The notes below the pieces were generated by a model. The model ran no database searches. It saw only the letters and a program-made list of their open reading frames with translations, and had not been told where the DNA came from. The position numbers and the translations under genes were made by a program. From Veillonella montpellierensis DSM 17217 (lineage in GTDB: Bacteria > Bacillota > Negativicutes > Veillonellales > Veillonellaceae): a DNA stretch of 64,000 nt. Location of the stretch: positions 124,001 to 188,000 of the forward strand of contig NZ_AUFY01000001.1 in the NCBI RefSeq assembly GCF_000426745.1, written 5' to 3'. Shown piece after piece: positions 1 to 64,000 of the stretch; position 1 is the first letter of the stretch, and the number at the start of each line of letters is the position of its first letter.

Positions 1-831
1 ACGGCTTAATAAATTGGCCCAGGACCATCTAAGTCCTACTTCTCGTACATAACTATTTTCAATGGCAACTACGATAGCCTCCAATTGCACTTGTTTAGGA
101 ATTTCATCAATCGTCTGTATAACAGTTTCTACTTGCTGGCGTTCTTGTGCTGTTCCATATACTACTAATTGATTCGTTTCTGGTACAATCGTCATACCTT
201 CATCACCAACAATACCTGCAACCGATGCTTTAATAGACTCTGGTCGCAAATGAACAGGTTTTATTAACAATATATCTTTTTCTATATTGTTCCCCATTCC
301 TCTACCATCAACAATAATCATTTGATTTTTTTCTTTTACTACAAAATGTTGTATCATTCCTAGTTGTCGCAGTATATCAATACCATTAGCACCTTTGATT
401 TGTGCAGTAACTGTACCCTCTAATGTTTCAATACCTATAATATTCATTTTATACTCACGAGCAATGCCTCTTACCACATCAGAAAGTGATGCATCTTTAA
501 CAGATAGTTGTACTGTATTTTTCCTGTCTACCCTACTCCTATTCTTTATAGGATCTATATGATTTATAGTAGTCACTGACAAAGATTCTTCCTCATGATT
601 ATCTATTAAATTATTATTATCTCTATGAGAAGATACAGATGTTGCCATAGACTTTGAATCAGCGTTCCTATTCGTTTCCTTTCTATACGTACTAGATTCA
701 TTTATATCATTATTATTCATTGCATAAGCGGTATAACAATCTACATTGGTATCAATTAATAGGTTCGCATATACACCATGTATAACCACATATACAAGCA
801 ATACTTTTTTTATCAATCTAATGTAATCCAT
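1..831 (-). CDS. Secretin (PilQ/GspD-like), N-terminal part, cut by window edge
   Basis: Reading the minus strand from an ATG at 831 gives 277 open codons that run off the window. The N-terminus (MDYIRLIKKVLLVYVVIHG) looks like a signal peptide. A low-complexity Asn/Ser linker follows, then a domain beginning QLSVKDASLSDVVRGIARE that resembles the secretin/TonB short N-terminal (STN) domain, and then a secretin N-domain with TNQLVVYGTAQERQQVE and a following VQLEAIVVAIE segment. Secretins form the outer-membrane pore for type IV pili or type II secretion; the beta-barrel part would lie outside the window. The start overlaps the end of the preceding PilP-like gene by 19 bp, which suggests translational coupling. 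PilQ is more likely than GspD because of that partner, but this is inference. Confidence 0.8.
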   Translation of the reverse strand, partial: MDYIRLIKKVLLVYVVIHGVYANLLIDTNVDCYTAYAMNNNDINESSTYRKETNRNADSKSMATSVSSHRDNNNLIDNHEEESLSVTTINHIDPIKNRSRVDRKNTVQLSVKDASLSDVVRGIAREYKMNIIGIETLEGTVTAQIKGANGIDILRQLGMIQHFVVKEKNQMIIVDGRGMGNNIEKDILLIKPVHLRPESIKASVAGIVGDEGMTIVPETNQLVVYGTAQERQQVETVIQTIDEIPKQVQLEAIVVAIENSYVREVGLRWSWANLLSR

Positions 832-1607
832 CGATCAACACTCCCTACTCGTATCAATACTCTCTCTGCCTCAATAGAAATAATCGTGCATCCCCTAACT
901 ATATCGCCCTCTGTACATATATAGTGTTCTCCTCCAATCTCTAACGCCGCTTGTCTTACATTCCCAATCATAACACCAGTCAACTTTATCTGTTGAGTTG
1001 GCCCCGTATTATATGTCAAGGTATTATGATGATTTCCATGGATATCACCTGATGAACTCATAGACGTAGTAGTATTGCTTTCACTAATGCCTTGCCATGT
1101 TCTAGAATTTGCCATGCCCATCCTCTGATCGATGTAATACCTAGGCATAGATCTAGGTTCTCTATAATTAATCGGCCTATTTTCATTTTCTATAGATTGG
1201 TTTACATCATAATCATCGATGGATTTCTCTTTCTTCATACTAGTGTCTGTAGAACCAAATACTTCTTTCAATGGATATGGTCGTATACTGCTCACAATAT
1301 CATAAATACGGTGTCCTCTATTTTCTTGATCCTCCTCTACTTGTGTACTTTCTCCTTTAGTTTTACTATGCTCATTTGACCGTATAGTCTCTCTTCTTAA
1401 TGATTCATTTTTATCTGATCTATTCTCTGAATAACTGTAGTTTTCTTCATTACTCCTATATTGGTTAATAGACCACGCATCTTTATAAATACCATATCCA
1501 CAAACAAGGCAAAGAAAAAAGGTCATTCCCAAAAGGGAGCGACCTCGTTTACGTATCATATATTTTATATTTTCTTTTGTTGGCAAGTGTTGATCTAATA
1601 ATGACAT
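813..1607 (-). CDS. PilP/GspC-like inner-membrane pilus or secretion component
   Basis: A 264-residue protein. One transmembrane segment lies at about residues 25-43 (LLGMTFFLCLVCGYGIY), preceded by a short positively charged cytoplasmic tail. A long polar, low-complexity periplasmic linker follows. The compact C-terminal domain (about 210-264, with LTGVMIGNVRQAALEI and EGDIVRGCTIISIE) resembles the small beta domain of PilP/GspC proteins that contact the secretin. I chose the ATG at 1607 because AGGAG sits just upstream; an in-frame start 11 codons earlier has no such site. It overlaps the secretin start by 19 bp. The pilM/N/O genes that usually precede pilP are absent; galE lies upstream instead. 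The family call rests on the C-terminal pattern and the neighbour. Confidence 0.6.
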   Translation of the reverse strand: MSLLDQHLPTKENIKYMIRKRGRSLLGMTFFLCLVCGYGIYKDAWSINQYRSNEENYSYSENRSDKNESLRRETIRSNEHSKTKGESTQVEEDQENRGHRIYDIVSSIRPYPLKEVFGSTDTSMKKEKSIDDYDVNQSIENENRPINYREPRSMPRYYIDQRMGMANSRTWQGISESNTTTSMSSSGDIHGNHHNTLTYNTGPTQQIKLTGVMIGNVRQAALEIGGEHYICTEGDIVRGCTIISIEAERVLIRVGSVDRWITLD

Positions 1608-1740
1608 AAAAACTCCTTTATATTCGTAATCCCACGACAACTAGTAATAAATATGCATGCTATATATTTGCTATTAGTCATGCCATAGTCATATAAAAGT
1701 TCCACGTAATATGTCAAAATCCTTTATTGATTTAGAAATT

Positions 1741-2730
1741 TTATCTATCACCATAGCCATATGGATGTTGTTGATGCCATTGCCATGCATCGCTAATTAT
1801 CTTATCTACATTACTATATTGAGGATTCCATCCCAGTAATCGCTTAATTAAATCGGACGAAGCAATGAGCACACTAGGATCACCAGCACGACGCGATCCA
1901 TAAGAAACCGGAAAATCAATTCCTGTGACTCGTTTAGCCGTTTCAATAATTTCTTTTACACTAAAACCATGCCCACTACCAAGATTAAACGCAATAGAAT
2001 TGCCGCCTTCTTTCAAATATTTCATTGCTAATACGTGTGCTTGTGCCAAATCATTCACATGAATATAATCGCGAATACACGTACCATCAGCCGTATCATA
2101 GTCAGTGCCAAACACTGTAATTTCTTTTCGTTGTCCTAAGGCTGTTGCTAAAACAAGTGGAATTAAATGTGTCTCTGGTGTATGATCTTCTCCAATTACA
2201 CCCGACTCATCCGCACCAGCAGCATTAAAATAACGTAGTGCTACATAGTGCATGCCATAACTATCACTATAATCTTTCAAAATTTGTTCTATCATCAATT
2301 TAGTACGCCCATATACATTAGTCGGTGCTAAGAAAGCTGTTTCTATAATAGGTATTCTATCTGGTTCACCATATACCGCTGCCGTAGAAGAAAATACAAA
2401 ATGTCTGATACCAGCTCTACGAGCCGCTTCAATTAGCCGATATGATCCAACTACATTATTTTCATAATATATAGATGGGTGTACCATCGATTCACCTACT
2501 TGTGAATGTGCTGCAAAATGCATAACACCTTCAATTTTATGCTCTTTTAGAATATTTTCCAACTCTGGATTGGCAATATCCATAGCAATATATGGTACCT
2601 CAGGCGGAATAGCACTACGATGTCCACGAGAAAAATTATCCAATACTATCACTTCATATCCTGCAGTCAATAATGCGCGTACTGTATGACTTCCAATATA
2701 GCCCGCACCGCCAGTAACCAATAGCTTCAT
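1741..2730 (-). CDS. galE: UDP-glucose 4-epimerase GalE
   Basis: A 329-residue short-chain dehydrogenase-type epimerase that interconverts UDP-glucose and UDP-galactose with bound NAD, supplying galactose for envelope polysaccharides. The N-terminal nucleotide-binding motif is TGGAGYIGSH (residues 6-15). Ser and Thr of SSTAAVYG and the Tyr-x3-Lys pair in VYGRTK form the catalytic site, and TCIRDYIHVNDLA is typical of GalE. The length matches the family. AGGTGG precedes the ATG. Glucose-6-phosphate isomerase lies 19 bp upstream in the same direction, so the two probably share a transcript. No terminator is seen before the pilus genes 133 bp downstream. Confidence 0.95.
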   Translation of the reverse strand: MKLLVTGGAGYIGSHTVRALLTAGYEVIVLDNFSRGHRSAIPPEVPYIAMDIANPELENILKEHKIEGVMHFAAHSQVGESMVHPSIYYENNVVGSYRLIEAARRAGIRHFVFSSTAAVYGEPDRIPIIETAFLAPTNVYGRTKLMIEQILKDYSDSYGMHYVALRYFNAAGADESGVIGEDHTPETHLIPLVLATALGQRKEITVFGTDYDTADGTCIRDYIHVNDLAQAHVLAMKYLKEGGNSIAFNLGSGHGFSVKEIIETAKRVTGIDFPVSYGSRRAGDPSVLIASSDLIKRLLGWNPQYSNVDKIISDAWQWHQQHPYGYGDR

Positions 2731-2749
2731 ATGTCCACCTCTTGCTTAT

Positions 2750-4198
2750 CTATAATATTCCTTTAGAACATTTAATATCTCTTAATTTAGGTCCTAATAT
2801 TTTTTTATATACTTCTACACCTGGCTGATTAAATGCATCAACACCTGCTAATTGGGCTTCGTAAAAAATCGCCCAAAAAAACATGAACATAACCTCGCCT
2901 AAATGAAAGGCATTTAATTTAGGAATTTCAATCGTCATGTTAAATCGATTATCGCTATTTAAGGCCTCTTGATTAGAAGCTAAGGCAGCCTGCATAATTT
3001 CATTTAAAGAAATACCTGTAAAAGCTTCTATCTTTGGAAATTCTTCATACACATGAGGAACTATAGCATCAACGTCCCACTCTCTTACTTTAATAAATTG
3101 AACCACTTTATTATATCGTCCTTCTTGATGCTCTTGTACTTGTGCATGCATATCAGTAGTACCTACCGCTGCAACAGGTGTACGTCCATATGGCAATCGA
3201 CCTTTTTCACGATGTTTGCCCAAAGACTCTGCCACTAATTGTACATACCATTCACCTAAAGACTTAAATGAGTCTCCAAAGGGCATAAATATTTCTATGA
3301 TTCGATCATATACTTCTGCACTAAGATATTTCAATACAGCACATAATAGAGCTGGATTCTCAAATAACTTCTTCTTACGACAAGCTATATCCATAGAGCG
3401 AGCTCCAGCCAAAAAGCTTTCTATATCAAATCCTATCAATGCAGCTATAACAAATCCTACGTCTGAAAATACTGAGAAGCGACCACCTACACCTGTAGGA
3501 ACGGAGAAAATCTCCCATTCTTCGCGGCGAGCAATCGTATGTAACAATGTTTCTTCCATTCCCTCTGTTGGGTCTGTGACAGCTATCACCTCATAGGAAA
3601 TGCCTGCTTTTTCTAAAGCATCACGAACAATAAAAAAATTGGCCATAGGCTCTATAGTAGATCCAGATTTAGAGATAACTACTAACATTACTTTAAAATC
3701 ATCAGATCGGACTAATTTTTCATGGACTAAGTAGTTAATTAATTGAGTGACACTATGACCAGATGCAGTATTTCCAGAAAATAAAATTTTAGGATAGCCA
3801 TGACGCGCTTCATCAGACAGTGTATTCCAATATTCTCCGCATTGTACGTCAAACAAAACTTTACTGCCTAAATAGGATCCACCAATACCAAAACTAATAA
3901 CAATATCTATCGTTTCTTTTGCGTGCATGCCTAGTTTTTTTAATCTTTGAAGCGTAACTGTCGTATTAATTCCCTCATCTTCTATATATGGCAACTGAGA
4001 GAACATTACTTTTTCCGGTACTCCATCTTTTGATACATGTCCATCAATAAATCCTGTTTCGCACATTTGATGCGCCGCTACAACGGCAGTATCAATATTA
4101 GACTGTATACGTTCTATATCAGACAACGTCACAGCTTTATCGTGATATATACCCGAAATGTCTAAAGCAAAGCCAGATGGCAATTCTACAACACTCAT
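2750..4198 (-). CDS. pgi: Glucose-6-phosphate isomerase
   Basis: Interconverts glucose-6-phosphate and fructose-6-phosphate in the cytoplasm, linking hexose phosphates to amino-sugar and heptose synthesis. The family signatures are present: ISFGIGGSYLGSKVLFD, the phosphate-binding VISKSGSTIEP, and PYGRTPVAAVG before a conserved GTTDMHAQVQ. I chose the ATG at 4198 (protein MSVVELPSGF, 482 residues) because AAGGA lies eight bases upstream. Earlier in-frame starts at 4234 (ATG) and 4258 (TTG) would overlap the upstream DUF1294 gene, and the GGAGG near 4254 is badly spaced for them. The C-terminal Lys expected in the active site (GVEVYKKILG) is present. Confidence 0.93.
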   Translation of the reverse strand: MSVVELPSGFALDISGIYHDKAVTLSDIERIQSNIDTAVVAAHQMCETGFIDGHVSKDGVPEKVMFSQLPYIEDEGINTTVTLQRLKKLGMHAKETIDIVISFGIGGSYLGSKVLFDVQCGEYWNTLSDEARHGYPKILFSGNTASGHSVTQLINYLVHEKLVRSDDFKVMLVVISKSGSTIEPMANFFIVRDALEKAGISYEVIAVTDPTEGMEETLLHTIARREEWEIFSVPTGVGGRFSVFSDVGFVIAALIGFDIESFLAGARSMDIACRKKKLFENPALLCAVLKYLSAEVYDRIIEIFMPFGDSFKSLGEWYVQLVAESLGKHREKGRLPYGRTPVAAVGTTDMHAQVQEHQEGRYNKVVQFIKVREWDVDAIVPHVYEEFPKIEAFTGISLNEIMQAALASNQEALNSDNRFNMTIEIPKLNAFHLGEVMFMFFWAIFYEAQLAGVDAFNQPGVEVYKKILGPKLRDIKCSKGIL

Positions 4199-4223
4199 TC
4201 TCTCTGTCCTTTCAGATGTTAAA

Positions 4224-4508
4224 TTATAATCCATATAAAAAGAATATATAGCCTCCAAAAAATGATTGCACTAATGTGGCTACCCCCACAATAATTCTAA
4301 ATTTCCACTTATTGGTTTTATGACAGAAAACTATCATTCCCATAATGGCCCCAATGCTTCCTAATACTATAGCACTGATTAGCAATGTTTTTTCAGAAAT
4401 ACGGTTCATATGCGTAATAGCTAGTCTCTTATCAATAGCATACATAATAAATACTATACAATTCCATACGCAAATTCCTATTACGATATAATCAAATATA
4501 GTCTTCAT
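4224..4508 (-). CDS. DUF1294 small membrane protein
   Basis: A 94-residue protein with about three hydrophobic segments. It carries the pattern of the DUF1294 family: YAIDKR after the first helix, RISEKTLL, a Gly-rich helix GSIGAIMGM, and FCHKTNKWKFR. The function of the family is unknown; some members are fused to cold-shock domains, but this one is not. AAGGA sits eight bases before the ATG. It ends 25 bp before the chosen pgi start, so it is probably the first gene of a DUF1294-pgi-galE transcript. Confidence 0.8.
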   Translation of the reverse strand: MKTIFDYIVIGICVWNCIVFIMYAIDKRLAITHMNRISEKTLLISAIVLGSIGAIMGMIVFCHKTNKWKFRIIVGVATLVQSFFGGYIFFLYGL

Positions 4509-4670
4509 ATTTATATATCCTTACTATACGTATCAAGATAAAAGCAATAAAAATCAATGCTATCAAGCACACGTATATATCGTTAACTTTTTCTACATGA
4601 TTACTAGTTAAGTAAGAAAAGATTGTTGTTCTATACGGATACCCTATATCAAGCAACTAAATATATAAGC

Positions 4671-5594
4671 TCATTTATTTACACTTTTAAAATAGTCATA
4701 AGTACTTGTTAGGCCATCTATAAATGACATATGTGGTGTGAAGTTTAATTCACGTTGAATCTTATGGTTATCTAAACGAGAATGTCTAATATCTCCTTGC
4801 CGAGGGTCTGCATACATAACTTCTATAGGTCTATGGGCCACCGATCTAAAAGCATCAATCAATTGATTAACCGATAATGATGAATTAGTAGAGACATTAT
4901 AAATTCCTACTTTTTCAGTGTGTTGTAAACCAGCAATGTTTGCTTCTACTACATCGCCTACATAAATAAAATCACGTGTTTGCTCACCATCGCCAAAAAC
5001 AGTAATCGACTCTTCTTTCACTACACGTTGCCCAAAAATACTAACAACACCGCCTTCGCCACCATTTCCTTGACGAGGACCATACACATTAGAATAGCGA
5101 TAGCAAATATAAGGTAATCCAAAAGATTCATAATATAAACGCAAATAACTTTCACTAGTCAATTTACTAAGTCCATAGAAAGAACTAGGTATACCTACAC
5201 TAGTTTCACAAAGAGGTAACTCACTATTATCGCCATATACAGCGGCTGATGAAGGCATTAATATTTTTTTTACCTTACAGATGCGACAAGCTTCTAAAAT
5301 ATTAAGTAACCCCATCAGGTTAACATCACAATCATAGGCAGGTTGCTCCATAGAAACATCTACCATTGTCTGGGCTGCTTCATGAAAGACGTATTCTGGT
5401 TGAAACTCTTTGAAGATATGTACAAGATGTGTATCTCGTATATCAATTTTCTCAAAAGTAGCCCTATCATTAACAAACTCACGACAACCGGACACTAAAT
5501 TATCGATTACTAATACAGTATGTCCTAGTTGAATTAAACGATCTACTAAATGTGAGCCAATAAAGCCAGCACCACCAGTAACTATGATATTCAT
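4671..5594 (-). CDS. NAD-dependent sugar-nucleotide epimerase (GalE/WbpP-like)
   Basis: A 307-residue extended SDR enzyme. Seen: TGGAGFIGSH for NAD binding (residues 6-15), SSAAVYGD, the catalytic YGLSK, and RYSNVYGPRQGNGGEGGV followed by TRDFIYVGDV, the pattern of UDP-glucose/UDP-GlcNAc 4-epimerases rather than dTDP-glucose dehydratases. It is clearly a paralogue of the galE at 1741-2730 and only distantly similar to it, so it may act on a different sugar nucleotide such as UDP-GlcNAc for LPS or capsule. The substrate cannot be read from sequence. AGGAGG precedes the ATG. It appears to be transcribed alone. Confidence 0.85.
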   Translation of the reverse strand: MNIIVTGGAGFIGSHLVDRLIQLGHTVLVIDNLVSGCREFVNDRATFEKIDIRDTHLVHIFKEFQPEYVFHEAAQTMVDVSMEQPAYDCDVNLMGLLNILEACRICKVKKILMPSSAAVYGDNSELPLCETSVGIPSSFYGLSKLTSESYLRLYYESFGLPYICYRYSNVYGPRQGNGGEGGVVSIFGQRVVKEESITVFGDGEQTRDFIYVGDVVEANIAGLQHTEKVGIYNVSTNSSLSVNQLIDAFRSVAHRPIEVMYADPRQGDIRHSRLDNHKIQRELNFTPHMSFIDGLTSTYDYFKSVNK

Positions 5595-5994
5595 GCCTCA
5601 CAACCTCCTATACTACTAATAATGCTATACCAATATAACTAATTAAATGTATTCTGCTTTCTACATTATACAATATGGATTATCGAAATAGTGTACTAAT
5701 TTACATTCGTGTTAACAAATTAATTCTAACTAATTTTCAAAATTAATTTTTTTATCATCACTATAAGTATACTAATACTTCACTTCTTAATAAACAAACA
5801 TAAACTAACTAACTGTATAAATGCGAAGTAGATGCGCCTATTATGCTAGTAAACACGATAGTAATTATATGTATAAGTAATCTACATACATTAAATGAAA
5901 TTACTATACGTGAAATCTAACTTTTTTTACGTTTTAGCGTTATTCATATAATTATATCATTTATCATAACTATTGATATGTAAATCCTTTTATT
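5595..5994. other. AT-rich intergenic spacer
   Basis: Four hundred bases between the RNase H gene (ends 5995) and the epimerase gene (starts 5594), both on the minus strand. No coding frame of note. A minus-strand TATAAT at 5665-5670 could be the -10 box of the epimerase promoter, but no good -35 is seen. A loose AAATTAATT/AATTAATTT inverted repeat followed by T's lies near 5718-5755 and serves no identifiable gene. Confidence 0.5.
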
Positions 5995-6717
5995 TTATAT
6001 AAGTGTCCCTTTTTTAGCTAATTGATCTGCTATTTCATTATAAGTATCTCCAGTATGGGCCTTCACTTTACAAAAATGAATGCGCACTTGTTCCATAATA
6101 GACGTAGCAAACGCACTGTAACGTCGAGTTAAGTCATTATTACATTTCCATCGTTTAGTCGCCCACATTTCAATACCCATATAATCATAATAAATGGAAC
6201 AGGTCTGCGCTCCTTTTTGTACGGCCAAGTCCATAACATGCATAGCCGCTAATAATTCTCCTGCTACATTCCAAAAAGTCGTATACATTGGGTCTTTTGT
6301 ACCAAACGAAAAAGGTATTTCTTCACCATTATAAAATATAATGCCCCCTGCACCGACAATACCTTTTATCTTATCAAAACTGCCATCAATATAGGCAACC
6401 ATATGAAACGGAGGTATGTCATGGATGGATTCATAACCGCTCTTTACATCTTCTACAATATTTTCATTGCTATCCATAGTAGATGTTGTTATATCTACGA
6501 CGTTCTTATTAGTATGTATTTCATGATTAGTTGCTAAATGATCTGTTACAGATATACCTGTATTTTTCCTGATAAATAGACGTGCTTCTTCTTCTGTAGC
6601 GAATGATTTATATACAGCTCCACGATAACCTTTCACTTGTGCTTCGCATTCCGTCCATGTCCTATAAATGCCCACTCGACGTCCTCGTTGTACCGCATAC
6701 CATTTATTACGTGCCAT
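5995..6717 (-). CDS. Ribonuclease H with viroplasmin-type N-terminal domain
   Basis: A 240-residue, two-domain protein. Residues 4-50 (KWYAVQRGRRVGIYRTWTEC) match the caulimovirus viroplasmin-like domain that binds RNA/DNA hybrids in eukaryotic-type RNase H1. Residues 105-238 are an RNase H fold. The four catalytic acidic residues are visible: D111 (YIDGSFD), E154 (GELLAAMH), D178 (YYDYMG) and D231 (NEIADQLAKKG). It degrades the RNA strand of RNA-DNA hybrids in replication and R-loop removal. GGAAG lies before the ATG. It stands alone between spacers. Confidence 0.92.
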   Translation of the reverse strand: MARNKWYAVQRGRRVGIYRTWTECEAQVKGYRGAVYKSFATEEEARLFIRKNTGISVTDHLATNHEIHTNKNVVDITTSTMDSNENIVEDVKSGYESIHDIPPFHMVAYIDGSFDKIKGIVGAGGIIFYNGEEIPFSFGTKDPMYTTFWNVAGELLAAMHVMDLAVQKGAQTCSIYYDYMGIEMWATKRWKCNNDLTRRYSAFATSIMEQVRIHFCKVKAHTGDTYNEIADQLAKKGTLI

Positions 6718-6823
6718 ATAACTTCCTTTCCTCTTGTAGCAATACTATTTATATAAAGCAATACTTTTGTCTTATGATTATATTTTATTGTACAACCAAT
6801 ATTATTTTCATATGTCACAAAAA

Positions 6824-7309
6824 CTACATGATAATATCTTCAAAATGTGCATCTACAACTGATGCCAATTTTTGTGGATTCACTTTAATTTGCATTCCTC
6901 GTTTACCGCCACTAATATAAATACAGTCTTGTTCTTGCATAGATTTATGAAAATAGGTAGGGAACAGCTTTTTCATTCCCACTGGGGAGCAACCTCCTCG
7001 AACATAACCAGTTAGCTTTTCTAGATCTTTAACATGCACTAAATCAATGGATTTATTACCACTCACACGAGCCGCATGTTTTAGATTCAGTTCTTCTGCT
7101 ACAGGAATACAAAATACGACAGGCCCCGTTGTAGTGCCTATAGCTACTAACGTTTTAAATACTTGTTCCGTACGTAGTCCCAATGCTTCTGCGGCATGAA
7201 CGCCTGTGCCGTGTCCTTCTTCCCACTCATATTCTAATACTTCATAGGCAATGCCCTGTGTATCTAATATGCGCATGGCATTGGTTTTTTTATGTTTTTC
7301 CTTCTTCAT
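6824..7309 (-). CDS. ybaK: Cys-tRNA(Pro) deacylase YbaK/EbsC family
   Basis: A 161-residue trans-editing protein that hydrolyses cysteine mischarged on tRNA(Pro). The YbaK pattern is complete: a basic N-terminus, VFKTLVA, the Gly-rich VRGGCSPVGMKKLFPT loop, and YISGGKRGMQIKVNP near the end. The length equals the family norm. GAGG is placed eight bases before the ATG. Its nearest minus-strand neighbour upstream is the NdpA-like gene 80 bp away; no functional link is evident. Confidence 0.93.
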   Translation of the reverse strand: MKKEKHKKTNAMRILDTQGIAYEVLEYEWEEGHGTGVHAAEALGLRTEQVFKTLVAIGTTTGPVVFCIPVAEELNLKHAARVSGNKSIDLVHVKDLEKLTGYVRGGCSPVGMKKLFPTYFHKSMQEQDCIYISGGKRGMQIKVNPQKLASVVDAHFEDIIM

Positions 7310-7389
7310 ACTTCTAACCTCACTTATCTAAAGTATACCGCTTCATTTCTATGAATGTATACAGTGTATACTTCTACTACAATGTATAG

Positions 7390-8388
7390 CTATTTATTAA
7401 TGATTTTATTAATATGTTTCAGCTCAATTCGTAACGTACCATCATCATTTGTCAAAATTTCAATAAATTCCTTATCCTGCATATAGCAAACAGGGAATGT
7501 AATCTCAATACCTGTATCTGTTTTTATTTTCTGATACGCTCCCTCTTTCGTGGCAAATTCTCTAGCTACAGGTAAAGGTCGCATCATATCGTGTTTTTCT
7601 AGTTCTGCTTTAGCTTCTGCTTGCTCCATTGGATGATGAGCGAATACTCTATCAATAATATGTTCTGGTTGTAACGTATCAGATACTTCTGCATTTTTAG
7701 CAATCAATGTTTTAGCCATAGCCAAAGCTTCTACACCATCAGATTCATGAGCTTCACAAACTTTACCAATAATATGTTTTACTTTTTTTACCGTATCTTT
7801 CGTTGATTGATTCGTTCCAATCTGTAATAGCTTGTCAGATAATAGATAACAAGATTCTCCATCATATGTGCCTTTAGGCTCAAAAATACGAACGGATAAA
7901 TCAGATCGATCAATCGCCATAAAAGCTTGTAGTTTCTGTGATGGTGTTGGCAGCATAGCTTGATATAATACTAACTCTGCTCCTGTTTTACCATTTTCAT
8001 CAGCGCGACGAATATGCGTATAGGCCGCATGCGCTTGACATACTAATACGCAAAAATAAGATTTTTCACCTTCCGCTTCACATACAATAATATCTACTAT
8101 GCTAGACTCTGTAGCCTGCTTCATATACTCAAACAACTGTTGTGATAGTTGATTCGACATTTCTAAAAATGACACTCGTCCCTCATTATAAGAAGACAAT
8201 GCTTGTGCCACACAGTTATGCATAGACAAAGACCCTGTTCTAAGTGCAGGGTCTTTTAATGCTTTTACAACATGTGATGAAATATAATCTTGTATCTGTG
8301 TATCACTTATATCTAATTCTTTATCCGAATAGGCTGCCATCGATGCATGAAAATCAAAAATTTCTAATACAGCTTTATTAATTTGCAT
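7390..8388 (-). CDS. Nucleoid-associated protein, NdpA/YejK family
   Basis: A 332-residue soluble protein starting MQINKAVLEIFDFHAS. The overall layout fits the 37-kDa nucleoid-associated (NdpA/YejK) family: an N-terminal I-N-K-A-V-L-E-I-F-D start, a central SQKLQAFMAIDRSDLSVRI-like region, and a C-terminal part ending in a charged stretch. The ATG at 8388 follows AGGAG; an upstream in-frame start 11 codons earlier lacks one and would overlap the next gene. Only 10 bp separate it from the acyl-CoA-synthetase-like gene, so they are probably cotranscribed, an unusual pairing. The molecular role of the family in Firmicutes is unclear. Confidence 0.7.
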   Translation of the reverse strand: MQINKAVLEIFDFHASMAAYSDKELDISDTQIQDYISSHVVKALKDPALRTGSLSMHNCVAQALSSYNEGRVSFLEMSNQLSQQLFEYMKQATESSIVDIIVCEAEGEKSYFCVLVCQAHAAYTHIRRADENGKTGAELVLYQAMLPTPSQKLQAFMAIDRSDLSVRIFEPKGTYDGESCYLLSDKLLQIGTNQSTKDTVKKVKHIIGKVCEAHESDGVEALAMAKTLIAKNAEVSDTLQPEHIIDRVFAHHPMEQAEAKAELEKHDMMRPLPVAREFATKEGAYQKIKTDTGIEITFPVCYMQDKEFIEILTNDDGTLRIELKHINKIINK

Positions 8389-8398
8389 AACTATACTC

Positions 8399-9670
8399 CT
8401 ACCTATGTTTTTTCTTTTCATTATACCATGATTGTAATGTTACTTTATCTATTTTGGCACAATCTGTTAAAGGAATATAAGGAACTATATATATCGCCTG
8501 TGGTCGCTCAATAGGCGTTAATACGTCTTTGATACCTGTTTCTATTTCTTTTTGGGTAAATCCTTTTTTAATAACAATATATAAGACATACGTATCGCCT
8601 CGCAACGAATCATCGACGCGAATAGCAGCGGCTTGCTCTACCCCTAATACCTCATGAACAACCTGTTCAATAGAATCTATAAATAATTTATAGCCACCAC
8701 GATTGATCATCGTTTCTTTACGTCCTTGCAAAATAATGCGACCACTGTTAGAGATAGTCCCCTTATCCCCTACTGTGTAAGGCATCGTAAGCCCTTCAAC
8801 ACCATAGGGAGTATCTATATATAGCAATCCTTCTCGCACCGTTACTGTCACTTGAGGAAATGGCTTGCCTACTGTACCAGGTTCATCTATCCAATCTTCA
8901 TAATTGCACCAACTAATATAATTTAATTCTGACGCGCCATAATATAAAATCCACTGTGCGTTAGGGTACAAAATAGTAATTTCTTTCATTAAATTAGAAT
9001 CTAACATTTGTGACCCCGTTATAATCCAATGAACAGAGTCTAATGGATCATGTATATGTCGCACTAACAACTTAATCTTAGTCGGTAACATATACATGTG
9101 AGACACTTGATGCAATTTCATTAGGTAGTGCCACTGTTTTACCAAAGAACTATCAGAACTGATGATCATACCGCCCATCCAAAGGACTGACAAAATCATA
9201 TTTGTATTGCCGGTAAAACTAAAACTACCTTGTACAAATATTTTTGTATATTGATTTATATGAAAGACAGTATTTTGTGTGGAGAAATAATCTACCCAAC
9301 TACGTTCCGATCGCCATAATACTTTAGGAATTCCTGTCGTTCCAGATGAAAGCACGGCAAAATCAGCTTCTTTAGGGATTTTCGTAATACTATGTTTCAT
9401 CTGTTCTAACCGTTCTCTATTTAATTCTTTATGGCATACGACTGGATAGGCTCCCACTTTCAACAAGGCCAACCAATGAACTAGTTGTGACCATAGTTTT
9501 CGTTCTACTATAAGCGTTACTTCGCCTTTATTACTTATATATTGTTTAGCTAATGTATCAACTGCGTTAACAAGATCTTGATAGGTATACTTTCTATCAT
9601 CAATGATACATGCATACGATGTAGGAGATGTTGCAGCCAATCGTACTAACCGATCATACAATATACTCAT
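8399..9670 (-). CDS. AMP-forming acyl-CoA synthetase-like enzyme (VraA/MenE-like size)
   Basis: A 423-residue ANL-superfamily adenylating enzyme. Visible motifs in order are the ATP-binding loop VLSSGTTGIPK, the YYGASE aromatic-glutamate motif, the hinge region GRKETMINRGGYKL, and a C-terminal PLTDCAKIDKVTLQ carrying the catalytic Lys equivalent. It is shorter than typical long-chain acyl-CoA ligases (over 500) and nearer to MenE- or staphylococcal VraA-type proteins. The substrate is unknown. ATG 9670 was chosen because GAGG is well spaced; the GTG nine bases earlier is too close to it. A thiolase lies upstream on the same strand, which hints at a shared acyl-CoA pathway. Confidence 0.85.
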   Translation of the reverse strand: MSILYDRLVRLAATSPTSYACIIDDRKYTYQDLVNAVDTLAKQYISNKGEVTLIVERKLWSQLVHWLALLKVGAYPVVCHKELNRERLEQMKHSITKIPKEADFAVLSSGTTGIPKVLWRSERSWVDYFSTQNTVFHINQYTKIFVQGSFSFTGNTNMILSVLWMGGMIISSDSSLVKQWHYLMKLHQVSHMYMLPTKIKLLVRHIHDPLDSVHWIITGSQMLDSNLMKEITILYPNAQWILYYGASELNYISWCNYEDWIDEPGTVGKPFPQVTVTVREGLLYIDTPYGVEGLTMPYTVGDKGTISNSGRIILQGRKETMINRGGYKLFIDSIEQVVHEVLGVEQAAAIRVDDSLRGDTYVLYIVIKKGFTQKEIETGIKDVLTPIERPQAIYIVPYIPLTDCAKIDKVTLQSWYNEKKKHR

Positions 9671-9799
9671 AGTTATCACATCCTCTACCTATTACCTATA
9701 TCATACTACCTTTATGTACATACACTACGATATATCTTCTTTACTGGGTAACTCTCTAGTATATGACAAAAGCTAATAAGCACTAGAACTATCTATCAG

Positions 9800-10930
9800 T
9801 CATAGTATACTTATCTGCTCCATTCTCTCTAACAATATAGCAACACCTGTACCACCAGCACCTGCGATGGCACAAATAGCATATTTACCTTGACACGCTT
9901 GTAACGCTGCCATAGCATGCAATAGAATAATGGCTCCAGAAGCACCATAAGGATGTCCATACGCCAACGCACCACCTAATCGATTATATTTGTCTAACTG
10001 ATTAGGATACGTTCTAGCAAATAACACATCAATAACAGCAAATGCTTCATTCCACTCAATTACGTCTATATCATCCATAGACAACTGTGTCCGATTTAAT
10101 AATAATTCCGTACTTAGCCAAGCACCTTCTGGACTATACAGAGGGTTTCCTGCCCACGATTCTATATGAGCGATTCTAAATTCACTAGGTGTATCTGTGA
10201 CTACTAAAAAAGCCGCACCATCGTGTGTTAAACAAGCATTGCCTGCTGTTACCTGTGTACCTTCACCTAATATAGGTTTCATACGATTTAAGAGCGATGC
10301 GCTCATGGTTTTTCTAATACATTCATCTATGCAATAACGTTGGTGTACAATCACTGGCAACACATACGGCTCTAATACACGTTTTTCTTTCGCCTCTTGT
10401 GCTAATCTATGCGATCGTAGCACGTGATACTTCATCTCTTCATCACTCACTGCATGCTTTTTTATTGTCCGTTCTGCGCCCCACAACATAGCATCTGAAC
10501 TAATCTCATGCGGTGAAAATTGTGCTACATAATAATCTCCTTCACGTCTATCTAGTGCCGCATACGATCGTTTAGGTTGTAAAGAAGCACTTTCAATCCC
10601 CCCTGCTATCACCGTATGAGATATTCCTGCCTTTATTTGTGCATAAGCCCATGCAACAGACATACCGCCTGATGCACATTGTGTATCTACTGTCATAGCT
10701 GGCACTGTATCTGGAAATCGACTCATCAGTGTCATAAGGCGGCCTATATTTCCACCTGTACCAGTCGCATTACCACAAATAACGCTATCTACTGACTCCA
10801 ATCGATAGGCATGACGCAATTGATTTAATATACGTGATCCTAGGACTTCTGGTAAAATCTCTTTGTATTGTCCATGAACAACACCAATAGGCGTACGTAA
10901 GCCGCCTTTAATATATACTTGTCTATCCAT
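9800..10930 (-). CDS. Thiolase family acyl-CoA acetyltransferase (VraB-like)
   Basis: A 376-residue thiolase with the full catalytic set: nucleophile C85 in VDTQCASGG, the NEAFAVID motif, H326 in LAYGHPYGASG, and the second cysteine C353 in the GAGGTGVA region. It should condense or cleave acyl-CoAs. It is slightly shorter than classical acetyl-CoA acetyltransferases (about 390) and the NEAFA and terminal Gly loops deviate from them (AGAGGTGVA instead of GGGMGIA), so the substrate may differ. The start is the ATG at 10930 with AGGTG six bases before it. The pair with the downstream acyl-CoA synthetase recalls vraA/vraB of staphylococci. No other beta-oxidation gene is seen nearby. Confidence 0.88.
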   Translation of the reverse strand: MDRQVYIKGGLRTPIGVVHGQYKEILPEVLGSRILNQLRHAYRLESVDSVICGNATGTGGNIGRLMTLMSRFPDTVPAMTVDTQCASGGMSVAWAYAQIKAGISHTVIAGGIESASLQPKRSYAALDRREGDYYVAQFSPHEISSDAMLWGAERTIKKHAVSDEEMKYHVLRSHRLAQEAKEKRVLEPYVLPVIVHQRYCIDECIRKTMSASLLNRMKPILGEGTQVTAGNACLTHDGAAFLVVTDTPSEFRIAHIESWAGNPLYSPEGAWLSTELLLNRTQLSMDDIDVIEWNEAFAVIDVLFARTYPNQLDKYNRLGGALAYGHPYGASGAIILLHAMAALQACQGKYAICAIAGAGGTGVAILLERMEQISIL

Positions 10931-10981
10931 ATAGCGCACCTACTACTTATACAATCAATACAATACGTATACTCTCCTTAT

Positions 10982-11254
10982 TTATAAATCCCACCTAGTC
11001 CACTGATTTTCAACATATTTGTATATACCAGAATGACTAATTTTTTCTTCTTCTAATATGCCTATAACATACTCTATATCCAATGGGAAGATACGTATAC
11101 ATAAACCACAGTTACTATGCAACGCAGGTGGTGTCGCAATCAAATCATGCCTAATATGTCTATTATCTAAAATACTATCTGTTTTAGTAGCAAAATAATA
11201 AGAAGTAAACATAATTAGATAGGTGCCAATTTTCTGTTTATCACAATGTAACAA
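10982..11254 (-). CDS. DUF3343 protein, putative Se/S carrier partner of YedF
   Basis: A small protein of about 90 residues whose core (YLIMFTSYYFATKTD, then TPPALHSNCGLCIRI) matches DUF3343, a family found next to YedF and SelD. The two cysteines in SNCGLCIRI are the likely chalcogen-binding residues. The start is uncertain. A TTG at 11254 is preceded by GGGAG at good spacing and keeps the first beta strand; a TTG at 11269 lies within that site, and the ATG at 11212 would delete the first strand. It overlaps the end of yedF by 14 bp, so translation is probably coupled. A role in handing on selenium or sulfur is inferred from context only. Confidence 0.75.
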   Translation of the reverse strand: MLHCDKQKIGTYLIMFTSYYFATKTDSILDNRHIRHDLIATPPALHSNCGLCIRIFPLDIEYVIGILEEEKISHSGIYKYVENQWTRWDL

Positions 11255-12023
11255 TATCTTCTCCCACAATAGATTCCGTAATGGTGTACATATTAGTAAT
11301 AGTTCCTACAGCCACACGATCCGTTAATCCATAATAATTTAAGCAAATGCCACAAGCCGCAATATCAACACCTGCTGTTACTAATTGTTTCAGTACGTCT
11401 ATATAATCTGATGTAACACAAACCATTTTAACAGCACTATTAATAAAATAAATCGCTTTAGGATACGTATCTGCTTCCACTAAACAATTCCAAAATGTTT
11501 TCATCAATGTACGTCCTAGCTCTTCACTGCCTTCACCTAAATAATCTTTTGTTACTAAAATAATCCTATGCCTACTAAGGGACGCATCCTGAAAACTATG
11601 ACTATTCTCAGTAATATCTGGTATAACTATTTCATCATCCCTAACGATTCCTAGCGTATGAGACTCTACGGTCTGTCCTCTTTCCGGTGTACTCGTGGTA
11701 CGCTCTTTTGGCTCACCTAGCTTGTGATTATTTTCACCTACATGCTTAGTTAAAATTCTTTGCAATGCCTCTTCATCTGTTCCAGGCAATCTAGGCGTCA
11801 ACACGATAAAATAATCACGCCCTTGTTTATTAGTAATAACAGCATATCCTTTTGATTTGCCAAATTTTTCAACATTTTCTTTACTAATATCATTATCTAC
11901 AATCGTAATAATTTCCTCATAAGGATAGGAATCCGATATTTTTTTAGTTTCTATCACTGGTGTAGGGCATAACTCACCTCTCACATCAATAATAATTTGG
12001 TCATCCATCTTGGTTATATTCAC
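11241..12023 (-). CDS. yedF: YedF-type selenium metabolism protein (TusA-like + DsrE-like)
   Basis: A 260-residue two-domain protein. Residues about 8-80 form a TusA-like domain with the CPxP motif (GELCPTPVIETKK, C19). A polar linker of about 60 residues follows, then a DsrE-like domain (from about residue 150) ending with a cysteine pair in VDIAACGICLNYYG. Proteins of this build occur with SelD and are thought to carry reduced sulfur or selenium. The GTG at 12023 follows AAGGA at seven bases; the longer ATG reading from 12062 has no such site. It overlaps the DUF3343 gene, and selD lies 400 bp upstream. Confidence 0.88.
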   Translation of the reverse strand: MNITKMDDQIIIDVRGELCPTPVIETKKISDSYPYEEIITIVDNDISKENVEKFGKSKGYAVITNKQGRDYFIVLTPRLPGTDEEALQRILTKHVGENNHKLGEPKERTTSTPERGQTVESHTLGIVRDDEIVIPDITENSHSFQDASLSRHRIILVTKDYLGEGSEELGRTLMKTFWNCLVEADTYPKAIYFINSAVKMVCVTSDYIDVLKQLVTAGVDIAACGICLNYYGLTDRVAVGTITNMYTITESIVGEDIVTL

Positions 12024-12423
12024 TGTATTTTCCTTTCTTATAGTACATCGTGAAAGTCTCATTATATATACTCGTACAATCTAGTACTACAACAAATTAT
12101 CCATCGCCAATAATTTAATACTATCAATCATGCTATAGAAAAGTCCATAATCATCACAGAATATACTCATTATATAATTATCATCTAAAAATAACCTGAC
12201 TAATCACACTAGTAAAACAGGGTATAAATTATCTAGAAAAAGTTGTATTCTAATAAATTAAAGAATCCTACTTCAACAATAATTTTCTACTAATTACTAT
12301 TTTCTTCCTATCTAATCATTCCTTTATAAAACCATACTTCTATACTTTCATACCAATATATACCAATTTCATGTTTATAATCTATAACACCATAAATACG
12401 TACTAATTGGCAAGTAGTAACAT
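12024..12423. other. Spacer between selD and yedF
   Basis: Four hundred AT-rich bases with no convincing ORF, tRNA or hairpin with a U-tract. It separates two genes of the same pathway on the same strand, so yedF probably has its own promoter here, though none could be chosen with confidence. Confidence 0.45.
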
Positions 12424-13455
12424 CTATTCTACAATAACTAAATTCTTACCTTGTCGCTGTATAACATCGCCAATATAAGCTGCATATATAACTCCTGATT
12501 GATGTAAGCTTTTCACGCACGAATCCACTTCATTTCTAGGGATAGCGATTAATAGTCCGCCTGACGTTTGTGGGTCAAAACAAATATCCCCCCATGTAGG
12601 TTCCATATCATTCTTAATAAAAATACCAGAGCTTGCTTTTCTATTTCCATATGTAGCAGCTGGTACTAGTCCCATGCGAGCTGCTTTTACCACATCAGAA
12701 AATAAGGGAATACACGAAAAACGTAATTGCAATGATACACTCGAATTATACGCCATTTCATAGGCATGTCCCATCAATCCAAAGCCCGTAATATCTGTAC
12801 AAGCATGTACTGTGTAATGACTCATTATTTCTGTTGCAGTTTGATTCAATGTACACATACTATGAATCGCTTCCTCTGTTCCTTTCGTAAACAAGTTTCC
12901 TTTTAAAGCTGTACTCATAATGCCAGTGCCTATTGGTTTCGTCAGAATTAATGCATCGCCCACCATTGCACCGCTATTTTTCCAAATAGAACGAGGATTA
13001 ACAACTCCTGTAACCGATAACCCGAAAACAGGTATAGGATTTTCAATACTATGCCCACCAATAGCAACCGCTCCTGCTTGTTTAACTACTGCCATAGCAC
13101 CATTTAATATACGCTCTACTTGTTTTTCTTCCATCAGCACCATAGGAACTGCAAGAACATTCATTGTTGTAAGAGGTTTACCTCCCATCGCATAAATATC
13201 GCTTAAACTATTAGCTGCGGCAATAGTGCCAAATATATACGGGTCATCTACAATGGGGGTAAAAAAATCAATAGTTTGTACTAATGCCATATCAGGTGCG
13301 ATTCGATAAACACCTGCATCATCTGATCCAGTCATGTCTGTTAATACATCACTATTAGTTACACCTTCTACTTGACTTAGCATAGAGGCCAACAGATGTG
13401 GTCCAATTTTACAAGCACACCCTCCTTGACCTACCAATGATGTTAATCGTACCAT
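12424..13455 (-). CDS. selD: Selenide, water dikinase SelD
   Basis: Makes selenophosphate from selenide and ATP, the selenium donor for selenocysteine and 2-selenouridine. The 343-residue protein has the N-terminal catalytic loop GQGGCACKIGP with C13, C15 and K16; the catalytic position is Cys, not Sec. The conserved SDDAGVYRI, TIDFFTPIVDDPY, GGHSIENP and DPQTSGGLL blocks are all present and the length is normal. The ATG lies three bases after the DUF951 stop with a GGGAG about 11 bases upstream, so the two genes are probably coupled. No selA, selB or tRNA-Sec is seen in the window, so the use of the selenophosphate cannot be told here. Confidence 0.96.
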   Translation of the reverse strand: MVRLTSLVGQGGCACKIGPHLLASMLSQVEGVTNSDVLTDMTGSDDAGVYRIAPDMALVQTIDFFTPIVDDPYIFGTIAAANSLSDIYAMGGKPLTTMNVLAVPMVLMEEKQVERILNGAMAVVKQAGAVAIGGHSIENPIPVFGLSVTGVVNPRSIWKNSGAMVGDALILTKPIGTGIMSTALKGNLFTKGTEEAIHSMCTLNQTATEIMSHYTVHACTDITGFGLMGHAYEMAYNSSVSLQLRFSCIPLFSDVVKAARMGLVPAATYGNRKASSGIFIKNDMEPTWGDICFDPQTSGGLLIAIPRNEVDSCVKSLHQSGVIYAAYIGDVIQRQGKNLVIVE

Positions 13456-13458
13456 GTA

Positions 13459-13662
13459 TCACTTATCTCCCTCTACACGAGATATAATTTTTTTAACGGC
13501 TTTTTCAAATTTAGGTCTAGGAATCAACACTTGATGTCCACATCCATTGCACAGTATCGAAAAATCAGTGCCAATTCGTTTTACAGTCCACGTGTCACTA
13601 CCACATGGATGTTTTTTCTTCATCTGTACTATATCACCTACATAATATCGTATAAATGCCAT
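13459..13662 (-). CDS. DUF951 zinc-ribbon-like small protein
   Basis: A 67-residue protein with the complete DUF951 pattern: VGDIVQMKKKHPCGSDTW at the start, then a central FSILCNGCGHQVLIPR with two cysteines, and a basic C-terminus. C19 and the CNGC pair could bind a metal ion. The family is widespread in Firmicutes, often near chromosome-partition or ychF genes; its function is not known. Here it sits 3 bp upstream of selD, which suggests only co-expression. Confidence 0.88.
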   Translation of the reverse strand: MAFIRYYVGDIVQMKKKHPCGSDTWTVKRIGTDFSILCNGCGHQVLIPRPKFEKAVKKIISRVEGDK

Positions 13663-13720
13663 ATCTATTCCCTCTTTTATATATAATTCAAAACTATATC
13701 ATATACAACCTGTCTGCAGT

Positions 13721-13740
13721 ACTATAAAATTATTTATAAC
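13721..13740. promoter_or_regulatory. Degenerate copy of the ACTATAAAAT palindrome
   Basis: ACTATAAAATTATTTATAAC matches the 20-bp palindrome at 14451 and 19812 in its left ten bases and in most of the right arm (about 15 of 20). It lies about 60 bp upstream of the DUF951-selD start. AT-rich sequence makes chance similarity possible. Confidence 0.3.
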
Positions 13741-14125
13741 AACAATACAATAACACATGTATTAATGCTAGGCACTCTCACAAAATACTGCGATTTATAT
13801 TTATTATACACGGTAACCAACATAGTATCTAATAAAATATTACTTCTAACATAATCATACTACATCCTCAATATAATCTATTCACTATGTAATCTACTCG
13901 ATAAATCACGTCTAAGATAAAACAGATGTGACTTATAGTATAAACAATCTTTAAAGAATATACAGAAATAATAGTATAAAAATATACCCCATTAATTACA
14001 TTACCAACAATTATTCAATTATATTCACTATACAACACACCATTTCCTATCCTTTTTATATTGAAACTGTCAATGCGTACTCTATTCTAACTTAATAAAT
14101 GATGCTATGAATATCCTTTGTAATA

Positions 14126-14288
14126 TCATTCCAGTTCATTAGGAAATATATCCATAGAAAGTGAATGATTATCTGAAGTATCAACTGTGAGTACCTTCGC
14201 ATGAAACATAGGGAATTGACCTTCTTTCTGAAATGTCCCTCAGTAACTTACTCATAAAGAATATCTGTTCCCCTTTTAAATATTTCAT
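14126..14288 (-). pseudogene. Possible frameshifted gene remnant (about 54 codons)
   Basis: On the minus strand an ATG at 14288 opens MKYLKGEQIFFMSKLL. Reading then stays open only if the frame shifts by one base near 14230, giving TFQKEGQFPMFHAKVLTVD and ending FPNELE plus TGA at 14126. The two parts together look like ordinary protein sequence and the stretch is less AT-rich than its surroundings. There is no clear ribosome site and an in-frame TAA precedes the ATG. I do not recognise the family. It could be the tail of a decayed gene or chance. Confidence 0.25.
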
Positions 14289-14450
14289 AATAACTTACGC
14301 AAACTATATTGCTCTACCATGTATCATGTATTTGATTATGAAATAATAAATATATATTTTATATCTAACATCTAACATCTAAAACAATTATATTATTGAT
14401 TATCATTTGCATGTAATGTATGTTCAACATTTTCATTTTAATTTTTAGTC

Positions 14451-14470
14451 ACTATAAAATACTTTATAGT
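14451..14470. promoter_or_regulatory. 20-bp palindrome, copy 1
   Basis: ACTATAAAATACTTTATAGT: perfect 8-bp arms around ATAC. It agrees at 18 of 20 positions with the palindrome at 19812-19831. It lies 264 bp upstream of rubrerythrin. This looks like a binding site for a dimeric repressor; the regulator is not known. Confidence 0.5.
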
Positions 14471-14616
14471 ACTATAATGCTAATTTTTCTTCAAAATACT
14501 TACTTGATATTTATTACTATTTAGTTTAATTTATATTTATTTATTTTAAATTTTACAATTTTGCCCTTGCTTTTCTCATTCTCATATACTATAATGTAAT
14601 TAACAATAATTATTCT

Positions 14617-14645
14617 TTAAGAATTATTTGAATAATAATTATAAT
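14617..14645 (+). promoter_or_regulatory. Likely rubrerythrin promoter with PerR-like box
   Basis: TTAAGA at 14617-14622 and TATAAT at 14640-14645 are 17 bp apart, a good vegetative promoter layout. Overlapping its -10 half, positions 14630-14644 read on the minus strand as TTATAATTATTATTC, matching the PerR consensus TTATAATnATTATAA at 12 of 14 defined positions. PerR control of rubrerythrin is well known in clostridia, so the reading is plausible, but AT-rich DNA raises the risk of a chance match. Transcription would begin near 14652. Confidence 0.5.
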
Positions 14646-14657
14646 GTAAGTTAACTA

Positions 14658-14701
14658 CGTGTATGTACAATATATACACGAATAAGTAGGTTATTATAAC
14701 C
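14658..14701 (+). promoter_or_regulatory. Two short palindromes in the rubrerythrin leader
   Basis: CGTGTAT/ATACACG at 14658-14664 and 14674-14680 form a 7-bp stem, and GGTTATTATAACC at 14689-14701 is a perfect 13-mer palindrome. Both lie between the inferred transcription start and the ribosome site (AAGGAG near 14720). They could be operators or a 5' UTR fold. Confidence 0.4.
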
Positions 14702-14732
14702 ATATGTAAGTACATATTTAAGGAGAAAAACA

Positions 14733-15278
14733 ATGGCAGAATTAAAAGGTACAAAAACAGAACAAAACTTAGCTGCAGCTTTTGCAGGTGAATCTCAAGC
14801 ATTCCAAAAATACACCTATTATGCAAGTGCAGCTCGTAAAGCTGGAATGAATAAATTGGCTGACTATTTTGAAGAAACTGCTCGCAATGAAATGGCACAT
14901 GCTAAGTTATGGTTCAAAGAATTACACGGTGGCGATGTTCCAGCTGATATGTTAGTAAATTTAGCTGATGCTGCTGCTGGTGAAAATTATGAACAAACTG
15001 AAATGTATCCTTCTTTCGCTGCACAAGCTAAAGAAGAAGGTTTCACTAAAATCGCTTATTTAATGGAACAAGTTGGTAAAATTGAAGCTCGTCATGAACA
15101 ACGTTACAATGATTTAGCTGCTGCAGTTCGTGGTGAACGTGTTTTCAAATCTGAAGAACCAGTTGCTTGGATCTGTGCAAATTGTGGTTACATTCATGTT
15201 GGCACTGAAGCTCCAAAGGTTTGCCCAGTATGTGCACATCCACAAGCATTCTTCTCCAGACATAACGAAGTTATCTAA
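14733..15278 (+). CDS. Rubrerythrin
   Basis: A 181-residue peroxidase that reduces hydrogen peroxide in anaerobes. The ferritin-like diiron domain (1-135) has E20 (FAGESQAF), E53 and H56 (NEMAHA), and E118 and H121 (IEARHEQRY). The C-terminal rubredoxin-like domain binds one iron through C148, C151, C164 and C167 (ICANCGY and VCPVCAH). Domain order and length are those of classical rubrerythrin. AAGGAG is nine bases before the ATG. Codon use (many GCT, GAA, GGT) looks like that of a highly expressed gene. A strong hairpin follows at 15375. Confidence 0.97.
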   Translation: MAELKGTKTEQNLAAAFAGESQAFQKYTYYASAARKAGMNKLADYFEETARNEMAHAKLWFKELHGGDVPADMLVNLADAAAGENYEQTEMYPSFAAQAKEEGFTKIAYLMEQVGKIEARHEQRYNDLAAAVRGERVFKSEEPVAWICANCGYIHVGTEAPKVCPVCAHPQAFFSRHNEVI

Positions 15279-15374
15279 TAAATATACTAGACTATATACG
15301 TCAATATATTTATTGTGATATACTCCTATCATAACAATAATATACAGAGAAAGTGTACTTAATACACTCTCAAT

Positions 15375-15420
15375 ACAATAGAGGAAAGTTGATTAAATGA
15401 CATCAACTTTCCTCTATTGT
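15375..15420 (+). terminator. Terminator of rubrerythrin
   Basis: A perfect 19-bp stem (15375-15393 with 15402-15420) around an 8-base loop, followed by ATCTTTTACC. It is about 100 bp after the rubrerythrin stop. The U-tract is short, but the stem is one of the strongest in the window. Confidence 0.75.
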
Positions 15421-15621
15421 ATCTTTTACCAATAAAAGGGATCTAAAAGACCTTTTTATTAGTAGTATATAATTATAGATAATCTTACTATTAATGCATT
15501 AAACGATACCACATGAGTGTAATCGCGCCATTAATTTTCCATTGAATAGTAACATTTCCTCTAAAAGAATAACAACTATAAGAGAACTACTTTATAGCAC
15601 TTCATCTAATTATAATACTAA

Positions 15622-16254
15622 TTAGATATCCGTAACTTCTAACTTTCCCTTCTCGCAATACCATTGTCTTTCGCCTACTAACTGAGCCTCTTCTTTATCA
15701 TGAGTTACCCATAAACAAGGAATTTCCCATTCCTTAATGGTATTTACTAAATCTTGACGAACTCGATCTCTCAAATTCCAATCAAGCGCTGATAAAGGTT
15801 CATCTAATAGGAGAATCACAGGTTTTGCATATAATGCACGACCTAACGCAACACGTTGTTGTTCTCCACCTGACAAGCACCCTGCTTTTGTATCTTTATA
15901 ACTAGTAAGATGCAAAGACTCAAAAATTTTCTTTAATAGTATCCTATCTCCTCGTTGACTATAGGTAATATTACGAAGCACTGATAAGTGAGGAAATACA
16001 ATATTTCCTTGTGGCATATATCCTACATATCGTTTTTGTGACGGGAGCCAAATTTTATGATCTCTATCGAACCATGCTATGGTGTCCGAATAAATAAAGC
16101 CCTCATTAGGCTTTACAAGTCCAGCAATACTTTTAATAATAGTGGATTTACCGCTACCTGACTGTCCTGTCAACACAGTAATTCCTGAGGCTAGTGTGCC
16201 TTTCCCTTCTACGGTCATAGATGGACGTTTTACAGTAATATCGAATGTAATCAT
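15622..16254 (-). CDS. modC: Molybdate ABC transporter ATPase ModC, short form
   Basis: A 210-residue ABC ATPase with Walker A GQSGSGKST (about 31-39), signature LSGGEQQRVALGRAL, Walker B VILLLDEPLSALD and the H-loop WVTHDKEEA. It powers molybdate import with ModA and ModB, whose genes directly precede it (16 bp gap). The E. coli protein (about 350 residues) carries a C-terminal molybdate-binding TOBE domain; that domain is absent here, so feedback sensing through ModC is unlikely. The start follows AGGAG with slightly long spacing. Confidence 0.9.
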   Translation of the reverse strand: MITFDITVKRPSMTVEGKGTLASGITVLTGQSGSGKSTIIKSIAGLVKPNEGFIYSDTIAWFDRDHKIWLPSQKRYVGYMPQGNIVFPHLSVLRNITYSQRGDRILLKKIFESLHLTSYKDTKAGCLSGGEQQRVALGRALYAKPVILLLDEPLSALDWNLRDRVRQDLVNTIKEWEIPCLWVTHDKEEAQLVGERQWYCEKGKLEVTDI

Positions 16255-16269
16255 ACCTACTAACTCCTA

Positions 16270-16932
16270 TTACTCATGAGCACTAAACAGTTTGCCTTTT
16301 GTTACAATATGGATTCCCCATAGTAATGATAATGTTAAGATACAAATATATCCAACAATGGTAAAGGCATCTGTATAATTTCCTTCTTCGACTAATGAAT
16401 AGATAGCTAGTGGCATAGTACGTGTTATCCCCGGCATATTACCAGCAATTAAAATAGTTGCGCCAAACTCACCCATGGCACGGCAAAAGGAAAGGATGAT
16501 ACCCGTTAATAGACCTTTCCATGCTAATGGTATGGAAATCGTAAAAAATATGCGTAACTCCGATGCTCCAAGTGTACGAGCTACGTCTTCCATATCATGA
16601 TCAACCGACTCAATAGAAGCACGTACTGTCTGATAAAACAATGGAAATGCAATAACAGTAGATGCTAAAATAGCTCCTACTACAGAAAAAACAATCCCCA
16701 TCCCATGTGTATCTAGCCAACGACCTAAGCTATTACCTGGTGAAAAAATCATTAATAATATAAATCCTACAACAACTGGTGGTAACACTAACGGCAATGT
16801 TACTATAGCATCAATAATCCCCCGTACTTGACGCGGACATTGTTTCATAAAAAAACATAATGCTAATCCTGTTACTATAATAATACTAACAGCTATAGAA
16901 GCTACATAAATTGATAACCAAAATGGACTCAT
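16270..16932 (-). CDS. modB: Molybdate ABC transporter permease ModB
   Basis: A 220-residue inner-membrane protein with about five transmembrane segments. The ABC-permease EAA loop is seen as VARTLGASELRIFFTISIPL, and LPLVLPPVVVGFILL and RAMGEFGATILIAGN are typical of ModB. It forms the channel for molybdate delivered by ModA. It lies between modA (30 bp) and modC (16 bp). AGGAA precedes the ATG. Confidence 0.93.
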   Translation of the reverse strand: MSPFWLSIYVASIAVSIIIVTGLALCFFMKQCPRQVRGIIDAIVTLPLVLPPVVVGFILLMIFSPGNSLGRWLDTHGMGIVFSVVGAILASTVIAFPLFYQTVRASIESVDHDMEDVARTLGASELRIFFTISIPLAWKGLLTGIILSFCRAMGEFGATILIAGNMPGITRTMPLAIYSLVEEGNYTDAFTIVGYICILTLSLLWGIHIVTKGKLFSAHE

Positions 16933-16962
16933 AATGCATTCCTACCTACTTAATCCTATCTA

Positions 16963-17757
16963 TTATTGAGGCATAGTAAATCCGTATTTTTCTAAAATAG
17001 CTTTACCCTTAGGACCAGTCGCATAATCGTAAAAATCCTTGGCAAAATCTGTTGTATTCTTAGTAATTAAGGCAATCGGATACACTACCGCATCATGACT
17101 ATCTGCAGGTGTTTCGGCCGCAATAGTAACAGTGTCTTTTGCCGCCAATGCATCTGTTTTATAAATGAACCCCCCATCAACAGCACCTTGAGATACATAA
17201 GCAGTTACTGCTTTTACATCTTTAGCAAATACAATTTTATCTTGCATAGTATCCCATAGATTCATGTGATCCAAGACTTGTTTACCATATCTACCAGCAG
17301 GTACAGTAGCTACTTCCCCCAAAGCGAAACGATTCATAGTAGGAATATCTTGCAGAGAACTAGCTTTGCTGGATTTAGGAACGACTAATACTAACTCGTT
17401 AAGTACAAATGGTTTAACATCACTAACCAATTGTTTTTCTTCCAACATTTTCATATTTTTTTCGTCTGCGGAAATGAATATACTAGCCGGTGCACCTTGT
17501 TCAATTTGTTGTCGTAATGTACCAGAACCGGCAAAGTTAATGACAATTTGATTGTCAGATAAGTTCTTTTCTTTTTTATATTCATCAGCAATTTCTGTCA
17601 AAGCACCTTTTAAACTAGCAGCTCCGGAAATTGTCAATGTTTGATTAGCAAATGTTTGATTCTTACTATCCCCCATTGTAGGATTAGTATTGCCACAACC
17701 AACTAACAATCCACACACAAACAATCCTACTATGATTCCTACAATACGCTTCTTCAT
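16963..17757 (-). CDS. modA: Molybdate-binding lipoprotein ModA
   Basis: A 264-residue periplasmic binding protein. The lipobox GLLVGCGN places the lipidated cysteine at C21. The mature part has the ModA pattern: ISGAASLKGALTEIADEY, INFAGSGTLRQQIEQGAPA, NELVLVVPK and GRYGKQVLDHM. It captures molybdate or tungstate for the ModBC transporter encoded after it. It is the first gene of the operon; AAGGAG precedes the ATG. No ModE gene or Moco riboswitch was seen upstream. Confidence 0.95.
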   Translation of the reverse strand: MKKRIVGIIVGLFVCGLLVGCGNTNPTMGDSKNQTFANQTLTISGAASLKGALTEIADEYKKEKNLSDNQIVINFAGSGTLRQQIEQGAPASIFISADEKNMKMLEEKQLVSDVKPFVLNELVLVVPKSSKASSLQDIPTMNRFALGEVATVPAGRYGKQVLDHMNLWDTMQDKIVFAKDVKAVTAYVSQGAVDGGFIYKTDALAAKDTVTIAAETPADSHDAVVYPIALITKNTTDFAKDFYDYATGPKGKAILEKYGFTMPQ

Positions 17758-18041
17758 AGTACTACTCCTTTTCTATAACTAACACATTCGTCAATACTAT
17801 ACTTCCTTTTTTACTACTATGAGCGCTAACTATGATTATCCTTTATACTGATATCTTTTCTACCATACTATCTTTATATAATTAGATAATACACGCGCTC
17901 TTAGTAGTTCAAATTTTCATCTATATTTTATTATATGTATAGAAACTGTGCAATCTGTGAACTTTATCACTTTTTTGCTATCTTATTACACCTTATATGT
18001 GTATAATAAGTATATAACTATTTAGAAATTTAGGTGATCCA

Positions 18042-19019
18042 ATGAACTTATTAACTCATATTTTTATTAACACAATGATTCCTATTTTTATGTTATTAGG
18101 AACAGGTGTTCTATTAGACAAAAAATTTAAACTCGATTTATATACATTAAGTAAATTAAATTTTTATATATTCTTGCCTACTTTTATCTTTCGTTCCCTT
18201 TATGAAGCAAAGTTCACATGGAGTAATTTGGAAATTGTCCTATGTGCAATTACAGTGGTAATTGCCAATTTTATCATCGCTAGTATTGCTGGTAAAATAG
18301 CACATTATGATACACAAAAACTAGGTACACTGCGCAATGTAACCATGTTCAATAATTGTGGCAATATGGGTATTGCCTTAGCTGTATTTGTATTTTCTAA
18401 TGTTCCTTATATTGTAGACGGACAAACACCCTATTTAGATATAGCCCTCTTGTCAGTTGTATCCATCATGGTCATCCAAGCCATTTCTAGCAATACCTTT
18501 GGATTTTATCAGGCAGGTATAGGTAAATTAACTCCTCTAGATGCCTTGCGCGTCGTATTTCACATGCCACTAGTATATGTCGTACCGGCAGCACTATTAC
18601 TAAAACTAGCCCCCTTTGACTTACACGGTTTCTTTTTCTATGCACCAATCAGTCTTTTTGCTAAAGCTTTCGTTGGCGTAGCTATGATTGCCTTAGGTGT
18701 TCAAATTAATCGAACTCCTATGAATTTTTTTAAACGCGATGTAATTCTAGCTGCTTTTTTACGGCTGATCATAGGGCCTATCCTAGCCCTATTAGTGACA
18801 TTATCTTTTATCCATTTCTATGGTCCTTTAAACCCTATTTCAGCACAAGCTATTGTTATTACCTATAGTGTACCAACTTCTATTAATATGGCTCTCGTTG
18901 CCGTAGAAATGAAAAATAATCCTGAATATGCTACGCAATGTGTCATGGCTAGCACCATACTATCAGCACTTACTATGCCTCTATTTATTATGCTAGCCTA
19001 CTATGCATTTCCTCTATAA
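18042..19019 (+). CDS. AEC family transporter (auxin efflux carrier type)
   Basis: A 325-residue membrane protein with about ten predicted helices in the AEC pattern: an N-terminal IPIFMLLGTGVLLDKK, the discontinuous-helix NNCGNMGIALAVF motif, and a second half ending YSVPTSINMALVAVEM. Bacterial members carry malate, malonate or other organic acids; a Veillonella-type organism living on lactate, malate and succinate would make use of one. The substrate cannot be assigned. It is divergent from modA and ends at a bidirectional terminator. A second, dissimilar AEC gene lies at 60037-60963. Confidence 0.9.
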   Translation: MNLLTHIFINTMIPIFMLLGTGVLLDKKFKLDLYTLSKLNFYIFLPTFIFRSLYEAKFTWSNLEIVLCAITVVIANFIIASIAGKIAHYDTQKLGTLRNVTMFNNCGNMGIALAVFVFSNVPYIVDGQTPYLDIALLSVVSIMVIQAISSNTFGFYQAGIGKLTPLDALRVVFHMPLVYVVPAALLLKLAPFDLHGFFFYAPISLFAKAFVGVAMIALGVQINRTPMNFFKRDVILAAFLRLIIGPILALLVTLSFIHFYGPLNPISAQAIVITYSVPTSINMALVAVEMKNNPEYATQCVMASTILSALTMPLFIMLAYYAFPL

Positions 19020-19232
19020 GAACGATCAATAAAACAACCAAGTAGATATGTAAATACTGTGCCGTACAAATCAATCTTATGTGCCCACATACCAATCTCT
19101 TTCTTATTGATTATACAACAATTCAAATACCTATATATTAAATGGATTGTATATACAACACTTTTTGCACACCCATAGCCGACAAATTATGACGTTATTT
19201 CTCAACTACACCTAAATCTTTTAAAAACACAT

Positions 19233-19284
19233 AAAAAGCTGTGACATTTACAGTATCAATAATCTGTAAATATCACAGCTTTTT
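19233..19284. terminator. Bidirectional terminator between AEC carrier and arsR
   Basis: AAAAAGCTGTGA... at 19233-19253 pairs with 19264-19284 (one mismatch) and has T-runs on both sides (TTTTTTT after the plus-strand arm, A5 before). It lies about 210 bp after the plus-strand carrier and 100 bp after the minus-strand regulator. Confidence 0.8.
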
Positions 19285-19384
19285 TTATATTTTATGGTTC
19301 TATTCACAACTATAAAGTATCACTGCTAGTTAATACCTATAGTAATGACATATCTTCAAAAGCTTTATAACGTATAATTACTAT

Positions 19385-19681
19385 TTATTTATGCCCCACA
19401 TGTTCAAGACCTTGGTTTACCAAAGTAACTACATGATCATCATTTAAAGAATACCATGCCGTTTTACCATCTTTTCTGAAGGTCACTAATCGAGCTTGTC
19501 GTAACACGCGAAGCTGATGTGAAATCGCTGATTGCCCCATATTCATATGTTCTGCAATATCAGATACGCACATTTCATGTTGTAACAATAAATGAACAAT
19601 GCGTAATCGTGTAGGATCTCCTAAAATTTTAAATAATTCTGCTAGTAATTGTAATGACTCTTGGTCATATTGAAATTCCAT
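19385..19681 (-). CDS. ArsR/SmtB-family metal-sensing repressor, zinc type
   Basis: A 98-residue winged-helix repressor. The recognition helix is in MNMGQSAISHQLRVLRQA. The alpha-5 zinc site of SmtB/CzrA proteins, D-x-H-x10-H-x2-H, is complete: D81, H83, H94 and H97 (DDHVVTLVN then LEHVGH). CVSD in the alpha-3 region has only one cysteine, so the As/Cd type is unlikely. The ATG at 19681 is preceded by AAGGAG. No metal efflux gene is adjacent, which is unusual. A 20-bp palindrome 130 bp upstream may be an operator. Confidence 0.9.
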   Translation of the reverse strand: MEFQYDQESLQLLAELFKILGDPTRLRIVHLLLQHEMCVSDIAEHMNMGQSAISHQLRVLRQARLVTFRKDGKTAWYSLNDDHVVTLVNQGLEHVGHK

Positions 19682-19811
19682 TATACACTCCTTATACATC
19701 CACTATATTATGAAACGTCTTTTATCTCTTACTTATCATTATACCATAAAATATGAGAATGAAAGTATTCCCTCGCTAATTAGAAAGAATCATTTTTTAC
19801 TTTCTCTGCTA

Positions 19812-19831
19812 ACTATAAAATGTTTTATAGT
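19812..19831. promoter_or_regulatory. 20-bp palindrome, copy 2
   Basis: ACTATAAAATGTTTTATAGT has perfect 9-bp arms around TG and matches the 14451 copy at 18 of 20 positions. It lies about 130 bp upstream of the zinc-type ArsR gene, between it and the DUF2157/GDYXXLXY genes. Confidence 0.55.
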
Positions 19832-19876
19832 ATCACATTATGTATTCTCTATGCTAATGTTTACTTTCATCTTCTA

Positions 19877-19950
19877 GTATACAATACCATATATCATACT
19901 AAATAATAATTCATTCTACGACAGAAGGTATACAATATCATAGATTATAC
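19877..19950. repeat. Pair of imperfect 23-bp direct repeats
   Basis: GTATACAATACCATA... at 19877-19899 and GTATACAATATCATA... at 19928-19950 agree at about 19 of 23 positions and start 51 bp apart, just downstream of the GDYXXLXY gene stop. Purpose unknown. Confidence 0.4.
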
Positions 19951-19959
19951 TCGATAAAA

Positions 19960-20610
19960 TCATTCTTCCCTAGCAGGACCATTTTCAGTATCTGTTACAT
20001 TCGTAAATGCCTTATTGTTTTCTAGATACTCCAAGACTGCATCGGTAGGTATTACTAACTTTTTACTTTGTTCTGCCAAACTATCTGGATTGGCATTCTC
20101 TATGGCTACACCTTTATCATAAATACCAGTAACAACGCCATATCCATCACTGATTTTTATCGTAGCTAGCAAAACTCCCTTATAGGAATGATAAAATTGA
20201 GGATTCACTTTTGATAAGTCTAGTTGCACTCTATGAAATGGAATTTCAAATTCTACTATCTCTTGATTGATTCGTGTTATGCGCGCTCGAATATATACAT
20301 CAGTGTTAGGTTTCTCATAAGAAGCTTCTTTAGCAGCTACTAATCCATTCTGTTTAACATCTAATGTGACATATACACTATCTCCTATTTTAGGCGTGGC
20401 ATTACTCTTCCATTTTGCAATATTTCCCAAAAAATGAACATCTAAATAATCTGTAGGAATCCATTCAACCGACTTACAGAGCATAACAGGCCATTGATAT
20501 TCTGCACCGCCTTGTAAAATATGAGTATATCGTTGTTGTACATAAACTTGACTAATGAGTGTAGACAAAATGATCATGCCAAAAACAATGATTTTTTTAT
20601 AAGATATCAT
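19960..20610 (-). CDS. GDYXXLXY domain membrane-anchored protein
   Basis: A 216-residue protein with one N-terminal membrane anchor (IIVFGMIILSTLISQVYV) and an exported or periplasmic part. It has the arrangement of the GDYXXLXY family, which is nearly always encoded after a DUF2157 protein: the PTDYLDVHFLG block corresponds to the name motif and IGDSVYVTLDV follows it. The family has no known function. Its ATG overlaps the stop of the DUF2157 gene by 4 bp (ATGA), showing tight coupling. Confidence 0.8.
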   Translation of the reverse strand: MISYKKIIVFGMIILSTLISQVYVQQRYTHILQGGAEYQWPVMLCKSVEWIPTDYLDVHFLGNIAKWKSNATPKIGDSVYVTLDVKQNGLVAAKEASYEKPNTDVYIRARITRINQEIVEFEIPFHRVQLDLSKVNPQFYHSYKGVLLATIKISDGYGVVTGIYDKGVAIENANPDSLAEQSKKLVIPTDAVLEYLENNKAFTNVTDTENGPAREE

Positions 20611-21980
20611 TCATTACTCCTCCCCTCATTTTCAGAAGAAGCATTATCTACCACAGACATAGTATCACTATGCCGCTCCCTTCGCCTACCTCTACTTTGT
20701 TTTATATGTTTTCTCCATACATAGACTCCATTAATAAGTAAAATAAATAGTCCTATGATTAAAAAGGCTAACCCTCTTTCAATGAATGAGAAACTAGGAT
20801 CAAAAAATCTTGCCCCCACAATACCAAAAATAGCAATAATAGATCCATTAATATAGCCAATATGTTTCTCAATCGTTCCATGCACAAACATAAAAATGGC
20901 CAATACCATAACATATACATTTAAAAGTAATGATATAGTAAGAGGAGAAAAATCTTGATTTGATAGTATATATAGTAAGCCTATAAGCCAAGGTAAGCAA
21001 CCGATAAAAATTGGTATGCGTAGTTTTGCTTTTATTAATTGCCACAAACATACGCCTACTGCGATTGCTAAAAATATATAGGCTACTATTTCTGATGCCG
21101 ATATAACTATCTGATTAGCTTCTAACCAAGTAGATAGTAACGTTCCTTTGACGATAGTATATAATAGTCCTAGCAATCCTACTGTCCTAAATGGCAATGT
21201 CCAAATTCCTTTTGTTTGAATACATAATCCCAAACTATAGGTAATCATAGATAAAGCAGCTATCACATATACATCTAACTGTATTTTATATACTTCAACA
21301 GTTGTAAAGAATGCTGAAAAAATGGCAATAATATATAACCATGACACACACACTAAAGATGTATATCTATGATGATGTGTAACGGATTTAATATAAAATG
21401 GACTAGCCGCTAACAATAAAATCCATAGCATATAAGATTCACTATACTGACTAATACTAGATGGTGCAAAACAACATAAAATAATGCCTAATAAATAAAC
21501 TATCATGCCTAAATCCGATTGCAGTAAATAGATGGCAGGTAAAGATATAACCATACTAATCAATAGATAAAAAGCATATGATTCCCCTAAATAGTATGTA
21601 TCGGCTACTAACAATAAACCAGTGGTAAATATACCCATATATAGTAATGTACATACGTCAGCCATCATAGAAGCCGGCGTTGTTTTCCATATTCCTGCAC
21701 CTAACACAGTAAGTGCAATTACCATTAGGACAATAATCCAATCAAATCTTCCATTAGGAGAAAAACTATACCAATAACCAGCAAATAGCAAAAAAATTCC
21801 AGCCATAATAAGAAGAATAGATAATGCTATAACTAATAGTCGCCCCCAAGAAGGTGATGTATTCGCTATATGAGGTCGATAATAGGCTTCTAATTCTTTA
21901 GCATTCTCATCTGTCATCCATCCTTTAGCTTTCCACAGAGGAAGTTCATCCGCAAGCCAACGCACTATTTTTTTATTCAT
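20607..21980 (-). CDS. DUF2157 polytopic membrane protein
   Basis: A 457-residue protein. A cytoplasmic N-terminal part (about 1-45, with LADELPLWKAKGWM) matches DUF2157 and is followed by roughly twelve hydrophobic helices; the C-terminus is basic and then acidic. The partner GDYXXLXY gene overlaps it by 4 bp. The two probably form one membrane complex of unknown function. The ATG at 21980 follows a GGGGG purine run; the longer reading from 22022 would start inside the terminator of the stress-protein gene. Confidence 0.82.
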   Translation of the reverse strand: MNKKIVRWLADELPLWKAKGWMTDENAKELEAYYRPHIANTSPSWGRLLVIALSILLIMAGIFLLFAGYWYSFSPNGRFDWIIVLMVIALTVLGAGIWKTTPASMMADVCTLLYMGIFTTGLLLVADTYYLGESYAFYLLISMVISLPAIYLLQSDLGMIVYLLGIILCCFAPSSISQYSESYMLWILLLAASPFYIKSVTHHHRYTSLVCVSWLYIIAIFSAFFTTVEVYKIQLDVYVIAALSMITYSLGLCIQTKGIWTLPFRTVGLLGLLYTIVKGTLLSTWLEANQIVISASEIVAYIFLAIAVGVCLWQLIKAKLRIPIFIGCLPWLIGLLYILSNQDFSPLTISLLLNVYVMVLAIFMFVHGTIEKHIGYINGSIIAIFGIVGARFFDPSFSFIERGLAFLIIGLFILLINGVYVWRKHIKQSRGRRRERHSDTMSVVDNASSENEGRSNE

Positions 21981-21997
21981 ACCGTCCCCCTTATGAT

Positions 21998-22032
21998 AAA
22001 AAAAGGCTTTGCCATCAGACAAAGCCTTTTTT
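21998..22032 (-). terminator. Terminator of the universal stress protein gene
   Basis: AAAAAAGGCTTTG pairs with CAAAGCCTTTTTT (21998-22011 with 22020-22032, 8-base loop); on the minus strand a T-run follows. It lies 10 bp after the stress-protein stop and directly before the DUF2157 start. Confidence 0.9.
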
Positions 22033-22041
22033 ATAAATTCT

Positions 22042-22488
22042 TTATTTTACAATAAGTACTGGGCAAGAAGAATGGCTAGTAACATAACTACTTACACTAC
22101 CCATAAATAACCCTTTCAATGGGCCAAGGCCACGACTCCCCATAACAATTAAATCAGCATCATATTTTTTAGCAATTGCTAGTAAGGCAGGTCCAGGAGA
22201 TCCTACTTCAAACACGCTCTTTACATTTACATCTTGCGGTACTGCTTTTAATACATCCGCTAAAATTTCTTTACCTGTTTCTTCCATATCTTCAGCGATT
22301 TGCTCAGATACATAACCACCACTAATAGAAGTTTGGTCAAAGTTAGAAATTGCAGAAACTATATTCGCCACATGCACAACAATTAATTGAGCTTTATTGC
22401 GACTAGCTACTGCTAAAGCATGTTCTAATGCACGTTTAGAGTTATCAGAACCATCAGTTGGTACGAGAATAGTTTTATATTCAACCAT
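22042..22488 (-). CDS. Universal stress protein, UspA family
   Basis: A 148-residue single-domain Usp. The N-terminal ILVPTDGSDNSKRALEHAL and the C-terminal ATP-binding pattern VMGSRGLGPLKGLFMGSVS (G-2x-G-9x-G-S) are both present, so it is probably an ATP-binding member. Such proteins form cytoplasmic dimers and raise stress tolerance. AGGAGG lies before the ATG. It is transcribed alone, from an extended -10 promoter near 22554 to the terminator at 21998. Confidence 0.93.
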   Translation of the reverse strand: MVEYKTILVPTDGSDNSKRALEHALAVASRNKAQLIVVHVANIVSAISNFDQTSISGGYVSEQIAEDMEETGKEILADVLKAVPQDVNVKSVFEVGSPGPALLAIAKKYDADLIVMGSRGLGPLKGLFMGSVSSYVTSHSSCPVLIVK

Positions 22489-22508
22489 ATTAATCCCTCC
22501 TATACGGG

Positions 22509-22562
22509 CATACTTATGAGTATGTCAACGCTTCATATCTTCTTTATACTGTTATTATAGCA
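22509..22562 (-). promoter_or_regulatory. Promoter and leader palindrome of the stress-protein gene
   Basis: On the minus strand TGCTATAAT at 22554-22562 is an extended -10 box. Downstream, in the presumed leader, CATACT-tatg-AGTATG (22509-22524) is a palindrome with 6-bp arms, 21 bases before the ATG. The -35 is weak. Confidence 0.45.
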
Positions 22563-22690
22563 CATTTATATAAATCCAGTAATACAAGTTTAATATATTT
22601 ATACAATTTATGCATATCAAGTATGAATACATGTTTATGTATATTTAATATATATATCTTTACTAAATCTAAAATAATATCACATTTTAA

Positions 22691-23449
22691 TTATAACATA
22701 GATTCCAAAAATGATTTTGTTCGTTCATTAGTAGGATGTACAAATATACTTTCTGGATCCCCTTCTTCTTGAATGAATCCATCGGCCATAAAAATAACAC
22801 GATCAGATACTTCTCTAGCAAATGCCATTTCATGCGTAACAATAATCATAGTCATATGTTCTTCTGCTAATTGTTTAATCGTTCGCAAAACTTCCCCTGT
22901 CAATTCTGGATCTAAAGCAGAAGTAGGTTCATCAAATAACATGATACTAGGATTCATTGCCAATGCCCGTGCAATTGCTACACGTTGTTTCTGTCCCCCA
23001 GATAATTTTGATGGATATACATCTCGTTTATCCCATAATCCAACACGTTTTAATAATCGTTCAGCAATAGGTAGTACATCAACTCTTTCCATTTTTTTTA
23101 CCATCACTGGAGCAATCATAATATTATCAAGTACTGTCATATGAGGAAATAAGTTAAACGACTGAAACACCATGCCCATACGTGAACAAAATTGATGTGC
23201 TGCTGTATCAGATACATATTCAGCTATACCAGAACTATTATTTTTAACTAAGTACTCATCTTCTATAAAAATATTTCCCTTATCAATTGTTTCTAAGTGG
23301 CACAAACATCTAAGAAATGTAGATTTACCAGAACCAGAAGGGCCTATAATTGATACTACTTCTCCTTTTTCCATATGCAAAGATACATCGTTTAAGACCA
23401 TATTTTTACCAAAACTTTTTTCTATATGTTCCATATTTATAAAACTCAT
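22691..23449 (-). CDS. Polar amino-acid ABC transporter ATPase (GlnQ-like)
   Basis: A 252-residue ABC ATPase of the polar amino-acid uptake group. Walker A is GPSGSGKST, the signature is [15 protein letters not shown], Walker B is [14 protein letters not shown], and the switch His is in [23 protein letters not shown] is typical of GlnQ/HisP proteins. It would drive the permease encoded 190 bp upstream. An insertion at about residues 70-85 ([11 protein letters not shown]) is a little longer than usual. Confidence 0.92.
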
Positions 23450-23547
23450 AGATAACTCCTTTACGATTTCTTCATTACATGACTCTATGATTTCATCTCA
23501 TCTGCGTATCAATCACATAGGTCTTAAAGAAAGATCAGTAATAATAT

Positions 23548-23606
23548 CCATCACCTCTAGTGATATATAAATTATTATTAAATGGCCCATCACCTACATA
23601 GTGATA
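23548..23606 (-). repeat. Two related short hairpins between permease and ATPase genes
   Basis: CCATCACCTCTAGTGATA at 23548-23565 and CCATCACCTACATAGTGATA at 23587-23606 share both ends, and each can fold through ATCAC/GTGAT. They lie in the 190-bp gap inside the amino-acid ABC operon. They may be mRNA-processing or protein-binding sites. Confidence 0.4.
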
Positions 23607-23639
23607 CGTTTATCCTACGCATTAGATGAAATGAATATA

Positions 23640-24317
23640 CTAATCCTCGTAGACAGCATATAATCGTTCTAAATAATCAAATATTTTGGTTAATACATAG
23701 GTCATTAATAAATAAAAGACACCAGCTACTACGAAGGCGGTTAAATCAAAATCACGTTGTACAATCCCTCTCGTAATACGCAATACGTCATTCATTGCTA
23801 AAATATAAACAAGAGAAGTATCTTTTAATAAGTTAATGGTTTCATTCGCCAACGGTGGTAATACACGTTTTACCATTTGTGGCAAAATAATTTTGATCAT
23901 AGTTTGTTTATAAGTAAATCCAAGTACACGTGCCCCTTCATATTGGCCTTTGGAAATAGATTGAATACCTGAGCGGAAAATTTCACATAAATAAGCAGAA
24001 TAATTAAGTACAAAGGCAACCACAGCTACTGTTGTATCATCAAAGATAAATAATGATGTGGAATTAGGAAATAAAAATTTCATAATAGCTGGTAATCCAT
24101 AATACATAACTAAGATTTGTAGCATGAGTGGTGTGCCCCTCATTAAATAGACAAACCATCCCACTAATTGTGAGGCCCACCTAACCTTAGAAATTCGTAC
24201 TAAAGCTAATAAAATACCTCCTGGTATGGATAATATAGCAACAATAAAAAATAAAGAAATAGTTACTTTTAATCCTTCTGCTATATTAGGAATAATCGTC
24301 AATAAGTAATCCATCAT
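23640..24317 (-). CDS. Polar amino-acid ABC transporter permease
   Basis: A 225-residue inner-membrane permease of the HisM/GlnP type with about five helices. The family start of about 40 residues leads to LMRGTPLMLQILVMYYG, and the EAA loop is GARVLGFTYKQTMIKIILPQ. It works as a homodimer with the binding protein and ATPase encoded on either side. Two adjacent ATGs exist; the second (24314) is better spaced from AGAGG. A stable hairpin precedes the gene. Confidence 0.92.
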   Translation of the reverse strand: MMDYLLTIIPNIAEGLKVTISLFFIVAILSIPGGILLALVRISKVRWASQLVGWFVYLMRGTPLMLQILVMYYGLPAIMKFLFPNSTSLFIFDDTTVAVVAFVLNYSAYLCEIFRSGIQSISKGQYEGARVLGFTYKQTMIKIILPQMVKRVLPPLANETINLLKDTSLVYILAMNDVLRITRGIVQRDFDLTAFVVAGVFYLLMTYVLTKIFDYLERLYAVYED

Positions 24318-24336
24318 AGGCCTCTCTTCAAAATAT

Positions 24337-24366
24337 CAAGAGAAGGTACCTATGTACCTTCTCTTG
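24337..24366 (-). terminator. Hairpin between binding-protein and permease genes (attenuator or stabiliser)
   Basis: CAAGAGAAGGTAC (24337-24349) pairs perfectly with 24354-24366 across a 4-base loop. On the minus strand it follows the binding-protein stop and is trailed only by ATATTTTG, so termination would be partial. This fits the usual need for more binding protein than permease. Confidence 0.6.
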
Positions 24367-24427
24367 TACTATTTTATATCTACACACTGTATCTAGTATC
24401 AACTATACTCATGTATGGTAAAATCTA

Positions 24428-25222
24428 CTATTTTACCACCATTTCTGTTGTACCAAACCACTTTTCTGCTAATTTATCAACAGTACCATCTTTTTTCATG
24501 TCTGCAAGAATACTATTAATTTTATTCCGCAATGCTTCATCGTTTTTACGAAGTCCTACTCCAATTAAGTCTTTATCAAAGATAGTGTCTACCATTCTAA
24601 AAGAGCCTGGTTTTTGTTTCATAATATAAGCTGCATTAATTTCATCAACAATCAATGCATCTACTCGACCTAATTCTAAATCAGAAAAAGCGTTTGTGAA
24701 ATCTGGATATGTTTTCATTTCTTTAATAGTTTTTTTATTTTCTTCCTTTTCATACATAAAATCGCCTGTACTTGCTTGTTGTGTACCTAACACCTTGCCA
24801 TTTAAGTCAGCTTTTGATTGAATCGGTGAATCATTACGAACAACAATCATTTGACTATCGGTTAAATAAGGATCCGAAAAGGAAATTTTATCTGCCCGGT
24901 TTTCCATAATGGTTAAACCATTCCACAAAATATCAATATGTCCACTTTTTAATTCAGCTTCTTTACTATCCCAATCAATTGGTTTAAATTCAACTTCCAT
25001 ACCAGCTCGTTTAGCAAATTCTTTTGCCATATCAATATCAAATCCAACAATTTCATTCGTATTAGGATCACGAAAACCCATTGGAGCAAATGCGTCATCT
25101 AAGCCAACCACAATTTTTTTAGGTAATTCTTTTTGTCCTGATTGTGTACTACCACAACCACTAACGCATATAAGTAATGATATAAAAGCCATGCCAACTG
25201 CTACTATTTTTTTGATACCCAT
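24428..25222 (-). CDS. Amino-acid-binding lipoprotein (SBP family 3)
   Basis: A 264-residue periplasmic binding protein. The lipobox ICVSGCGS puts the lipidated Cys at 23. The family 3 pattern is clear: VVGLDDAFAPMGFRDP, IVGFDIDMAKEFAKRAG, DILWNGLTIMENRAD, FSDPYLTDSQMIVV and a C-terminal AEKWFG. It binds a polar amino acid; the substrate cannot be decided (cystine, glutamine or basic amino acids are all possible). It is the first gene of the three-gene operon with a near-consensus promoter at 25271. Confidence 0.92.
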   Translation of the reverse strand: MGIKKIVAVGMAFISLLICVSGCGSTQSGQKELPKKIVVGLDDAFAPMGFRDPNTNEIVGFDIDMAKEFAKRAGMEVEFKPIDWDSKEAELKSGHIDILWNGLTIMENRADKISFSDPYLTDSQMIVVRNDSPIQSKADLNGKVLGTQQASTGDFMYEKEENKKTIKEMKTYPDFTNAFSDLELGRVDALIVDEINAAYIMKQKPGSFRMVDTIFDKDLIGVGLRKNDEALRNKINSILADMKKDGTVDKLAEKWFGTTEMVVK

Positions 25223-25270
25223 AGTAAATCCCCCTCTACAAAATGTACCATATAATTATGTTATGATGTT

Positions 25271-25299
25271 ATTATACTTTAGTTTGCTAAATTTGTAAA
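25271..25299 (-). promoter_or_regulatory. Promoter of the amino-acid ABC operon
   Basis: On the minus strand TTTACA (25294-25299), a 17-bp spacer, then TATAAT (25271-25276): one mismatch to the sigma-70/sigma-A consensus. Transcription should start near 25264, about 42 bases before the ATG. Confidence 0.8.
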
Positions 25300-25385
25300 G
25301 GAATAAATTATTATTATTTTTTATTATGTTATGATATCAGTTAATAGAGTGACAAACTGAATTCTAATATTCATACTGCCCCTTA

Positions 25386-25871
25386 CTAAGGTTCACTTTT
25401 ATATGTGTCTACTACAGATAATAATTCGTTCTTGTCTTTAGTGGACACAAATACTAAATCAACAGAAATTGTCATAATAGCCCCTGTAGATGTAGTCATC
25501 TGTAACTCTTTCCAGTCTGCTGTAAAACCAATGATATTCTTATAAGCCACATAGTAATAAAAGTCTATAGGATTAATAATTCTATCAATATACTCTTGTG
25601 TGCTCATAGGTCTACGTTGTATTACAATGCCTTCTGTTCCTATATAGAGCAACGGTTCTCCCATACGTGATAATTTCCAGATAATGATAGCCACTATGCC
25701 ATAGTATATCATTTTTAGTCCTATAAAGCCTGTATGTCCACTGAGCCACACCATTAACACACTAATGCCAATATAGATAATATACCATAACCATCGTATC
25801 ACATAATATTCAGATACAGCTTTTTTCACCTTACCAATAGGAAAGTGAGTTTGTACATACTCTTGACTCAT
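25386..25871 (-). CDS. Hypothetical two-helix membrane protein
   Basis: A 161-residue protein. Two hydrophobic segments lie at about 25-43 (IRWLWYIIYIGISVLMVWL) and 48-65, followed by a soluble C-terminal half rich in beta-strand-like segments (PLLYIGTEGIVIQRR, GAIMTISVDLVFVST). This shape resembles bacterial proteins with two helices and a PH-like domain (YcxB type), but the similarity is structural impression only. AGAGG precedes the ATG. It stands alone upstream of the amino-acid operon. Confidence 0.6.
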   Translation of the reverse strand: MSQEYVQTHFPIGKVKKAVSEYYVIRWLWYIIYIGISVLMVWLSGHTGFIGLKMIYYGIVAIIIWKLSRMGEPLLYIGTEGIVIQRRPMSTQEYIDRIINPIDFYYYVAYKNIIGFTADWKELQMTTSTGAIMTISVDLVFVSTKDKNELLSVVDTYKSEP

Positions 25872-26342
25872 AATGACCTCTGTTTACAAGGAACTACTTT
25901 CTTCAATGATAAAACTAATCTCTAGCATAATCATATCACAACTATAAAATAATTCACTAGTCTATCGGACAGTGCCTAATAAGAAAGTATATATTACACA
26001 GTAACACACATTCGCAATAACGATTAATTTACTAACAATAGCATACAGCAGTCAGGGAATTTTATCTACTTCACGATATGAGTCCATGTATACATAATAA
26101 CCTTCGTAATATACCTATCTATATAGACGACACAATCATATATCCTACATTTACTACATAAATTCTTATAGTACATTGCTATATTTCGTGCTATAGAAAT
26201 TATACCTTATACAAGGAATCGTTTACTCAAACATTTCCTTGCATAAGGTATACATATTGCTAGGTATAAAATTTTCCTATCCATAAGTATATCAATGTAA
26301 AGGAAGTACATATAAACTTCTAGATATACTCTATATAGTCTC
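25872..26342. other. Spacer between trpS and a membrane-protein gene
   Basis: About 470 bp. Nothing coding was found. The only clear structure is the long inverted repeat at 26201-26252 near trpS, listed separately. Confidence 0.5.
26201..26252 (-). terminator. Long hairpin downstream of trpS
   Basis: 18-base arms (26201-26218 and 26235-26252) around a 16-base loop. The single mismatch becomes a G-U pair only in minus-strand RNA, so the structure is probably made in the trpS transcript. No U-tract follows. Confidence 0.55.
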
Positions 26343-27428
<1,086 letters not shown>

Positions 27429-27531
27429 TTAGCTATATGGTAAATACATATTGATTATTATACACCTTACGTTAAAAGTAAGAAACGCCGATTAATACGA
27501 AATGGATACTATGGACATCCTATAGAAATAT

Positions 27532-29364
27532 CTATTCTACAGTAACCGACTTAGCTAAATTACGTGGCTTATCTACATCAGTACCACGAGTAATAGCCGC
27601 ATAATATGATAATAATTGTAATGGTATAACCGTCAAAATAGGAAGTGTAAAGCGATCTGCTGCTGGTACATAAATAGTGTGGTCTACAAATTTAGCAAGT
27701 TCTACGTCTCCTTGTATACCTACACCAATAACAATAGCATCACGAGCCTTTACTTCTTTGATGTTACTCAACATTTTATCTCGTACATCATCTTGCGTTG
27801 CCAATCCAATAACAGGAACACCTTCTTCAATCAATGCTAATGTTCCATGTTTTAACTCACCACCAGCATATGCTTCTGCGTGAATATAAGAAATTTCTTT
27901 TAATTTTAAAGCCCCTTCCATAGCTACTGCGTAATCCATAGAGCGACCTAAGAAAAATGCATCTTCTTTAAATCCATAATGCCGAGCAAATTCTTTAATC
28001 TCATCTACATTTTCAAAAATTTTATGACATAACTCTGGTAGTCTATGTAAATCTGTCAAAATAGTTTCTGCTAATGCAGGGGATAATTTTCCATTAAGTT
28101 GCCCCAAATAGATAGCCAACAATAATAATGCGGCTAGTTGTGTCGTATATGCCTTTGTAGAAGCCACTGCAATTTCTGGGCCAGCCCATGTATGAATCGT
28201 TTGATCTGCTTCACGAGCAATTGAGGACCCCACCACATTCGTAACTGCTAAAGAACGTGCACCTAATCGTTTTGCTTCTTTTAATGCTGCCAAGGTATCA
28301 GATGTTTCTCCTGATTGGCTAACTACAATGGCTAATGTTTTATTATTCGTTAACGGGTTGCGATATCTATATTCTGAAGCAATATCTACTTCCACTGGAA
28401 TACGCGCCAATTGCTCAATATAATATTTAGCCATTAATCCTGCATGATAAGCTGTACCACAGGCAGTAATGAGGATTTTATCGATAGATGCCACATCGGC
28501 TGCATCCCAATTAAGTTCTTCAAAAATAACTTGTTTATTATCTTTTGAGATACGACCTGTCAAAGTGTCTCGAATAGCCTTTGGTTGCTCATGAATTTCT
28601 TTTAACATGAAATGCTCATAACCGCCTTTTTCAGCCGCTTCTGCATTCCAATTAACATGAAATACTTTTTTATTGATTGGATTCCCATCACGATCCGATA
28701 CAGACACAGAATCCTTCGTAATAACCGCAAACTCTCCGTCATTTAAAATATATGTATCACGCGTATATTTAATAATAGCAGGAATATCAGAGGCAACAAA
28801 GTTTTCTCCGTCACCTAATCCAATGACTAAAGGATTTTCTTTTTTCGTAGCAATAATTGTATCTGGATAGTCCGCACAAATGATTGCTAGTGCATAGGCA
28901 CCTTCTACTTGTTGTAGCATGCGTCGAACTGTACTTTCAAAGTTACCATCATATAAATCAGATAACAAATGAGCTACTACTTCTGTATCTGTTTCAGACG
29001 TAAATTTATATCCTTTGGCAATCAATTTTTCCTTAATAGGCATATAATTTTCAATAATACCATTATGCACAACAGCAAATTTACCATCTGCCGAAGCATG
29101 TGGGTGAGAATTCATATCCGATGGTCGTCCATGCGTCGCCCAACGGGTATGACCAATGCCCAATGTTCCTTCATTAGGTTCTCTCTCTACCATCGCCTCT
29201 AAATTAGCTAACCGTCCTACTTTTTTTTGAATTTTAATAATGTGATTCGGCCCTAGTACAGCAATACCCGCTGAATCATAACCTCTATATTCTAGTTTCG
29301 ACATGCCTTCAATCAAAAAATCTGTTGCTTGTCGATGTCCAATATATCCAACAATACCACACAT
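27532..29364 (-). CDS. glmS: Glucosamine-fructose-6-phosphate aminotransferase (isomerising)
   Basis: Makes glucosamine-6-phosphate from fructose-6-phosphate and glutamine, the first step to UDP-GlcNAc for peptidoglycan and LPS. The 610-residue protein begins MCGIVGYIG, with the Cys2 nucleophile of the glutaminase domain (about 1-220), followed by two SIS sugar-isomerase domains (ACGTAYHAGLM, SQSGETSDTLAAL, SKAYTTQL) and ending NLAKSVTVE. Met29364 is the true start since Cys must be residue 2, and GGAGG precedes it. A glmS ribozyme lies in its leader, so the mRNA should be cut when glucosamine-6-phosphate is plentiful. Confidence 0.98.
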   Translation of the reverse strand: MCGIVGYIGHRQATDFLIEGMSKLEYRGYDSAGIAVLGPNHIIKIQKKVGRLANLEAMVEREPNEGTLGIGHTRWATHGRPSDMNSHPHASADGKFAVVHNGIIENYMPIKEKLIAKGYKFTSETDTEVVAHLLSDLYDGNFESTVRRMLQQVEGAYALAIICADYPDTIIATKKENPLVIGLGDGENFVASDIPAIIKYTRDTYILNDGEFAVITKDSVSVSDRDGNPINKKVFHVNWNAEAAEKGGYEHFMLKEIHEQPKAIRDTLTGRISKDNKQVIFEELNWDAADVASIDKILITACGTAYHAGLMAKYYIEQLARIPVEVDIASEYRYRNPLTNNKTLAIVVSQSGETSDTLAALKEAKRLGARSLAVTNVVGSSIAREADQTIHTWAGPEIAVASTKAYTTQLAALLLLAIYLGQLNGKLSPALAETILTDLHRLPELCHKIFENVDEIKEFARHYGFKEDAFFLGRSMDYAVAMEGALKLKEISYIHAEAYAGGELKHGTLALIEEGVPVIGLATQDDVRDKMLSNIKEVKARDAIVIGVGIQGDVELAKFVDHTIYVPAADRFTLPILTVIPLQLLSYYAAITRGTDVDKPRNLAKSVTVE

Positions 29365-29426
29365 AATATTTCCTCCATCTATTAGAAATCCCATATATGC
29401 ATATGAGAAATATTCAGTTTTCAGTT

Positions 29427-29566
29427 ACAAGTCCTTTGTTCTATTATTCCTAATAGTTTTTACTACTTGTATAACGATGTGAAATCACCGAGAAAGCATC
29501 CGCTGATTATTCGACAACTTTCTACCTCGTCGGCCCCTACGTCTGTCTACGCGTGGCACTTGCGCT
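29427..29566 (-). ncRNA. glmS ribozyme/riboswitch
   Basis: Read on the minus strand, the glmS leader has the ribozyme core in order: the cleavage site A-GCGC (between 29566 and 29565), a P2 stem ending GGGGCC, the invariant GACGAGG, then AGTTGTCGAATAATC, CAGCGGATGC, and a long 3' stem-loop whose outer arms are ACAAGT and ACTTGT. The order, spacing and position 60-200 bases upstream of glmS match the known glmS ribozyme, which self-cleaves with glucosamine-6-phosphate as cofactor. The 3' boundary is approximate. Confidence 0.93.
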
Positions 29567-29658
29567 ATTCGTATATACGAATTAAAAACTCCTTTCTTAG
29601 TGATACGACAGTCTCTCGTATGTATCCTATATATCAGTACGTGTACATACTATTAAAT

Positions 29659-29688
29659 ATTATATATGATATAAGCTAGCTTTGTAAA
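29659..29688 (-). promoter_or_regulatory. glmS promoter
   Basis: On the minus strand TTTACA (29683-29688), an 18-bp spacer, and TATAAT (29659-29664). Transcription should start near 29652, leaving about 85 bases before the ribozyme cut and about 290 before the ATG. Confidence 0.75.
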
Positions 29689-29823
29689 GAATTGGCTAAT
29701 GCCCCATAAAAGCCTAGTAAAAACACTGAATAAATGCATTTTTTCTATTGACAATATATATATATATAATTGATGTAAAATTATGCGTTATTATGCGTCC
29801 ATTTTATGTAGAGGAGTGTTACT

Positions 29824-30228
29824 ATGAGTGCAAAATTGAAACGAATTGTAAACTATACTATTTTTGGTCTCTCTCCATCGTATTATTTTAGAAATTTCCT
29901 ATTTGGTTTAATCCCCGTCTATATGAATATTTTCTTCATGTTCAGTTACAATGCAAAATTTGATAGTACAACGTTACTATTCATATTATTGGCCGCTTGT
30001 TTTCCATACACCAGATTGGTATATGATGAAATCACTAATTTCTTAATACGTGATACATGGTTCATCAATGGTTTTCTATACTTATTTTTCTACGTAATTA
30101 GAAATATGGTTTTACTAGCGATTACACCTTTTGTTACCCCTTTTTCACTACTATATTTATATTTCTATCACGCACGTCAAGAAAAGAAATTAAATGCCTA
30201 CTATGACACAATGGATCAGGATTTTTAA
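29824..30228 (+). CDS. Hypothetical membrane protein
   Basis: A 134-residue protein I cannot assign. It has about three to four hydrophobic segments (FGLIPVYMNIFFMF, TLLFILLAACFPY, FLYLFFYVIRNMVLL, then a final FVTPFSLLYLYFY) and a charged tail. GAGGAG is well placed before the ATG. The C-terminal half (ending in HARQEKKLNAYYD) is reminiscent of small colicin-V-like or phage-holin-like proteins only in size, not in motif. It is a single gene, divergent from glmS, ending before a shared terminator. Confidence 0.65.
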   Translation: MSAKLKRIVNYTIFGLSPSYYFRNFLFGLIPVYMNIFFMFSYNAKFDSTTLLFILLAACFPYTRLVYDEITNFLIRDTWFINGFLYLFFYVIRNMVLLAITPFVTPFSLLYLYFYHARQEKKLNAYYDTMDQDF

Positions 30229-30456
30229 GTATATACTTAGAATATGATTGTATACATAAACTCTATCATATTCCCCTGTTAACATAGACTATTTTAACAG
30301 TAACTAAAAAACTACTTTATATGTTATGAAAGTTTCTAAAATTCTTACACCTATGGCCCACATACACAGTAATTACAAAATCAATGATTAGAACATCTAC
30401 AAATAATCTACTATATTCATAACAATGATATAGTATGATTTACATCGTATCATTAG

Positions 30457-30503
30457 AAAGAGCGTATTTTCTATATTCTAAGAATCTAGAAAATACGCTC
30501 TTT
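30457..30503. terminator. Terminator between yebC and the plus-strand membrane gene
   Basis: AAAGAGCGTATTTTCTA (30457-30473) pairs with 30487-30503, a perfect 17-bp stem with a 13-base loop, followed by a T tract on the plus strand. It lies 9 bp after yebC and probably serves both directions. Confidence 0.8.
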
Positions 30504-30511
30504 TATTACAA

Positions 30512-31243
30512 TTATTCTTCCTCTGGAAGAATAGCATTATGATACACATCTTGTACATCATCTAAATCATCTAACGCATCAAGCATTTTTTGCATTTTTA
30601 CTGCATCGTCTCCAGATAATTCAATATAATTATCTGGCATCATAGTAATTTTAGCCACTTCAGTTTCAATGTTTGCCTCTGCTAATGCTGCTTCTACAGC
30701 ATCAAATTCTTCTGGAGTAGTATAAATCTCAAAAGCATCATCTTCTACTTTCAAATCTTCTGCTCCAGCATCTAGAGCTAATAAAGTTAATTCATCTTCA
30801 TCATGCCCCTCTTTAGATACCACAAAAATCCCTTTCGAAGTAAACATCCATGCTACACAACCAGATTCACCCATATTACCGCCTTGCTTAGTGAATGCAT
30901 GGCGTACATCTGCCGCCGCACGGTTTTTATTATCTGTCATAGCTTCTACACGAACAGCCACACCGCCTGGTCCATATCCTTCATAGGTAATTTCAACATA
31001 ATTACTTGTATCAGAAGCACCAGCCCCTTTTTGGATTGCTCGTTGAATATTATCTTTCGTAATATTATTTTCACGAGCTTTTTGTAAAGCTAATTTCAAT
31101 CGCATATTGCCAGTAGGGTCACTGCCTCCCATGCGAACAGCTACTGTAATTTCACGGCTAATCTTAGTTGTCACTTTTGCTTTCAATGCATCCGTTTTTC
31201 CTTTTTTATGTTTAATATTAGCCCATTTTGAATGTCCAGACAT
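30512..31243 (-). CDS. YebC/PmpR family regulator or translation factor
   Basis: A 243-residue cytoplasmic protein with the family start MSGHSKWANIKHKKGKTD, then KGAGASDTSNYVEITYEGYG and the acidic C-terminus with DDVQDVYHN. Members of this family are described both as transcription regulators and as ribosome-associated factors that relieve stalling. AGGAGG precedes the ATG at 31243. The RNA methyltransferase gene upstream ends 11 bp before it, so they are cotranscribed. Confidence 0.95.
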   Translation of the reverse strand: MSGHSKWANIKHKKGKTDALKAKVTTKISREITVAVRMGGSDPTGNMRLKLALQKARENNITKDNIQRAIQKGAGASDTSNYVEITYEGYGPGGVAVRVEAMTDNKNRAAADVRHAFTKQGGNMGESGCVAWMFTSKGIFVVSKEGHDEDELTLLALDAGAEDLKVEDDAFEIYTTPEEFDAVEAALAEANIETEVAKITMMPDNYIELSGDDAVKMQKMLDALDDLDDVQDVYHNAILPEEE

Positions 31244-31253
31244 ATTATACCTC

Positions 31254-31829
31254 CTAGTGTTTTTTCCACCAAAGTTCACCGCGTAAACGGTCTAAAATAA
31301 TTGAAACAGCACTGCGTACAGACAAATGGTTATAGGCACCATGTCCATAAATTGGCTCTAAAATATAATCAAATTTTTTCATAGTTTCTTGCGTCATACC
31401 ATAACCAGTACCAAATAATACTAACACAGGACGTGTTCCTGTTTCAAGTTTTTTACGCATTGAAGCATAGGTTATTGTATTTTCATAGGTTCTGGCATCT
31501 GTTGTTACCACGATTGGCATTTCATTTTCTTTTTCTTTAATCCGCTCCAACGCCATTCGAATCGAATTAACTACCTCTACTCCAGAAAAAGCTTCTTTTC
31601 GATCTGGATTATATACACTACCAAAACCAGTTTTCCAATGTTCCATTATTGATGTCACCATATCACGTTGTGCTGGTATGGTGTGAATCACAAAATAATT
31701 AGATACATCATAAGTAATAGCTGCTCTTGCAATATCATGAATATCATAATTAGTAATTGCCGTAGTAATGATTTCACCATGCTTATTCATAATAGGGTAA
31801 TGTACTAAACCAATGTATAAATTAGCCAT
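31254..31829 (-). CDS. SPOUT-type RNA methyltransferase (SAM_MT_RNA, TrmD-associated)
   Basis: A 191-residue protein of the family often found as the neighbour or fusion partner of TrmD. It starts NLYIGLVHYPIMNKHGEI; further along come VYNPDRKEAFSGVEVVN and the SAM-binding knot region PVLVLFGTGYGMTQE, and it ends with YNHLSVRSAVSIILDRL, typical of SPOUT methyltransferases. The RNA substrate is unknown. trmD lies 147 bp upstream. AGGAGG precedes the ATG. Confidence 0.88.
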   Translation of the reverse strand: MANLYIGLVHYPIMNKHGEIITTAITNYDIHDIARAAITYDVSNYFVIHTIPAQRDMVTSIMEHWKTGFGSVYNPDRKEAFSGVEVVNSIRMALERIKEKENEMPIVVTTDARTYENTITYASMRKKLETGTRPVLVLFGTGYGMTQETMKKFDYILEPIYGHGAYNHLSVRSAVSIILDRLRGELWWKKH

Positions 31830-31976
31830 TCATATCCTCCTGAATTATATCGTATACCATAAGAATTTTGAGAAATATAGAAAAGTTTCACGCCTATATG
31901 CCACCTCTACCGTATAAGAACAATTACCTCTATACATAGAATCGATGGATATATCACAACTATACAGTAGAATCAA

Positions 31977-32708
31977 CTATTTCTTTTCCCGTAATCGTTT
32001 AACTATCTTATATTCCTCGTTAGATAATTCCCGTTCTAATAAATCAGGTCGTAATTGTATGGTTCGCTTAATCGCTTCTTCTAAGCGCCATGTAGCAATA
32101 TTGGCATGATGTCCACTGCGCAATACGTCTGGGACGGTCCAGCCTCTGTATTCAGGTGGCTTTGTATATTGTGGACATTCTAATATAGGTCTATAAAAAG
32201 AATCTTCCGCACTTCCCGTTGGTGCTCCTAACACCCCAGGAATCATACGAGCCACTGCATCAGCTACAACCATCGCGGGCAATTCGCCTCCAGTAACAAC
32301 AAAATCACCAATAGAAATCGTTTCATCCACTAAATGCTCTTCTACTCGATAATCGATTCCTTCATAATGACCACACACTAATACAAGTTGATCATATGTA
32401 GCCAACTCTTTCGCTTTATCTTGCGTAAATCTTTCTCCCGCAGGGCCTAAAAAAACAATTCTTCGATGAGTCGCCTTATGCGTAATAACATGTTCCACTG
32501 CTTCAAAAATAGGTGGGGCCATCATAAGCATCCCCGATCCTCCACCATAAGGTGTATCATCAACTTGTTGGTGCTTATTATGAGAAAAGTTACGAGGGTT
32601 TGTAACAGCCATATCTAATAATCCAGAGGAAATCGCTCTTTTTATAATCGAATGAGAAAAAAAAGCATCAAAAAACTCTGGAAATAAAGAAATAAAGTCG
32701 ATTCTCAT
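31977..32708 (-). CDS. trmD: tRNA (guanine-37-N1)-methyltransferase TrmD
   Basis: Methylates G37 of tRNAs with a G at position 36, preventing +1 frameshifts. The 243-residue SPOUT enzyme has the start MRIDFISLFPEFFDAF, PYGGGSGMLM, the trefoil knot with LVCGHYEGID and SIGDFVVTGGELPAMV, and the catalytic Asp in AEDSFYRPILECPQYTKP. AAGG precedes the ATG. Unlike the usual rimM-trmD pair, it is separated from rimM by 180 bp and a terminator. Confidence 0.97.
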   Translation of the reverse strand: MRIDFISLFPEFFDAFFSHSIIKRAISSGLLDMAVTNPRNFSHNKHQQVDDTPYGGGSGMLMMAPPIFEAVEHVITHKATHRRIVFLGPAGERFTQDKAKELATYDQLVLVCGHYEGIDYRVEEHLVDETISIGDFVVTGGELPAMVVADAVARMIPGVLGAPTGSAEDSFYRPILECPQYTKPPEYRGWTVPDVLRSGHHANIATWRLEEAIKRTIQLRPDLLERELSNEEYKIVKRLREKK

Positions 32709-32755
32709 AGGTTGTACCTTTCCATACTACATAGTTTTATAATAGTAAGCGTATG

Positions 32756-32794
32756 TCTTGCATAGTATAAAACATATTCCATTTTCTTGCATAG
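32756..32794. repeat. Two TCTTGCATAG direct repeats upstream of trmD
   Basis: The decamer occurs at 32756-32765 and 32785-32794, starts 29 bp apart, in the trmD upstream region. Possible regulator half sites; may be chance. Confidence 0.3.
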
Positions 32795-32877
32795 AAACAA
32801 TACTATCTCATATACATGAATAACACTCTCCTCTAAGCAGTACACTGATATGGAATATCTTTTATAATATACGAAAA

Positions 32878-32906
32878 CCGCCTAAGAATTAAATCCACTC
32901 AGGCGG
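32878..32906 (-). terminator. Terminator overlapping the rimM stop codon
   Basis: On the minus strand CCGCCTGAG (32906-32898) pairs with CTTAGGCGG (32886-32878) with one G-U pair, followed by TTTTCG. The rimM stop codon lies within the hairpin, so the SRP/ribosome operon probably ends, at least in part, before trmD. Confidence 0.75.
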
Positions 32907-33383
32907 GTCAACAATCATAGTTCTATTATTCATATCAATATCTATAATGACACCATCAATAGCAGCAAGTAATAGATCTGGCTCACCTGGTTTTGTGACA
33001 ACATAAACATCATTGGCACCAGGTTGCAACACATCTGACAACGTGCCAAGTAAGACACCTTCTTTGTTATATACAGATAAACCAATCATATCAAATATAT
33101 AATAGCGTCCTTCTTCTAATGGCACCAATTGCTCTCTAGTAATTTGAATGTCCTTCTTGCTAATTAGTTCTGCAGCATTTCTATCAACAATCTCATCAAG
33201 TGTAATTAATACAAATTGCTTATGAAAACGAGCCGATGAAAGATGATAAAGTTTACCATCAATATAACAGTCATCCATCGTTAGAAACCGATCAGGAAAA
33301 TCGGTTTGCGGTATAACTTTAAGTTCGCCCCGCACACCGTGCGGGGCAACAATTACACCTATAGTAATTAAATCATGCTGCAT
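32889..33383 (-). CDS. rimM: 16S rRNA-processing protein RimM
   Basis: Assists 30S assembly by binding ribosomal protein S19. The 164-residue protein has the N-terminal RimM barrel (TIGVIVAPHGVRGELKV) and the PRC-type C-terminal domain (YYIFDMIGLSVYNKEGVLLG, then GANDVYVV). The ATG at 33383 begins two bases after the ylqD stop, with no strong ribosome site, so it is likely translated by coupling. The reading frame continues upstream without justification. Its last codons lie in a terminator hairpin. Confidence 0.94.
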   Translation of the reverse strand: MQHDLITIGVIVAPHGVRGELKVIPQTDFPDRFLTMDDCYIDGKLYHLSSARFHKQFVLITLDEIVDRNAAELISKKDIQITREQLVPLEEGRYYIFDMIGLSVYNKEGVLLGTLSDVLQPGANDVYVVTKPGEPDLLLAAIDGVIIDIDMNNRTMIVDPPEWI

Positions 33384-33385
33384 TA

Positions 33386-33793
33386 TTAAGAACGGAATGC
33401 AATAATTTTGCCATCTTCTAGCAAAATTTCTGATTTCATACAATCATCTAAATTATCGCCAACTTTAACAGTAATAGTCTGTTCGATAGTTCCTTGTGCG
33501 ATTTCAGAACCGATTTCAAGCTGCTCTGCTTCTTCCAATTTAGCTGTTACTTCTACCTTGAATTGTAAGCGTTTTTGTTTTTCATCTTCAATCTGTTGAC
33601 GTAATTCAATTAAACCTTGTGCATCAATTTTAGCTTGTTCTGTTAACATTCGTTTTGCTTGCACTTCGATTTGTTCTAATTCTTGTTCAACCATAGTAAG
33701 ACGAGTTTTCAAATCAGATAAAATATTGTTTTTCAAAGTTTCTGTAACTTTTGCTTTCACTGTCACAGGAACACGTAATGTCATTTCTTCCAT
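33386..33793 (-). CDS. ylqD: YlqD family protein
   Basis: A 135-residue protein with an N-terminal beta segment (LRVPVTVKAKVTETL), a long charged coiled-coil (about 25-85, Glu/Gln/Lys-rich) and a C-terminal beta segment (TITVKVGDNLDDCM). It matches YlqD proteins, which lie in this same operon position in Bacillus and relatives. The function is unknown; the setting suggests ribosome maturation. GAGG lies before the ATG, and khpA ends 12 bp upstream. Confidence 0.85.
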   Translation of the reverse strand: MEEMTLRVPVTVKAKVTETLKNNILSDLKTRLTMVEQELEQIEVQAKRMLTEQAKIDAQGLIELRQQIEDEKQKRLQFKVEVTAKLEEAEQLEIGSEIAQGTIEQTITVKVGDNLDDCMKSEILLEDGKIIAFRS

Positions 33794-33805
33794 CTATTCA
33801 TCCTC

Positions 33806-34036
33806 TTAGACAATATCAACGGATATCTTTTTATTCTCTTTAATAGCCGCCGCTTTAATAACAACACGAATTGCTTTAGCAATCCTGCCTTGTTTTCCGA
33901 TTACTTTTCCCATGTCTTCTGGTGCTACATGAAGTTTATATACTTCAACGGCACCTTCTTGAACCATGGTAACAGAAACGGCATCAGGCTGTTTAACTAA
34001 TGACTTAGCAATTAATATAATTAATTCTTTCATCAT
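33806..34036 (-). CDS. khpA: KH-domain RNA-binding protein KhpA
   Basis: A 76-residue single KH domain (YlqC/KhpA). The RNA-binding GxxG loop is in GKVIGKQGRIAKAIRVVI. In streptococci and clostridia the protein pairs with KhpB as an RNA chaperone influencing cell division. It follows rpsP by 19 bp, the usual order in Firmicutes. The start follows AAAGG; a second Met is adjacent. Confidence 0.95.
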   Translation of the reverse strand: MMKELIILIAKSLVKQPDAVSVTMVQEGAVEVYKLHVAPEDMGKVIGKQGRIAKAIRVVIKAAAIKENKKISVDIV

Positions 34037-34055
34037 AGATATGCCTTTCTATTAA

Positions 34056-34319
34056 TTACTTTTTAGCGTCAGCAAATTTTTGCATAATGCCTTGTTTTTT
34101 GAACAAAGAGCGAACTGTATCAGTAGGTTGTGCACCTTTCCCCAACCAAGATAATGCTTTTTCTTCATCAACGTTTATGATAGCAGGATCTTTCGTTGCA
34201 TCATATTGACCGATTGTATCAACAGGACGACCTTCACGTGGAGCGCGAGCATCTGCTACTACGATACGATAAAAAGGAGCTTTTTTAGCACCTAAACGAG
34301 TTAAACGAATTTTTAACAT
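34056..34319 (-). CDS. rpsP: 30S ribosomal protein S16
   Basis: An 87-residue ribosomal protein with the diagnostic start [18 protein letters not shown] and the conserved [18 protein letters not shown]. It is needed for 30S body assembly. The ATG at 34319 follows AGGAGG; a three-codon longer reading is not supported. It sits between ffh and khpA, as in many Firmicutes. Confidence 0.98.
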
Positions 34320-34375
34320 GTATTTCACCTCCTTAACAATATAGCTTGACCATATCTAAATTATACGGTCAAGAT

Positions 34376-35731
34376 TTATCCCATAAACGGAAACTTAGGT
34401 AGTTTAGGCATTTTGCCTCCTTTGCCTCCGCGGAATGCTTGCATTTGTTTCATCATTTTACGTGCTTCATCAAATTGCTTGATGAGACGATTTACCGATT
34501 GCACATCCGTACCTGAACCCATGGCGATACGTTTACGTCGAGAGCCATTTAATATGTTAGGATTCTCGCGTTCTTGTGACGTCATTGATGTTATAATAGC
34601 CTCGATATGTCGTATTTCTTTACTATCCATATCAATATTTTTCAATTGCTCTTTAAACTGACCCATACCTGGTAACATACCAATAATATTTTGTAAAGGC
34701 CCTAATTTACGCACTTGATTCATTTGCTTTAGAAAATCATCCAAGGTGAAATTATTTTTGGCCATTTTTTTAGCCATTTCTCGAGCTTCTTCTTCATCAA
34801 TAGCACCTTGTACATTTTCAATCAAGGTTTTAAAATCACCTAAATCCAAAATGCGTGATGCCATACGATCAGGATAAAACACATCGAGCCCATCCATTTT
34901 TTCACTGACCCCAGTGAATTTAATTGGCAACCCAGTAACAGCTTTTATAGAAAGAGCTGCCCCGCCACGAGCATCGCCATCTAGTTTCGTTAAAATAACG
35001 CCATCAATACCGAGCTTTTCATTAAATGTTTGCGCCGTAGTAACCGCATCTTGCCCAATCATAGAATCCACTACTAATAAAATTTCATGTGGTTTAACCG
35101 CCTGTTTTATATTGACTAATTCATTCATTAACGCTTCATCAATAGCTAAACGACCGGCCGTATCGATAATAACAACGTCTTTTAACATAGATGTACTAGC
35201 CATAATAGCTTCACGAGCAATATCAACAGGGTTAGCTTGATCTTCTTTAGCAAATACAGGTACATCTATTTGTTTGCCTAATACTTGTAACTGTTTTATA
35301 GCCGCTGGTCTATACACGTCAGCTGCTACCATCATAGGATGTTTGCCTTGCTTGCGTAAATATACCGCTAGTTTACCTGCTGTAGTTGTCTTACCAGCAC
35401 CTTGTAGACCTACTAGCATAATAATAGTAGGCGGCTTCGAAGCAATCATAATGCGACTTTGCGTGCCACCCAATAAGTCAGTTAATTCATCATTAACAAT
35501 CTTAATAACCGTCTGTGTTGGATTCATCGATCCAAACACATTTTCACCTAAAGCCTTTTCTTTAACATTATTGATAAAATCTTTAGCTACTTTAAAGTTT
35601 ACATCTGCTTCTAGTAGCGCTGTACGAACTTGTCGCAAAGCTAGATTGACATCATCCTCTGTAATTTTACCTTTACCTTTTAAAGAAGCAAAGGCTTCTT
35701 GAAGTCTATCTGACAAACTATCAAAAGCCAT
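34376..35731 (-). CDS. ffh: Signal recognition particle protein Ffh
   Basis: The 451-residue GTPase of the signal recognition particle, targeting nascent membrane proteins. The N domain (1-90) is followed by the G domain with VGLQGAGKTTTAGKLA (G1), DVYRPAAIKQL, VIIDTAGRLAIDEALM and TKLDGDARGGAALS, and by a Met-rich M domain (about 320-440) carrying the RNA-binding RRKRIAMGSGT, which binds 4.5S RNA. It ends in a Gly/Lys/Phe tail. ylxM ends 1 bp upstream of the start; GGAGG precedes the ATG. Confidence 0.98.
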   Translation of the reverse strand: MAFDSLSDRLQEAFASLKGKGKITEDDVNLALRQVRTALLEADVNFKVAKDFINNVKEKALGENVFGSMNPTQTVIKIVNDELTDLLGGTQSRIMIASKPPTIIMLVGLQGAGKTTTAGKLAVYLRKQGKHPMMVAADVYRPAAIKQLQVLGKQIDVPVFAKEDQANPVDIAREAIMASTSMLKDVVIIDTAGRLAIDEALMNELVNIKQAVKPHEILLVVDSMIGQDAVTTAQTFNEKLGIDGVILTKLDGDARGGAALSIKAVTGLPIKFTGVSEKMDGLDVFYPDRMASRILDLGDFKTLIENVQGAIDEEEAREMAKKMAKNNFTLDDFLKQMNQVRKLGPLQNIIGMLPGMGQFKEQLKNIDMDSKEIRHIEAIITSMTSQERENPNILNGSRRKRIAMGSGTDVQSVNRLIKQFDEARKMMKQMQAFRGGKGGKMPKLPKFPFMG

Positions 35732-35732
35732 T

Positions 35733-36056
35733 CTACCCCTCCATTTGCATCAATAATTTCTGCACATTTGATACAGAGATAATTTCCTTTGATAGTTCAC
35801 TTTTCATGGCCGCTATAAGTGCTTTACGTTTTTCATATTGAGCTATCAAATGTAATTTTTCTTCATAACCAGTTAATAGTTGCATTGCTTTTTTTAAATT
35901 GTCATATACCGCTTGACGAGATACTCCTAACTCTTCAGCAATTTCGCCCAACGACATATCATCTTCATGATGTAACTGCAAACAATGCTTTTGTTTATCT
36001 GTTAGCAACATCCCATAGAAGTCAAGTAGTAGACTCACTAACACTCTTTCTTCCAT
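35733..36056 (-). CDS. ylxM: YlxM family SRP-associated DNA-binding protein
   Basis: A 107-residue helix-turn-helix protein resembling sigma-70 region 4: LLTDKQKHCLQLHHEDDMSL then EIAEELGVSRQAVYDNLKKA. YlxM nearly always precedes ffh; in Streptococcus mutans its orthologue affects SRP activity. It is the first gene of the operon ylxM-ffh-rpsP-khpA-ylqD-rimM. A strong promoter with a perfect 20-bp palindrome just after the -10 box lies upstream; self-regulation by its own HTH is possible but unproven. AAGGTGA precedes the ATG. Confidence 0.93.
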   Translation of the reverse strand: MEERVLVSLLLDFYGMLLTDKQKHCLQLHHEDDMSLGEIAEELGVSRQAVYDNLKKAMQLLTGYEEKLHLIAQYEKRKALIAAMKSELSKEIISVSNVQKLLMQMEG

Positions 36057-36080
36057 ATGTTGTCACCTTATTAAACTTAT

Positions 36081-36100
36081 GTAAAGTAAATTTACTTTAC
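36081..36100. promoter_or_regulatory. Perfect 20-bp palindrome at the ylxM-ffh operon start site
   Basis: GTAAAGTAAATTTACTTTAC is its own exact reverse complement. It begins five bases after the -10 box at 36106-36111, so it covers the expected transcription start (near 36099). A repressor bound here would block the operon. The regulator is not known. Confidence 0.65.
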
Positions 36101-36105
36101 GACTT

Positions 36106-36134
36106 ATTTTAGCAATACCATAAATGGTTGTCAA
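36106..36134 (-). promoter_or_regulatory. Promoter of the SRP/ribosome-maturation operon
   Basis: On the minus strand TTGACA (36129-36134), a 17-bp spacer, and TAAAAT (36106-36111): a perfect -35 and one mismatch in the -10. It is the best promoter in the window. Confidence 0.85.
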
Positions 36135-36204
36135 GTATTTTTACTTGTCTTTCATTTTCTTTTACAAGTCATCTACACAGCTAACTGTATCATTTCACAA
36201 TTAA

Positions 36205-36999
36205 TTATTTTGTTAACGCCATGCGATCACTAATAGCGCCTTCACTAGCCACTTCAAATCGTTCCAACAAATCTTTCACTGTTAAACGTGCCTTGTCGTC
36301 TCCTTTGACATCAAAGATAATCTTACCACTATCCATCATAATAAGACGATTACCAAAACGTAATGCATCACGCATATTATGTGTGATCATAAGTGTTGTT
36401 AATTGATTATCGGTAACTAGTTTTTCTGTCAATTGCAATACATTTTCTGCTGTTTTAGGATCAAGTGCCGCTGTATGTTCATCCAATAATAACAATTCTG
36501 GTTTCAGCATAGTTGCCATTAACAGTGTAATCGATTGTCTTTGACCTCCACTTAATAAGCCCATCCGTGCTGATAAACGGTCTTCCAAGCCAAGCCCGAG
36601 TAATGATAGCCGTTCTTTGAAAAACTCTCTTTCTTCTGGCACAAATGCCCATTTTAACCCCATTCGCTTACCACGACGCATAGCAAGTAATAAGTTTTCT
36701 TCAATTTGCATACTCCCCGCTGTTCCTAGCATAGGATCTTGAAAAACACGACCAATAAAAGCAGCTCGCTTATACTCTGGCATATTGGTCACATCGCATT
36801 CACCAATAGTAATAGATCCATCGTCTATAGGGAATACGCCAGCAATCGAGTTTAATAAGGTACTTTTCCCAGCACCATTGCCACCTATGATAGTGGCAAA
36901 ATCACCAGGTTCTAATGTTAAATTAATGCCTTGTAAGGCTGTTTTCTCATTAATAGTGCCTTTAAAAAATGTTTTAACTAAATTATTAATAACTAACAT
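36205..36999 (-). CDS. ABC transporter ATPase, TrpZ-like
   Basis: A 264-residue ATPase of the group that pairs with LivH-type permeases and TrpX-type binding proteins. Walker A is GGNGAGKST, the signature is LLSGGQRQSITLLMA, Walker B is LLLLDEHTAALDP and the His switch is MITHNMRDALRFG. The E-to-H change next to Walker B (DEHTAALDP) is typical of this group. Permease and binding-protein genes precede it. The ATG at 36999 follows AGGAGG and lies just before the permease stop region (12 bp gap). Confidence 0.88.
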   Translation of the reverse strand: MLVINNLVKTFFKGTINEKTALQGINLTLEPGDFATIIGGNGAGKSTLLNSIAGVFPIDDGSITIGECDVTNMPEYKRAAFIGRVFQDPMLGTAGSMQIEENLLLAMRRGKRMGLKWAFVPEEREFFKERLSLLGLGLEDRLSARMGLLSGGQRQSITLLMATMLKPELLLLDEHTAALDPKTAENVLQLTEKLVTDNQLTTLMITHNMRDALRFGNRLIMMDSGKIIFDVKGDDKARLTVKDLLERFEVASEGAISDRMALTK

Positions 37000-37010
37000 A
37001 GGGCACCCTC

Positions 37011-37880
37011 CTAACGATTTAACCATTTTACTTTTAATGTAGGTAATGACAATGCAATCGCTACTAAAATTGCGGTAAATAATTTTAAATCATTTGGTGG
37101 CATTCCTAAATACAATACAACAGCGATAACAATTCGGTATACAACAGATCCAAGAATAACAGCTACTAAGTTACGTACAAATGACTTCACACCAAATAAT
37201 ACTTCTCCAATAATAACGGAGGCTAACCCAATAACAATAGTACCGACTCCCATACCAACATCAGCAAATCCATTGCCTTGCGCAATTAAAGCTCCTGAAA
37301 TAGCTACAAATCCATTAGAAATTAATAAACCTAACACAATCATAGCATCTGTATTGACTCCTTGTGCACGAATCATTTGTGGATTAACACCTGTAGCACG
37401 TAGGGCTGCACCAATTTCGGTGCCAAAGAACCACATAAGTAGCAAACAACATAAAACAGCAATAATAAGTCCTACTACCGCTAATGCCCAAGTGTTCGAT
37501 AGCCCTATTTGCATAAAAAAACTATAAATTGTATCAATACGCAATAGAGATACATTCGCTTTACCCATAATATGTAAATTAATTGAATATAAAGCAATCA
37601 TTGTTAAAATCCCTGCCAATAGTGCTGGAATTTTTAATTTTGTATGGATTAATCCAGTGATTGCCCCTGCTATCATGCCACCTATAGCGGCTACAATAAT
37701 AGATACCAATGGATGATATCCATTGACTAACATAATCGCCGAAATAGCAGCTCCCATAGGGAAACTGCCCTCAACAGTTAAATCGGCTACATCTAATACA
37801 CGGAATGTAATAAATACACCAATCGCCAACATAGACCACAATAAGCCTTGTGCCAATGTACCAATTACTAAATCTATCAT
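37011..37880 (-). CDS. ABC transporter permease, TrpY-like (BPD_transp_2)
   Basis: A 289-residue protein with about eight transmembrane helices. VLDVADLTVEGSFPMGAA and the GLIHTKLKIPALLAGILTM region match the branched-chain-amino-acid/ribose-type permeases used with TrpX-like binding proteins. The ATG at 37880 follows AGGAGG. A 13-bp hairpin separates it from the binding-protein gene. The substrate is likely tryptophan or another aromatic or small hydrophobic compound, by analogy only. Confidence 0.87.
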   Translation of the reverse strand: MIDLVIGTLAQGLLWSMLAIGVFITFRVLDVADLTVEGSFPMGAAISAIMLVNGYHPLVSIIVAAIGGMIAGAITGLIHTKLKIPALLAGILTMIALYSINLHIMGKANVSLLRIDTIYSFFMQIGLSNTWALAVVGLIIAVLCCLLLMWFFGTEIGAALRATGVNPQMIRAQGVNTDAMIVLGLLISNGFVAISGALIAQGNGFADVGMGVGTIVIGLASVIIGEVLFGVKSFVRNLVAVILGSVVYRIVIAVVLYLGMPPNDLKLFTAILVAIALSLPTLKVKWLNR

Positions 37881-37902
37881 AGTTCCTCCTTCTCTATAAC
37901 AA

Positions 37903-37942
37903 AATGCGTATTGTAAATACATGATTATCTACAATACGCATT
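37903..37942 (-). terminator. Hairpin between binding-protein and permease genes (TrpXYZ-like operon)
   Basis: AATGCGTATTGTA (37903-37915) pairs perfectly with 37930-37942; on the minus strand TTTTG follows. Partial termination here would leave more mRNA for the binding protein than for the permease and ATPase. Confidence 0.65.
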
Positions 37943-37989
37943 ATTACTTATTTACTTACATACTATTACTAATTATAACTATATAAATG

Positions 37990-38964
37990 CTATTTGTTAG
38001 CTTCATTTCGTAATTCTTCAGGAATAGTAAGTCCTAATGCAGCAGCAGCTTTTTCATTAATTTTTAATCGTAAATCATTTTGTATTTCGATTTTCATGTC
38101 TGCTGGTTTAGCTTCGCCTGCTAAAATCTTAGCAGCCATTTCTCCTGCTTGGAATCCTAACTGATAGTAATCTACAGAATATGTAGCAATCGCGCCAGAT
38201 TTTAACAAGTTTTCTTCTGCTGGGAATACAGGTATCTTAGCTGCATCCGTAATACCAATTAAATTAGATATAGCAGATACTACAATATTGTCAGTCGGCA
38301 CATAAATAGCCTGCACTCCTTGTGTTACTAAGTTTTGTGTTGATTGCTGTATATCATTAACATTCGATACAGTAGCTTCTTCTACAGTGATTCCCTTCGT
38401 AGCTGCATAGGCTTTCATTTTTTCAACTTGAACTTGTGAATTAACTTCACTAGACGTATAAACAACACCTATCTTTTTTAGATTTGGAATAAATTTCATC
38501 ATCAAATCAATTTGTTTCTCTACAGGACTTAAATCGCTAGTACCAGTTACATTCGTACCTGGTTTATCATTAGACTTAACTAATTTAGCTAATTCATAAT
38601 CAGTAATTGCAGTCCCCACAATAGGGATATCCTTGCTAGCATTCGCCATAGATTGTGCTGCTGGCGTAGCAATCGCTAAGACTAAATCTTTTCTGTCTGA
38701 TACAAATCGTTGTGAAATACTATTTAAATTAGATTGATCGGCTTGCGCATTTTGTTGATCAATCTCTACATTATCCTTATAGCCCTTCGATGCTAATCCA
38801 TCAATAAAGCCTTTATTCGCTGCATCCAATGCGGGATGTTCTACTAACTGAATGATTCCTACTTTGTAGTGATCTTTTTTGCCTTGATTATTACCACATC
38901 CTGCCATCACTCCAATTGTAAGTATGGCACCTACTGCTAAGGCTAATCCTTGCTTCCATTTCAT
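37990..38964 (-). CDS. ABC substrate-binding lipoprotein, TrpX-like (PF04392)
   Basis: A 324-residue binding protein. The lipobox GVMAGCGN sets the lipidated Cys at 23. YKVGIIQLVEHPALDAANKG, FVSDRKDLVLAIATPAAQS, KIGVVYTSSEVNS and the final DLRLKINEKAAAALGL are the hallmarks of ABC_sub_bind proteins such as streptococcal TrpX. It is the first gene of the operon, with AGGAGG before the ATG. No T-box leader, which controls some trpX operons, was found upstream. Confidence 0.9.
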   Translation of the reverse strand: MKWKQGLALAVGAILTIGVMAGCGNNQGKKDHYKVGIIQLVEHPALDAANKGFIDGLASKGYKDNVEIDQQNAQADQSNLNSISQRFVSDRKDLVLAIATPAAQSMANASKDIPIVGTAITDYELAKLVKSNDKPGTNVTGTSDLSPVEKQIDLMMKFIPNLKKIGVVYTSSEVNSQVQVEKMKAYAATKGITVEEATVSNVNDIQQSTQNLVTQGVQAIYVPTDNIVVSAISNLIGITDAAKIPVFPAEENLLKSGAIATYSVDYYQLGFQAGEMAAKILAGEAKPADMKIEIQNDLRLKINEKAAAALGLTIPEELRNEANK

Positions 38965-39121
38965 AATAAAATCCTCCTCTACCTACTATTCTACAATTAA
39001 CTTCTCCCAAGGAGATACTAATACAACGATTATAGACGTTTTTCCATAAAAGTTCAATAGATTTTACCAAAATACATACCCTATTCTTTTTTATAGTAAT
39101 TAGTAATATGTCAAAGCTATC

Positions 39122-39490
39122 CTATTTAATATAGCCATGTTGCACTAATGTTTCATGCCACACGTCTTCTTTAAATCCTACCAACACTACATCATCAACT
39201 ACTAAAATAGGACGTTTAACAAGCATACCATTCGATGCTAGTAATGCGATCTGCTCATCTTCTGTCATAGTAGTTAATTTATCTTTTATATTTTCATTGC
39301 GATATACTTGTCCTGACGTATTAAAAAACTTCTTAAGTGCAAGTCCACTATGACGATACCACTTTGTTAATTCAGTAATGTTAGGATTATCTAGTTTAAT
39401 ATCTCTCGCAACAAAATCAACGCCTTGGTCTAGTAAATATTTTTTAGCCCGTTTACAGGTCGTACATGTAGGATACTCTACTAATAACAT
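39122..39490 (-). CDS. ArsC/Spx-family thioredoxin-like protein (YffB/MgsR type)
   Basis: A 122-residue protein with the glutaredoxin-like CxxC of the ArsC/Spx/YffB family in EYPTCTTCKRAKKYLL, then DIKLDNPNITELTKWY and the cis-Pro region KRPILVVDD. It could be a redox enzyme or a Spx-like regulator; it lacks a recognisable arsenate-reductase context. The ATG at 39490 follows AAGGAG. It is the last gene of the cluster that begins with the exonuclease and M18 peptidase. Confidence 0.85.
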   Translation of the reverse strand: MLLVEYPTCTTCKRAKKYLLDQGVDFVARDIKLDNPNITELTKWYRHSGLALKKFFNTSGQVYRNENIKDKLTTMTEDEQIALLASNGMLVKRPILVVDDVVLVGFKEDVWHETLVQHGYIK

Positions 39491-39503
39491 GACTATCTCC
39501 TTA

Positions 39504-39851
39504 TCATTTTTCAATCGTTGCTAACATGTCTTCTGTCAACTCATTAGCCGCCAAAATATATTCTCGTAACTTACCTCGTTGTAAAGCTATTTTCATAACA
39601 GGCACTTCAAAAGGATCTAATATAACAGCAAATAAAATATCTCCAGTGACAAAATAGCCGACTACTGCTTCCCCTTCTTGTTCATCCAAAGTTTCTCGTA
39701 CTACTTTAACGCAATATGGCTGCATAATACGTGCCGCTTCAGTAGCTACTAATTCGCGATCAGCTATATATTCCTCTGCCTTTGCTTCTGGAATATCAAA
39801 AATATCAACTTTTACTGTTTTTATATTAGATTTCTCACCTAAAAAAGACAT
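39504..39851 (-). CDS. Hypothetical protein
   Basis: A 115-residue soluble protein I do not recognise. It starts MSFLGEKSNIKTVKVDIFDI, is acidic, and has a central beta-rich part (AVVGYFVTGDILFAVILDPF) followed by a helical C-terminus. Its ATG overlaps the stop of the upstream M18 peptidase by one base (TAATG), so it is translated from the same mRNA. There are no cysteine-based metal sites and no membrane segments. Confidence 0.7.
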   Translation of the reverse strand: MSFLGEKSNIKTVKVDIFDIPEAKAEEYIADRELVATEAARIMQPYCVKVVRETLDEQEGEAVVGYFVTGDILFAVILDPFEVPVMKIALQRGKLREYILAANELTEDMLATIEK

Positions 39852-41248
39852 TAATTAGTCAACCCCTCCGCTGCCGCTGTCAAAAATGCAATATAACATT
39901 TTTTTGCTTCATAAATATCTGCCTTACTTGTAATTTCCCATGGTGCATGCATACTAAGAACAGCCACACCACAATCAATCACATTCATGCCGTATAGAGC
40001 CATAATATAAGCGATAGTACCGCCGCCACCTAAGTCAACACGGCCCAATTCAGCAGTCTGAAAGGCCACTTGATTATCATCCATAATGCGGCGAATAAAC
40101 CCCATATATTCAGCATTAGCGTCATTGGATCCGGATTTACCACGAGATCCTGTGAATTTATTAAAGACCACCCCTTTACCCAAGAAAGAGGCATTTTTCT
40201 TTTCGAATGCCGATGCATACAAAGGATCATAACCAGCACTTACATCAGAAGAAAGCATGCGAGAATTTTCCAACGTGCGACGAATTGCTAAGGTGCCTGT
40301 TTCGCCCATTAATTCTAACACTTCTGCAACCGCATTTTCGAAAAATTTTGATTGCATACCTGTAGCACCTACAGAACCAATTTCCTCTTTGTCAACTAGT
40401 AAACAGCACGTCGTACGTTTCACTTGATCCACTTCAAGCATTGCTACCAACGACGTGAATGCACACACGCGGTCATCTTGTCCATAACCAATCACCATAC
40501 TCCGATCAAAGCCTAACTCTCGAGCTTTGCCAGCAGGAACAATTTCTAATTCAGCAGATAATAAGTCTTCTTCTTCAAATCCATATTCCTTACTAAATAT
40601 GACATTTAAAAATTTAGTAACACCCTCTTTTAATTCACCTTTTACTGGCTGACTACCAATTAATACATCGAGAGCTTCCCCTTCAATCACTTTAGAAGCC
40701 TTCTTTTCCATCTGCTCCTGCCCCAAGTGTGGTAACAAATCGGTAATGCAAAATACTGGATCACTATCCTTTTCACCAATTGTTATATGAATCGTAGTGC
40801 CATCCTTTTTTACGATTACTCCATGCAAAGCAAGTGGCATAGCTACCCACTGATATTTTTTTATTCCCCCATAGTAATGGGTGTCAAAAAATGCTAAATT
40901 GCTATCTTCATAGAGAGGATTTTGCTTAATATCAATACGCGGTGAATCAATATGAGCGCCTAATAAATTCATTCCTTTTTGAATATCATCTGTACCAATA
41001 TTAAATAAAGCAATCGATTTTCCCATATGAACTTTATATACTTTATCACCTGGCTGTAAATTTTTGCCCGATTGTATGTAAGAATCTAAATCACTATACC
41101 CAGCTTGCTTGGCTTGTTGTACAGCTTGGACAACACATTCTCGTTCTGTCTTACCATCATTTAAAAACTGTATATACTCTTGGCATAACAATTCCAACGC
41201 TTCTATGTCTTTTTGTTCATACTCATGCCATGCAATTTTTCGTTCCAT
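39851..41248 (-). CDS. M18 family aminopeptidase (aminopeptidase I type)
   Basis: A 465-residue dizinc exopeptidase. The metal ligands and catalytic residues expected for M18 can be seen: LLGAHIDSPR (His), YGQDDRVCAF (bridging Asp), LVDKEEIGSVG (catalytic Glu and Glu ligand), MLSSDVSAGYDP (Asp) and LSMHAPWE (His). It should cleave acidic or neutral N-terminal residues from peptides in the cytoplasm. A second, clearly different M18 gene lies at 53242-54570. AAGGAG precedes the ATG; the exonuclease gene ends 15 bp upstream. Confidence 0.94.
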   Translation of the reverse strand: MERKIAWHEYEQKDIEALELLCQEYIQFLNDGKTERECVVQAVQQAKQAGYSDLDSYIQSGKNLQPGDKVYKVHMGKSIALFNIGTDDIQKGMNLLGAHIDSPRIDIKQNPLYEDSNLAFFDTHYYGGIKKYQWVAMPLALHGVIVKKDGTTIHITIGEKDSDPVFCITDLLPHLGQEQMEKKASKVIEGEALDVLIGSQPVKGELKEGVTKFLNVIFSKEYGFEEEDLLSAELEIVPAGKARELGFDRSMVIGYGQDDRVCAFTSLVAMLEVDQVKRTTCCLLVDKEEIGSVGATGMQSKFFENAVAEVLELMGETGTLAIRRTLENSRMLSSDVSAGYDPLYASAFEKKNASFLGKGVVFNKFTGSRGKSGSNDANAEYMGFIRRIMDDNQVAFQTAELGRVDLGGGGTIAYIMALYGMNVIDCGVAVLSMHAPWEITSKADIYEAKKCYIAFLTAAAEGLTN

Positions 41249-41263
41249 ATAACTACTCCTTTT

Positions 41264-42238
41264 CTAACGATTTGCCATGCGTTTATGATAACGCTCTCTA
41301 GCTCGTTCTTCCTTTTCTTTATTAATCATACCACGTTGTGTATAAAATTGCTCAACATCTTTGTTACTAGCCCCGATAGACTTAGTAACATAAACACGTC
41401 TTTTACCTCTTCTGCTTATATATTTTCCTATTTTCCATTGGACTGAAAATGTTCCATGTGTATCACAATGGGCGATAGACATATATTTACCATGGCCTAC
41501 TTTTTCTGGGCGAAGACATGTCATCTTAGCTTGACAATTAGGGCAGTAAACGGTTCTAATCTTATTATCCGCCATGACCTTATCCGTCACAGAAAAATTC
41601 TCATATAAAAAGAAAGCCTTTACATCAATCCCTAATAGAGGATTTCTACTTCTTATATTGCTAGATGAGTATCTTTTAATACCTTCTAGCAAATTAATTT
41701 TTTGACAAATTTTAGCCGTAAAAATAGCATCATGTAAGGCATCATGAGCCTCTAATTGACCCGATTCTATATCCAATGAATCCATTGCTTTTTGTAATCC
41801 TACTTGTTGATATGTTCCTAAAACATGATAGGAATAAATTAATTGAGCATCATACCATACTGGTAGTTGAGGCGTAAAAAGACGATGTAACTGCATGTTA
41901 TCACGGAGCATAGTAAAATCATCATGGCCCCAACTTAACAATACCGAATGAGCCCCACACCAATGAATAAACATAGTATAGGCCGTTTTAAACGAGACTC
42001 CTTTAGCTAAATCACTGGAAGAAATTCTTGTCAATGCCTCTACATGCGTATTCATCGTTTTTAAATACTTAGGTTTTACAAAAACTTTAAACCGGTCAAT
42101 AATATGAAGTCTCCCATCTAATTTTATCGCACCAATTTCTATAATTTCTCCTGCTAAAGGAAATCCTGTATACTTTAAAAAAGAAATATCATTATGAAAT
42201 GGCTGATTCCATTCCAAATCAAATACAATATATTCCAT
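41264..42238 (-). CDS. DEDDh 3'-5' exonuclease with C-terminal zinc-ribbon-like part
   Basis: A 324-residue protein. Residues 1-185 form a DnaQ-like exonuclease: D7 and E9 in FDLEWNQ, a middle Asp near 106 (SWGHDDFTML), and the Exo III pair H165/D170 in AHDALHDA. This resembles KapD-type exonucleases. The C-terminal third is unlike KapD: C232 and C235 (YCPNCQ), C241 and C258/H261 (HCDTHG) suggest a metal-binding knuckle, followed by a very basic tail. RNA substrates are likely. The ATG overlaps the stop of the heptosyltransferase gene by one base (TAATG). Confidence 0.85.
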   Translation of the reverse strand: MEYIVFDLEWNQPFHNDISFLKYTGFPLAGEIIEIGAIKLDGRLHIIDRFKVFVKPKYLKTMNTHVEALTRISSSDLAKGVSFKTAYTMFIHWCGAHSVLLSWGHDDFTMLRDNMQLHRLFTPQLPVWYDAQLIYSYHVLGTYQQVGLQKAMDSLDIESGQLEAHDALHDAIFTAKICQKINLLEGIKRYSSSNIRSRNPLLGIDVKAFFLYENFSVTDKVMADNKIRTVYCPNCQAKMTCLRPEKVGHGKYMSIAHCDTHGTFSVQWKIGKYISRRGKRRVYVTKSIGASNKDVEQFYTQRGMINKEKEERARERYHKRMANR

Positions 42239-43281
42239 TATGCACCTGTACTAACAATGCTTTCTACCGCATGGATAACATCATCAGTGTTAATAACGCT
42301 TAACCCTTTATAAGTGCCTTCACGAATAACTTGCTTCATATTTTTATGAATATCATAAGAATCCATAGATTCTAGCACAATAGCTTTGGACTTGTAGGGG
42401 CCGTAAAAGAAAGGATTAGATGGACCATATAGGGCTACAATAGGTACACCTTGACTAACGGCCACATGCATAGGACCAGAATCATTTGTCACTAGTACTT
42501 GACATCGTCTCATTGCCGCCGCCAATTCACCAATAGAAAATTTACCAGTACCTATAATAGGAGAAGATTTCATTAATTGTTGTACATCACAGACCATATC
42601 TACATCCATCTGTCCACCGAAAAAAATAGTTTTATACCCTCTATTAGCAAAATAATCTGCTACTAACGCAAATCTCTCTTTAGGCCATCGTTTTTCGATA
42701 ACAGCACTCCCAATATTAAAACCAATCACCTTATCACTATCTACCACGCCTGACTGGCGATAAAAATCATCTGCTATTTTATCCCACGTTGGACAAGTTT
42801 CGATATGCAAGCCATGATTTTCAATATTACTAACACCTAACTCTTCTAGCACATGTAAATACATATCTGCTGCATGCCTAGTACGTCTATCAAGTCGAAT
42901 ATATTGACTCATAAAGGGGCGAAAGAGAAAATGACTCATCCCCGTCGTAAAATGACCCCCAATTTTCCAAGCCAAATATGACGTTCGTTCATTAGGATGC
43001 AAATTAATAACTATATCCGGAACTTTATCCTGCCTAATTTGTCTAGCAATCTCATTTAATCCTCTAATACTATTATGTTTTCCTTTTTTATCTACTACTA
43101 CTAATCGATCAATATAAGGACTATAACGCATAACATCCGCTAATTTTTCATCAATTACATACGTTATATGACTATTAGGTGCTGCTCTTCTTAACACCTC
43201 TACAAAAGGAGATGTTAATATGACATCTCCCAAATGCATAAGAAATGTAACCACTATATGCTTATGATTTAATTCTATCAT
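42238..43281 (-). CDS. Glycosyltransferase family 9 (heptosyltransferase-like)
   Basis: A 347-residue GT-B glycosyltransferase of family 9 (ADP-heptose:LPS heptosyltransferases). MHLGDVILTSPFVEVLRRA is the N-terminal acceptor-side motif, and SSPIIGTGKFSIGELAAAMR followed by TNDSGPMHVAVSQGVP and ALYGPSNPFF the donor site. The ATG at 43281 follows AAGGAG. With the neighbouring GT9 gene it probably adds the inner-core heptoses of LPS at the inner face of the membrane; which residue each adds cannot be read. Confidence 0.88.
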   Translation of the reverse strand: MIELNHKHIVVTFLMHLGDVILTSPFVEVLRRAAPNSHITYVIDEKLADVMRYSPYIDRLVVVDKKGKHNSIRGLNEIARQIRQDKVPDIVINLHPNERTSYLAWKIGGHFTTGMSHFLFRPFMSQYIRLDRRTRHAADMYLHVLEELGVSNIENHGLHIETCPTWDKIADDFYRQSGVVDSDKVIGFNIGSAVIEKRWPKERFALVADYFANRGYKTIFFGGQMDVDMVCDVQQLMKSSPIIGTGKFSIGELAAAMRRCQVLVTNDSGPMHVAVSQGVPIVALYGPSNPFFYGPYKSKAIVLESMDSYDIHKNMKQVIREGTYKGLSVINTDDVIHAVESIVSTGA

Positions 43282-43390
43282 ATGACATCTCCTTATTAAC
43301 ATCTATTTAAAGTCATGTAAAGTAAGCACTTATATAGTCTGTTAAGTACAGCTCCTGCTTAGCAATTATACTCTTTCCTATTAATACGCT

Positions 43391-44401
43391 CTATAAGATA
43401 TGTTCATACATATTCCATACATCATCTATCGTAATTTGTTTCATACATTCTGTATCATTAACTAATGGTTTTTTTGGTGTTGCTGCTGATGTAGGAGATA
43501 CAATTAGATGAATATGATTGCCTCCATATGGTCCTGTGCGTTCTGGAGAAGTAGTACCAAATAATGCAATCAATGGTTTTTTTAAAGCATTGGCAATATG
43601 CAATGGTCCTGTATCTGCACTAATATATAAATCACAGATACGAATTAGTTCAATTAATTCAGGCATTGTAGTTTGTCCAATCAAATTAATTAAATTGCTA
43701 TGACACACTGCTTTTTCTATAATCGCTCCTTTAGGAATATCATCAGCTGCTCCAATCAATACTACTTTACGATTATCTAGACATAGGCGTTTACATAGTG
43801 CAGAGAATGAATCAACAGGCCACTCTTTGACGGTCCATCTAGCACCAGGAGCAACTACAATATATGAATCATGTTGACTACTACGAACAGAAAGCAGCTC
43901 ATGTACATGTTGAGCTGCTGCTTCATAATACGGTAATGGGAACTCGATATCATCAACTACACCACCCAATACGCGTACCGTATCTAAATAACGTTCAATA
44001 ACATGATCATATTTATGTGGCCCTATCAATGGTGTATTGATAAAGCGACTTCCTTCACGTAATTCCCAATAACCATATTTCTCCTTAGCACCCGAACACC
44101 AAGACACAATGGCACTTTTAGCTAAACATTGCAAGTCTAGTGTCATATCAAAGTGGCAAGCATGCAGATCTTTCCACAACGTTTTAATATACGAAATAGA
44201 TGTTAATTTATGTTTATCAATAAAAATAACATCATCCAACCATGGTTTACCTGGTAATATATCAGCAAATTGTTTGTGAATAGCCCATGTTATGTTAGCT
44301 TGAGGGCAATTATGTCGCAATGCAGCTAATGTAGGCAATGCATGAACCACATCACCTAAAGAACTCATTTTTATGATTAGTATATTTTTATATTTCTTCA
44401 T
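43391..44401 (-). CDS. Glycosyltransferase family 9 (heptosyltransferase I/II-like)
   Basis: A 336-residue GT9 enzyme with IIKMSSLGDVVHALPTLAAL, APGARWTVKEWPVDSFSAL, LINLIGQTTMPELIELI and SADTGPLHIANALKKP, the signature set of WaaC/WaaF-type heptosyltransferases. The WaaC-like features (KMSSLGDVVHALP) make heptosyltransferase I slightly more likely. The ATG lies inside the 3' end of gmhB (14-bp overlap), so the two are coupled. The second GT9 gene follows 110 bp downstream. Confidence 0.9.
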   Translation of the reverse strand: MKKYKNILIIKMSSLGDVVHALPTLAALRHNCPQANITWAIHKQFADILPGKPWLDDVIFIDKHKLTSISYIKTLWKDLHACHFDMTLDLQCLAKSAIVSWCSGAKEKYGYWELREGSRFINTPLIGPHKYDHVIERYLDTVRVLGGVVDDIEFPLPYYEAAAQHVHELLSVRSSQHDSYIVVAPGARWTVKEWPVDSFSALCKRLCLDNRKVVLIGAADDIPKGAIIEKAVCHSNLINLIGQTTMPELIELIRICDLYISADTGPLHIANALKKPLIALFGTTSPERTGPYGGNHIHLIVSPTSAATPKKPLVNDTECMKQITIDDVWNMYEHIL

Positions 44402-44909
44402 TAACTCGTTGCTCCCATACTTGTTTCATAAATAGATCGAGACGACCTCCAGAAAATAGGTACCCATCAATACCTGCATTATGAGCAGCTTCTACATCTC
44501 GAGTACTATCCCCTATTAAAAAACTAGATGCCCTGTCTATATCATACTTTCTCATGGCTTGAAATAGCATGCCAGGTTTTGGCTTTCGACAATCACAGTC
44601 CTTTGTATACATAGGAATAATTCCATCTTTATGATGAGGACAATAAAAAATATCTAAAATAGGCACTCCATAACCACGTAATTCTTCTACCATATAGGCG
44701 TGTAAACGATTCATATCATCTACTGTATAGTACCCTCTTGCGATACCGCTTTGATTAGTGACAATAATAATTTCATAATTTCTGTGATAGGCTTCAATCA
44801 GTGCAGCAATAGCCCCATCAATCCATTCAAATTCTTCAATTTTATATAAATAGGATACATCGCGATTGAGTACACCATCACGATCTAAAAATAAAATTTT
44901 CTTCTTCAT
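44388..44909 (-). CDS. gmhB: Heptose-1,7-bisphosphate 7-phosphatase GmhB
   Basis: Removes the 7-phosphate from D-glycero-D-manno-heptose-1,7-bisphosphate, the third step of ADP-heptose synthesis. The 173-residue HAD phosphatase has the DRDGVLNRD motif with the catalytic Asp pair, TNQSGIARGYY, the zinc-binding CPHHKDG and CDCRKPKPGML, and GDSTRDVEAAHNAG. All motifs fit GmhB. AAGGAG precedes the ATG. It overlaps the first heptosyltransferase gene. Confidence 0.95.
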   Translation of the reverse strand: MKKKILFLDRDGVLNRDVSYLYKIEEFEWIDGAIAALIEAYHRNYEIIIVTNQSGIARGYYTVDDMNRLHAYMVEELRGYGVPILDIFYCPHHKDGIIPMYTKDCDCRKPKPGMLFQAMRKYDIDRASSFLIGDSTRDVEAAHNAGIDGYLFSGGRLDLFMKQVWEQRVNEEI

Positions 44910-45072
44910 GATTGTCTACTCCTTTTATAGAATGTATTCTATATAGTACTATCTACCAATTCTTTATAAGAAATTATATATATAGCCCTAATTAAATTTT
45001 CTTCTCCATAAAAGTATGCTCCTAGAATTCCTTTCTATACATTTATGATACTTCCACAGAAAAAATACTATT

Positions 45073-46038
45073 TTATCGCAAGTAGCCTTCATTATTATCT
45101 AATAACTCACAGTATTCATGAACTGCATCCGTCAACTTAGTAAAACCTTTATCATAACCTACTGCCATAAGTTTAGTTGTATCTGCCTCTGTATAACTTT
45201 GATATTTTCCTTTTAATACCTCTGGAAATGGAATATATCGTATCTGTCCACTACCATGATAATCAATGACAGCTTGCATAAATTCATTAAATGTATGTGC
45301 CTGACCTGTGCCGCAATTAAAAATACCACTAATTTCAGGATGCTCCAAAAAAAATAAATTCACATTTACCACATCTTTTACGTAAATAAAATCACGTTTT
45401 TGTTCCCCGTCTGCATAGCCGTCAGTGCCTTTAAATAAAGTAATCTCACCGGTTTCACATAATTTATAAAACATTTGGCGAACTAAAGAAGCCATATTAT
45501 CTTTATGTGATTCATTAGGCCCATACACATTAAAATAACGTAATCCCACTACTTGCGATTCTAGGCATCCCTCAAATTTTCGTAAATACCGATCAAAAAA
45601 TAATTTAGAGTATGCATATGGATTTAAAGCTTCTTCACAACTAGGATTCTCAGTAAAGCCATTCTTCCCACTCCCATAGGTAGATGCAGATGAGGCATAA
45701 ATCATTGGTACACGACGTTCTTGACAATAATGAAATAAATTTTTTGTGCCTTCAAAATTATTTTTCATCATATATTTTCCGTCATATTCCATTGTATCTG
45801 CACAAGCACCATCATGAAATACAACTTCTATCGATCCACAGTCAAACGTATTTAACGCCACCGCTTCATCAAAATCTTCACAATCAATATAATCATAAAA
45901 GTCAAGATTTTGTAAATTGCGAACTTTTCGTCCATCGGTCAAATCATCTACAACGAGTATATCATTGCGACCTCTATTATTTAGTTCTTTCACAATATTA
46001 CTGCCAATAAAGCCAGCTCCACCTGTTACGATAATCAT
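45073..46038 (-). CDS. hldD: ADP-L-glycero-D-manno-heptose 6-epimerase HldD
   Basis: Last step of ADP-heptose synthesis: inverts C6 to give ADP-L-glycero-beta-D-manno-heptose. The 321-residue SDR enzyme has TGGAGFIGSNIV, the HldD-typical DDLTDGRKVRNLQNLDFYDY and FHDGACADTMEYDG, the catalytic Ser/Tyr/Lys in YASSASTYG and NPYAYSKLFFD, and GLRYFNVYGPNESHK. The ATG overlaps the hldE stop region by 4 bp, with AAGGAG upstream. Confidence 0.96.
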   Translation of the reverse strand: MIIVTGGAGFIGSNIVKELNNRGRNDILVVDDLTDGRKVRNLQNLDFYDYIDCEDFDEAVALNTFDCGSIEVVFHDGACADTMEYDGKYMMKNNFEGTKNLFHYCQERRVPMIYASSASTYGSGKNGFTENPSCEEALNPYAYSKLFFDRYLRKFEGCLESQVVGLRYFNVYGPNESHKDNMASLVRQMFYKLCETGEITLFKGTDGYADGEQKRDFIYVKDVVNVNLFFLEHPEISGIFNCGTGQAHTFNEFMQAVIDYHGSGQIRYIPFPEVLKGKYQSYTEADTTKLMAVGYDKGFTKLTDAVHEYCELLDNNEGYLR

Positions 46039-47516
46039 AATTTATTCTCCTTCGCCAATGTAGCTATACGATTTATAATACTCGATGTAGAATATCCTTT
46101 CTTAAAGGATAGGATTCTAACATCTTCTACAAACTCACGACCAATAACATCTTCCACTTCATAGTCGCCACCTTTAACGAGAATATTTGGTCGCAACTCA
46201 GCGAGTAACTCAGCTGGCGTATCTTCATTAAATATAACAACCCCATCAATGCAACCTAATGCTTGTAATACAGCTGCTCGATCATTTTCACTAACAATTG
46301 GCCTTGTTTCTCCTTTTAAACGTCGTACCGACTGATCGCTATTTAGGCCTATAATTAAATGATCTCCTAATGTAGCAGCTTCCTGTAAATAAGAAATATG
46401 ACCCTTATGAAGAATATCGAAGCAACCATTCGTAAATACAACGGTGTCACCTTGTGCTTGCCAATGATCAATTAATTCTTTCATAGTCTCCCAAGAATAT
46501 ACAGATGTATGTAAAAGTTTATCTTTTTGTAAATCGTGCCATAATTCTTGTAATTCTTTACGATGAATTGGATAAGTACCAACTTTAGAAACTACAATAC
46601 CTGCTGCGCCATTCGCAACATGTAAAGCGAGACGTAACGATAAATTGCCTGCCAGTGCTGTAATCATCATAGCCACTACTGTATCACCTGCACCGCTCAC
46701 ATCAAATACTTCTTGTTGTGTAGCCGGGTTATGCCATACCTTTCCTTCTTGACTGACAAGAGTAATCCCCTCCGCAGAGCGAGTAACAATCATATAGGAA
46801 ATATCTAAATTACCTAGAATCGATGTTGCTCCTTTTACAATCATCGTGTTCGTATTTTCTAACTCATAGCCTACAACTTCACTTAATTCTTTTACATTCG
46901 GTGTAATACAAGTGGCACCTTCATACTTAGACCAATCAGAACCTTTAGGGTCAACAATAGTAATAATAGAGTGCTCCTTAGCAAGTGCCCATATTCTATT
47001 TAACAGACTAGGTGTGCAAACACCTTTGCCGTAGTCTGATACAACAATTCCATCAATGCCTTGACGACATAATGCACTTAGCCATTGAATTAACTGTTCT
47101 TCTTCTTCTAAAGATGATGTTTGTACAGTCTCAAAATCAAGGCGCATCATTTGTTGTCGATTACCTAATACCCTCATTTTAGTAGTAGTACTATGAGATT
47201 TGCTATATAAAATACCATTTCCATCAATATTTTCATGGGCTAATAATTGTTGTAACATAGTCCCATGATCGTCATCTCCTGCAATGCCCCCTAAATACAC
47301 ATAACAGTCTAAATTTGCTAAGTTCGAAGCGACATTCGCAGCTCCACCTAACACTTCTTTAATCTGCGACACCTTATTAATAGGTACAGGTGCTTCTGGT
47401 GAAATGCGATTAACATTGCCATATATATAACGATCAAGCATAATATCACCAATAACAGCAATTTTTAAATTTGGTAATGTGTGATTTAAAAATTCATTAA
47501 TTGTTGTGTTAATCAT
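46035..47516 (-). CDS. hldE: Bifunctional heptose-7-phosphate kinase / heptose-1-phosphate adenylyltransferase HldE
   Basis: A 493-residue fusion. The N-terminal ribokinase-like half (about 1-325; [22 protein letters not shown] and the catalytic [12 protein letters not shown]) phosphorylates sedoheptulose-derived heptose-7-phosphate at C1. The C-terminal half (about 345-493; [17 protein letters not shown]) transfers AMP to make ADP-heptose. The ATG at 47516 overlaps the gmhA stop by 8 bp and has GGAAG upstream. hldD follows with a 4-bp overlap, so the three genes form a tight unit. Confidence 0.96.
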
Positions 47517-48084
47517 AATCTTCTTCCACCAACTCACATATAATATGCCCTGCTAAGATATGCATTTCTTGAATGCGTGCGGTTATACGGCTAGGCACAG
47601 TCAATGTTAAGTCACATATGGATTTTAATTTTCCACCATCTTCACCAGTGAGCCCAATCGTATGCATGCCTATATCACGAGCTTTTTTCATCGCGCGCAA
47701 CACATTTTCACTATTTCCTGAAGTAGAAATACCAATTAATACATCTCCAGCACGCCCTAATCCTTCTACCTGTCGTTCAAACACAGTATCATAACTATAG
47801 TCATTAGCTATAGATGTTAAAATAGAAGTATCTGTAGTCAACGCGACTGCTGCTAATGAGCGACGTTCTTTAACAAACCGTCCTATCAATTCCGCTGCTA
47901 AATGTTGTGCATCTGCAGCTGACCCACCATTACCGCATAGCAGGATTTTATAGCCATCGGCTACTGCTTGTTTACATCGCTCACCAATTTCACTAATAAT
48001 AGATAAATAGTCATCTTCTATAAATTTACCGAACACATCTAAATGTTCAATGCATCTTTGTTTCACAATAGGATTCGTATCCAT
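47509..48084 (-). CDS. gmhA: Sedoheptulose-7-phosphate isomerase GmhA
   Basis: Starts ADP-heptose synthesis by turning sedoheptulose-7-phosphate into D-glycero-D-manno-heptose-7-phosphate. The 191-residue SIS-domain enzyme has [48 protein letters not shown] and the C-terminal [16 protein letters not shown]. It heads the gmhA-hldE-hldD unit. AAGGAG precedes the ATG. An 8-bp inverted repeat (48133-48140 with 48161-48168) lies upstream. Confidence 0.96.
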
Positions 48085-48206
48085 ATGTCTCCTTTCTATA
48101 TGATATAAGCATATTCTTGTTCATGCTAAGATCATGTAATTCTACGATGTAACTATATGTATTACATGAATCAAAAAACATAGATCTTGTAATCTCATAA
48201 TGGTGA

Positions 48207-48665
48207 TTAACGATCACTATTTTTTAAATGTTTTAATTCTTCCATAAAACTATCGATATTATCAAATTTACGATATACAGAGGCAAATCGTACATACGCA
48301 ATTTGATCAATTTCCTTTAATTGATTCAACACTAGTTCACCAATATGATCCGTTGTAACCTCATCTTCTGATTCATTGCGGATCTGATATTCTACATCAT
48401 TAACAACTTGTTCCATCCTTGCCATAGGCACAGTTCGTTTATCACAAGAACGTAATAAACCATTGAGTAATTTACCACGATCAAATAACTCACGATGACC
48501 ACTTCGTTTTAATACCATCAAAGGTACTTCTTCAATAATTTCATATGTCGTAAATCGACGACCACACGCCATACATTCTCTACGTCGGCGAATGCTATTG
48601 CTATCATCCGTAGCACGTGAGTCTGTAACCTTAGTTTCTGTATGTTGGCAAAACGGACATCTCAT
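48207..48665 (-). CDS. nrdR: Ribonucleotide reductase repressor NrdR
   Basis: A 152-residue transcription repressor of ribonucleotide reductase genes. The zinc ribbon MRCPFCQHTETKVTDSR with CMACGRRFTTYE (four Cys) is followed by an ATP-cone (LMVLKRSGHRELFDRGKL...) that binds ATP/dATP. The ATG at 48665 follows AGGAG; the 13-codon longer reading has no such support. It lies between pyc and the heptose genes without an evident link to either. Confidence 0.96.
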   Translation of the reverse strand: MRCPFCQHTETKVTDSRATDDSNSIRRRRECMACGRRFTTYEIIEEVPLMVLKRSGHRELFDRGKLLNGLLRSCDKRTVPMARMEQVVNDVEYQIRNESEDEVTTDHIGELVLNQLKEIDQIAYVRFASVYRKFDNIDSFMEELKHLKNSDR

Positions 48666-48828
48666 AATGTTACTCCTATCTAATTTATATATACTATACA
48701 ACATATTGTACTAAATAACGTTCAATATGTCATCTATCTTCCTTTCTTGAATAGATGACAATATATATTCATGAACTCATATCGATTTTAACCTATCTAT
48801 AGCAGAATCTTGTTCGCACATCATAAAA

Positions 48829-48888
48829 AATCTCCTAAATAAGTACTATGAGTGAATTGTATTCACAAACTTACTTATTTAGGAGATT
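48829..48888 (-). terminator. Terminator of pyruvate carboxylase
   Basis: AATCTCCTAAATAAGTA (48829-48845) pairs with 48872-48888, a 17-bp stem whose loop holds a second small hairpin (GTGAAT/ATTCAC). On the minus strand a T6 tract follows directly. It lies 10 bp after the pyc stop. Confidence 0.9.
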
Positions 48889-48897
48889 ATATACCTA

Positions 48898-51800
48898 CTA
48901 TTTTTTATTTACACTATCTTGAATCTTAATCAAGCAATCGCCACTTTCAATACGACTACCTTCGCGAACAAAAATAGTTTCCACTATACCATCAATAGGA
49001 GATGTGATCGTAGTTTCCATTTTCATTGCTTCTGTAACAATAAGTGGTTCACCCTTCGCAACCGCCTGCCCGACTACAGCAATAATTTTAACAACTGATC
49101 CTGATAATGTAGCCCCTACTTCACCTGGTACAGTATCATCAACTTTACGACGAGCCAATGCATTCGTTTTAACATGTTTATCATGAACTTTAATCGACCG
49201 TGGTTGTCCATTAAATTCAAATACTACAACGCGGTCACCATCTTCATTCGGTTCACTAATTAACAATAATTTAATAATTAAAGTTTTGCCTTTTTCAATC
49301 GTAACAGGTATAGTTTCACCTATATTCATACCAAAGAAGAAAGTTGGCGTGTCAAGCACTGATACATCGCCAAATTGCTTTCTAAATTTAGACCAGTCTT
49401 CATATACTTTTGGATATAAGCAATAGGCACTAATATCTTCATCAGTTGTATTATATCCTTTTTCCTCTAATTCATGACGTACATGTTCAAAATCAACTGG
49501 TTGCAATACTGCACCCGGTCGTTTACTAATTGCTTTTAATCCTTTTAAAATAATTTTCTGAAGTTTTTCTGGAAATCCCTGATATGGTACACCTAAGCGT
49601 CCTTCAAAGAATTCTACTACCGATTGAGGGAAGTCAAGTGTATCACCTTTATCATAAATGTCTTGCTCTGTTAAGTTATTTTGCACCATGAATAAAGTCA
49701 TATCGCCTACTACTTTAGAAGATGGTGTAACTTTAACAATATCCCCAAACATCATATTAACTTGGTGATATACTTTTTTAATTTCAGACCACCGATCACC
49801 TAATCCTACACTTTTAGCTTGTTGTTGTAAGTTAGAATATTGTCCACCTGGCATTTCATGTTGATATACGCTTGTATTAGGATATGGTGCAGTATGATCA
49901 ACGCCACGATAGTAAGGACGAATTGATCCAAAATAATCTGACATTTCTTGCATATATTCTGCATTCATACTTGGCTGACGACTATGTCCTGACAAACCAT
50001 AATACATGGAATTCATGCTTGGTTGACTAGTGCCATTAGCAAAGGCGGAGTAAGCTAAATCAATAACGTCTACACCAGCATCAACCGCTCTGCCATAAGT
50101 ATAAATAGCATTACCAGAACCTTCATGTGTATGTAAATGAATTGGTAATGATGTAGCATCTTTTAAAGCGGATACTAAATTATAAGCCGCTTGCGGTTTT
50201 AATAAGCCTGCCATATCTTTAATCGCAATAATATTAGCGCCCGCTTTTTGTAACTCTTTCGCCATAGTTACATAATATTGTAAGTTATATTTAGGACGGG
50301 AACCATCTAAAATATCACCTGTATAACATACGGCTACTTCTGCTAATTTACCTTGATTACGAACTTCATCAATAGCTATATGCATATTATCCAGACTATT
50401 TAAGCTATCGAACACTCGGAATACATCAACACCATTTTTAGCTGCTAATTGAATAAAGTTACGCACTACATTATCTGGATAACTAGTATACCCAACTGCA
50501 TTAGCACCACGCAACAGCATTTGTAATAACGTATTGGGTACTTCTTTTCTAAACATGCGCAATCGTTCCCATGGATCCTCATGTAAGAATCGATATGCTA
50601 CATCAAACGTAGCCCCACCCCAACATTCTAAGGAGAATAAATTAGGTACACCACGTGCCGCCTTACCAGCAACTCGTGCCATATCAATGGTCCGCAAGCG
50701 AGTCGCAAATAAAGATTGATGTGCATCACGCCATGTAGTATCAGTAAACATAACTTTATCTTGTGCAGATACCCATTTTGAAAACTCTTCAGGTCCTAAT
50801 TCATCGAATTTTTGTTTTGTCCCCTCTGCTAAAGAGCATTCTAAGGTAGAAGGTAATTCAATGGAATCAAAATTTGGCTTTGCTTCTGCGCCAGTACCCG
50901 TATATCCGTTAACTGTAATATCTGCGATGTAGTGTAACAACTTAGTGCCGCGGTCACGAGTTGCTTTAAACTTAAACAATTCTGGATGTTCATCAATAAA
51001 GTTTACATTACAATGTCCACTTACAAAATCAGGATGTTCTAATACATTCATTAAAAAACGAATATTCGTTTTTACTCCACGAATGCGAAATTCTCGCAAG
51101 CATCGTAACATTTTCCGAATGGTCTCTTCATGATTTAGCGCATAAGCTGTTGCCTTCACTAATAAAGAATCATAATACGGTGTTACTACAGACCCAGTAA
51201 ATGCATTGCCTGCATCTAAGCGAATACCAAAGCCACCACTACTGCGATATACAGACAATTTACCTGTATCTGGCATAAAATGATTAGTAGGATCTTCTGT
51301 AGTAATACGACACTGAATCGCCGTTCCTTCACAACGAATTTCATCTTGTGGAGGAATACCTACTTCTGGACTATGCAACTCATAGCCTTCCGCAATGCGA
51401 ATTTGTGTATGTACAATATCAATACCCGTAATCATTTCTGTTACAGTATGCTCTACTTGAATACGAGGATTAACTTCTATAAAATAAAAACTTCCATCTT
51501 GAGTTACTAGAAATTCTACTGTACCAGCACCTACATAATGTACATTATTCATGATTTTTACAGCCGCATCACAAATATTGCGACGAATTTCCTTTGATAA
51601 TGCAAAAGCAGGCGCCATTTCAACAACTTTTTGATGACGACGTTGTACAGAACAATCGCGTTCATATAAATGAACTACATTACCATGAGTATCTCCAATA
51701 ATTTGTACTTCAATATGTTTTGGTTCTACAATTAACTTTTCTACATATACATCATCATCACCAAATGCACTTTTAGCTTCTGACTTGGCCCGATCATAGG

Positions 51801-52347
51801 CATCTCGTAAATCTTCCATGCAATCAACGGCACGCATGCCTCGACCACCGCCGCCATTTACAGCCTTAATCATTAATGGGAAACCATGGGTGTTAGCAAA
51901 TGCTTCTAATTCTTCAAAGTTTTTAAGTGGTCCATCACTACCTGGAATCATTGGAATATTAGCTAACTTTGCTTGTTCACGTGCATTAACTTTATCACCA
52001 AACATTTGTAAATGCTCAAGGTTTGGTCCAATGAAAATAAGTCCTTCTTCACGGCACCGTTTAGCAAATTGTGCATTTTCGGATAAAAATCCATAGCCCG
52101 GATGAATAGCATCTACGTCATGTTCATGAGCAATGCGAATGATATCTTCAATATCCAAATAAGCATCAACTGGTTTTTTACCTTCTCCTACTAAGTAAGC
52201 TTCATCCGCTTCATTACGATGTAATGATAATGTATCTTCTTGAGAGAAAATGGCAACTGTGCGAATCCCCATTTCATTACATGCACGGAATACGCGAATG
52301 GCAATTTCTCCCCGATTAGCCACTAAGACCGACTTAATTTTTTTCAT
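48898..52347 (-). CDS. pyc: Pyruvate carboxylase
   Basis: Carboxylates pyruvate to oxaloacetate, feeding the succinate-propionate route and gluconeogenesis. The single 1149-residue chain has, in order, a biotin carboxylase domain (1-455; ANRGEIAIRVFRAC, KAVNGGGGRGMRAV, EVNPRIQVEHTVTE), a carboxyltransferase domain (535-800; FTDTTWRDAHQSLFATR, the metal-binding HLHTHEGSGNAI), a PYC/OADA region, and a biotinyl domain with EAMKMETT (biotin on K1109). All core motifs are intact and the length is normal. AGGAGG precedes the ATG. A 26-bp palindrome lies 75-100 bp upstream and a strong terminator follows. Confidence 0.98.
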   Translation of the reverse strand: MKKIKSVLVANRGEIAIRVFRACNEMGIRTVAIFSQEDTLSLHRNEADEAYLVGEGKKPVDAYLDIEDIIRIAHEHDVDAIHPGYGFLSENAQFAKRCREEGLIFIGPNLEHLQMFGDKVNAREQAKLANIPMIPGSDGPLKNFEELEAFANTHGFPLMIKAVNGGGGRGMRAVDCMEDLRDAYDRAKSEAKSAFGDDDVYVEKLIVEPKHIEVQIIGDTHGNVVHLYERDCSVQRRHQKVVEMAPAFALSKEIRRNICDAAVKIMNNVHYVGAGTVEFLVTQDGSFYFIEVNPRIQVEHTVTEMITGIDIVHTQIRIAEGYELHSPEVGIPPQDEIRCEGTAIQCRITTEDPTNHFMPDTGKLSVYRSSGGFGIRLDAGNAFTGSVVTPYYDSLLVKATAYALNHEETIRKMLRCLREFRIRGVKTNIRFLMNVLEHPDFVSGHCNVNFIDEHPELFKFKATRDRGTKLLHYIADITVNGYTGTGAEAKPNFDSIELPSTLECSLAEGTKQKFDELGPEEFSKWVSAQDKVMFTDTTWRDAHQSLFATRLRTIDMARVAGKAARGVPNLFSLECWGGATFDVAYRFLHEDPWERLRMFRKEVPNTLLQMLLRGANAVGYTSYPDNVVRNFIQLAAKNGVDVFRVFDSLNSLDNMHIAIDEVRNQGKLAEVAVCYTGDILDGSRPKYNLQYYVTMAKELQKAGANIIAIKDMAGLLKPQAAYNLVSALKDATSLPIHLHTHEGSGNAIYTYGRAVDAGVDVIDLAYSAFANGTSQPSMNSMYYGLSGHSRQPSMNAEYMQEMSDYFGSIRPYYRGVDHTAPYPNTSVYQHEMPGGQYSNLQQQAKSVGLGDRWSEIKKVYHQVNMMFGDIVKVTPSSKVVGDMTLFMVQNNLTEQDIYDKGDTLDFPQSVVEFFEGRLGVPYQGFPEKLQKIILKGLKAISKRPGAVLQPVDFEHVRHELEEKGYNTTDEDISAYCLYPKVYEDWSKFRKQFGDVSVLDTPTFFFGMNIGETIPVTIEKGKTLIIKLLLISEPNEDGDRVVVFEFNGQPRSIKVHDKHVKTNALARRKVDDTVPGEVGATLSGSVVKIIAVVGQAVAKGEPLIVTEAMKMETTITSPIDGIVETIFVREGSRIESGDCLIKIQDSVNKK

Positions 52348-52420
52348 TAGAATTCCTCCTCAATTCTTTATCCATATACTACATATTGTAAATATATAGA
52401 TGAAAGAATTCAACTCTACC

Positions 52421-52446
52421 ATGTATGTATACATGTATACATACAT
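52421..52446. promoter_or_regulatory. Perfect 26-bp palindrome upstream of pyc
   Basis: Positions 52421-52446 are an exact palindrome; its half is ATGTATGTATACA and its centre is ACATGT. No T-run follows on either side, so it is not a terminator. A second short inverted repeat, TTTATCA/TGATAAA (52450-52456 with 52464-52470), adjoins it. It is probably an operator controlling pyc. Confidence 0.6.
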
Positions 52447-52540
52447 CAATTTATCACTTTTATTGATAAACACTATTTACATATTTAAGCGTATCTATAG
52501 TCTGTAAGTAATATGTATATCTTATATTTTACATCATTTT

Positions 52541-53242
52541 TCAAATATATAAAACACAAAAAAATATATAAAGTATTTCTATGCCTAGAACTAAAGAAAT
52601 AATGTAAGGCCATATCAAACATAATCGCTGAAAATAGGCGTACTGTAATACATGTTGGTACATGTGTCTATGTGTTAAAATGAGTGCTACGAGGCAAACA
52701 AAAATAACACTATATATACCATTGATACTAATATATAGAATCCATTGTCTTAACAACGAAGTTATCGTTTCTAGGTAAGAATACATAACTATATAAAAGC
52801 ATGCGTTAATGCCTACCAAAACAGGTATCATAGATAGAACAATCCTCATCGCTACAGGATAATATTGATTTGTTCTGTAATTATCAACTCTAAATGGATG
52901 CCCTATTGCTACTAGCTCCATAACTTGCAACAAAGATAATACTAATACTACTATCCAATATAAGGAAAGGAAAAAATGACATACTGTATAGATATCATCA
53001 ATTGCTTTGTAATATACAATAGCACACATGCAGCCTATAGGAAATAGCCATAATACCATTGAAACAGAAACAAGACCATACAATATCAGTCGCGAAAATT
53101 TCCAACTACCCACTGACTCATAGCAAGATTGTTCTTTATCGTTTACACACAACCATGCTAAGAGACGAACACAATTAGGTTGTATCAATCCGCTAAGCAA
53201 GAAAAAAAGTAATCCTCCTAGAATACCTACGGACATTATCAT
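52541..53242 (-). CDS. Hypothetical polytopic membrane protein
   Basis: A 233-residue protein of about five hydrophobic segments (e.g. GILGGLLFFLLSGLI, LILYGLVSVSMVLWLFPIG, FFLSLYWIVVLVLSLL, IVLSMIPVLVGINACFYIV, IYSVIFVCLVALIL). The loops are short and basic. I do not recognise the family. Its ATG overlaps the stop of the upstream M18 peptidase by one base (TGATG), so it is translated from the same mRNA, but no functional link is evident. Confidence 0.65.
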   Translation of the reverse strand: MIMSVGILGGLLFFLLSGLIQPNCVRLLAWLCVNDKEQSCYESVGSWKFSRLILYGLVSVSMVLWLFPIGCMCAIVYYKAIDDIYTVCHFFLSLYWIVVLVLSLLQVMELVAIGHPFRVDNYRTNQYYPVAMRIVLSMIPVLVGINACFYIVMYSYLETITSLLRQWILYISINGIYSVIFVCLVALILTHRHMYQHVLQYAYFQRLCLIWPYIISLVLGIEILYIFFCVLYI

Positions 53243-54570
53243 CAGTTACCACCAATAAATAGTCGCATCAAGGACTCTAAACTATATTGATCTAAAGTAC
53301 CCATAGTTTCTCTAGCAGAATGCATCGCCCATATAGGCACACCCACATCCATAGTCCTCATGGGTAACATAGTAGAAGAAATCGAGCCCACTGTAGAGCC
53401 ACCAGGTATATCGGATCGATTGACAAAATATTGATACGGTATATCCTCTATTTCACATAAGGACTTAACAATCCCTATCGCCTTAGCATCATTAGCATAG
53501 GATTGACTAGCCGCTACTTTCAATACAATCCCTCTGTTTAATATAGGTTCATTCGTAATATCATTTTTTTCTGGATAATTAGGATGTAATCCATGAGCTA
53601 CATCAGAAGAAATCATAAACCCTTCAGCCATATCCATATCTAATTCATCTTTAGCAAATCCTAAGGATTTATAAATACGTTCTAATACATTCGGTAGCAT
53701 CATAGAAGCACCACCTTGTTTCGTACGGCTCCCAACTTCTTCATTATCGAATAAAGCAATCAAACGTATCCCATTCACATCATTTTCACTCGCTTCTAAA
53801 ATGCCAGACAAACAAGCTTTACAAGATGTTAAATTATCTAATCGAGGGGCACTAATAAACTCATCATACAAACCAACTGTAGTGCCATCTTCTGTAGGAT
53901 ACAAGGTCACTTCAAAAGAGAGAATATCATCAGGATTACATTGTGCTTCACCAGCCAAAAAATCTAACCATTGATCATATTCACTATCCTTAGTACTACC
54001 TTTCATCATAATGATAGGTAGCATTTCTTTTTGTCGCTGTAACGCAATTCCTTCATTTACATGGCGGTTCATATGAATTGCCAAGCTAGGAATAATCGCA
54101 ATTGGTCGATTTGAGTCAATCGTAACTTCTCTTACATCAAAAGGATTTTCTCCCTTAAGAATAACCGTGCCTGATGCACCTAGTGGCCTATCTAGCCATG
54201 TGTGTAGAATTAATCCGCCATACATTTCCACATTCAATTTACCATATTCACTTACGATTACCAAAGGATTTGGTTTTACTCGAATGGCAGGAAAATCAGT
54301 ATGAGCTGAAGCAATTCTCAAGTTATGCCTATATTGAGTACCAACATGAAAGGCTATCAAGGTAGTTCCATATACATTAATATAATAGTTTCCTGAAGTA
54401 AGATGCCATGATTCGCCTAACCCTAATTCAACGAATCCATTGGATTCTAATATAGAAATACTATGAGATACAGTTTGTTGTGGTGAGGTGCAATGTTTAA
54501 CATAGCCTAACAATTCTTGTACTGTATCGAATACAACTTTTTCATCTTGTAACGATATAGGGGACTTCAT
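53242..54570 (-). CDS. apeB: M18 family aminopeptidase (ApeB-like)
   Basis: A 442-residue aminopeptidase of the ApeB type: LRIASAHTDFPAIRVKPNP (His/Asp), GGLILHTWLDRPLGASG, SAPRLDNLTSCKACL (bridging Asp), ALFDNEEVGSRTKQGG (catalytic Glu) and ISSDVAHGLHPNYPEKN, with PIWAMHSARET for the last His. It likely removes acidic N-terminal residues in the cytoplasm. It is clearly distinct from the M18 enzyme at 39851-41248. The ATG at 54570 is preceded by AAGG with long spacing; an earlier reading is not supported. A membrane-protein gene overlaps its stop. Confidence 0.93.
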   Translation of the reverse strand: MKSPISLQDEKVVFDTVQELLGYVKHCTSPQQTVSHSISILESNGFVELGLGESWHLTSGNYYINVYGTTLIAFHVGTQYRHNLRIASAHTDFPAIRVKPNPLVIVSEYGKLNVEMYGGLILHTWLDRPLGASGTVILKGENPFDVREVTIDSNRPIAIIPSLAIHMNRHVNEGIALQRQKEMLPIIMMKGSTKDSEYDQWLDFLAGEAQCNPDDILSFEVTLYPTEDGTTVGLYDEFISAPRLDNLTSCKACLSGILEASENDVNGIRLIALFDNEEVGSRTKQGGASMMLPNVLERIYKSLGFAKDELDMDMAEGFMISSDVAHGLHPNYPEKNDITNEPILNRGIVLKVAASQSYANDAKAIGIVKSLCEIEDIPYQYFVNRSDIPGGSTVGSISSTMLPMRTMDVGVPIWAMHSARETMGTLDQYSLESLMRLFIGGN

Positions 54571-55094
54571 AAAATAAGACCACACCTTTCTTATATAAAC
54601 AACCACTACATCTACAACGTATAGTGCAAATAATCATATGTTCTAATCTAATAATCGAAAAAACCATAGTGAAAATTACTAATCTATGAGGAGATAGAAT
54701 CGTCATCAAATAATATCCATAATCTCTTTTTTATACTAACTAGAACTAACACAATCATACCATAGGAATAGACTAAGACAAATAGTTTCTAAATTAGCTT
54801 GCCTCTCATTTTCCTAAACTATAATCTCTTCTATGAATGTTATAGCTATACACATGATACTAAATTACCTATGCATATAGAGCAGCTTGCTATAAAGATA
54901 CTTCTAGTAAAAAATATAGTAAAGCCCTATTTCACCACCTAATATATGATGTATAAGTAACTCTCCTACCTCATTTGCATACTCTGGCTGGAATATCTCT
55001 ATCATATATAAGTTAACCAGTAGTATATAACAACGCTCCTCAGTATATATTACAACATGTTGCAGTTGCTCACTACGCTAAGCAAATTAAGAAA
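54571..55094. other. AT-rich spacer upstream of apeB
   Basis: About 520 bp without a convincing gene. A 34-codon minus-strand frame (54904-55005, MIEIFQPEYANEV...) reads like real protein and vaguely like an acetyltransferase N-terminus, but it lacks a ribosome site and ends early. It could be a remnant. Confidence 0.35.
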
Positions 55095-55137
55095 AAACGT
55101 ATATACTAAATATCTAATATATTCAGTATATACGTTT
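55095..55137 (-). terminator. Terminator of the Mrp gene
   Basis: AAACGTATATACT (55095-55107) pairs perfectly with 55125-55137 around a 17-base loop; on the minus strand TTTTTTC follows. It lies 17 bp after the stop. Confidence 0.85.
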
Positions 55138-55153
55138 ATTTTTATCTCAGGCC

Positions 55154-55993
55154 CTATTGTGGCAATTCTACCTGTTCTAAATTAGTTGTTTCAATCGCTT
55201 CAATGGCTCCTGCATCACATAATTTTGCAATTTCTGGATCAATTGGCAAACGCCCTAATAATAATAATCCATATTTTTGAAGAATTTCTTCAATATGGCT
55301 ATCGCCAAAAATCTTATAGTCTTTTCCATTATCTGGGCAATGGAAATAAGAGAAGTTTTCTACTACACCAATAATTGGTACTTGCATCATATCAGCCATT
55401 TTTACGGCCTTTTCTACAATCATAGACACTAAATCTTGTGGAGATGTAACAACAATAATACCATCTAATTGTAGTGATTGATACACAGTGATTGCCACGT
55501 CACCAGTTCCTGGTGGCATATCAACAAACATGTAATCAATATCTTTCCAAACTACATCTGTATAAAATTGTTTTACCACATTACCAAGAATCGGTCCACG
55601 CCATAATACTGGGTCAGTTTCATTTTCTAATAACAAGTTTACAGACATAATATCTACACCTTGTGCATCCTTAGAGCCACGAGATGTAGCTGGATGCATG
55701 CCAATTTCATCATAGCCTGCTTTTTCTTTTATGCCAAAAACTTTAGGAATACTTGGACCAGTAATATCTGCATCTAAAATCGCTGTTTTAAATCCTTTTC
55801 GCGCCATAGTAATTGCCATCAAGCTAGTTACCAAAGATTTACCTACGCCACCTTTACCACTAACGACACCAATTACGTGTTTAACATTACTTAACTCATG
55901 CATTTGTGCATGCATATCTTGAGGTTGTTGTTGTTGACCACAACCTGCAGAAGCTGATGGACATCCATCACAGCCACTTCCGCCACAAGCCAT
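55154..55993 (-). CDS. Mrp/NBP35-family iron-sulfur carrier ATPase
   Basis: A 279-residue P-loop NTPase that carries [4Fe-4S] clusters to apo-proteins. The deviant Walker A GKGGVGKS is at 46-53, DADITGPSIPKVFG follows, FVDMPPGTGDVAI is the Walker B region, and VVENFSYFHCP holds the bridging-cluster region; the usual CxxC there is changed (HCPDNG) with one Cys only. The N-terminus has an extra Cys cluster (C3, C8, C11, C18). ATG 55993 is placed six bases after AAGGTG. In an anaerobe rich in Fe-S enzymes this would be a housekeeping gene. Confidence 0.9.
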   Translation of the reverse strand: MACGGSGCDGCPSASAGCGQQQQPQDMHAQMHELSNVKHVIGVVSGKGGVGKSLVTSLMAITMARKGFKTAILDADITGPSIPKVFGIKEKAGYDEIGMHPATSRGSKDAQGVDIMSVNLLLENETDPVLWRGPILGNVVKQFYTDVVWKDIDYMFVDMPPGTGDVAITVYQSLQLDGIIVVTSPQDLVSMIVEKAVKMADMMQVPIIGVVENFSYFHCPDNGKDYKIFGDSHIEEILQKYGLLLLGRLPIDPEIAKLCDAGAIEAIETTNLEQVELPQ

Positions 55994-56145
55994 ATAAGAC
56001 ACCTTCTTTCAACATACTAAGAACTAGTATACAATAGCATACTAACTCTTCTATACTTATATACCATAGAGCTCTACGGCTCTTTTATTTTCTATGACTA
56101 TAGTATCATAATTATCCAATTTTTTCAATATAGTATCATCAAATA

Positions 56146-57339
56146 CTATGCCTTGCAAAACTGTTTTGTCAATTCGCCAAGAATCGTCATACCTTTAACA
56201 ATCTCTTCATGAGATGGTACCGTATAACTTAAGCGGAACGAATGACTATCTATTACACCGTCCGCTGCAAAAGCAGCACCTGGTACAATGCCTACTTTAT
56301 GATCCATACATGCTTCAAAAAAGGCATCACAATCAACATGATCAGGCATAGTCATCCACATAAACATACCGCCTGTTGGTCGCGTTAATTGAACATGATG
56401 GCTTCCTGTCTTATAAAAAGTATCGAGCATTAATTCACATTTCTTTTTATAAATATCCCTCACATGCTGAATTTGTGCATCATAATCAATCGTATCTAAC
56501 AAGACAGACACAATGCGTTGCGTAATTAATGGCATTTGACCGTCACAATTATTTTTTAGTGACTGCATCGTATTAATTAATTTATCTGGTCCAAATAAAA
56601 ATCCTACACGCAATCCAGCGGATATCGTTTTAGAATAGGATCCAGCATAAAATACACGATTATCTACATCAAAAGATTTAAAAGTTGGTACATCTTCGCC
56701 GGCGAATCGAATTTCTCCATATGGATCATCTTCAAAAATCATTAAGTCATAGGCCCGGCATACTTCATAAATATCTTTTCTTCTAGATAAAGGCATCGTA
56801 ATCCCTGTAGGGTTTTGAAAGTTAGGAATCACATATACATATTTTCCTTTTCCTTCTTTCGCCGCTCTTTCTAATGCTTCAGGCAACATACCATCTTCAT
56901 CCGTAGCAATGCCTCTAGGCTTAGCACCTACATTTCGAATCGCATTAATAGCGCTAGTAAATGTATATGCATCGACAAATACTTCGTCCCCTTCTTCACA
57001 AAAAGTCCTAGGCATTAATCCTAATAACTGACCTGCTCCGATAGAAATAATAATACCTTGTCCGTCTCTATTCATGCCCCGTTTCATAACAAGTCTTTCA
57101 ATTGTTTGTTCCGCCAACTTTATATCGCCTTGCATAGGTCCATATTGTAATAACTCTAAGGCACTTGTGTCTATAATATGGCGAATTGTATCTTGTATAA
57201 CTGCAACGGGGATTGCTTCGGCTGCAGGATTGCCAATACCAAAACTAATAAAGCCAGGAACACCGATACCACGTTCAAATACTTTACGAATAAAATTAGG
57301 TCCTTTTAATTGTGCCCGTTCTGGAATAGAAAAACTCAT
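56146..57339 (-). CDS. PLP-dependent aminotransferase class I/II (2-aminoadipate transaminase/LysN-like)
   Basis: A 397-residue fold-type I aminotransferase. VPGFISFGIGNPAAEAIPV, IISIGAGQLLGLMPRTF, YVIPNFQNPTGITM, FEDDPYGEIRF and the PLP lysine in YAGSYSKTISAGLRVGF are present. Such enzymes lack a DNA-binding domain and include aromatic, 2-aminoadipate and multi-substrate transaminases; the substrate cannot be named. GGGAG precedes the ATG. It is probably cotranscribed with the TVP38 gene 60 bp upstream. Confidence 0.9.
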   Translation of the reverse strand: MSFSIPERAQLKGPNFIRKVFERGIGVPGFISFGIGNPAAEAIPVAVIQDTIRHIIDTSALELLQYGPMQGDIKLAEQTIERLVMKRGMNRDGQGIIISIGAGQLLGLMPRTFCEEGDEVFVDAYTFTSAINAIRNVGAKPRGIATDEDGMLPEALERAAKEGKGKYVYVIPNFQNPTGITMPLSRRKDIYEVCRAYDLMIFEDDPYGEIRFAGEDVPTFKSFDVDNRVFYAGSYSKTISAGLRVGFLFGPDKLINTMQSLKNNCDGQMPLITQRIVSVLLDTIDYDAQIQHVRDIYKKKCELMLDTFYKTGSHHVQLTRPTGGMFMWMTMPDHVDCDAFFEACMDHKVGIVPGAAFAADGVIDSHSFRLSYTVPSHEEIVKGMTILGELTKQFCKA

Positions 57340-57401
57340 ACATGAATACTCCCTTTCTTCTTACTTGGTATATAAGGATATATAGATCGCAGCTATTCTA
57401 G

Positions 57402-58118
57402 CTATTTTCTTGACTTCATATACCGTTTATATAATTTCCATAGTATATAATATGCTATAGCTGCCCCAATAATAATAATTCCCAAGCGTTCCATATGTGT
57501 CTGTAACATTACTACATCACGTCCCACAGTAACTTCTAACGCAGTGGAAGGAAATTTACCGATTAAATTTGCAATAATATAATCACGAGGTTTTATCTTA
57601 CTAATTGCACCAAGTGCTGTAATAATGCCTGATGGGAAATATGGTAATGCTCTAGCAAAAGTCATAATCACTAATCCATTTTTATCGCTAATATCATCCA
57701 CTTTTACTAGAAACTTACTTTTAGAAATTAACTTAGTCGCTGTATCATGCAATAAAAATCGCATAATATAAAAACTAATCACGACACCAATTGTTTCAGC
57801 TAACCAAGAAATAATAATACCTGGTAATAAGCCGAAAACAACACCATTAGCAGTTGACAAAAAAATCGATGGTAAAAAGCCGACTGCGTTGATTAAAATA
57901 TCGATAATCATACTGATTAGCATAGCCCAAGGGCCATAGCTACGAAGTACTTCTATAATTTCTTCCATATTGCCAGCGGTTGCTAAGTACCATATTTGAC
58001 TATAGAAACCTGGTACGGCTAAATGAATAGCACCTAACAAGATCGCTAGTAAAATAGCCGAAACTATTTTTATATTAGTTTCACCTGAAACTATAGGTTT
58101 TTCTTGATTTTGATTCAT
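57402..58118 (-). CDS. TVP38/TMEM64 family membrane protein
   Basis: A 238-residue DedA-superfamily protein with about five helices: IVSAILLAILLGAIHL, the VGFLPSIFLSTANGVVFGLLPG re-entrant region and TFARALPYFPSGIITALGAIS are family hallmarks. Such proteins are thought to move lipids or lipid carriers across the membrane or to keep membrane potential. The ATG at 58118 follows AGAGG; the 19-codon longer reading is not supported. It is divergent from the thioesterase gene. Confidence 0.9.
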   Translation of the reverse strand: MNQNQEKPIVSGETNIKIVSAILLAILLGAIHLAVPGFYSQIWYLATAGNMEEIIEVLRSYGPWAMLISMIIDILINAVGFLPSIFLSTANGVVFGLLPGIIISWLAETIGVVISFYIMRFLLHDTATKLISKSKFLVKVDDISDKNGLVIMTFARALPYFPSGIITALGAISKIKPRDYIIANLIGKFPSTALEVTVGRDVVMLQTHMERLGIIIIGAAIAYYILWKLYKRYMKSRK

Positions 58119-58221
58119 ACATGCCTCTTTAATTATTTCATCTACAATGAATATTATTATTATACCACAGGTCATGATATAATTATGATATATTGTTAAT
58201 CATAGGAAAGGAGATTCTCTT

Positions 58222-58611
58222 ATGAAAGAAATCACCATAGGTATGTCGGCCAGTACCACTACCACTGTAACCACTACTAACACTGCTAAAACCATGAAAA
58301 GTGGCGCCCTTGATGTATTTGCTACCCCTGCGATGTGTGCCTTAATGGAAGAGGCTGCTCAAGCTGCTGTATTACCTGCTCTCGACAGTAATGAAGGGAC
58401 TGTAGGTACGCAACTATCCATTACACATGATGCGCCATCACCGATTGGAGCTACCATCACAGCCACTGCTACGGTAACTGCTGTCAATGGGCGTGACATC
58501 ACTTTTTCAATAGAAGCTCATGACGGTGTGAATACAATTGGCAAAGGTACCCATCATCGATTCGTTATCAATAACGAAAAATTCATGATGAAAGTGCAGA
58601 AAAAATTATAA
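58222..58611 (+). CDS. FlK-like hotdog thioesterase
   Basis: A 129-residue protein of the fluoroacetyl-CoA thioesterase (FlK)-like hotdog family. The catalytic Thr-Glu pair is seen in FATPAMCALMEEAAQAAV (Thr in ATP, Glu in MEE) and the His in LSITHDAPSPIGATI. The Thr-rich N-terminus is unusual (STTTTVTTTNTAKTM). It probably hydrolyses small acyl-CoAs. AAGGAG precedes the ATG. It is divergent from the TVP38 gene. Confidence 0.87.
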   Translation: MKEITIGMSASTTTTVTTTNTAKTMKSGALDVFATPAMCALMEEAAQAAVLPALDSNEGTVGTQLSITHDAPSPIGATITATATVTAVNGRDITFSIEAHDGVNTIGKGTHHRFVINNEKFMMKVQKKL

Positions 58612-58723
58612 CTTAACTGTATTAGCTAATAACTCATTATCTAATACTACATAACCATATAAACATGAATCGCTTATGAGTAATATGTTCTTATATGAAT
58701 ACATTTATACTATACGCATAAAA

Positions 58724-58761
58724 AAGGATTACCAGCAAATGTTATATTGCTGGTAATCCTT
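58724..58761 (-). terminator. Terminator of ilvE (also faces the thioesterase gene)
   Basis: AAGGATTACCAGCAA (58724-58738) pairs perfectly with 58747-58761; on the minus strand TTTTT follows. It lies 17 bp after the ilvE stop and 110 bp after the plus-strand thioesterase. Confidence 0.88.
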
Positions 58762-58778
58762 CCTCATTATATAAATCA

Positions 58779-59804
58779 CTATTTAATCGTAACAACCCAA
58801 CCTTCTGGTGCTGTTAACTCACCATGTTGAATATCGAGTAATGTTTGACGTAATTTAGTTAATACAGGACCCATATCATCCATACCGGAAGGAACAAGAA
58901 TATCCCCATCATTTGTATGAATACGTCCTACTGGGGAAATAACCGCAGCAGTACCACAAAGTCCAACTTCTGCAAAATCTTTTACTTCGCTTAATAACAC
59001 TTCTCGATGTTCTACTTTCATACCGAGATAATGTTCCGCCACATACATCAATGAGCGACGAGTAATAGATGGCAAAATACTATCTGATTTTGGCGTAATT
59101 AATGTATGTCCATCAGAAGATACAAAAATAAAGTTAGCTCCACCAGTTTCCTCAACCTTTGTGCGTGTAGCTGGATCAAGATACATATTTTCCGCAAATC
59201 CTTCTCGATGTGCTTCTTGGATAGCATGTAAACTCATAGCATAATTCAAACCAGCTTTAATATGACCAGTACCATGTGGTGCTGCACGATCAAAATCAGA
59301 AATTTTAATAGAAATTGGTTTTACTCCACCTTTAAAATAAGGACCCACAGGAGTAACAAATACACGGAATTGATATTCGTCCGCTGGTTTAACACCGATG
59401 ACAGGATTTGTTCCCATCATATATGGGCGGACATATAAACTAGCCCCTGTTCCATATGGTGGTACGGAATCAATATTTGCTTCTACTACGCGTTTAACTG
59501 CTTCTACAAATTTATCTGCTGGATACACTGGCATTTCCAAACGACGCGCCGAATCCTCTAACCGCTGTCCATTTAAATCTGGTCGAAAACACACTACATG
59601 TCCATCTTTTGTATAATACGCTTTCAACCCTTCAAATACAGTTTGTGCATATTGAAAGACCCCAGCACATTCATTCAATACAATATTAGCGTCTGTTATT
59701 AATTGTCCTTCATCCCATGCACCATCTTTATAATTAGATACAAAGCGGTAATCAGACTCTATATATCCAAACCCCAAATTTTTCCAATCAATGTTTTTTG
59801 CCAT
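58779..59804 (-). CDS. ilvE: Branched-chain amino-acid aminotransferase
   Basis: Transfers amino groups between glutamate and the keto acids of Leu, Ile and Val. The 341-residue fold-type IV enzyme is of the longer (eukaryotic-like) BCAT type: FGYIESDYRFVSNYKDGAW, VFEGLKAYYTKDG, YVRPYMMGTNPVIGV, the PLP lysine K183 in GHIKAGLNYAMSL and EETGGANFIFV. The ATG at 59804 follows GGAGG. It is a single gene ending in a strong terminator. Confidence 0.96.
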   Translation of the reverse strand: MAKNIDWKNLGFGYIESDYRFVSNYKDGAWDEGQLITDANIVLNECAGVFQYAQTVFEGLKAYYTKDGHVVCFRPDLNGQRLEDSARRLEMPVYPADKFVEAVKRVVEANIDSVPPYGTGASLYVRPYMMGTNPVIGVKPADEYQFRVFVTPVGPYFKGGVKPISIKISDFDRAAPHGTGHIKAGLNYAMSLHAIQEAHREGFAENMYLDPATRTKVEETGGANFIFVSSDGHTLITPKSDSILPSITRRSLMYVAEHYLGMKVEHREVLLSEVKDFAEVGLCGTAAVISPVGRIHTNDGDILVPSGMDDMGPVLTKLRQTLLDIQHGELTAPEGWVVTIK

Positions 59805-60036
59805 ATCGATTTCCTCCAATAACTTGACCCTATACAAACCACGCATCATATACGTGATAGCATGTCGTCACTTGATAAATCTCATTATCATCAATGCATA
59901 TATAAATTTTATCACTCTAACTCTATAGAATCAATATAGTGACCTATTTTTTAAAGAATCCCTTCTCCATTCACCACCATCATCGTGAAATAGAAAATCC
60001 TATCTATACATTAATAATGTCGCTTCCCTCTATGCA

Positions 60037-60963
60037 CTACATAATTACCATATATAAAAACGTCATAATAGGCATTGTAATCATCGAAATAATCGTCGTC
60101 ATACTATTAATAGCCACAGCTTCCTTTTCCATTCCACTATATACTTGTGCCATATTAGTAATGGTCGTTGCTGCTGGTGTCATGGTTGCCAAAAAACTAA
60201 TATAGAGCAAAGTATGACCATTTTCTACCCAATCAACAAGACCTACTAATTTCAATAGTACCAAAATCAGCAAGGGATCAATTACCATCGCCCACAAGGA
60301 TACCAAATACACACGACGATTAAAAAAAATCTCTTTCATATCTGTTCCAGCAAACACCATGCCTAACAAAATCATACACACTGGACCAATCATAAGAGAT
60401 ATGGCATCCATAGCTTGATACATTACAACGGGCAAACGAATTTGCAAGATAGCTAATACGATGCCTATTATAATAGCCAGTAAATTATAATTCTTAATAA
60501 TAGCTCTCCAACTACAATGAAATGCGCCTGTCATAAGAGAAAAGCCATGGGTCCACATAAATACCAATTGTACGCACATATAAACGCTAGCATATATAAC
60601 CCATTCATCCCCAAACATACTCATCACTAACGGGATAATAAGATTACCTGCATTAGAATAGACGATAGACGCCTCTTCTACATGATTCATACCGCATACC
60701 ATATGTGCTATACGACCAATTATCACTAATCCCACATTGATCAATACAGCCGCTATTAAAGATACCATAACAGCATCCTTTACGGTATCCGTAAAATCAA
60801 TTTGAAAGGCTTTAATAATCACAAAAGGAATGATTAAATAAATCGACAAAATAGACAGCACTCGGCTGTCTTTCGTTGTTAATAGTTTTGCTTTTACCAA
60901 TCCATAACCACAGGCCATCATTAAAAATAACACTATAATTTGTTGCATTAAGATACTCGTCAT
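60037..60963 (-). CDS. AEC family transporter
   Basis: A 308-residue membrane protein with about ten helices in the AEC pattern: VLFLMMACGYGLVKAKLL, IYLIIPFVIIKAFQIDF, SIVYSNAGNLIIPLVMSMFG (the crossing-helix motif) and PAATTITNMAQVYSG in the second half. It probably exports or takes up small organic acids. It is only remotely similar to the AEC protein at 18042-19019. The ATG at 60963 has GGAG about 10 bases upstream. An apparent plus-strand frame over its 3' end is antisense. Confidence 0.88.
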   Translation of the reverse strand: MTSILMQQIIVLFLMMACGYGLVKAKLLTTKDSRVLSILSIYLIIPFVIIKAFQIDFTDTVKDAVMVSLIAAVLINVGLVIIGRIAHMVCGMNHVEEASIVYSNAGNLIIPLVMSMFGDEWVIYASVYMCVQLVFMWTHGFSLMTGAFHCSWRAIIKNYNLLAIIIGIVLAILQIRLPVVMYQAMDAISLMIGPVCMILLGMVFAGTDMKEIFFNRRVYLVSLWAMVIDPLLILVLLKLVGLVDWVENGHTLLYISFLATMTPAATTITNMAQVYSGMEKEAVAINSMTTIISMITMPIMTFLYMVIM

Positions 60964-61209
60964 ATAATCACTCTCCCGTTCCGTTCTATGAGTCATTATA
61001 CTACATGTGAAAATAATCCAAAATATCGTTAATACTCATCATGATTTCACATAGACTAGTAAAAACATATTCCTAGAAAATAAAACCCTATTTACACTAG
61101 TAAATATAAAGATTTTCATCATGTAGAGCACATTTTGTCCGCCCTTTACAGTTCAGTTAAAAAGATAAAATACCGATAGATTTAGGTATTTCCTAGTTCC
61201 ATGGGTGTT

Positions 61210-61291
61210 TAAAATAACATGTTTTGTCCTATAACTCTATTTTTCGGGATTGAAAATAGAACGTTTTTTTCTATAGCTCTAAAATAACATG
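61210..61291 (+). other. Repeated motif with plus-strand terminator-like hairpin (possible small RNA)
   Basis: TAAAATAACATG occurs at 61210-61221 and again at 61280-61291. CTATAACTCTA (61230-61240) and CTATAGCTCTA (61271-61281) form a second repeat. Between them, TCTATTTTTC (61236-61245) pairs with GAAAATAGA (61252-61260) and is followed by ACG and seven T's (61264-61270), a terminator for a plus-strand transcript that has no ORF. It may end a small RNA. Confidence 0.4.
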
Positions 61292-61431
61292 CCTATCCAT
61301 GAGAACATAGTTTGTTAGTAGATAGTATTAAATATGCCACCATCAAATCAATAGTAATGACATATCACCATATACCAATTCTTTCATCCCTATAGATATA
61401 TCTATCGATGACTATACATGCTAATGAACAC

Positions 61432-61475
61432 AAAAAAGCCATGTAAAGTAATTTTCTACTTTACAATGGCTTTTT
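61432..61475 (-). terminator. Terminator of rpsO
   Basis: AAAAAAGCCATGTAAAGTA (61432-61450) pairs with 61457-61475 (one mismatch) across ATTTTC; on the minus strand TTTTTTG follows. It lies 19 bp after the rpsO stop. The inner arms carry the same GTAAAGTA half as the ylxM palindrome. Confidence 0.88.
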
Positions 61476-61494
61476 AATAAGTAAGAGTAAATTA

Positions 61495-61761
61495 TTATTT
61501 ACGTAAGTTCAATTTTTCAATAATCGCACGATAGCGTTTAATATTTTTACGGCGAAGATAATCTAACATATTACGACGTTGACCTACTAATTTTAATAAG
61601 CCACGACGAGAATGATGATCCTTTTTATGTTCTTTCAAATGTTCAGTTAAGTACACAATGCGGTTTGTTAAAATCGCAATTTGTACTTCTGGGGATCCAG
61701 TATCGCCTTCATGAACAGCAAATTGTTTAATAATTTCTTGTTTAGCTTCTGTAGTTAACAT
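61495..61761 (-). CDS. rpsO: 30S ribosomal protein S15
   Basis: An 88-residue primary 16S rRNA-binding protein. The start [27 protein letters not shown] and the end [20 protein letters not shown] are diagnostic; ITNRI is replaced by [13 protein letters not shown] as in Firmicutes. AGGAGG precedes the ATG. Its leader (61762-61860) can fold into a possible autoregulatory structure. Confidence 0.98.
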
Positions 61762-61860
61762 TATCGTTACCTCCTAAATACACATAACTCGTTAAGCTTA
61801 AGTAATCGTTGGAGAATCGAAGACTTAGCCTACGTTTCGTCTAATGACTTATTAAGTGTA
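61762..61860 (-). promoter_or_regulatory. Possible S15 autoregulatory leader
   Basis: On the minus strand the leader can form a closing stem (TAAGT with ACTTA) holding a hairpin with TTAG/CTAA and AGAC/GTCT arms and a second one with TCG/CGA arms, a three-way-junction layout like that bound by S15 in other Firmicutes. The fold is drawn by eye and is not proven. Confidence 0.35.
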
Positions 61861-61908
61861 CTATATTTTTATAGGAAAGTAAAGTAATTCACTATATACA
61901 GTAAATAT

Positions 61909-61947
61909 AAAAAATCTTTAGTACCCTAAACGTACTAAAGATTTTTT
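61909..61947 (-). terminator. Terminator of the 3D-domain protein gene
   Basis: AAAAAATCTTTAGTAC (61909-61924) pairs perfectly with 61932-61947 across a 7-base loop; on the minus strand TTTTTTA follows. It lies just after the stop at 61951. Confidence 0.88.
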
Positions 61948-61950
61948 ATT

Positions 61951-62529
61951 TTATAATATGTATACGTTAACAGATTGACGGCCAAATTGGATAGCATCAT
62001 AATGAGAGTTCATGGCTAAATCAATGCGATTTCCTACAATCGCTCCGCCAGTATCATCAGCTACGGCATATCCATAACCTTCAATATAAAGTTCTGTTCC
62101 TAACGGAATTACATTCGGATCAACAGATACATAGCCATGTTGCAAATAGTGACCCATAGCTGTATAAGAAGAATTACCTGGATCATCTGCAGAATATGCA
62201 CTAGCATCCATCGTAATAAGTTGTCGATAAGAACTTGGAACGCCACTCGCCACATTAGAAATTCCTAAAGCGTTCATAACCTGTGGTCCAGCTATTCCAT
62301 CAACATCAAGACCTTTTTCTTGTTGAAATACACGTAACGCGTACAATGTATTATTTCCAAAATAACCATCTGCCGCATCGATTAAATAACCTTGATTAAT
62401 TAATGCTTGTTGCATCCGTCTAACAGATTGTCCTTGATCTCCAACATGTAAACTTGCTGCCATAGCAGAAGAAGAAATTACAAGGAACAAACTTAAAAAT
62501 ACCATTTTTAAAATATATTTTTTTAACAT
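61951..62529 (-). CDS. Secreted wall protein: peptidoglycan-binding domain + 3D domain
   Basis: A 192-residue exported protein. A signal peptide (1-25, ending SSAMA-AS) is followed by a PG_binding_1 domain (about 28-88; VGDQGQSVRRMQQALINQGY and DADGYFGNNTLYALRVFQ-like) and a 3D domain (about 105-192) with the three aspartates in MDASAYSADDPG, ADDTGGAIVGNRIDLAM and PLGTELYIEGYGYAVADD. The 3D domain belongs to the lytic transglycosylase family that includes MltA and Sps-like proteins, so this is likely a wall-remodelling enzyme. GAGG precedes ATG 62529. Confidence 0.92.
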   Translation of the reverse strand: MLKKYILKMVFLSLFLVISSSAMAASLHVGDQGQSVRRMQQALINQGYLIDAADGYFGNNTLYALRVFQQEKGLDVDGIAGPQVMNALGISNVASGVPSSYRQLITMDASAYSADDPGNSSYTAMGHYLQHGYVSVDPNVIPLGTELYIEGYGYAVADDTGGAIVGNRIDLAMNSHYDAIQFGRQSVNVYIL

Positions 62530-62951
62530 ATTCACCTCATACCTTTCAACTGGTAATAATTTTACAGTATTTTTGGGAATTTGTCAAAAAAACGACCGCT
62601 TTAAACGATATGACCCACCACTTTATTATATTTTTTTACCTTTTTTTCCCACTTTAATATTTTTGTCAACACTCTATAAATCCCTCTATTATAAGCTTCA
62701 CAAGGTATTACAAAAATACATAACAATTATCACAAAAAGGTCTTGCTATATAAAAATTAATATTTTTTTCTATAATTTCATTATCAATCATCATATAATT
62801 TTGAAAAAAATATCCTTATTTTCAAAATTATAATCATTTCTATGACCATTTAATATAAATAATGCCTATATATTTAAATAATTCGAAATGCACACAGTTA
62901 CTTATCTAATTTTTTCATTATCTGGTCATGAACAGATTAATTTATACAACA
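62530..62951. other. AT-rich spacer with an inverted repeat
   Basis: About 420 very AT-rich bases between nhaA and the 3D-domain gene. The only structure is a perfect 13-bp inverted repeat ATAATTTTGAAAA/TTTTCAAAATTAT (62795-62807 with 62819-62831). No U-tract follows it; it may end nhaA transcripts or be an operator. Confidence 0.45.
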
Positions 62952-64000
62952 CTACTTTTCTAGAGAGAATTTGTTTCCACTGATTCGTAACACAATATAC
63001 CCTAATACACCCGATATAATAGAGCCAATAAAAATACCAATTTTAGATTTTTCTTGGATATCACCTGGCTCAAAGGCTAATAAAGAAACAAATAAGCTCA
63101 TCGTAAATCCTATACCACAAACCAGAGAAATCCCATATACTTGTGGCCAAGTTGTATCCTTAGGCATATCTATTATTTTTGATTTTACTAAAAAGAATAA
63201 TGTTGTAAAAATACCTAATTGTTTACCTAATACTAATCCTAGTGCTACGCCTAACACTACTGGATGTGCTAAATCAGCTATAGAAAATGCATAGAATGAC
63301 ACACCTGCATTAGCGAAGCCAAATAAAGGCGTAATAAAAAAGCTTACCCAATGGCTTAGTGCATGCTCCCACTCGGTGAGTGGAGATATATGACGTCCTT
63401 CCCTTACACCATGCAAAGGAATTGTTAATGCTAAAATAACACCTGCTAATGTGGCATGTAGCCCCGATTGCAATATGCAATACCATAAAGCAATACCTAG
63501 TACTATATAGGGTATTGGTCGCACATAATTTTTCTTATTGCAATATATTAGTAATAATACAATCATTGCGGCTATAAGTAAAAATAAAAACTTAATGCTA
63601 GTCGTGTAAAAAACGGCAATAATAATGATAGCCATTAAATCATCCATAACCGCTAACGCTGTCAAAAATACTTTCATAGCTGGTGGTACTCGTGATCCTA
63701 AAATAGCAACAATACCGATAGCAAAAGCAATATCTGTGGCTGTAGGTATAGCCCAGCCGGGAATAAAGGATTCTGTATGTCCTGCTATTAAGTAGTAAAT
63801 AACCGCTGGTACTGACAAGCCAAAAAATGCAGCAATACCTGGTAATAAACGTTTTGCATTTGTATTTAGTTCGCCAGAAATCATTTCTCGTTTAACTTCT
63901 AGTCCAACAAAGAGAAAGAAAATGGCCATCAACGCATCATTAATCCAAAGTAAAATACTAAGCGGTCCAATTTTCATATCTAATAATGAAAAATATTGTG
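62952..64000 (-). CDS. nhaA: Na+/H+ antiporter NhaA, 5' part cut by window edge
   Basis: The reading frame continues open to position 64000 (..QYFSLLDMKIG), so the start lies beyond the window; the first about 40-50 residues of the usual 390 are missing. About eleven helices remain. LWINDALMAIFFLFVGLEVKRE, the ion-binding ATDIAFAIG (Asp133 equivalent) and ALAVMDDLMAII (Asp163/164 equivalents) and LFGFANAGV are intact. NhaA exchanges sodium for protons at the inner membrane. The C-terminus ends normally at 62952. Confidence 0.96.
   Translation of the reverse strand, partial: QYFSLLDMKIGPLSILLWINDALMAIFFLFVGLEVKREMISGELNTNAKRLLPGIAAFFGLSVPAVIYYLIAGHTESFIPGWAIPTATDIAFAIGIVAILGSRVPPAMKVFLTALAVMDDLMAIIIIAVFYTTSIKFLFLLIAAMIVLLLIYCNKKNYVRPIPYIVLGIALWYCILQSGLHATLAGVILALTIPLHGVREGRHISPLTEWEHALSHWVSFFITPLFGFANAGVSFYAFSIADLAHPVVLGVALGLVLGKQLGIFTTLFFLVKSKIIDMPKDTTWPQVYGISLVCGIGFTMSLFVSLLAFEPGDIQEKSKIGIFIGSIISGVLGYIVLRISGNKFSLEK

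Follow-up and report, generated by a model that had tools for sequence, protein, structure and literature searches.

In the genome of Veillonella montpellierensis DSM 17217, ylxM and ffh head a minus-strand operon that continues with rpsP, ylqC, ylqD, rimM and trmD. The stretch of DNA that we analyzed around it, 64 kb in length, is referred to as the window. The names ffh, rpsP, ylqC, rimM and trmD are those which we take to apply from knowledge of the respective families, and YlqD was assigned by PF11068. Upstream of ylxM, the sequence-only reading had described a TTGACA -35 box, a 17-bp spacer and a TAAAAT -10 box, followed five bases (AAGTC) later by a perfect palindrome. All of these are present on the minus strand, and the palindrome, GTAAAGTAAATTTACTTTAC, is exact, 20 bp long and located at 36100-36081. 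With its extended TG, the promoter obtained the top promoter-like score (11/12) in the 2.5-kb region. That reading did not include a second inverted repeat, termed O1 here, which lies over the -35 box with its centre 49 bp upstream of the palindrome. The features of the locus are the following:

36129..36150, minus strand: candidate operator O1, AGACAAGTAAAAATACTTGACA, a 10/12 match with the -35 box as right arm
36129..36134, minus strand: -35 element TTGACA
36106..36111, minus strand: -10 element TAAAAT, with the extended -10 TG at 36114-36113
36098..36100, minus strand: predicted transcription start, 6-8 nt past the -10 element from whose position it is deduced, at the first bases of O2
36080..36101, minus strand: candidate operator O2, CGTAAAGTAAATTTACTTTACA; it contains the palindrome 36081-36100 and matches 11/12 fixed positions of TGT.AAG-N8-CTT.ACA
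36064..36069, minus strand: Shine-Dalgarno-like AAGGTG of ylxM, from the sequence
35733..36056, minus strand: ylxM (UPF0122), sigma-region-4-like helix-turn-helix (HTH) protein, proposed binder of O1 and O2
34376..35731, minus strand: ffh, SRP GTPase, first gene past ylxM, from ORF and gene order
31977..34328, minus strand: remaining operon, rpsP, ylqC (KH), ylqD, rimM and trmD, from their ORFs

The 20-bp core of O1 (36130-36149) matches GWMAAGTA-N4-TACTTKWC without mismatch, and in the whole 1.87-Mb genome only O1 and O2 do so. No further operator copies emerged from this genome when two mismatches were allowed, the 16 matches representing background only (19 in a reversed control). The palindrome GTAAAGTAAATTTACTTTAC is unique in the genome, even when up to three mismatches are allowed. 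Two other perfect palindromes occur in the window, one of 26 bp (ATGTATGTATACATGTATACATACAT, 52421-52446) and one of 20 bp (AAAAACGAATATTCGTTTTT, 51054-51073).

Distribution of the 22-bp element in Bacillota

The sequence-only reading had been made to depend on conservation of the palindrome upstream of ylxM in related Negativicutes. We ran this comparison and found the palindrome kept in close relatives, across Veillonella and then across Bacillota. The ylxM gene, 68-70% identical to those of V. parvula and other Veillonella, is preceded in these relatives by the same repeat pair, with O1 over the -35 box reading TGTYAAGTA-N4-TACTTGACA and O2 at the start reading TGTAAAGT...ACTTGACA. In general terms, the element is TGTMAAG-N8-CTTKACA, spans 22 bp and is located at +1 (O2), over the -35 box (O1) or at both places.

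We collected the regions upstream of ylxM at 184 distinct loci in Negativicutes, Clostridia-type and Bacilli-type genomes, a sample that is uneven and consists of related genomes which are not phylogenetically independent, and scanned mainly up to 157 bp from the ylxM start; 19 listed loci were not parsed by the start-finding script and some ylxM starts are possibly misassigned. At least 10 of the 12 fixed positions of TGT.AAG-N8-CTT.ACA were matched in 165 of the 184 regions (90%) versus 1.1% of dinucleotide shuffles, and all 12 in 112 regions versus none of the shuffles. With spacers of 4, 5, 6, 9 or 11 bp, no match of 11/12 or better was found upstream of ylxM in these loci. When versions with a 7-bp spacer and a 200-bp stretch were counted, 172 of the 184 loci (93%) had at least one site. 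O2 was found 144 times and O1 96 times, with both in 59 loci and centre distances mostly of 45-63 bp. YlxM itself was found in nearly all sampled Bacillota, and ylxM has what is expected for an autoregulated repressor, namely a conserved candidate operator overlapping its own promoter. Streptococcus-like and Staphylococcus-like genomes have kept YlxM but have no operator upstream of ylxM.

When 101 Bacillota genomes were searched for exact matches to TGTMAAG-N{4,8}-CTTKACA, at least 75 places emerged. Among the matches listed, those within 80 bp upstream of ylxM made up 35/41 for the 8-bp spacer and 0/28 for spacers of 4-6 bp; one further match with an 8-bp spacer, in genome G231, lies 264 bp upstream of a profile match inside a long ORF. 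The element is nearly exclusive to ylxM promoters. In seven genomes from five families, in which ffh is full-length and ylxM undetectable, the 4.3-kb ffh loci contained no site and the genomes as a whole no canonical one, an absence that is only partly independent evidence because the ylxM promoter and gene were perhaps deleted together. The loci with ffh kept and ylxM apparently lost are L236, L244 and L246-L250 (G140, G280, G225, G260, G187, G206, G265), and in several of them ftsY adjoins ffh. Locus L059 (G000:C2:7909-7928) carries ATCAAGTAATATTACTTGAT, a perfect palindrome two mismatches off the operator pattern. A search for copies of YlxM that phages might carry together with an operator was uninformative, its matches being short, unannotated phage records with bacterial hosts, possibly host DNA.

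In Bacilli, a scan of 46 genomes gave 62 places versus 19 in the reversed control. By our reading of the lists, about 29 of these were at ylxM and about 16 at ribosomal-protein promoters, the remainder corresponding to the control rate. The element overlaps the -35 boxes of rpsP, rplS, yceD-rpmF and rpmB. Sites were found at the promoters of rpsP (L266, L267, L310, L311, L312, L319-L321), rplS (L312, 3132-3153), yceD-rpmF or rpmF (L268, L271-L273, L313) and rpmB (L314); the remaining rpsP promoter sites are presumed such from their position after ffh. The Streptococcus- and Staphylococcus-like genomes without a site at ylxM carry sites at ribosomal-protein promoters. In B. subtilis, promoters have been reported upstream of ylxM, rpsP and rplS, the same positions as those of the sites (PMC10100781). 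This distribution suggests that in Bacilli the element likely serves a wider, ribosomal-protein regulon. Upstream of greA-lysS, many Negativicutes (L302-L309, L316, about 1200-1560) have a 21-bp palindrome with a 7-bp spacer, TGTCAAGTKANTMACTTGACA, adjoining a conserved ATTTATATTGTC; this palindrome could represent a further target of YlxM, a terminator or a feature of some other kind.

YlxM as candidate binder and competing explanations

The ylxM product belongs to PF04297 (UPF0122; 2e-29, 102.1 bits, cut-off 22.7, residues 1-91) and, in keeping with this family, is encoded directly upstream of ffh. It also matches Sigma70_r4 (2e-9, 37.2 bits, cut-off 24.1). The best fold matches of its structure model (pLDDT 93) were the solved UPF0122 structures 1xsv/1s7o, followed by sigma region 4 domains, ArdK and KorA. 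The model matched 1ku7, sigma-A region 4 on -35 DNA, with Z 9.5 (2.0 A over 66 residues) and ArdK 7bcb with Z 8.8; 6jhe and 1rio were also among the matches, placing the protein in the sigma-region-4 fold. In an alignment with sigma-A from the same genome, residues S46-R47-Q48 of YlxM coincide with T-R-E in the helix that reads -35, and R47 and Q48 are 99% conserved. In sigma-70, R584 is responsible for reading -31 and E585 for reading -33, and the exchange E585Q relaxes -33 (PMC2613000). In the operator arm CTT[TGA]ACA, the -31-equivalent C is present in 94-100% of arms and the -33-equivalent is degenerate. In arms doubling as -35 boxes the latter is mostly G (90/96), and the right arms of O1 are partly expected, as -35 boxes are TTGACA anyway. 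Because the motif had already been established when the fit of the recognition helix came to our attention, we treat this fit as supportive and not as a blind prediction.

We propose, with a probability of roughly 0.8, that YlxM uses O1 and O2 as its DNA operators and acts as a sigma-4-like dimeric repressor that competes with sigma for half-sites of the -35 type and controls its own SRP operon. YlxM appears the likely binder because the site is near-exclusive to ylxM promoters and absent in the seven ylxM-less genomes, and because the half-site fits a sigma-4-type helix. The sequence-only reading had suggested self-repression by YlxM; its binding to the palindrome gains indirect support from these points, and the arrangement goes beyond that reading, with two candidate operators instead of one and a likely wider regulon in Bacilli. 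The two sites, their conservation throughout the phylum, their near-exclusivity to ylxM promoters, a constraint acting on DNA and not on RNA, the fold and the residues of the recognition helix are shown here; the roles of YlxM as binder, as repressor and as dimer on DNA, and a sensing of SRP occupancy that would rely on its reported contacts with Ffh and SRP RNA, are what we infer. We found no DNA binding, operator or regulon of YlxM described in the open-licence PMC papers searched; descriptions elsewhere, including regulon databases, are possible.

The competing explanation that survives best, and which we consider unlikely, is that the sites are operators of another conserved Bacillota regulator of SRP and ribosomal-protein promoters, with YlxM merely a regulated neighbour. 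Sites away from ylxM, at the promoters of rpsP, rplS, rpmF and rpmB, would be accounted for, as would the Streptococcus- and Staphylococcus-like genomes that carry such sites and none at ylxM, and binding by YlxM is itself something that we infer. However, throughout the phylum the sites go together with ylxM, and the seven ylxM-less genomes have none. YlxM is also the always-adjacent HTH protein, and its recognition helix suits the invariant operator base as well as the degenerate one.

A much smaller chance is given to the palindrome at +1 folding into a hairpin at the extreme 5' terminus of the mRNA, where it would protect the message or bind a protein. In the window, an 8-bp stem (-7.5 kcal/mol, z -2.5) would open the transcript, most loci have O2 inside the 5' leader, and YlxM has been reported to bind SRP RNA. 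However, arms unable to pair as RNA are common, which argues for a DNA operator. Most O2 pairs at position 4/19 are mismatched: of 142, A.G, the commonest, accounts for 50, A.A for 21 and C.U and C.A for five each. Pairing at position 4 is near chance (54/123 versus 45 expected), and pair 8/15 is frequently mismatched as well. O1, whose arms are the same, is positioned before the -10 box and hence outside the predicted transcript. Near-random pairing in O2 together with the position of O1 indicates that the two arms are recognized independently of each other, in the manner expected of a dimeric protein that binds DNA. The Rfam scan gave no match, and the conserved pairing with covariation typical of a structured RNA in a 5'-UTR was not found, the weak signal being confined to pair 8/15. 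Weak arm-arm covariation at three pairs (P 0.003-0.05) is expected for a dyad and still compatible with some RNA role.

Less probable still is that O1 is the intrinsic terminator of the upstream gene, which happens to include the -35 box, and that O2 is a by-product. In some Veillonella (L005) an extended O1 stem is followed by a T-run, and 19 of the 96 O1 sites have a T-rich tail; the other 77, including O1 of the window, do not, and O2 shares the arms and the 8-bp spacer of O1 while having no role as a terminator.

Perfect palindromes of at least 20 bp number three in the 64-kb window versus about 0.15 per shuffled window, and taken alone GTAAAGTAAATTTACTTTAC is weak evidence and only mildly unusual; it rises above chance because arms and spacing are conserved across loci. 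The notion of a chance palindrome within AT-rich intergenic DNA, which could point to the two further palindromes of this size in the window, is already refuted by the retention of arms and spacing in about 90% of the 184 loci and deserves practically no credence.

Proposed mechanism and comparison with known systems

In the mechanism that we favor, YlxM would probably act as a dimer, and each of the two -35-like half-sites (CTTKACA) in the 22-bp inverted repeat would be occupied by one sigma-region-4-like HTH. At O1, where one half-site is the -35 box of the promoter, YlxM and sigma would compete; at O2, a YlxM dimer over the start site would block initiation or escape. Plentiful YlxM would then shut its own ylxM-ffh operon, resulting in negative feedback. 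In Bacilli, operators on the -35 boxes of rpsP, rplS, yceD-rpmF and rpmB would allow YlxM to tie SRP to ribosomal-protein output.

In S. mutans, YlxM has been reported to bind Ffh as well as SRP RNA (work cited in PMC8546722), and for this reason SRP may titrate YlxM. More tentatively, and with the odds somewhat against it, YlxM could be a phylum-wide sensor-repressor that binds either SRP (Ffh and RNA) or the palindrome, such that SRP occupancy sets the amount of free YlxM that out-competes sigma for the promoter of the SRP operon and, among Bacilli, for a set of ribosomal-protein promoters. If true, a sensor-repressor of this kind would couple protein-targeting capacity to ribosome production. 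Descriptions of YlxM have so far been limited to an SRP accessory role that leaves its HTH unexplained, and the candidate 22-bp operator, its targets and the residue-level specificity make this puzzle testable. Our findings suggest that SRP and some ribosomal-protein promoters may share a repressor imitating the -35 reader of sigma.

The protein studied here is a clear member of the YlxM/UPF0122 family (B. subtilis YlxM, S. mutans YlxM, mycoplasma p13) and is encoded in the usual ylxM-ffh operon. In the papers searched, this family is presented as accessory to SRP through binding of Ffh and scRNA (PMC8546722) and is not linked to DNA, a point against our proposal, and we found neither an operator nor a regulon described in them. 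KorA and ArdK are small HTH repressors, as is proposed for YlxM. The recognition motif of ArdK is said to be identical to the -35 reader of sigma-70 and its operators overlap the -35 box (PMC9723621), which makes ArdK a precedent for a sigma-like HTH repressor with an operator over -35. In contrast to YlxM, both are plasmid-borne and have another dimerisation domain, and KorA uses an inverted repeat at -10 and ArdK direct repeats; the match lies in the fold of the HTH part, and no sequence membership in UPF0122 was seen for them. The GlnR/TnrA box, TGTNAN7TNACA, shares the TGTNA...TNACA ends with the ylxM element but is 17 bp long overall instead of 22 bp, and its arms are without the AAG/CTT core. 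Region 4 of sigma-70 has the same fold (1ku7), the half-site TTGACA and the arginine equivalent to R584 in common with YlxM, whereas YlxM is a stand-alone protein, carries Q in place of E585 and is proposed to read an inverted repeat whose arms are 8 bp apart.
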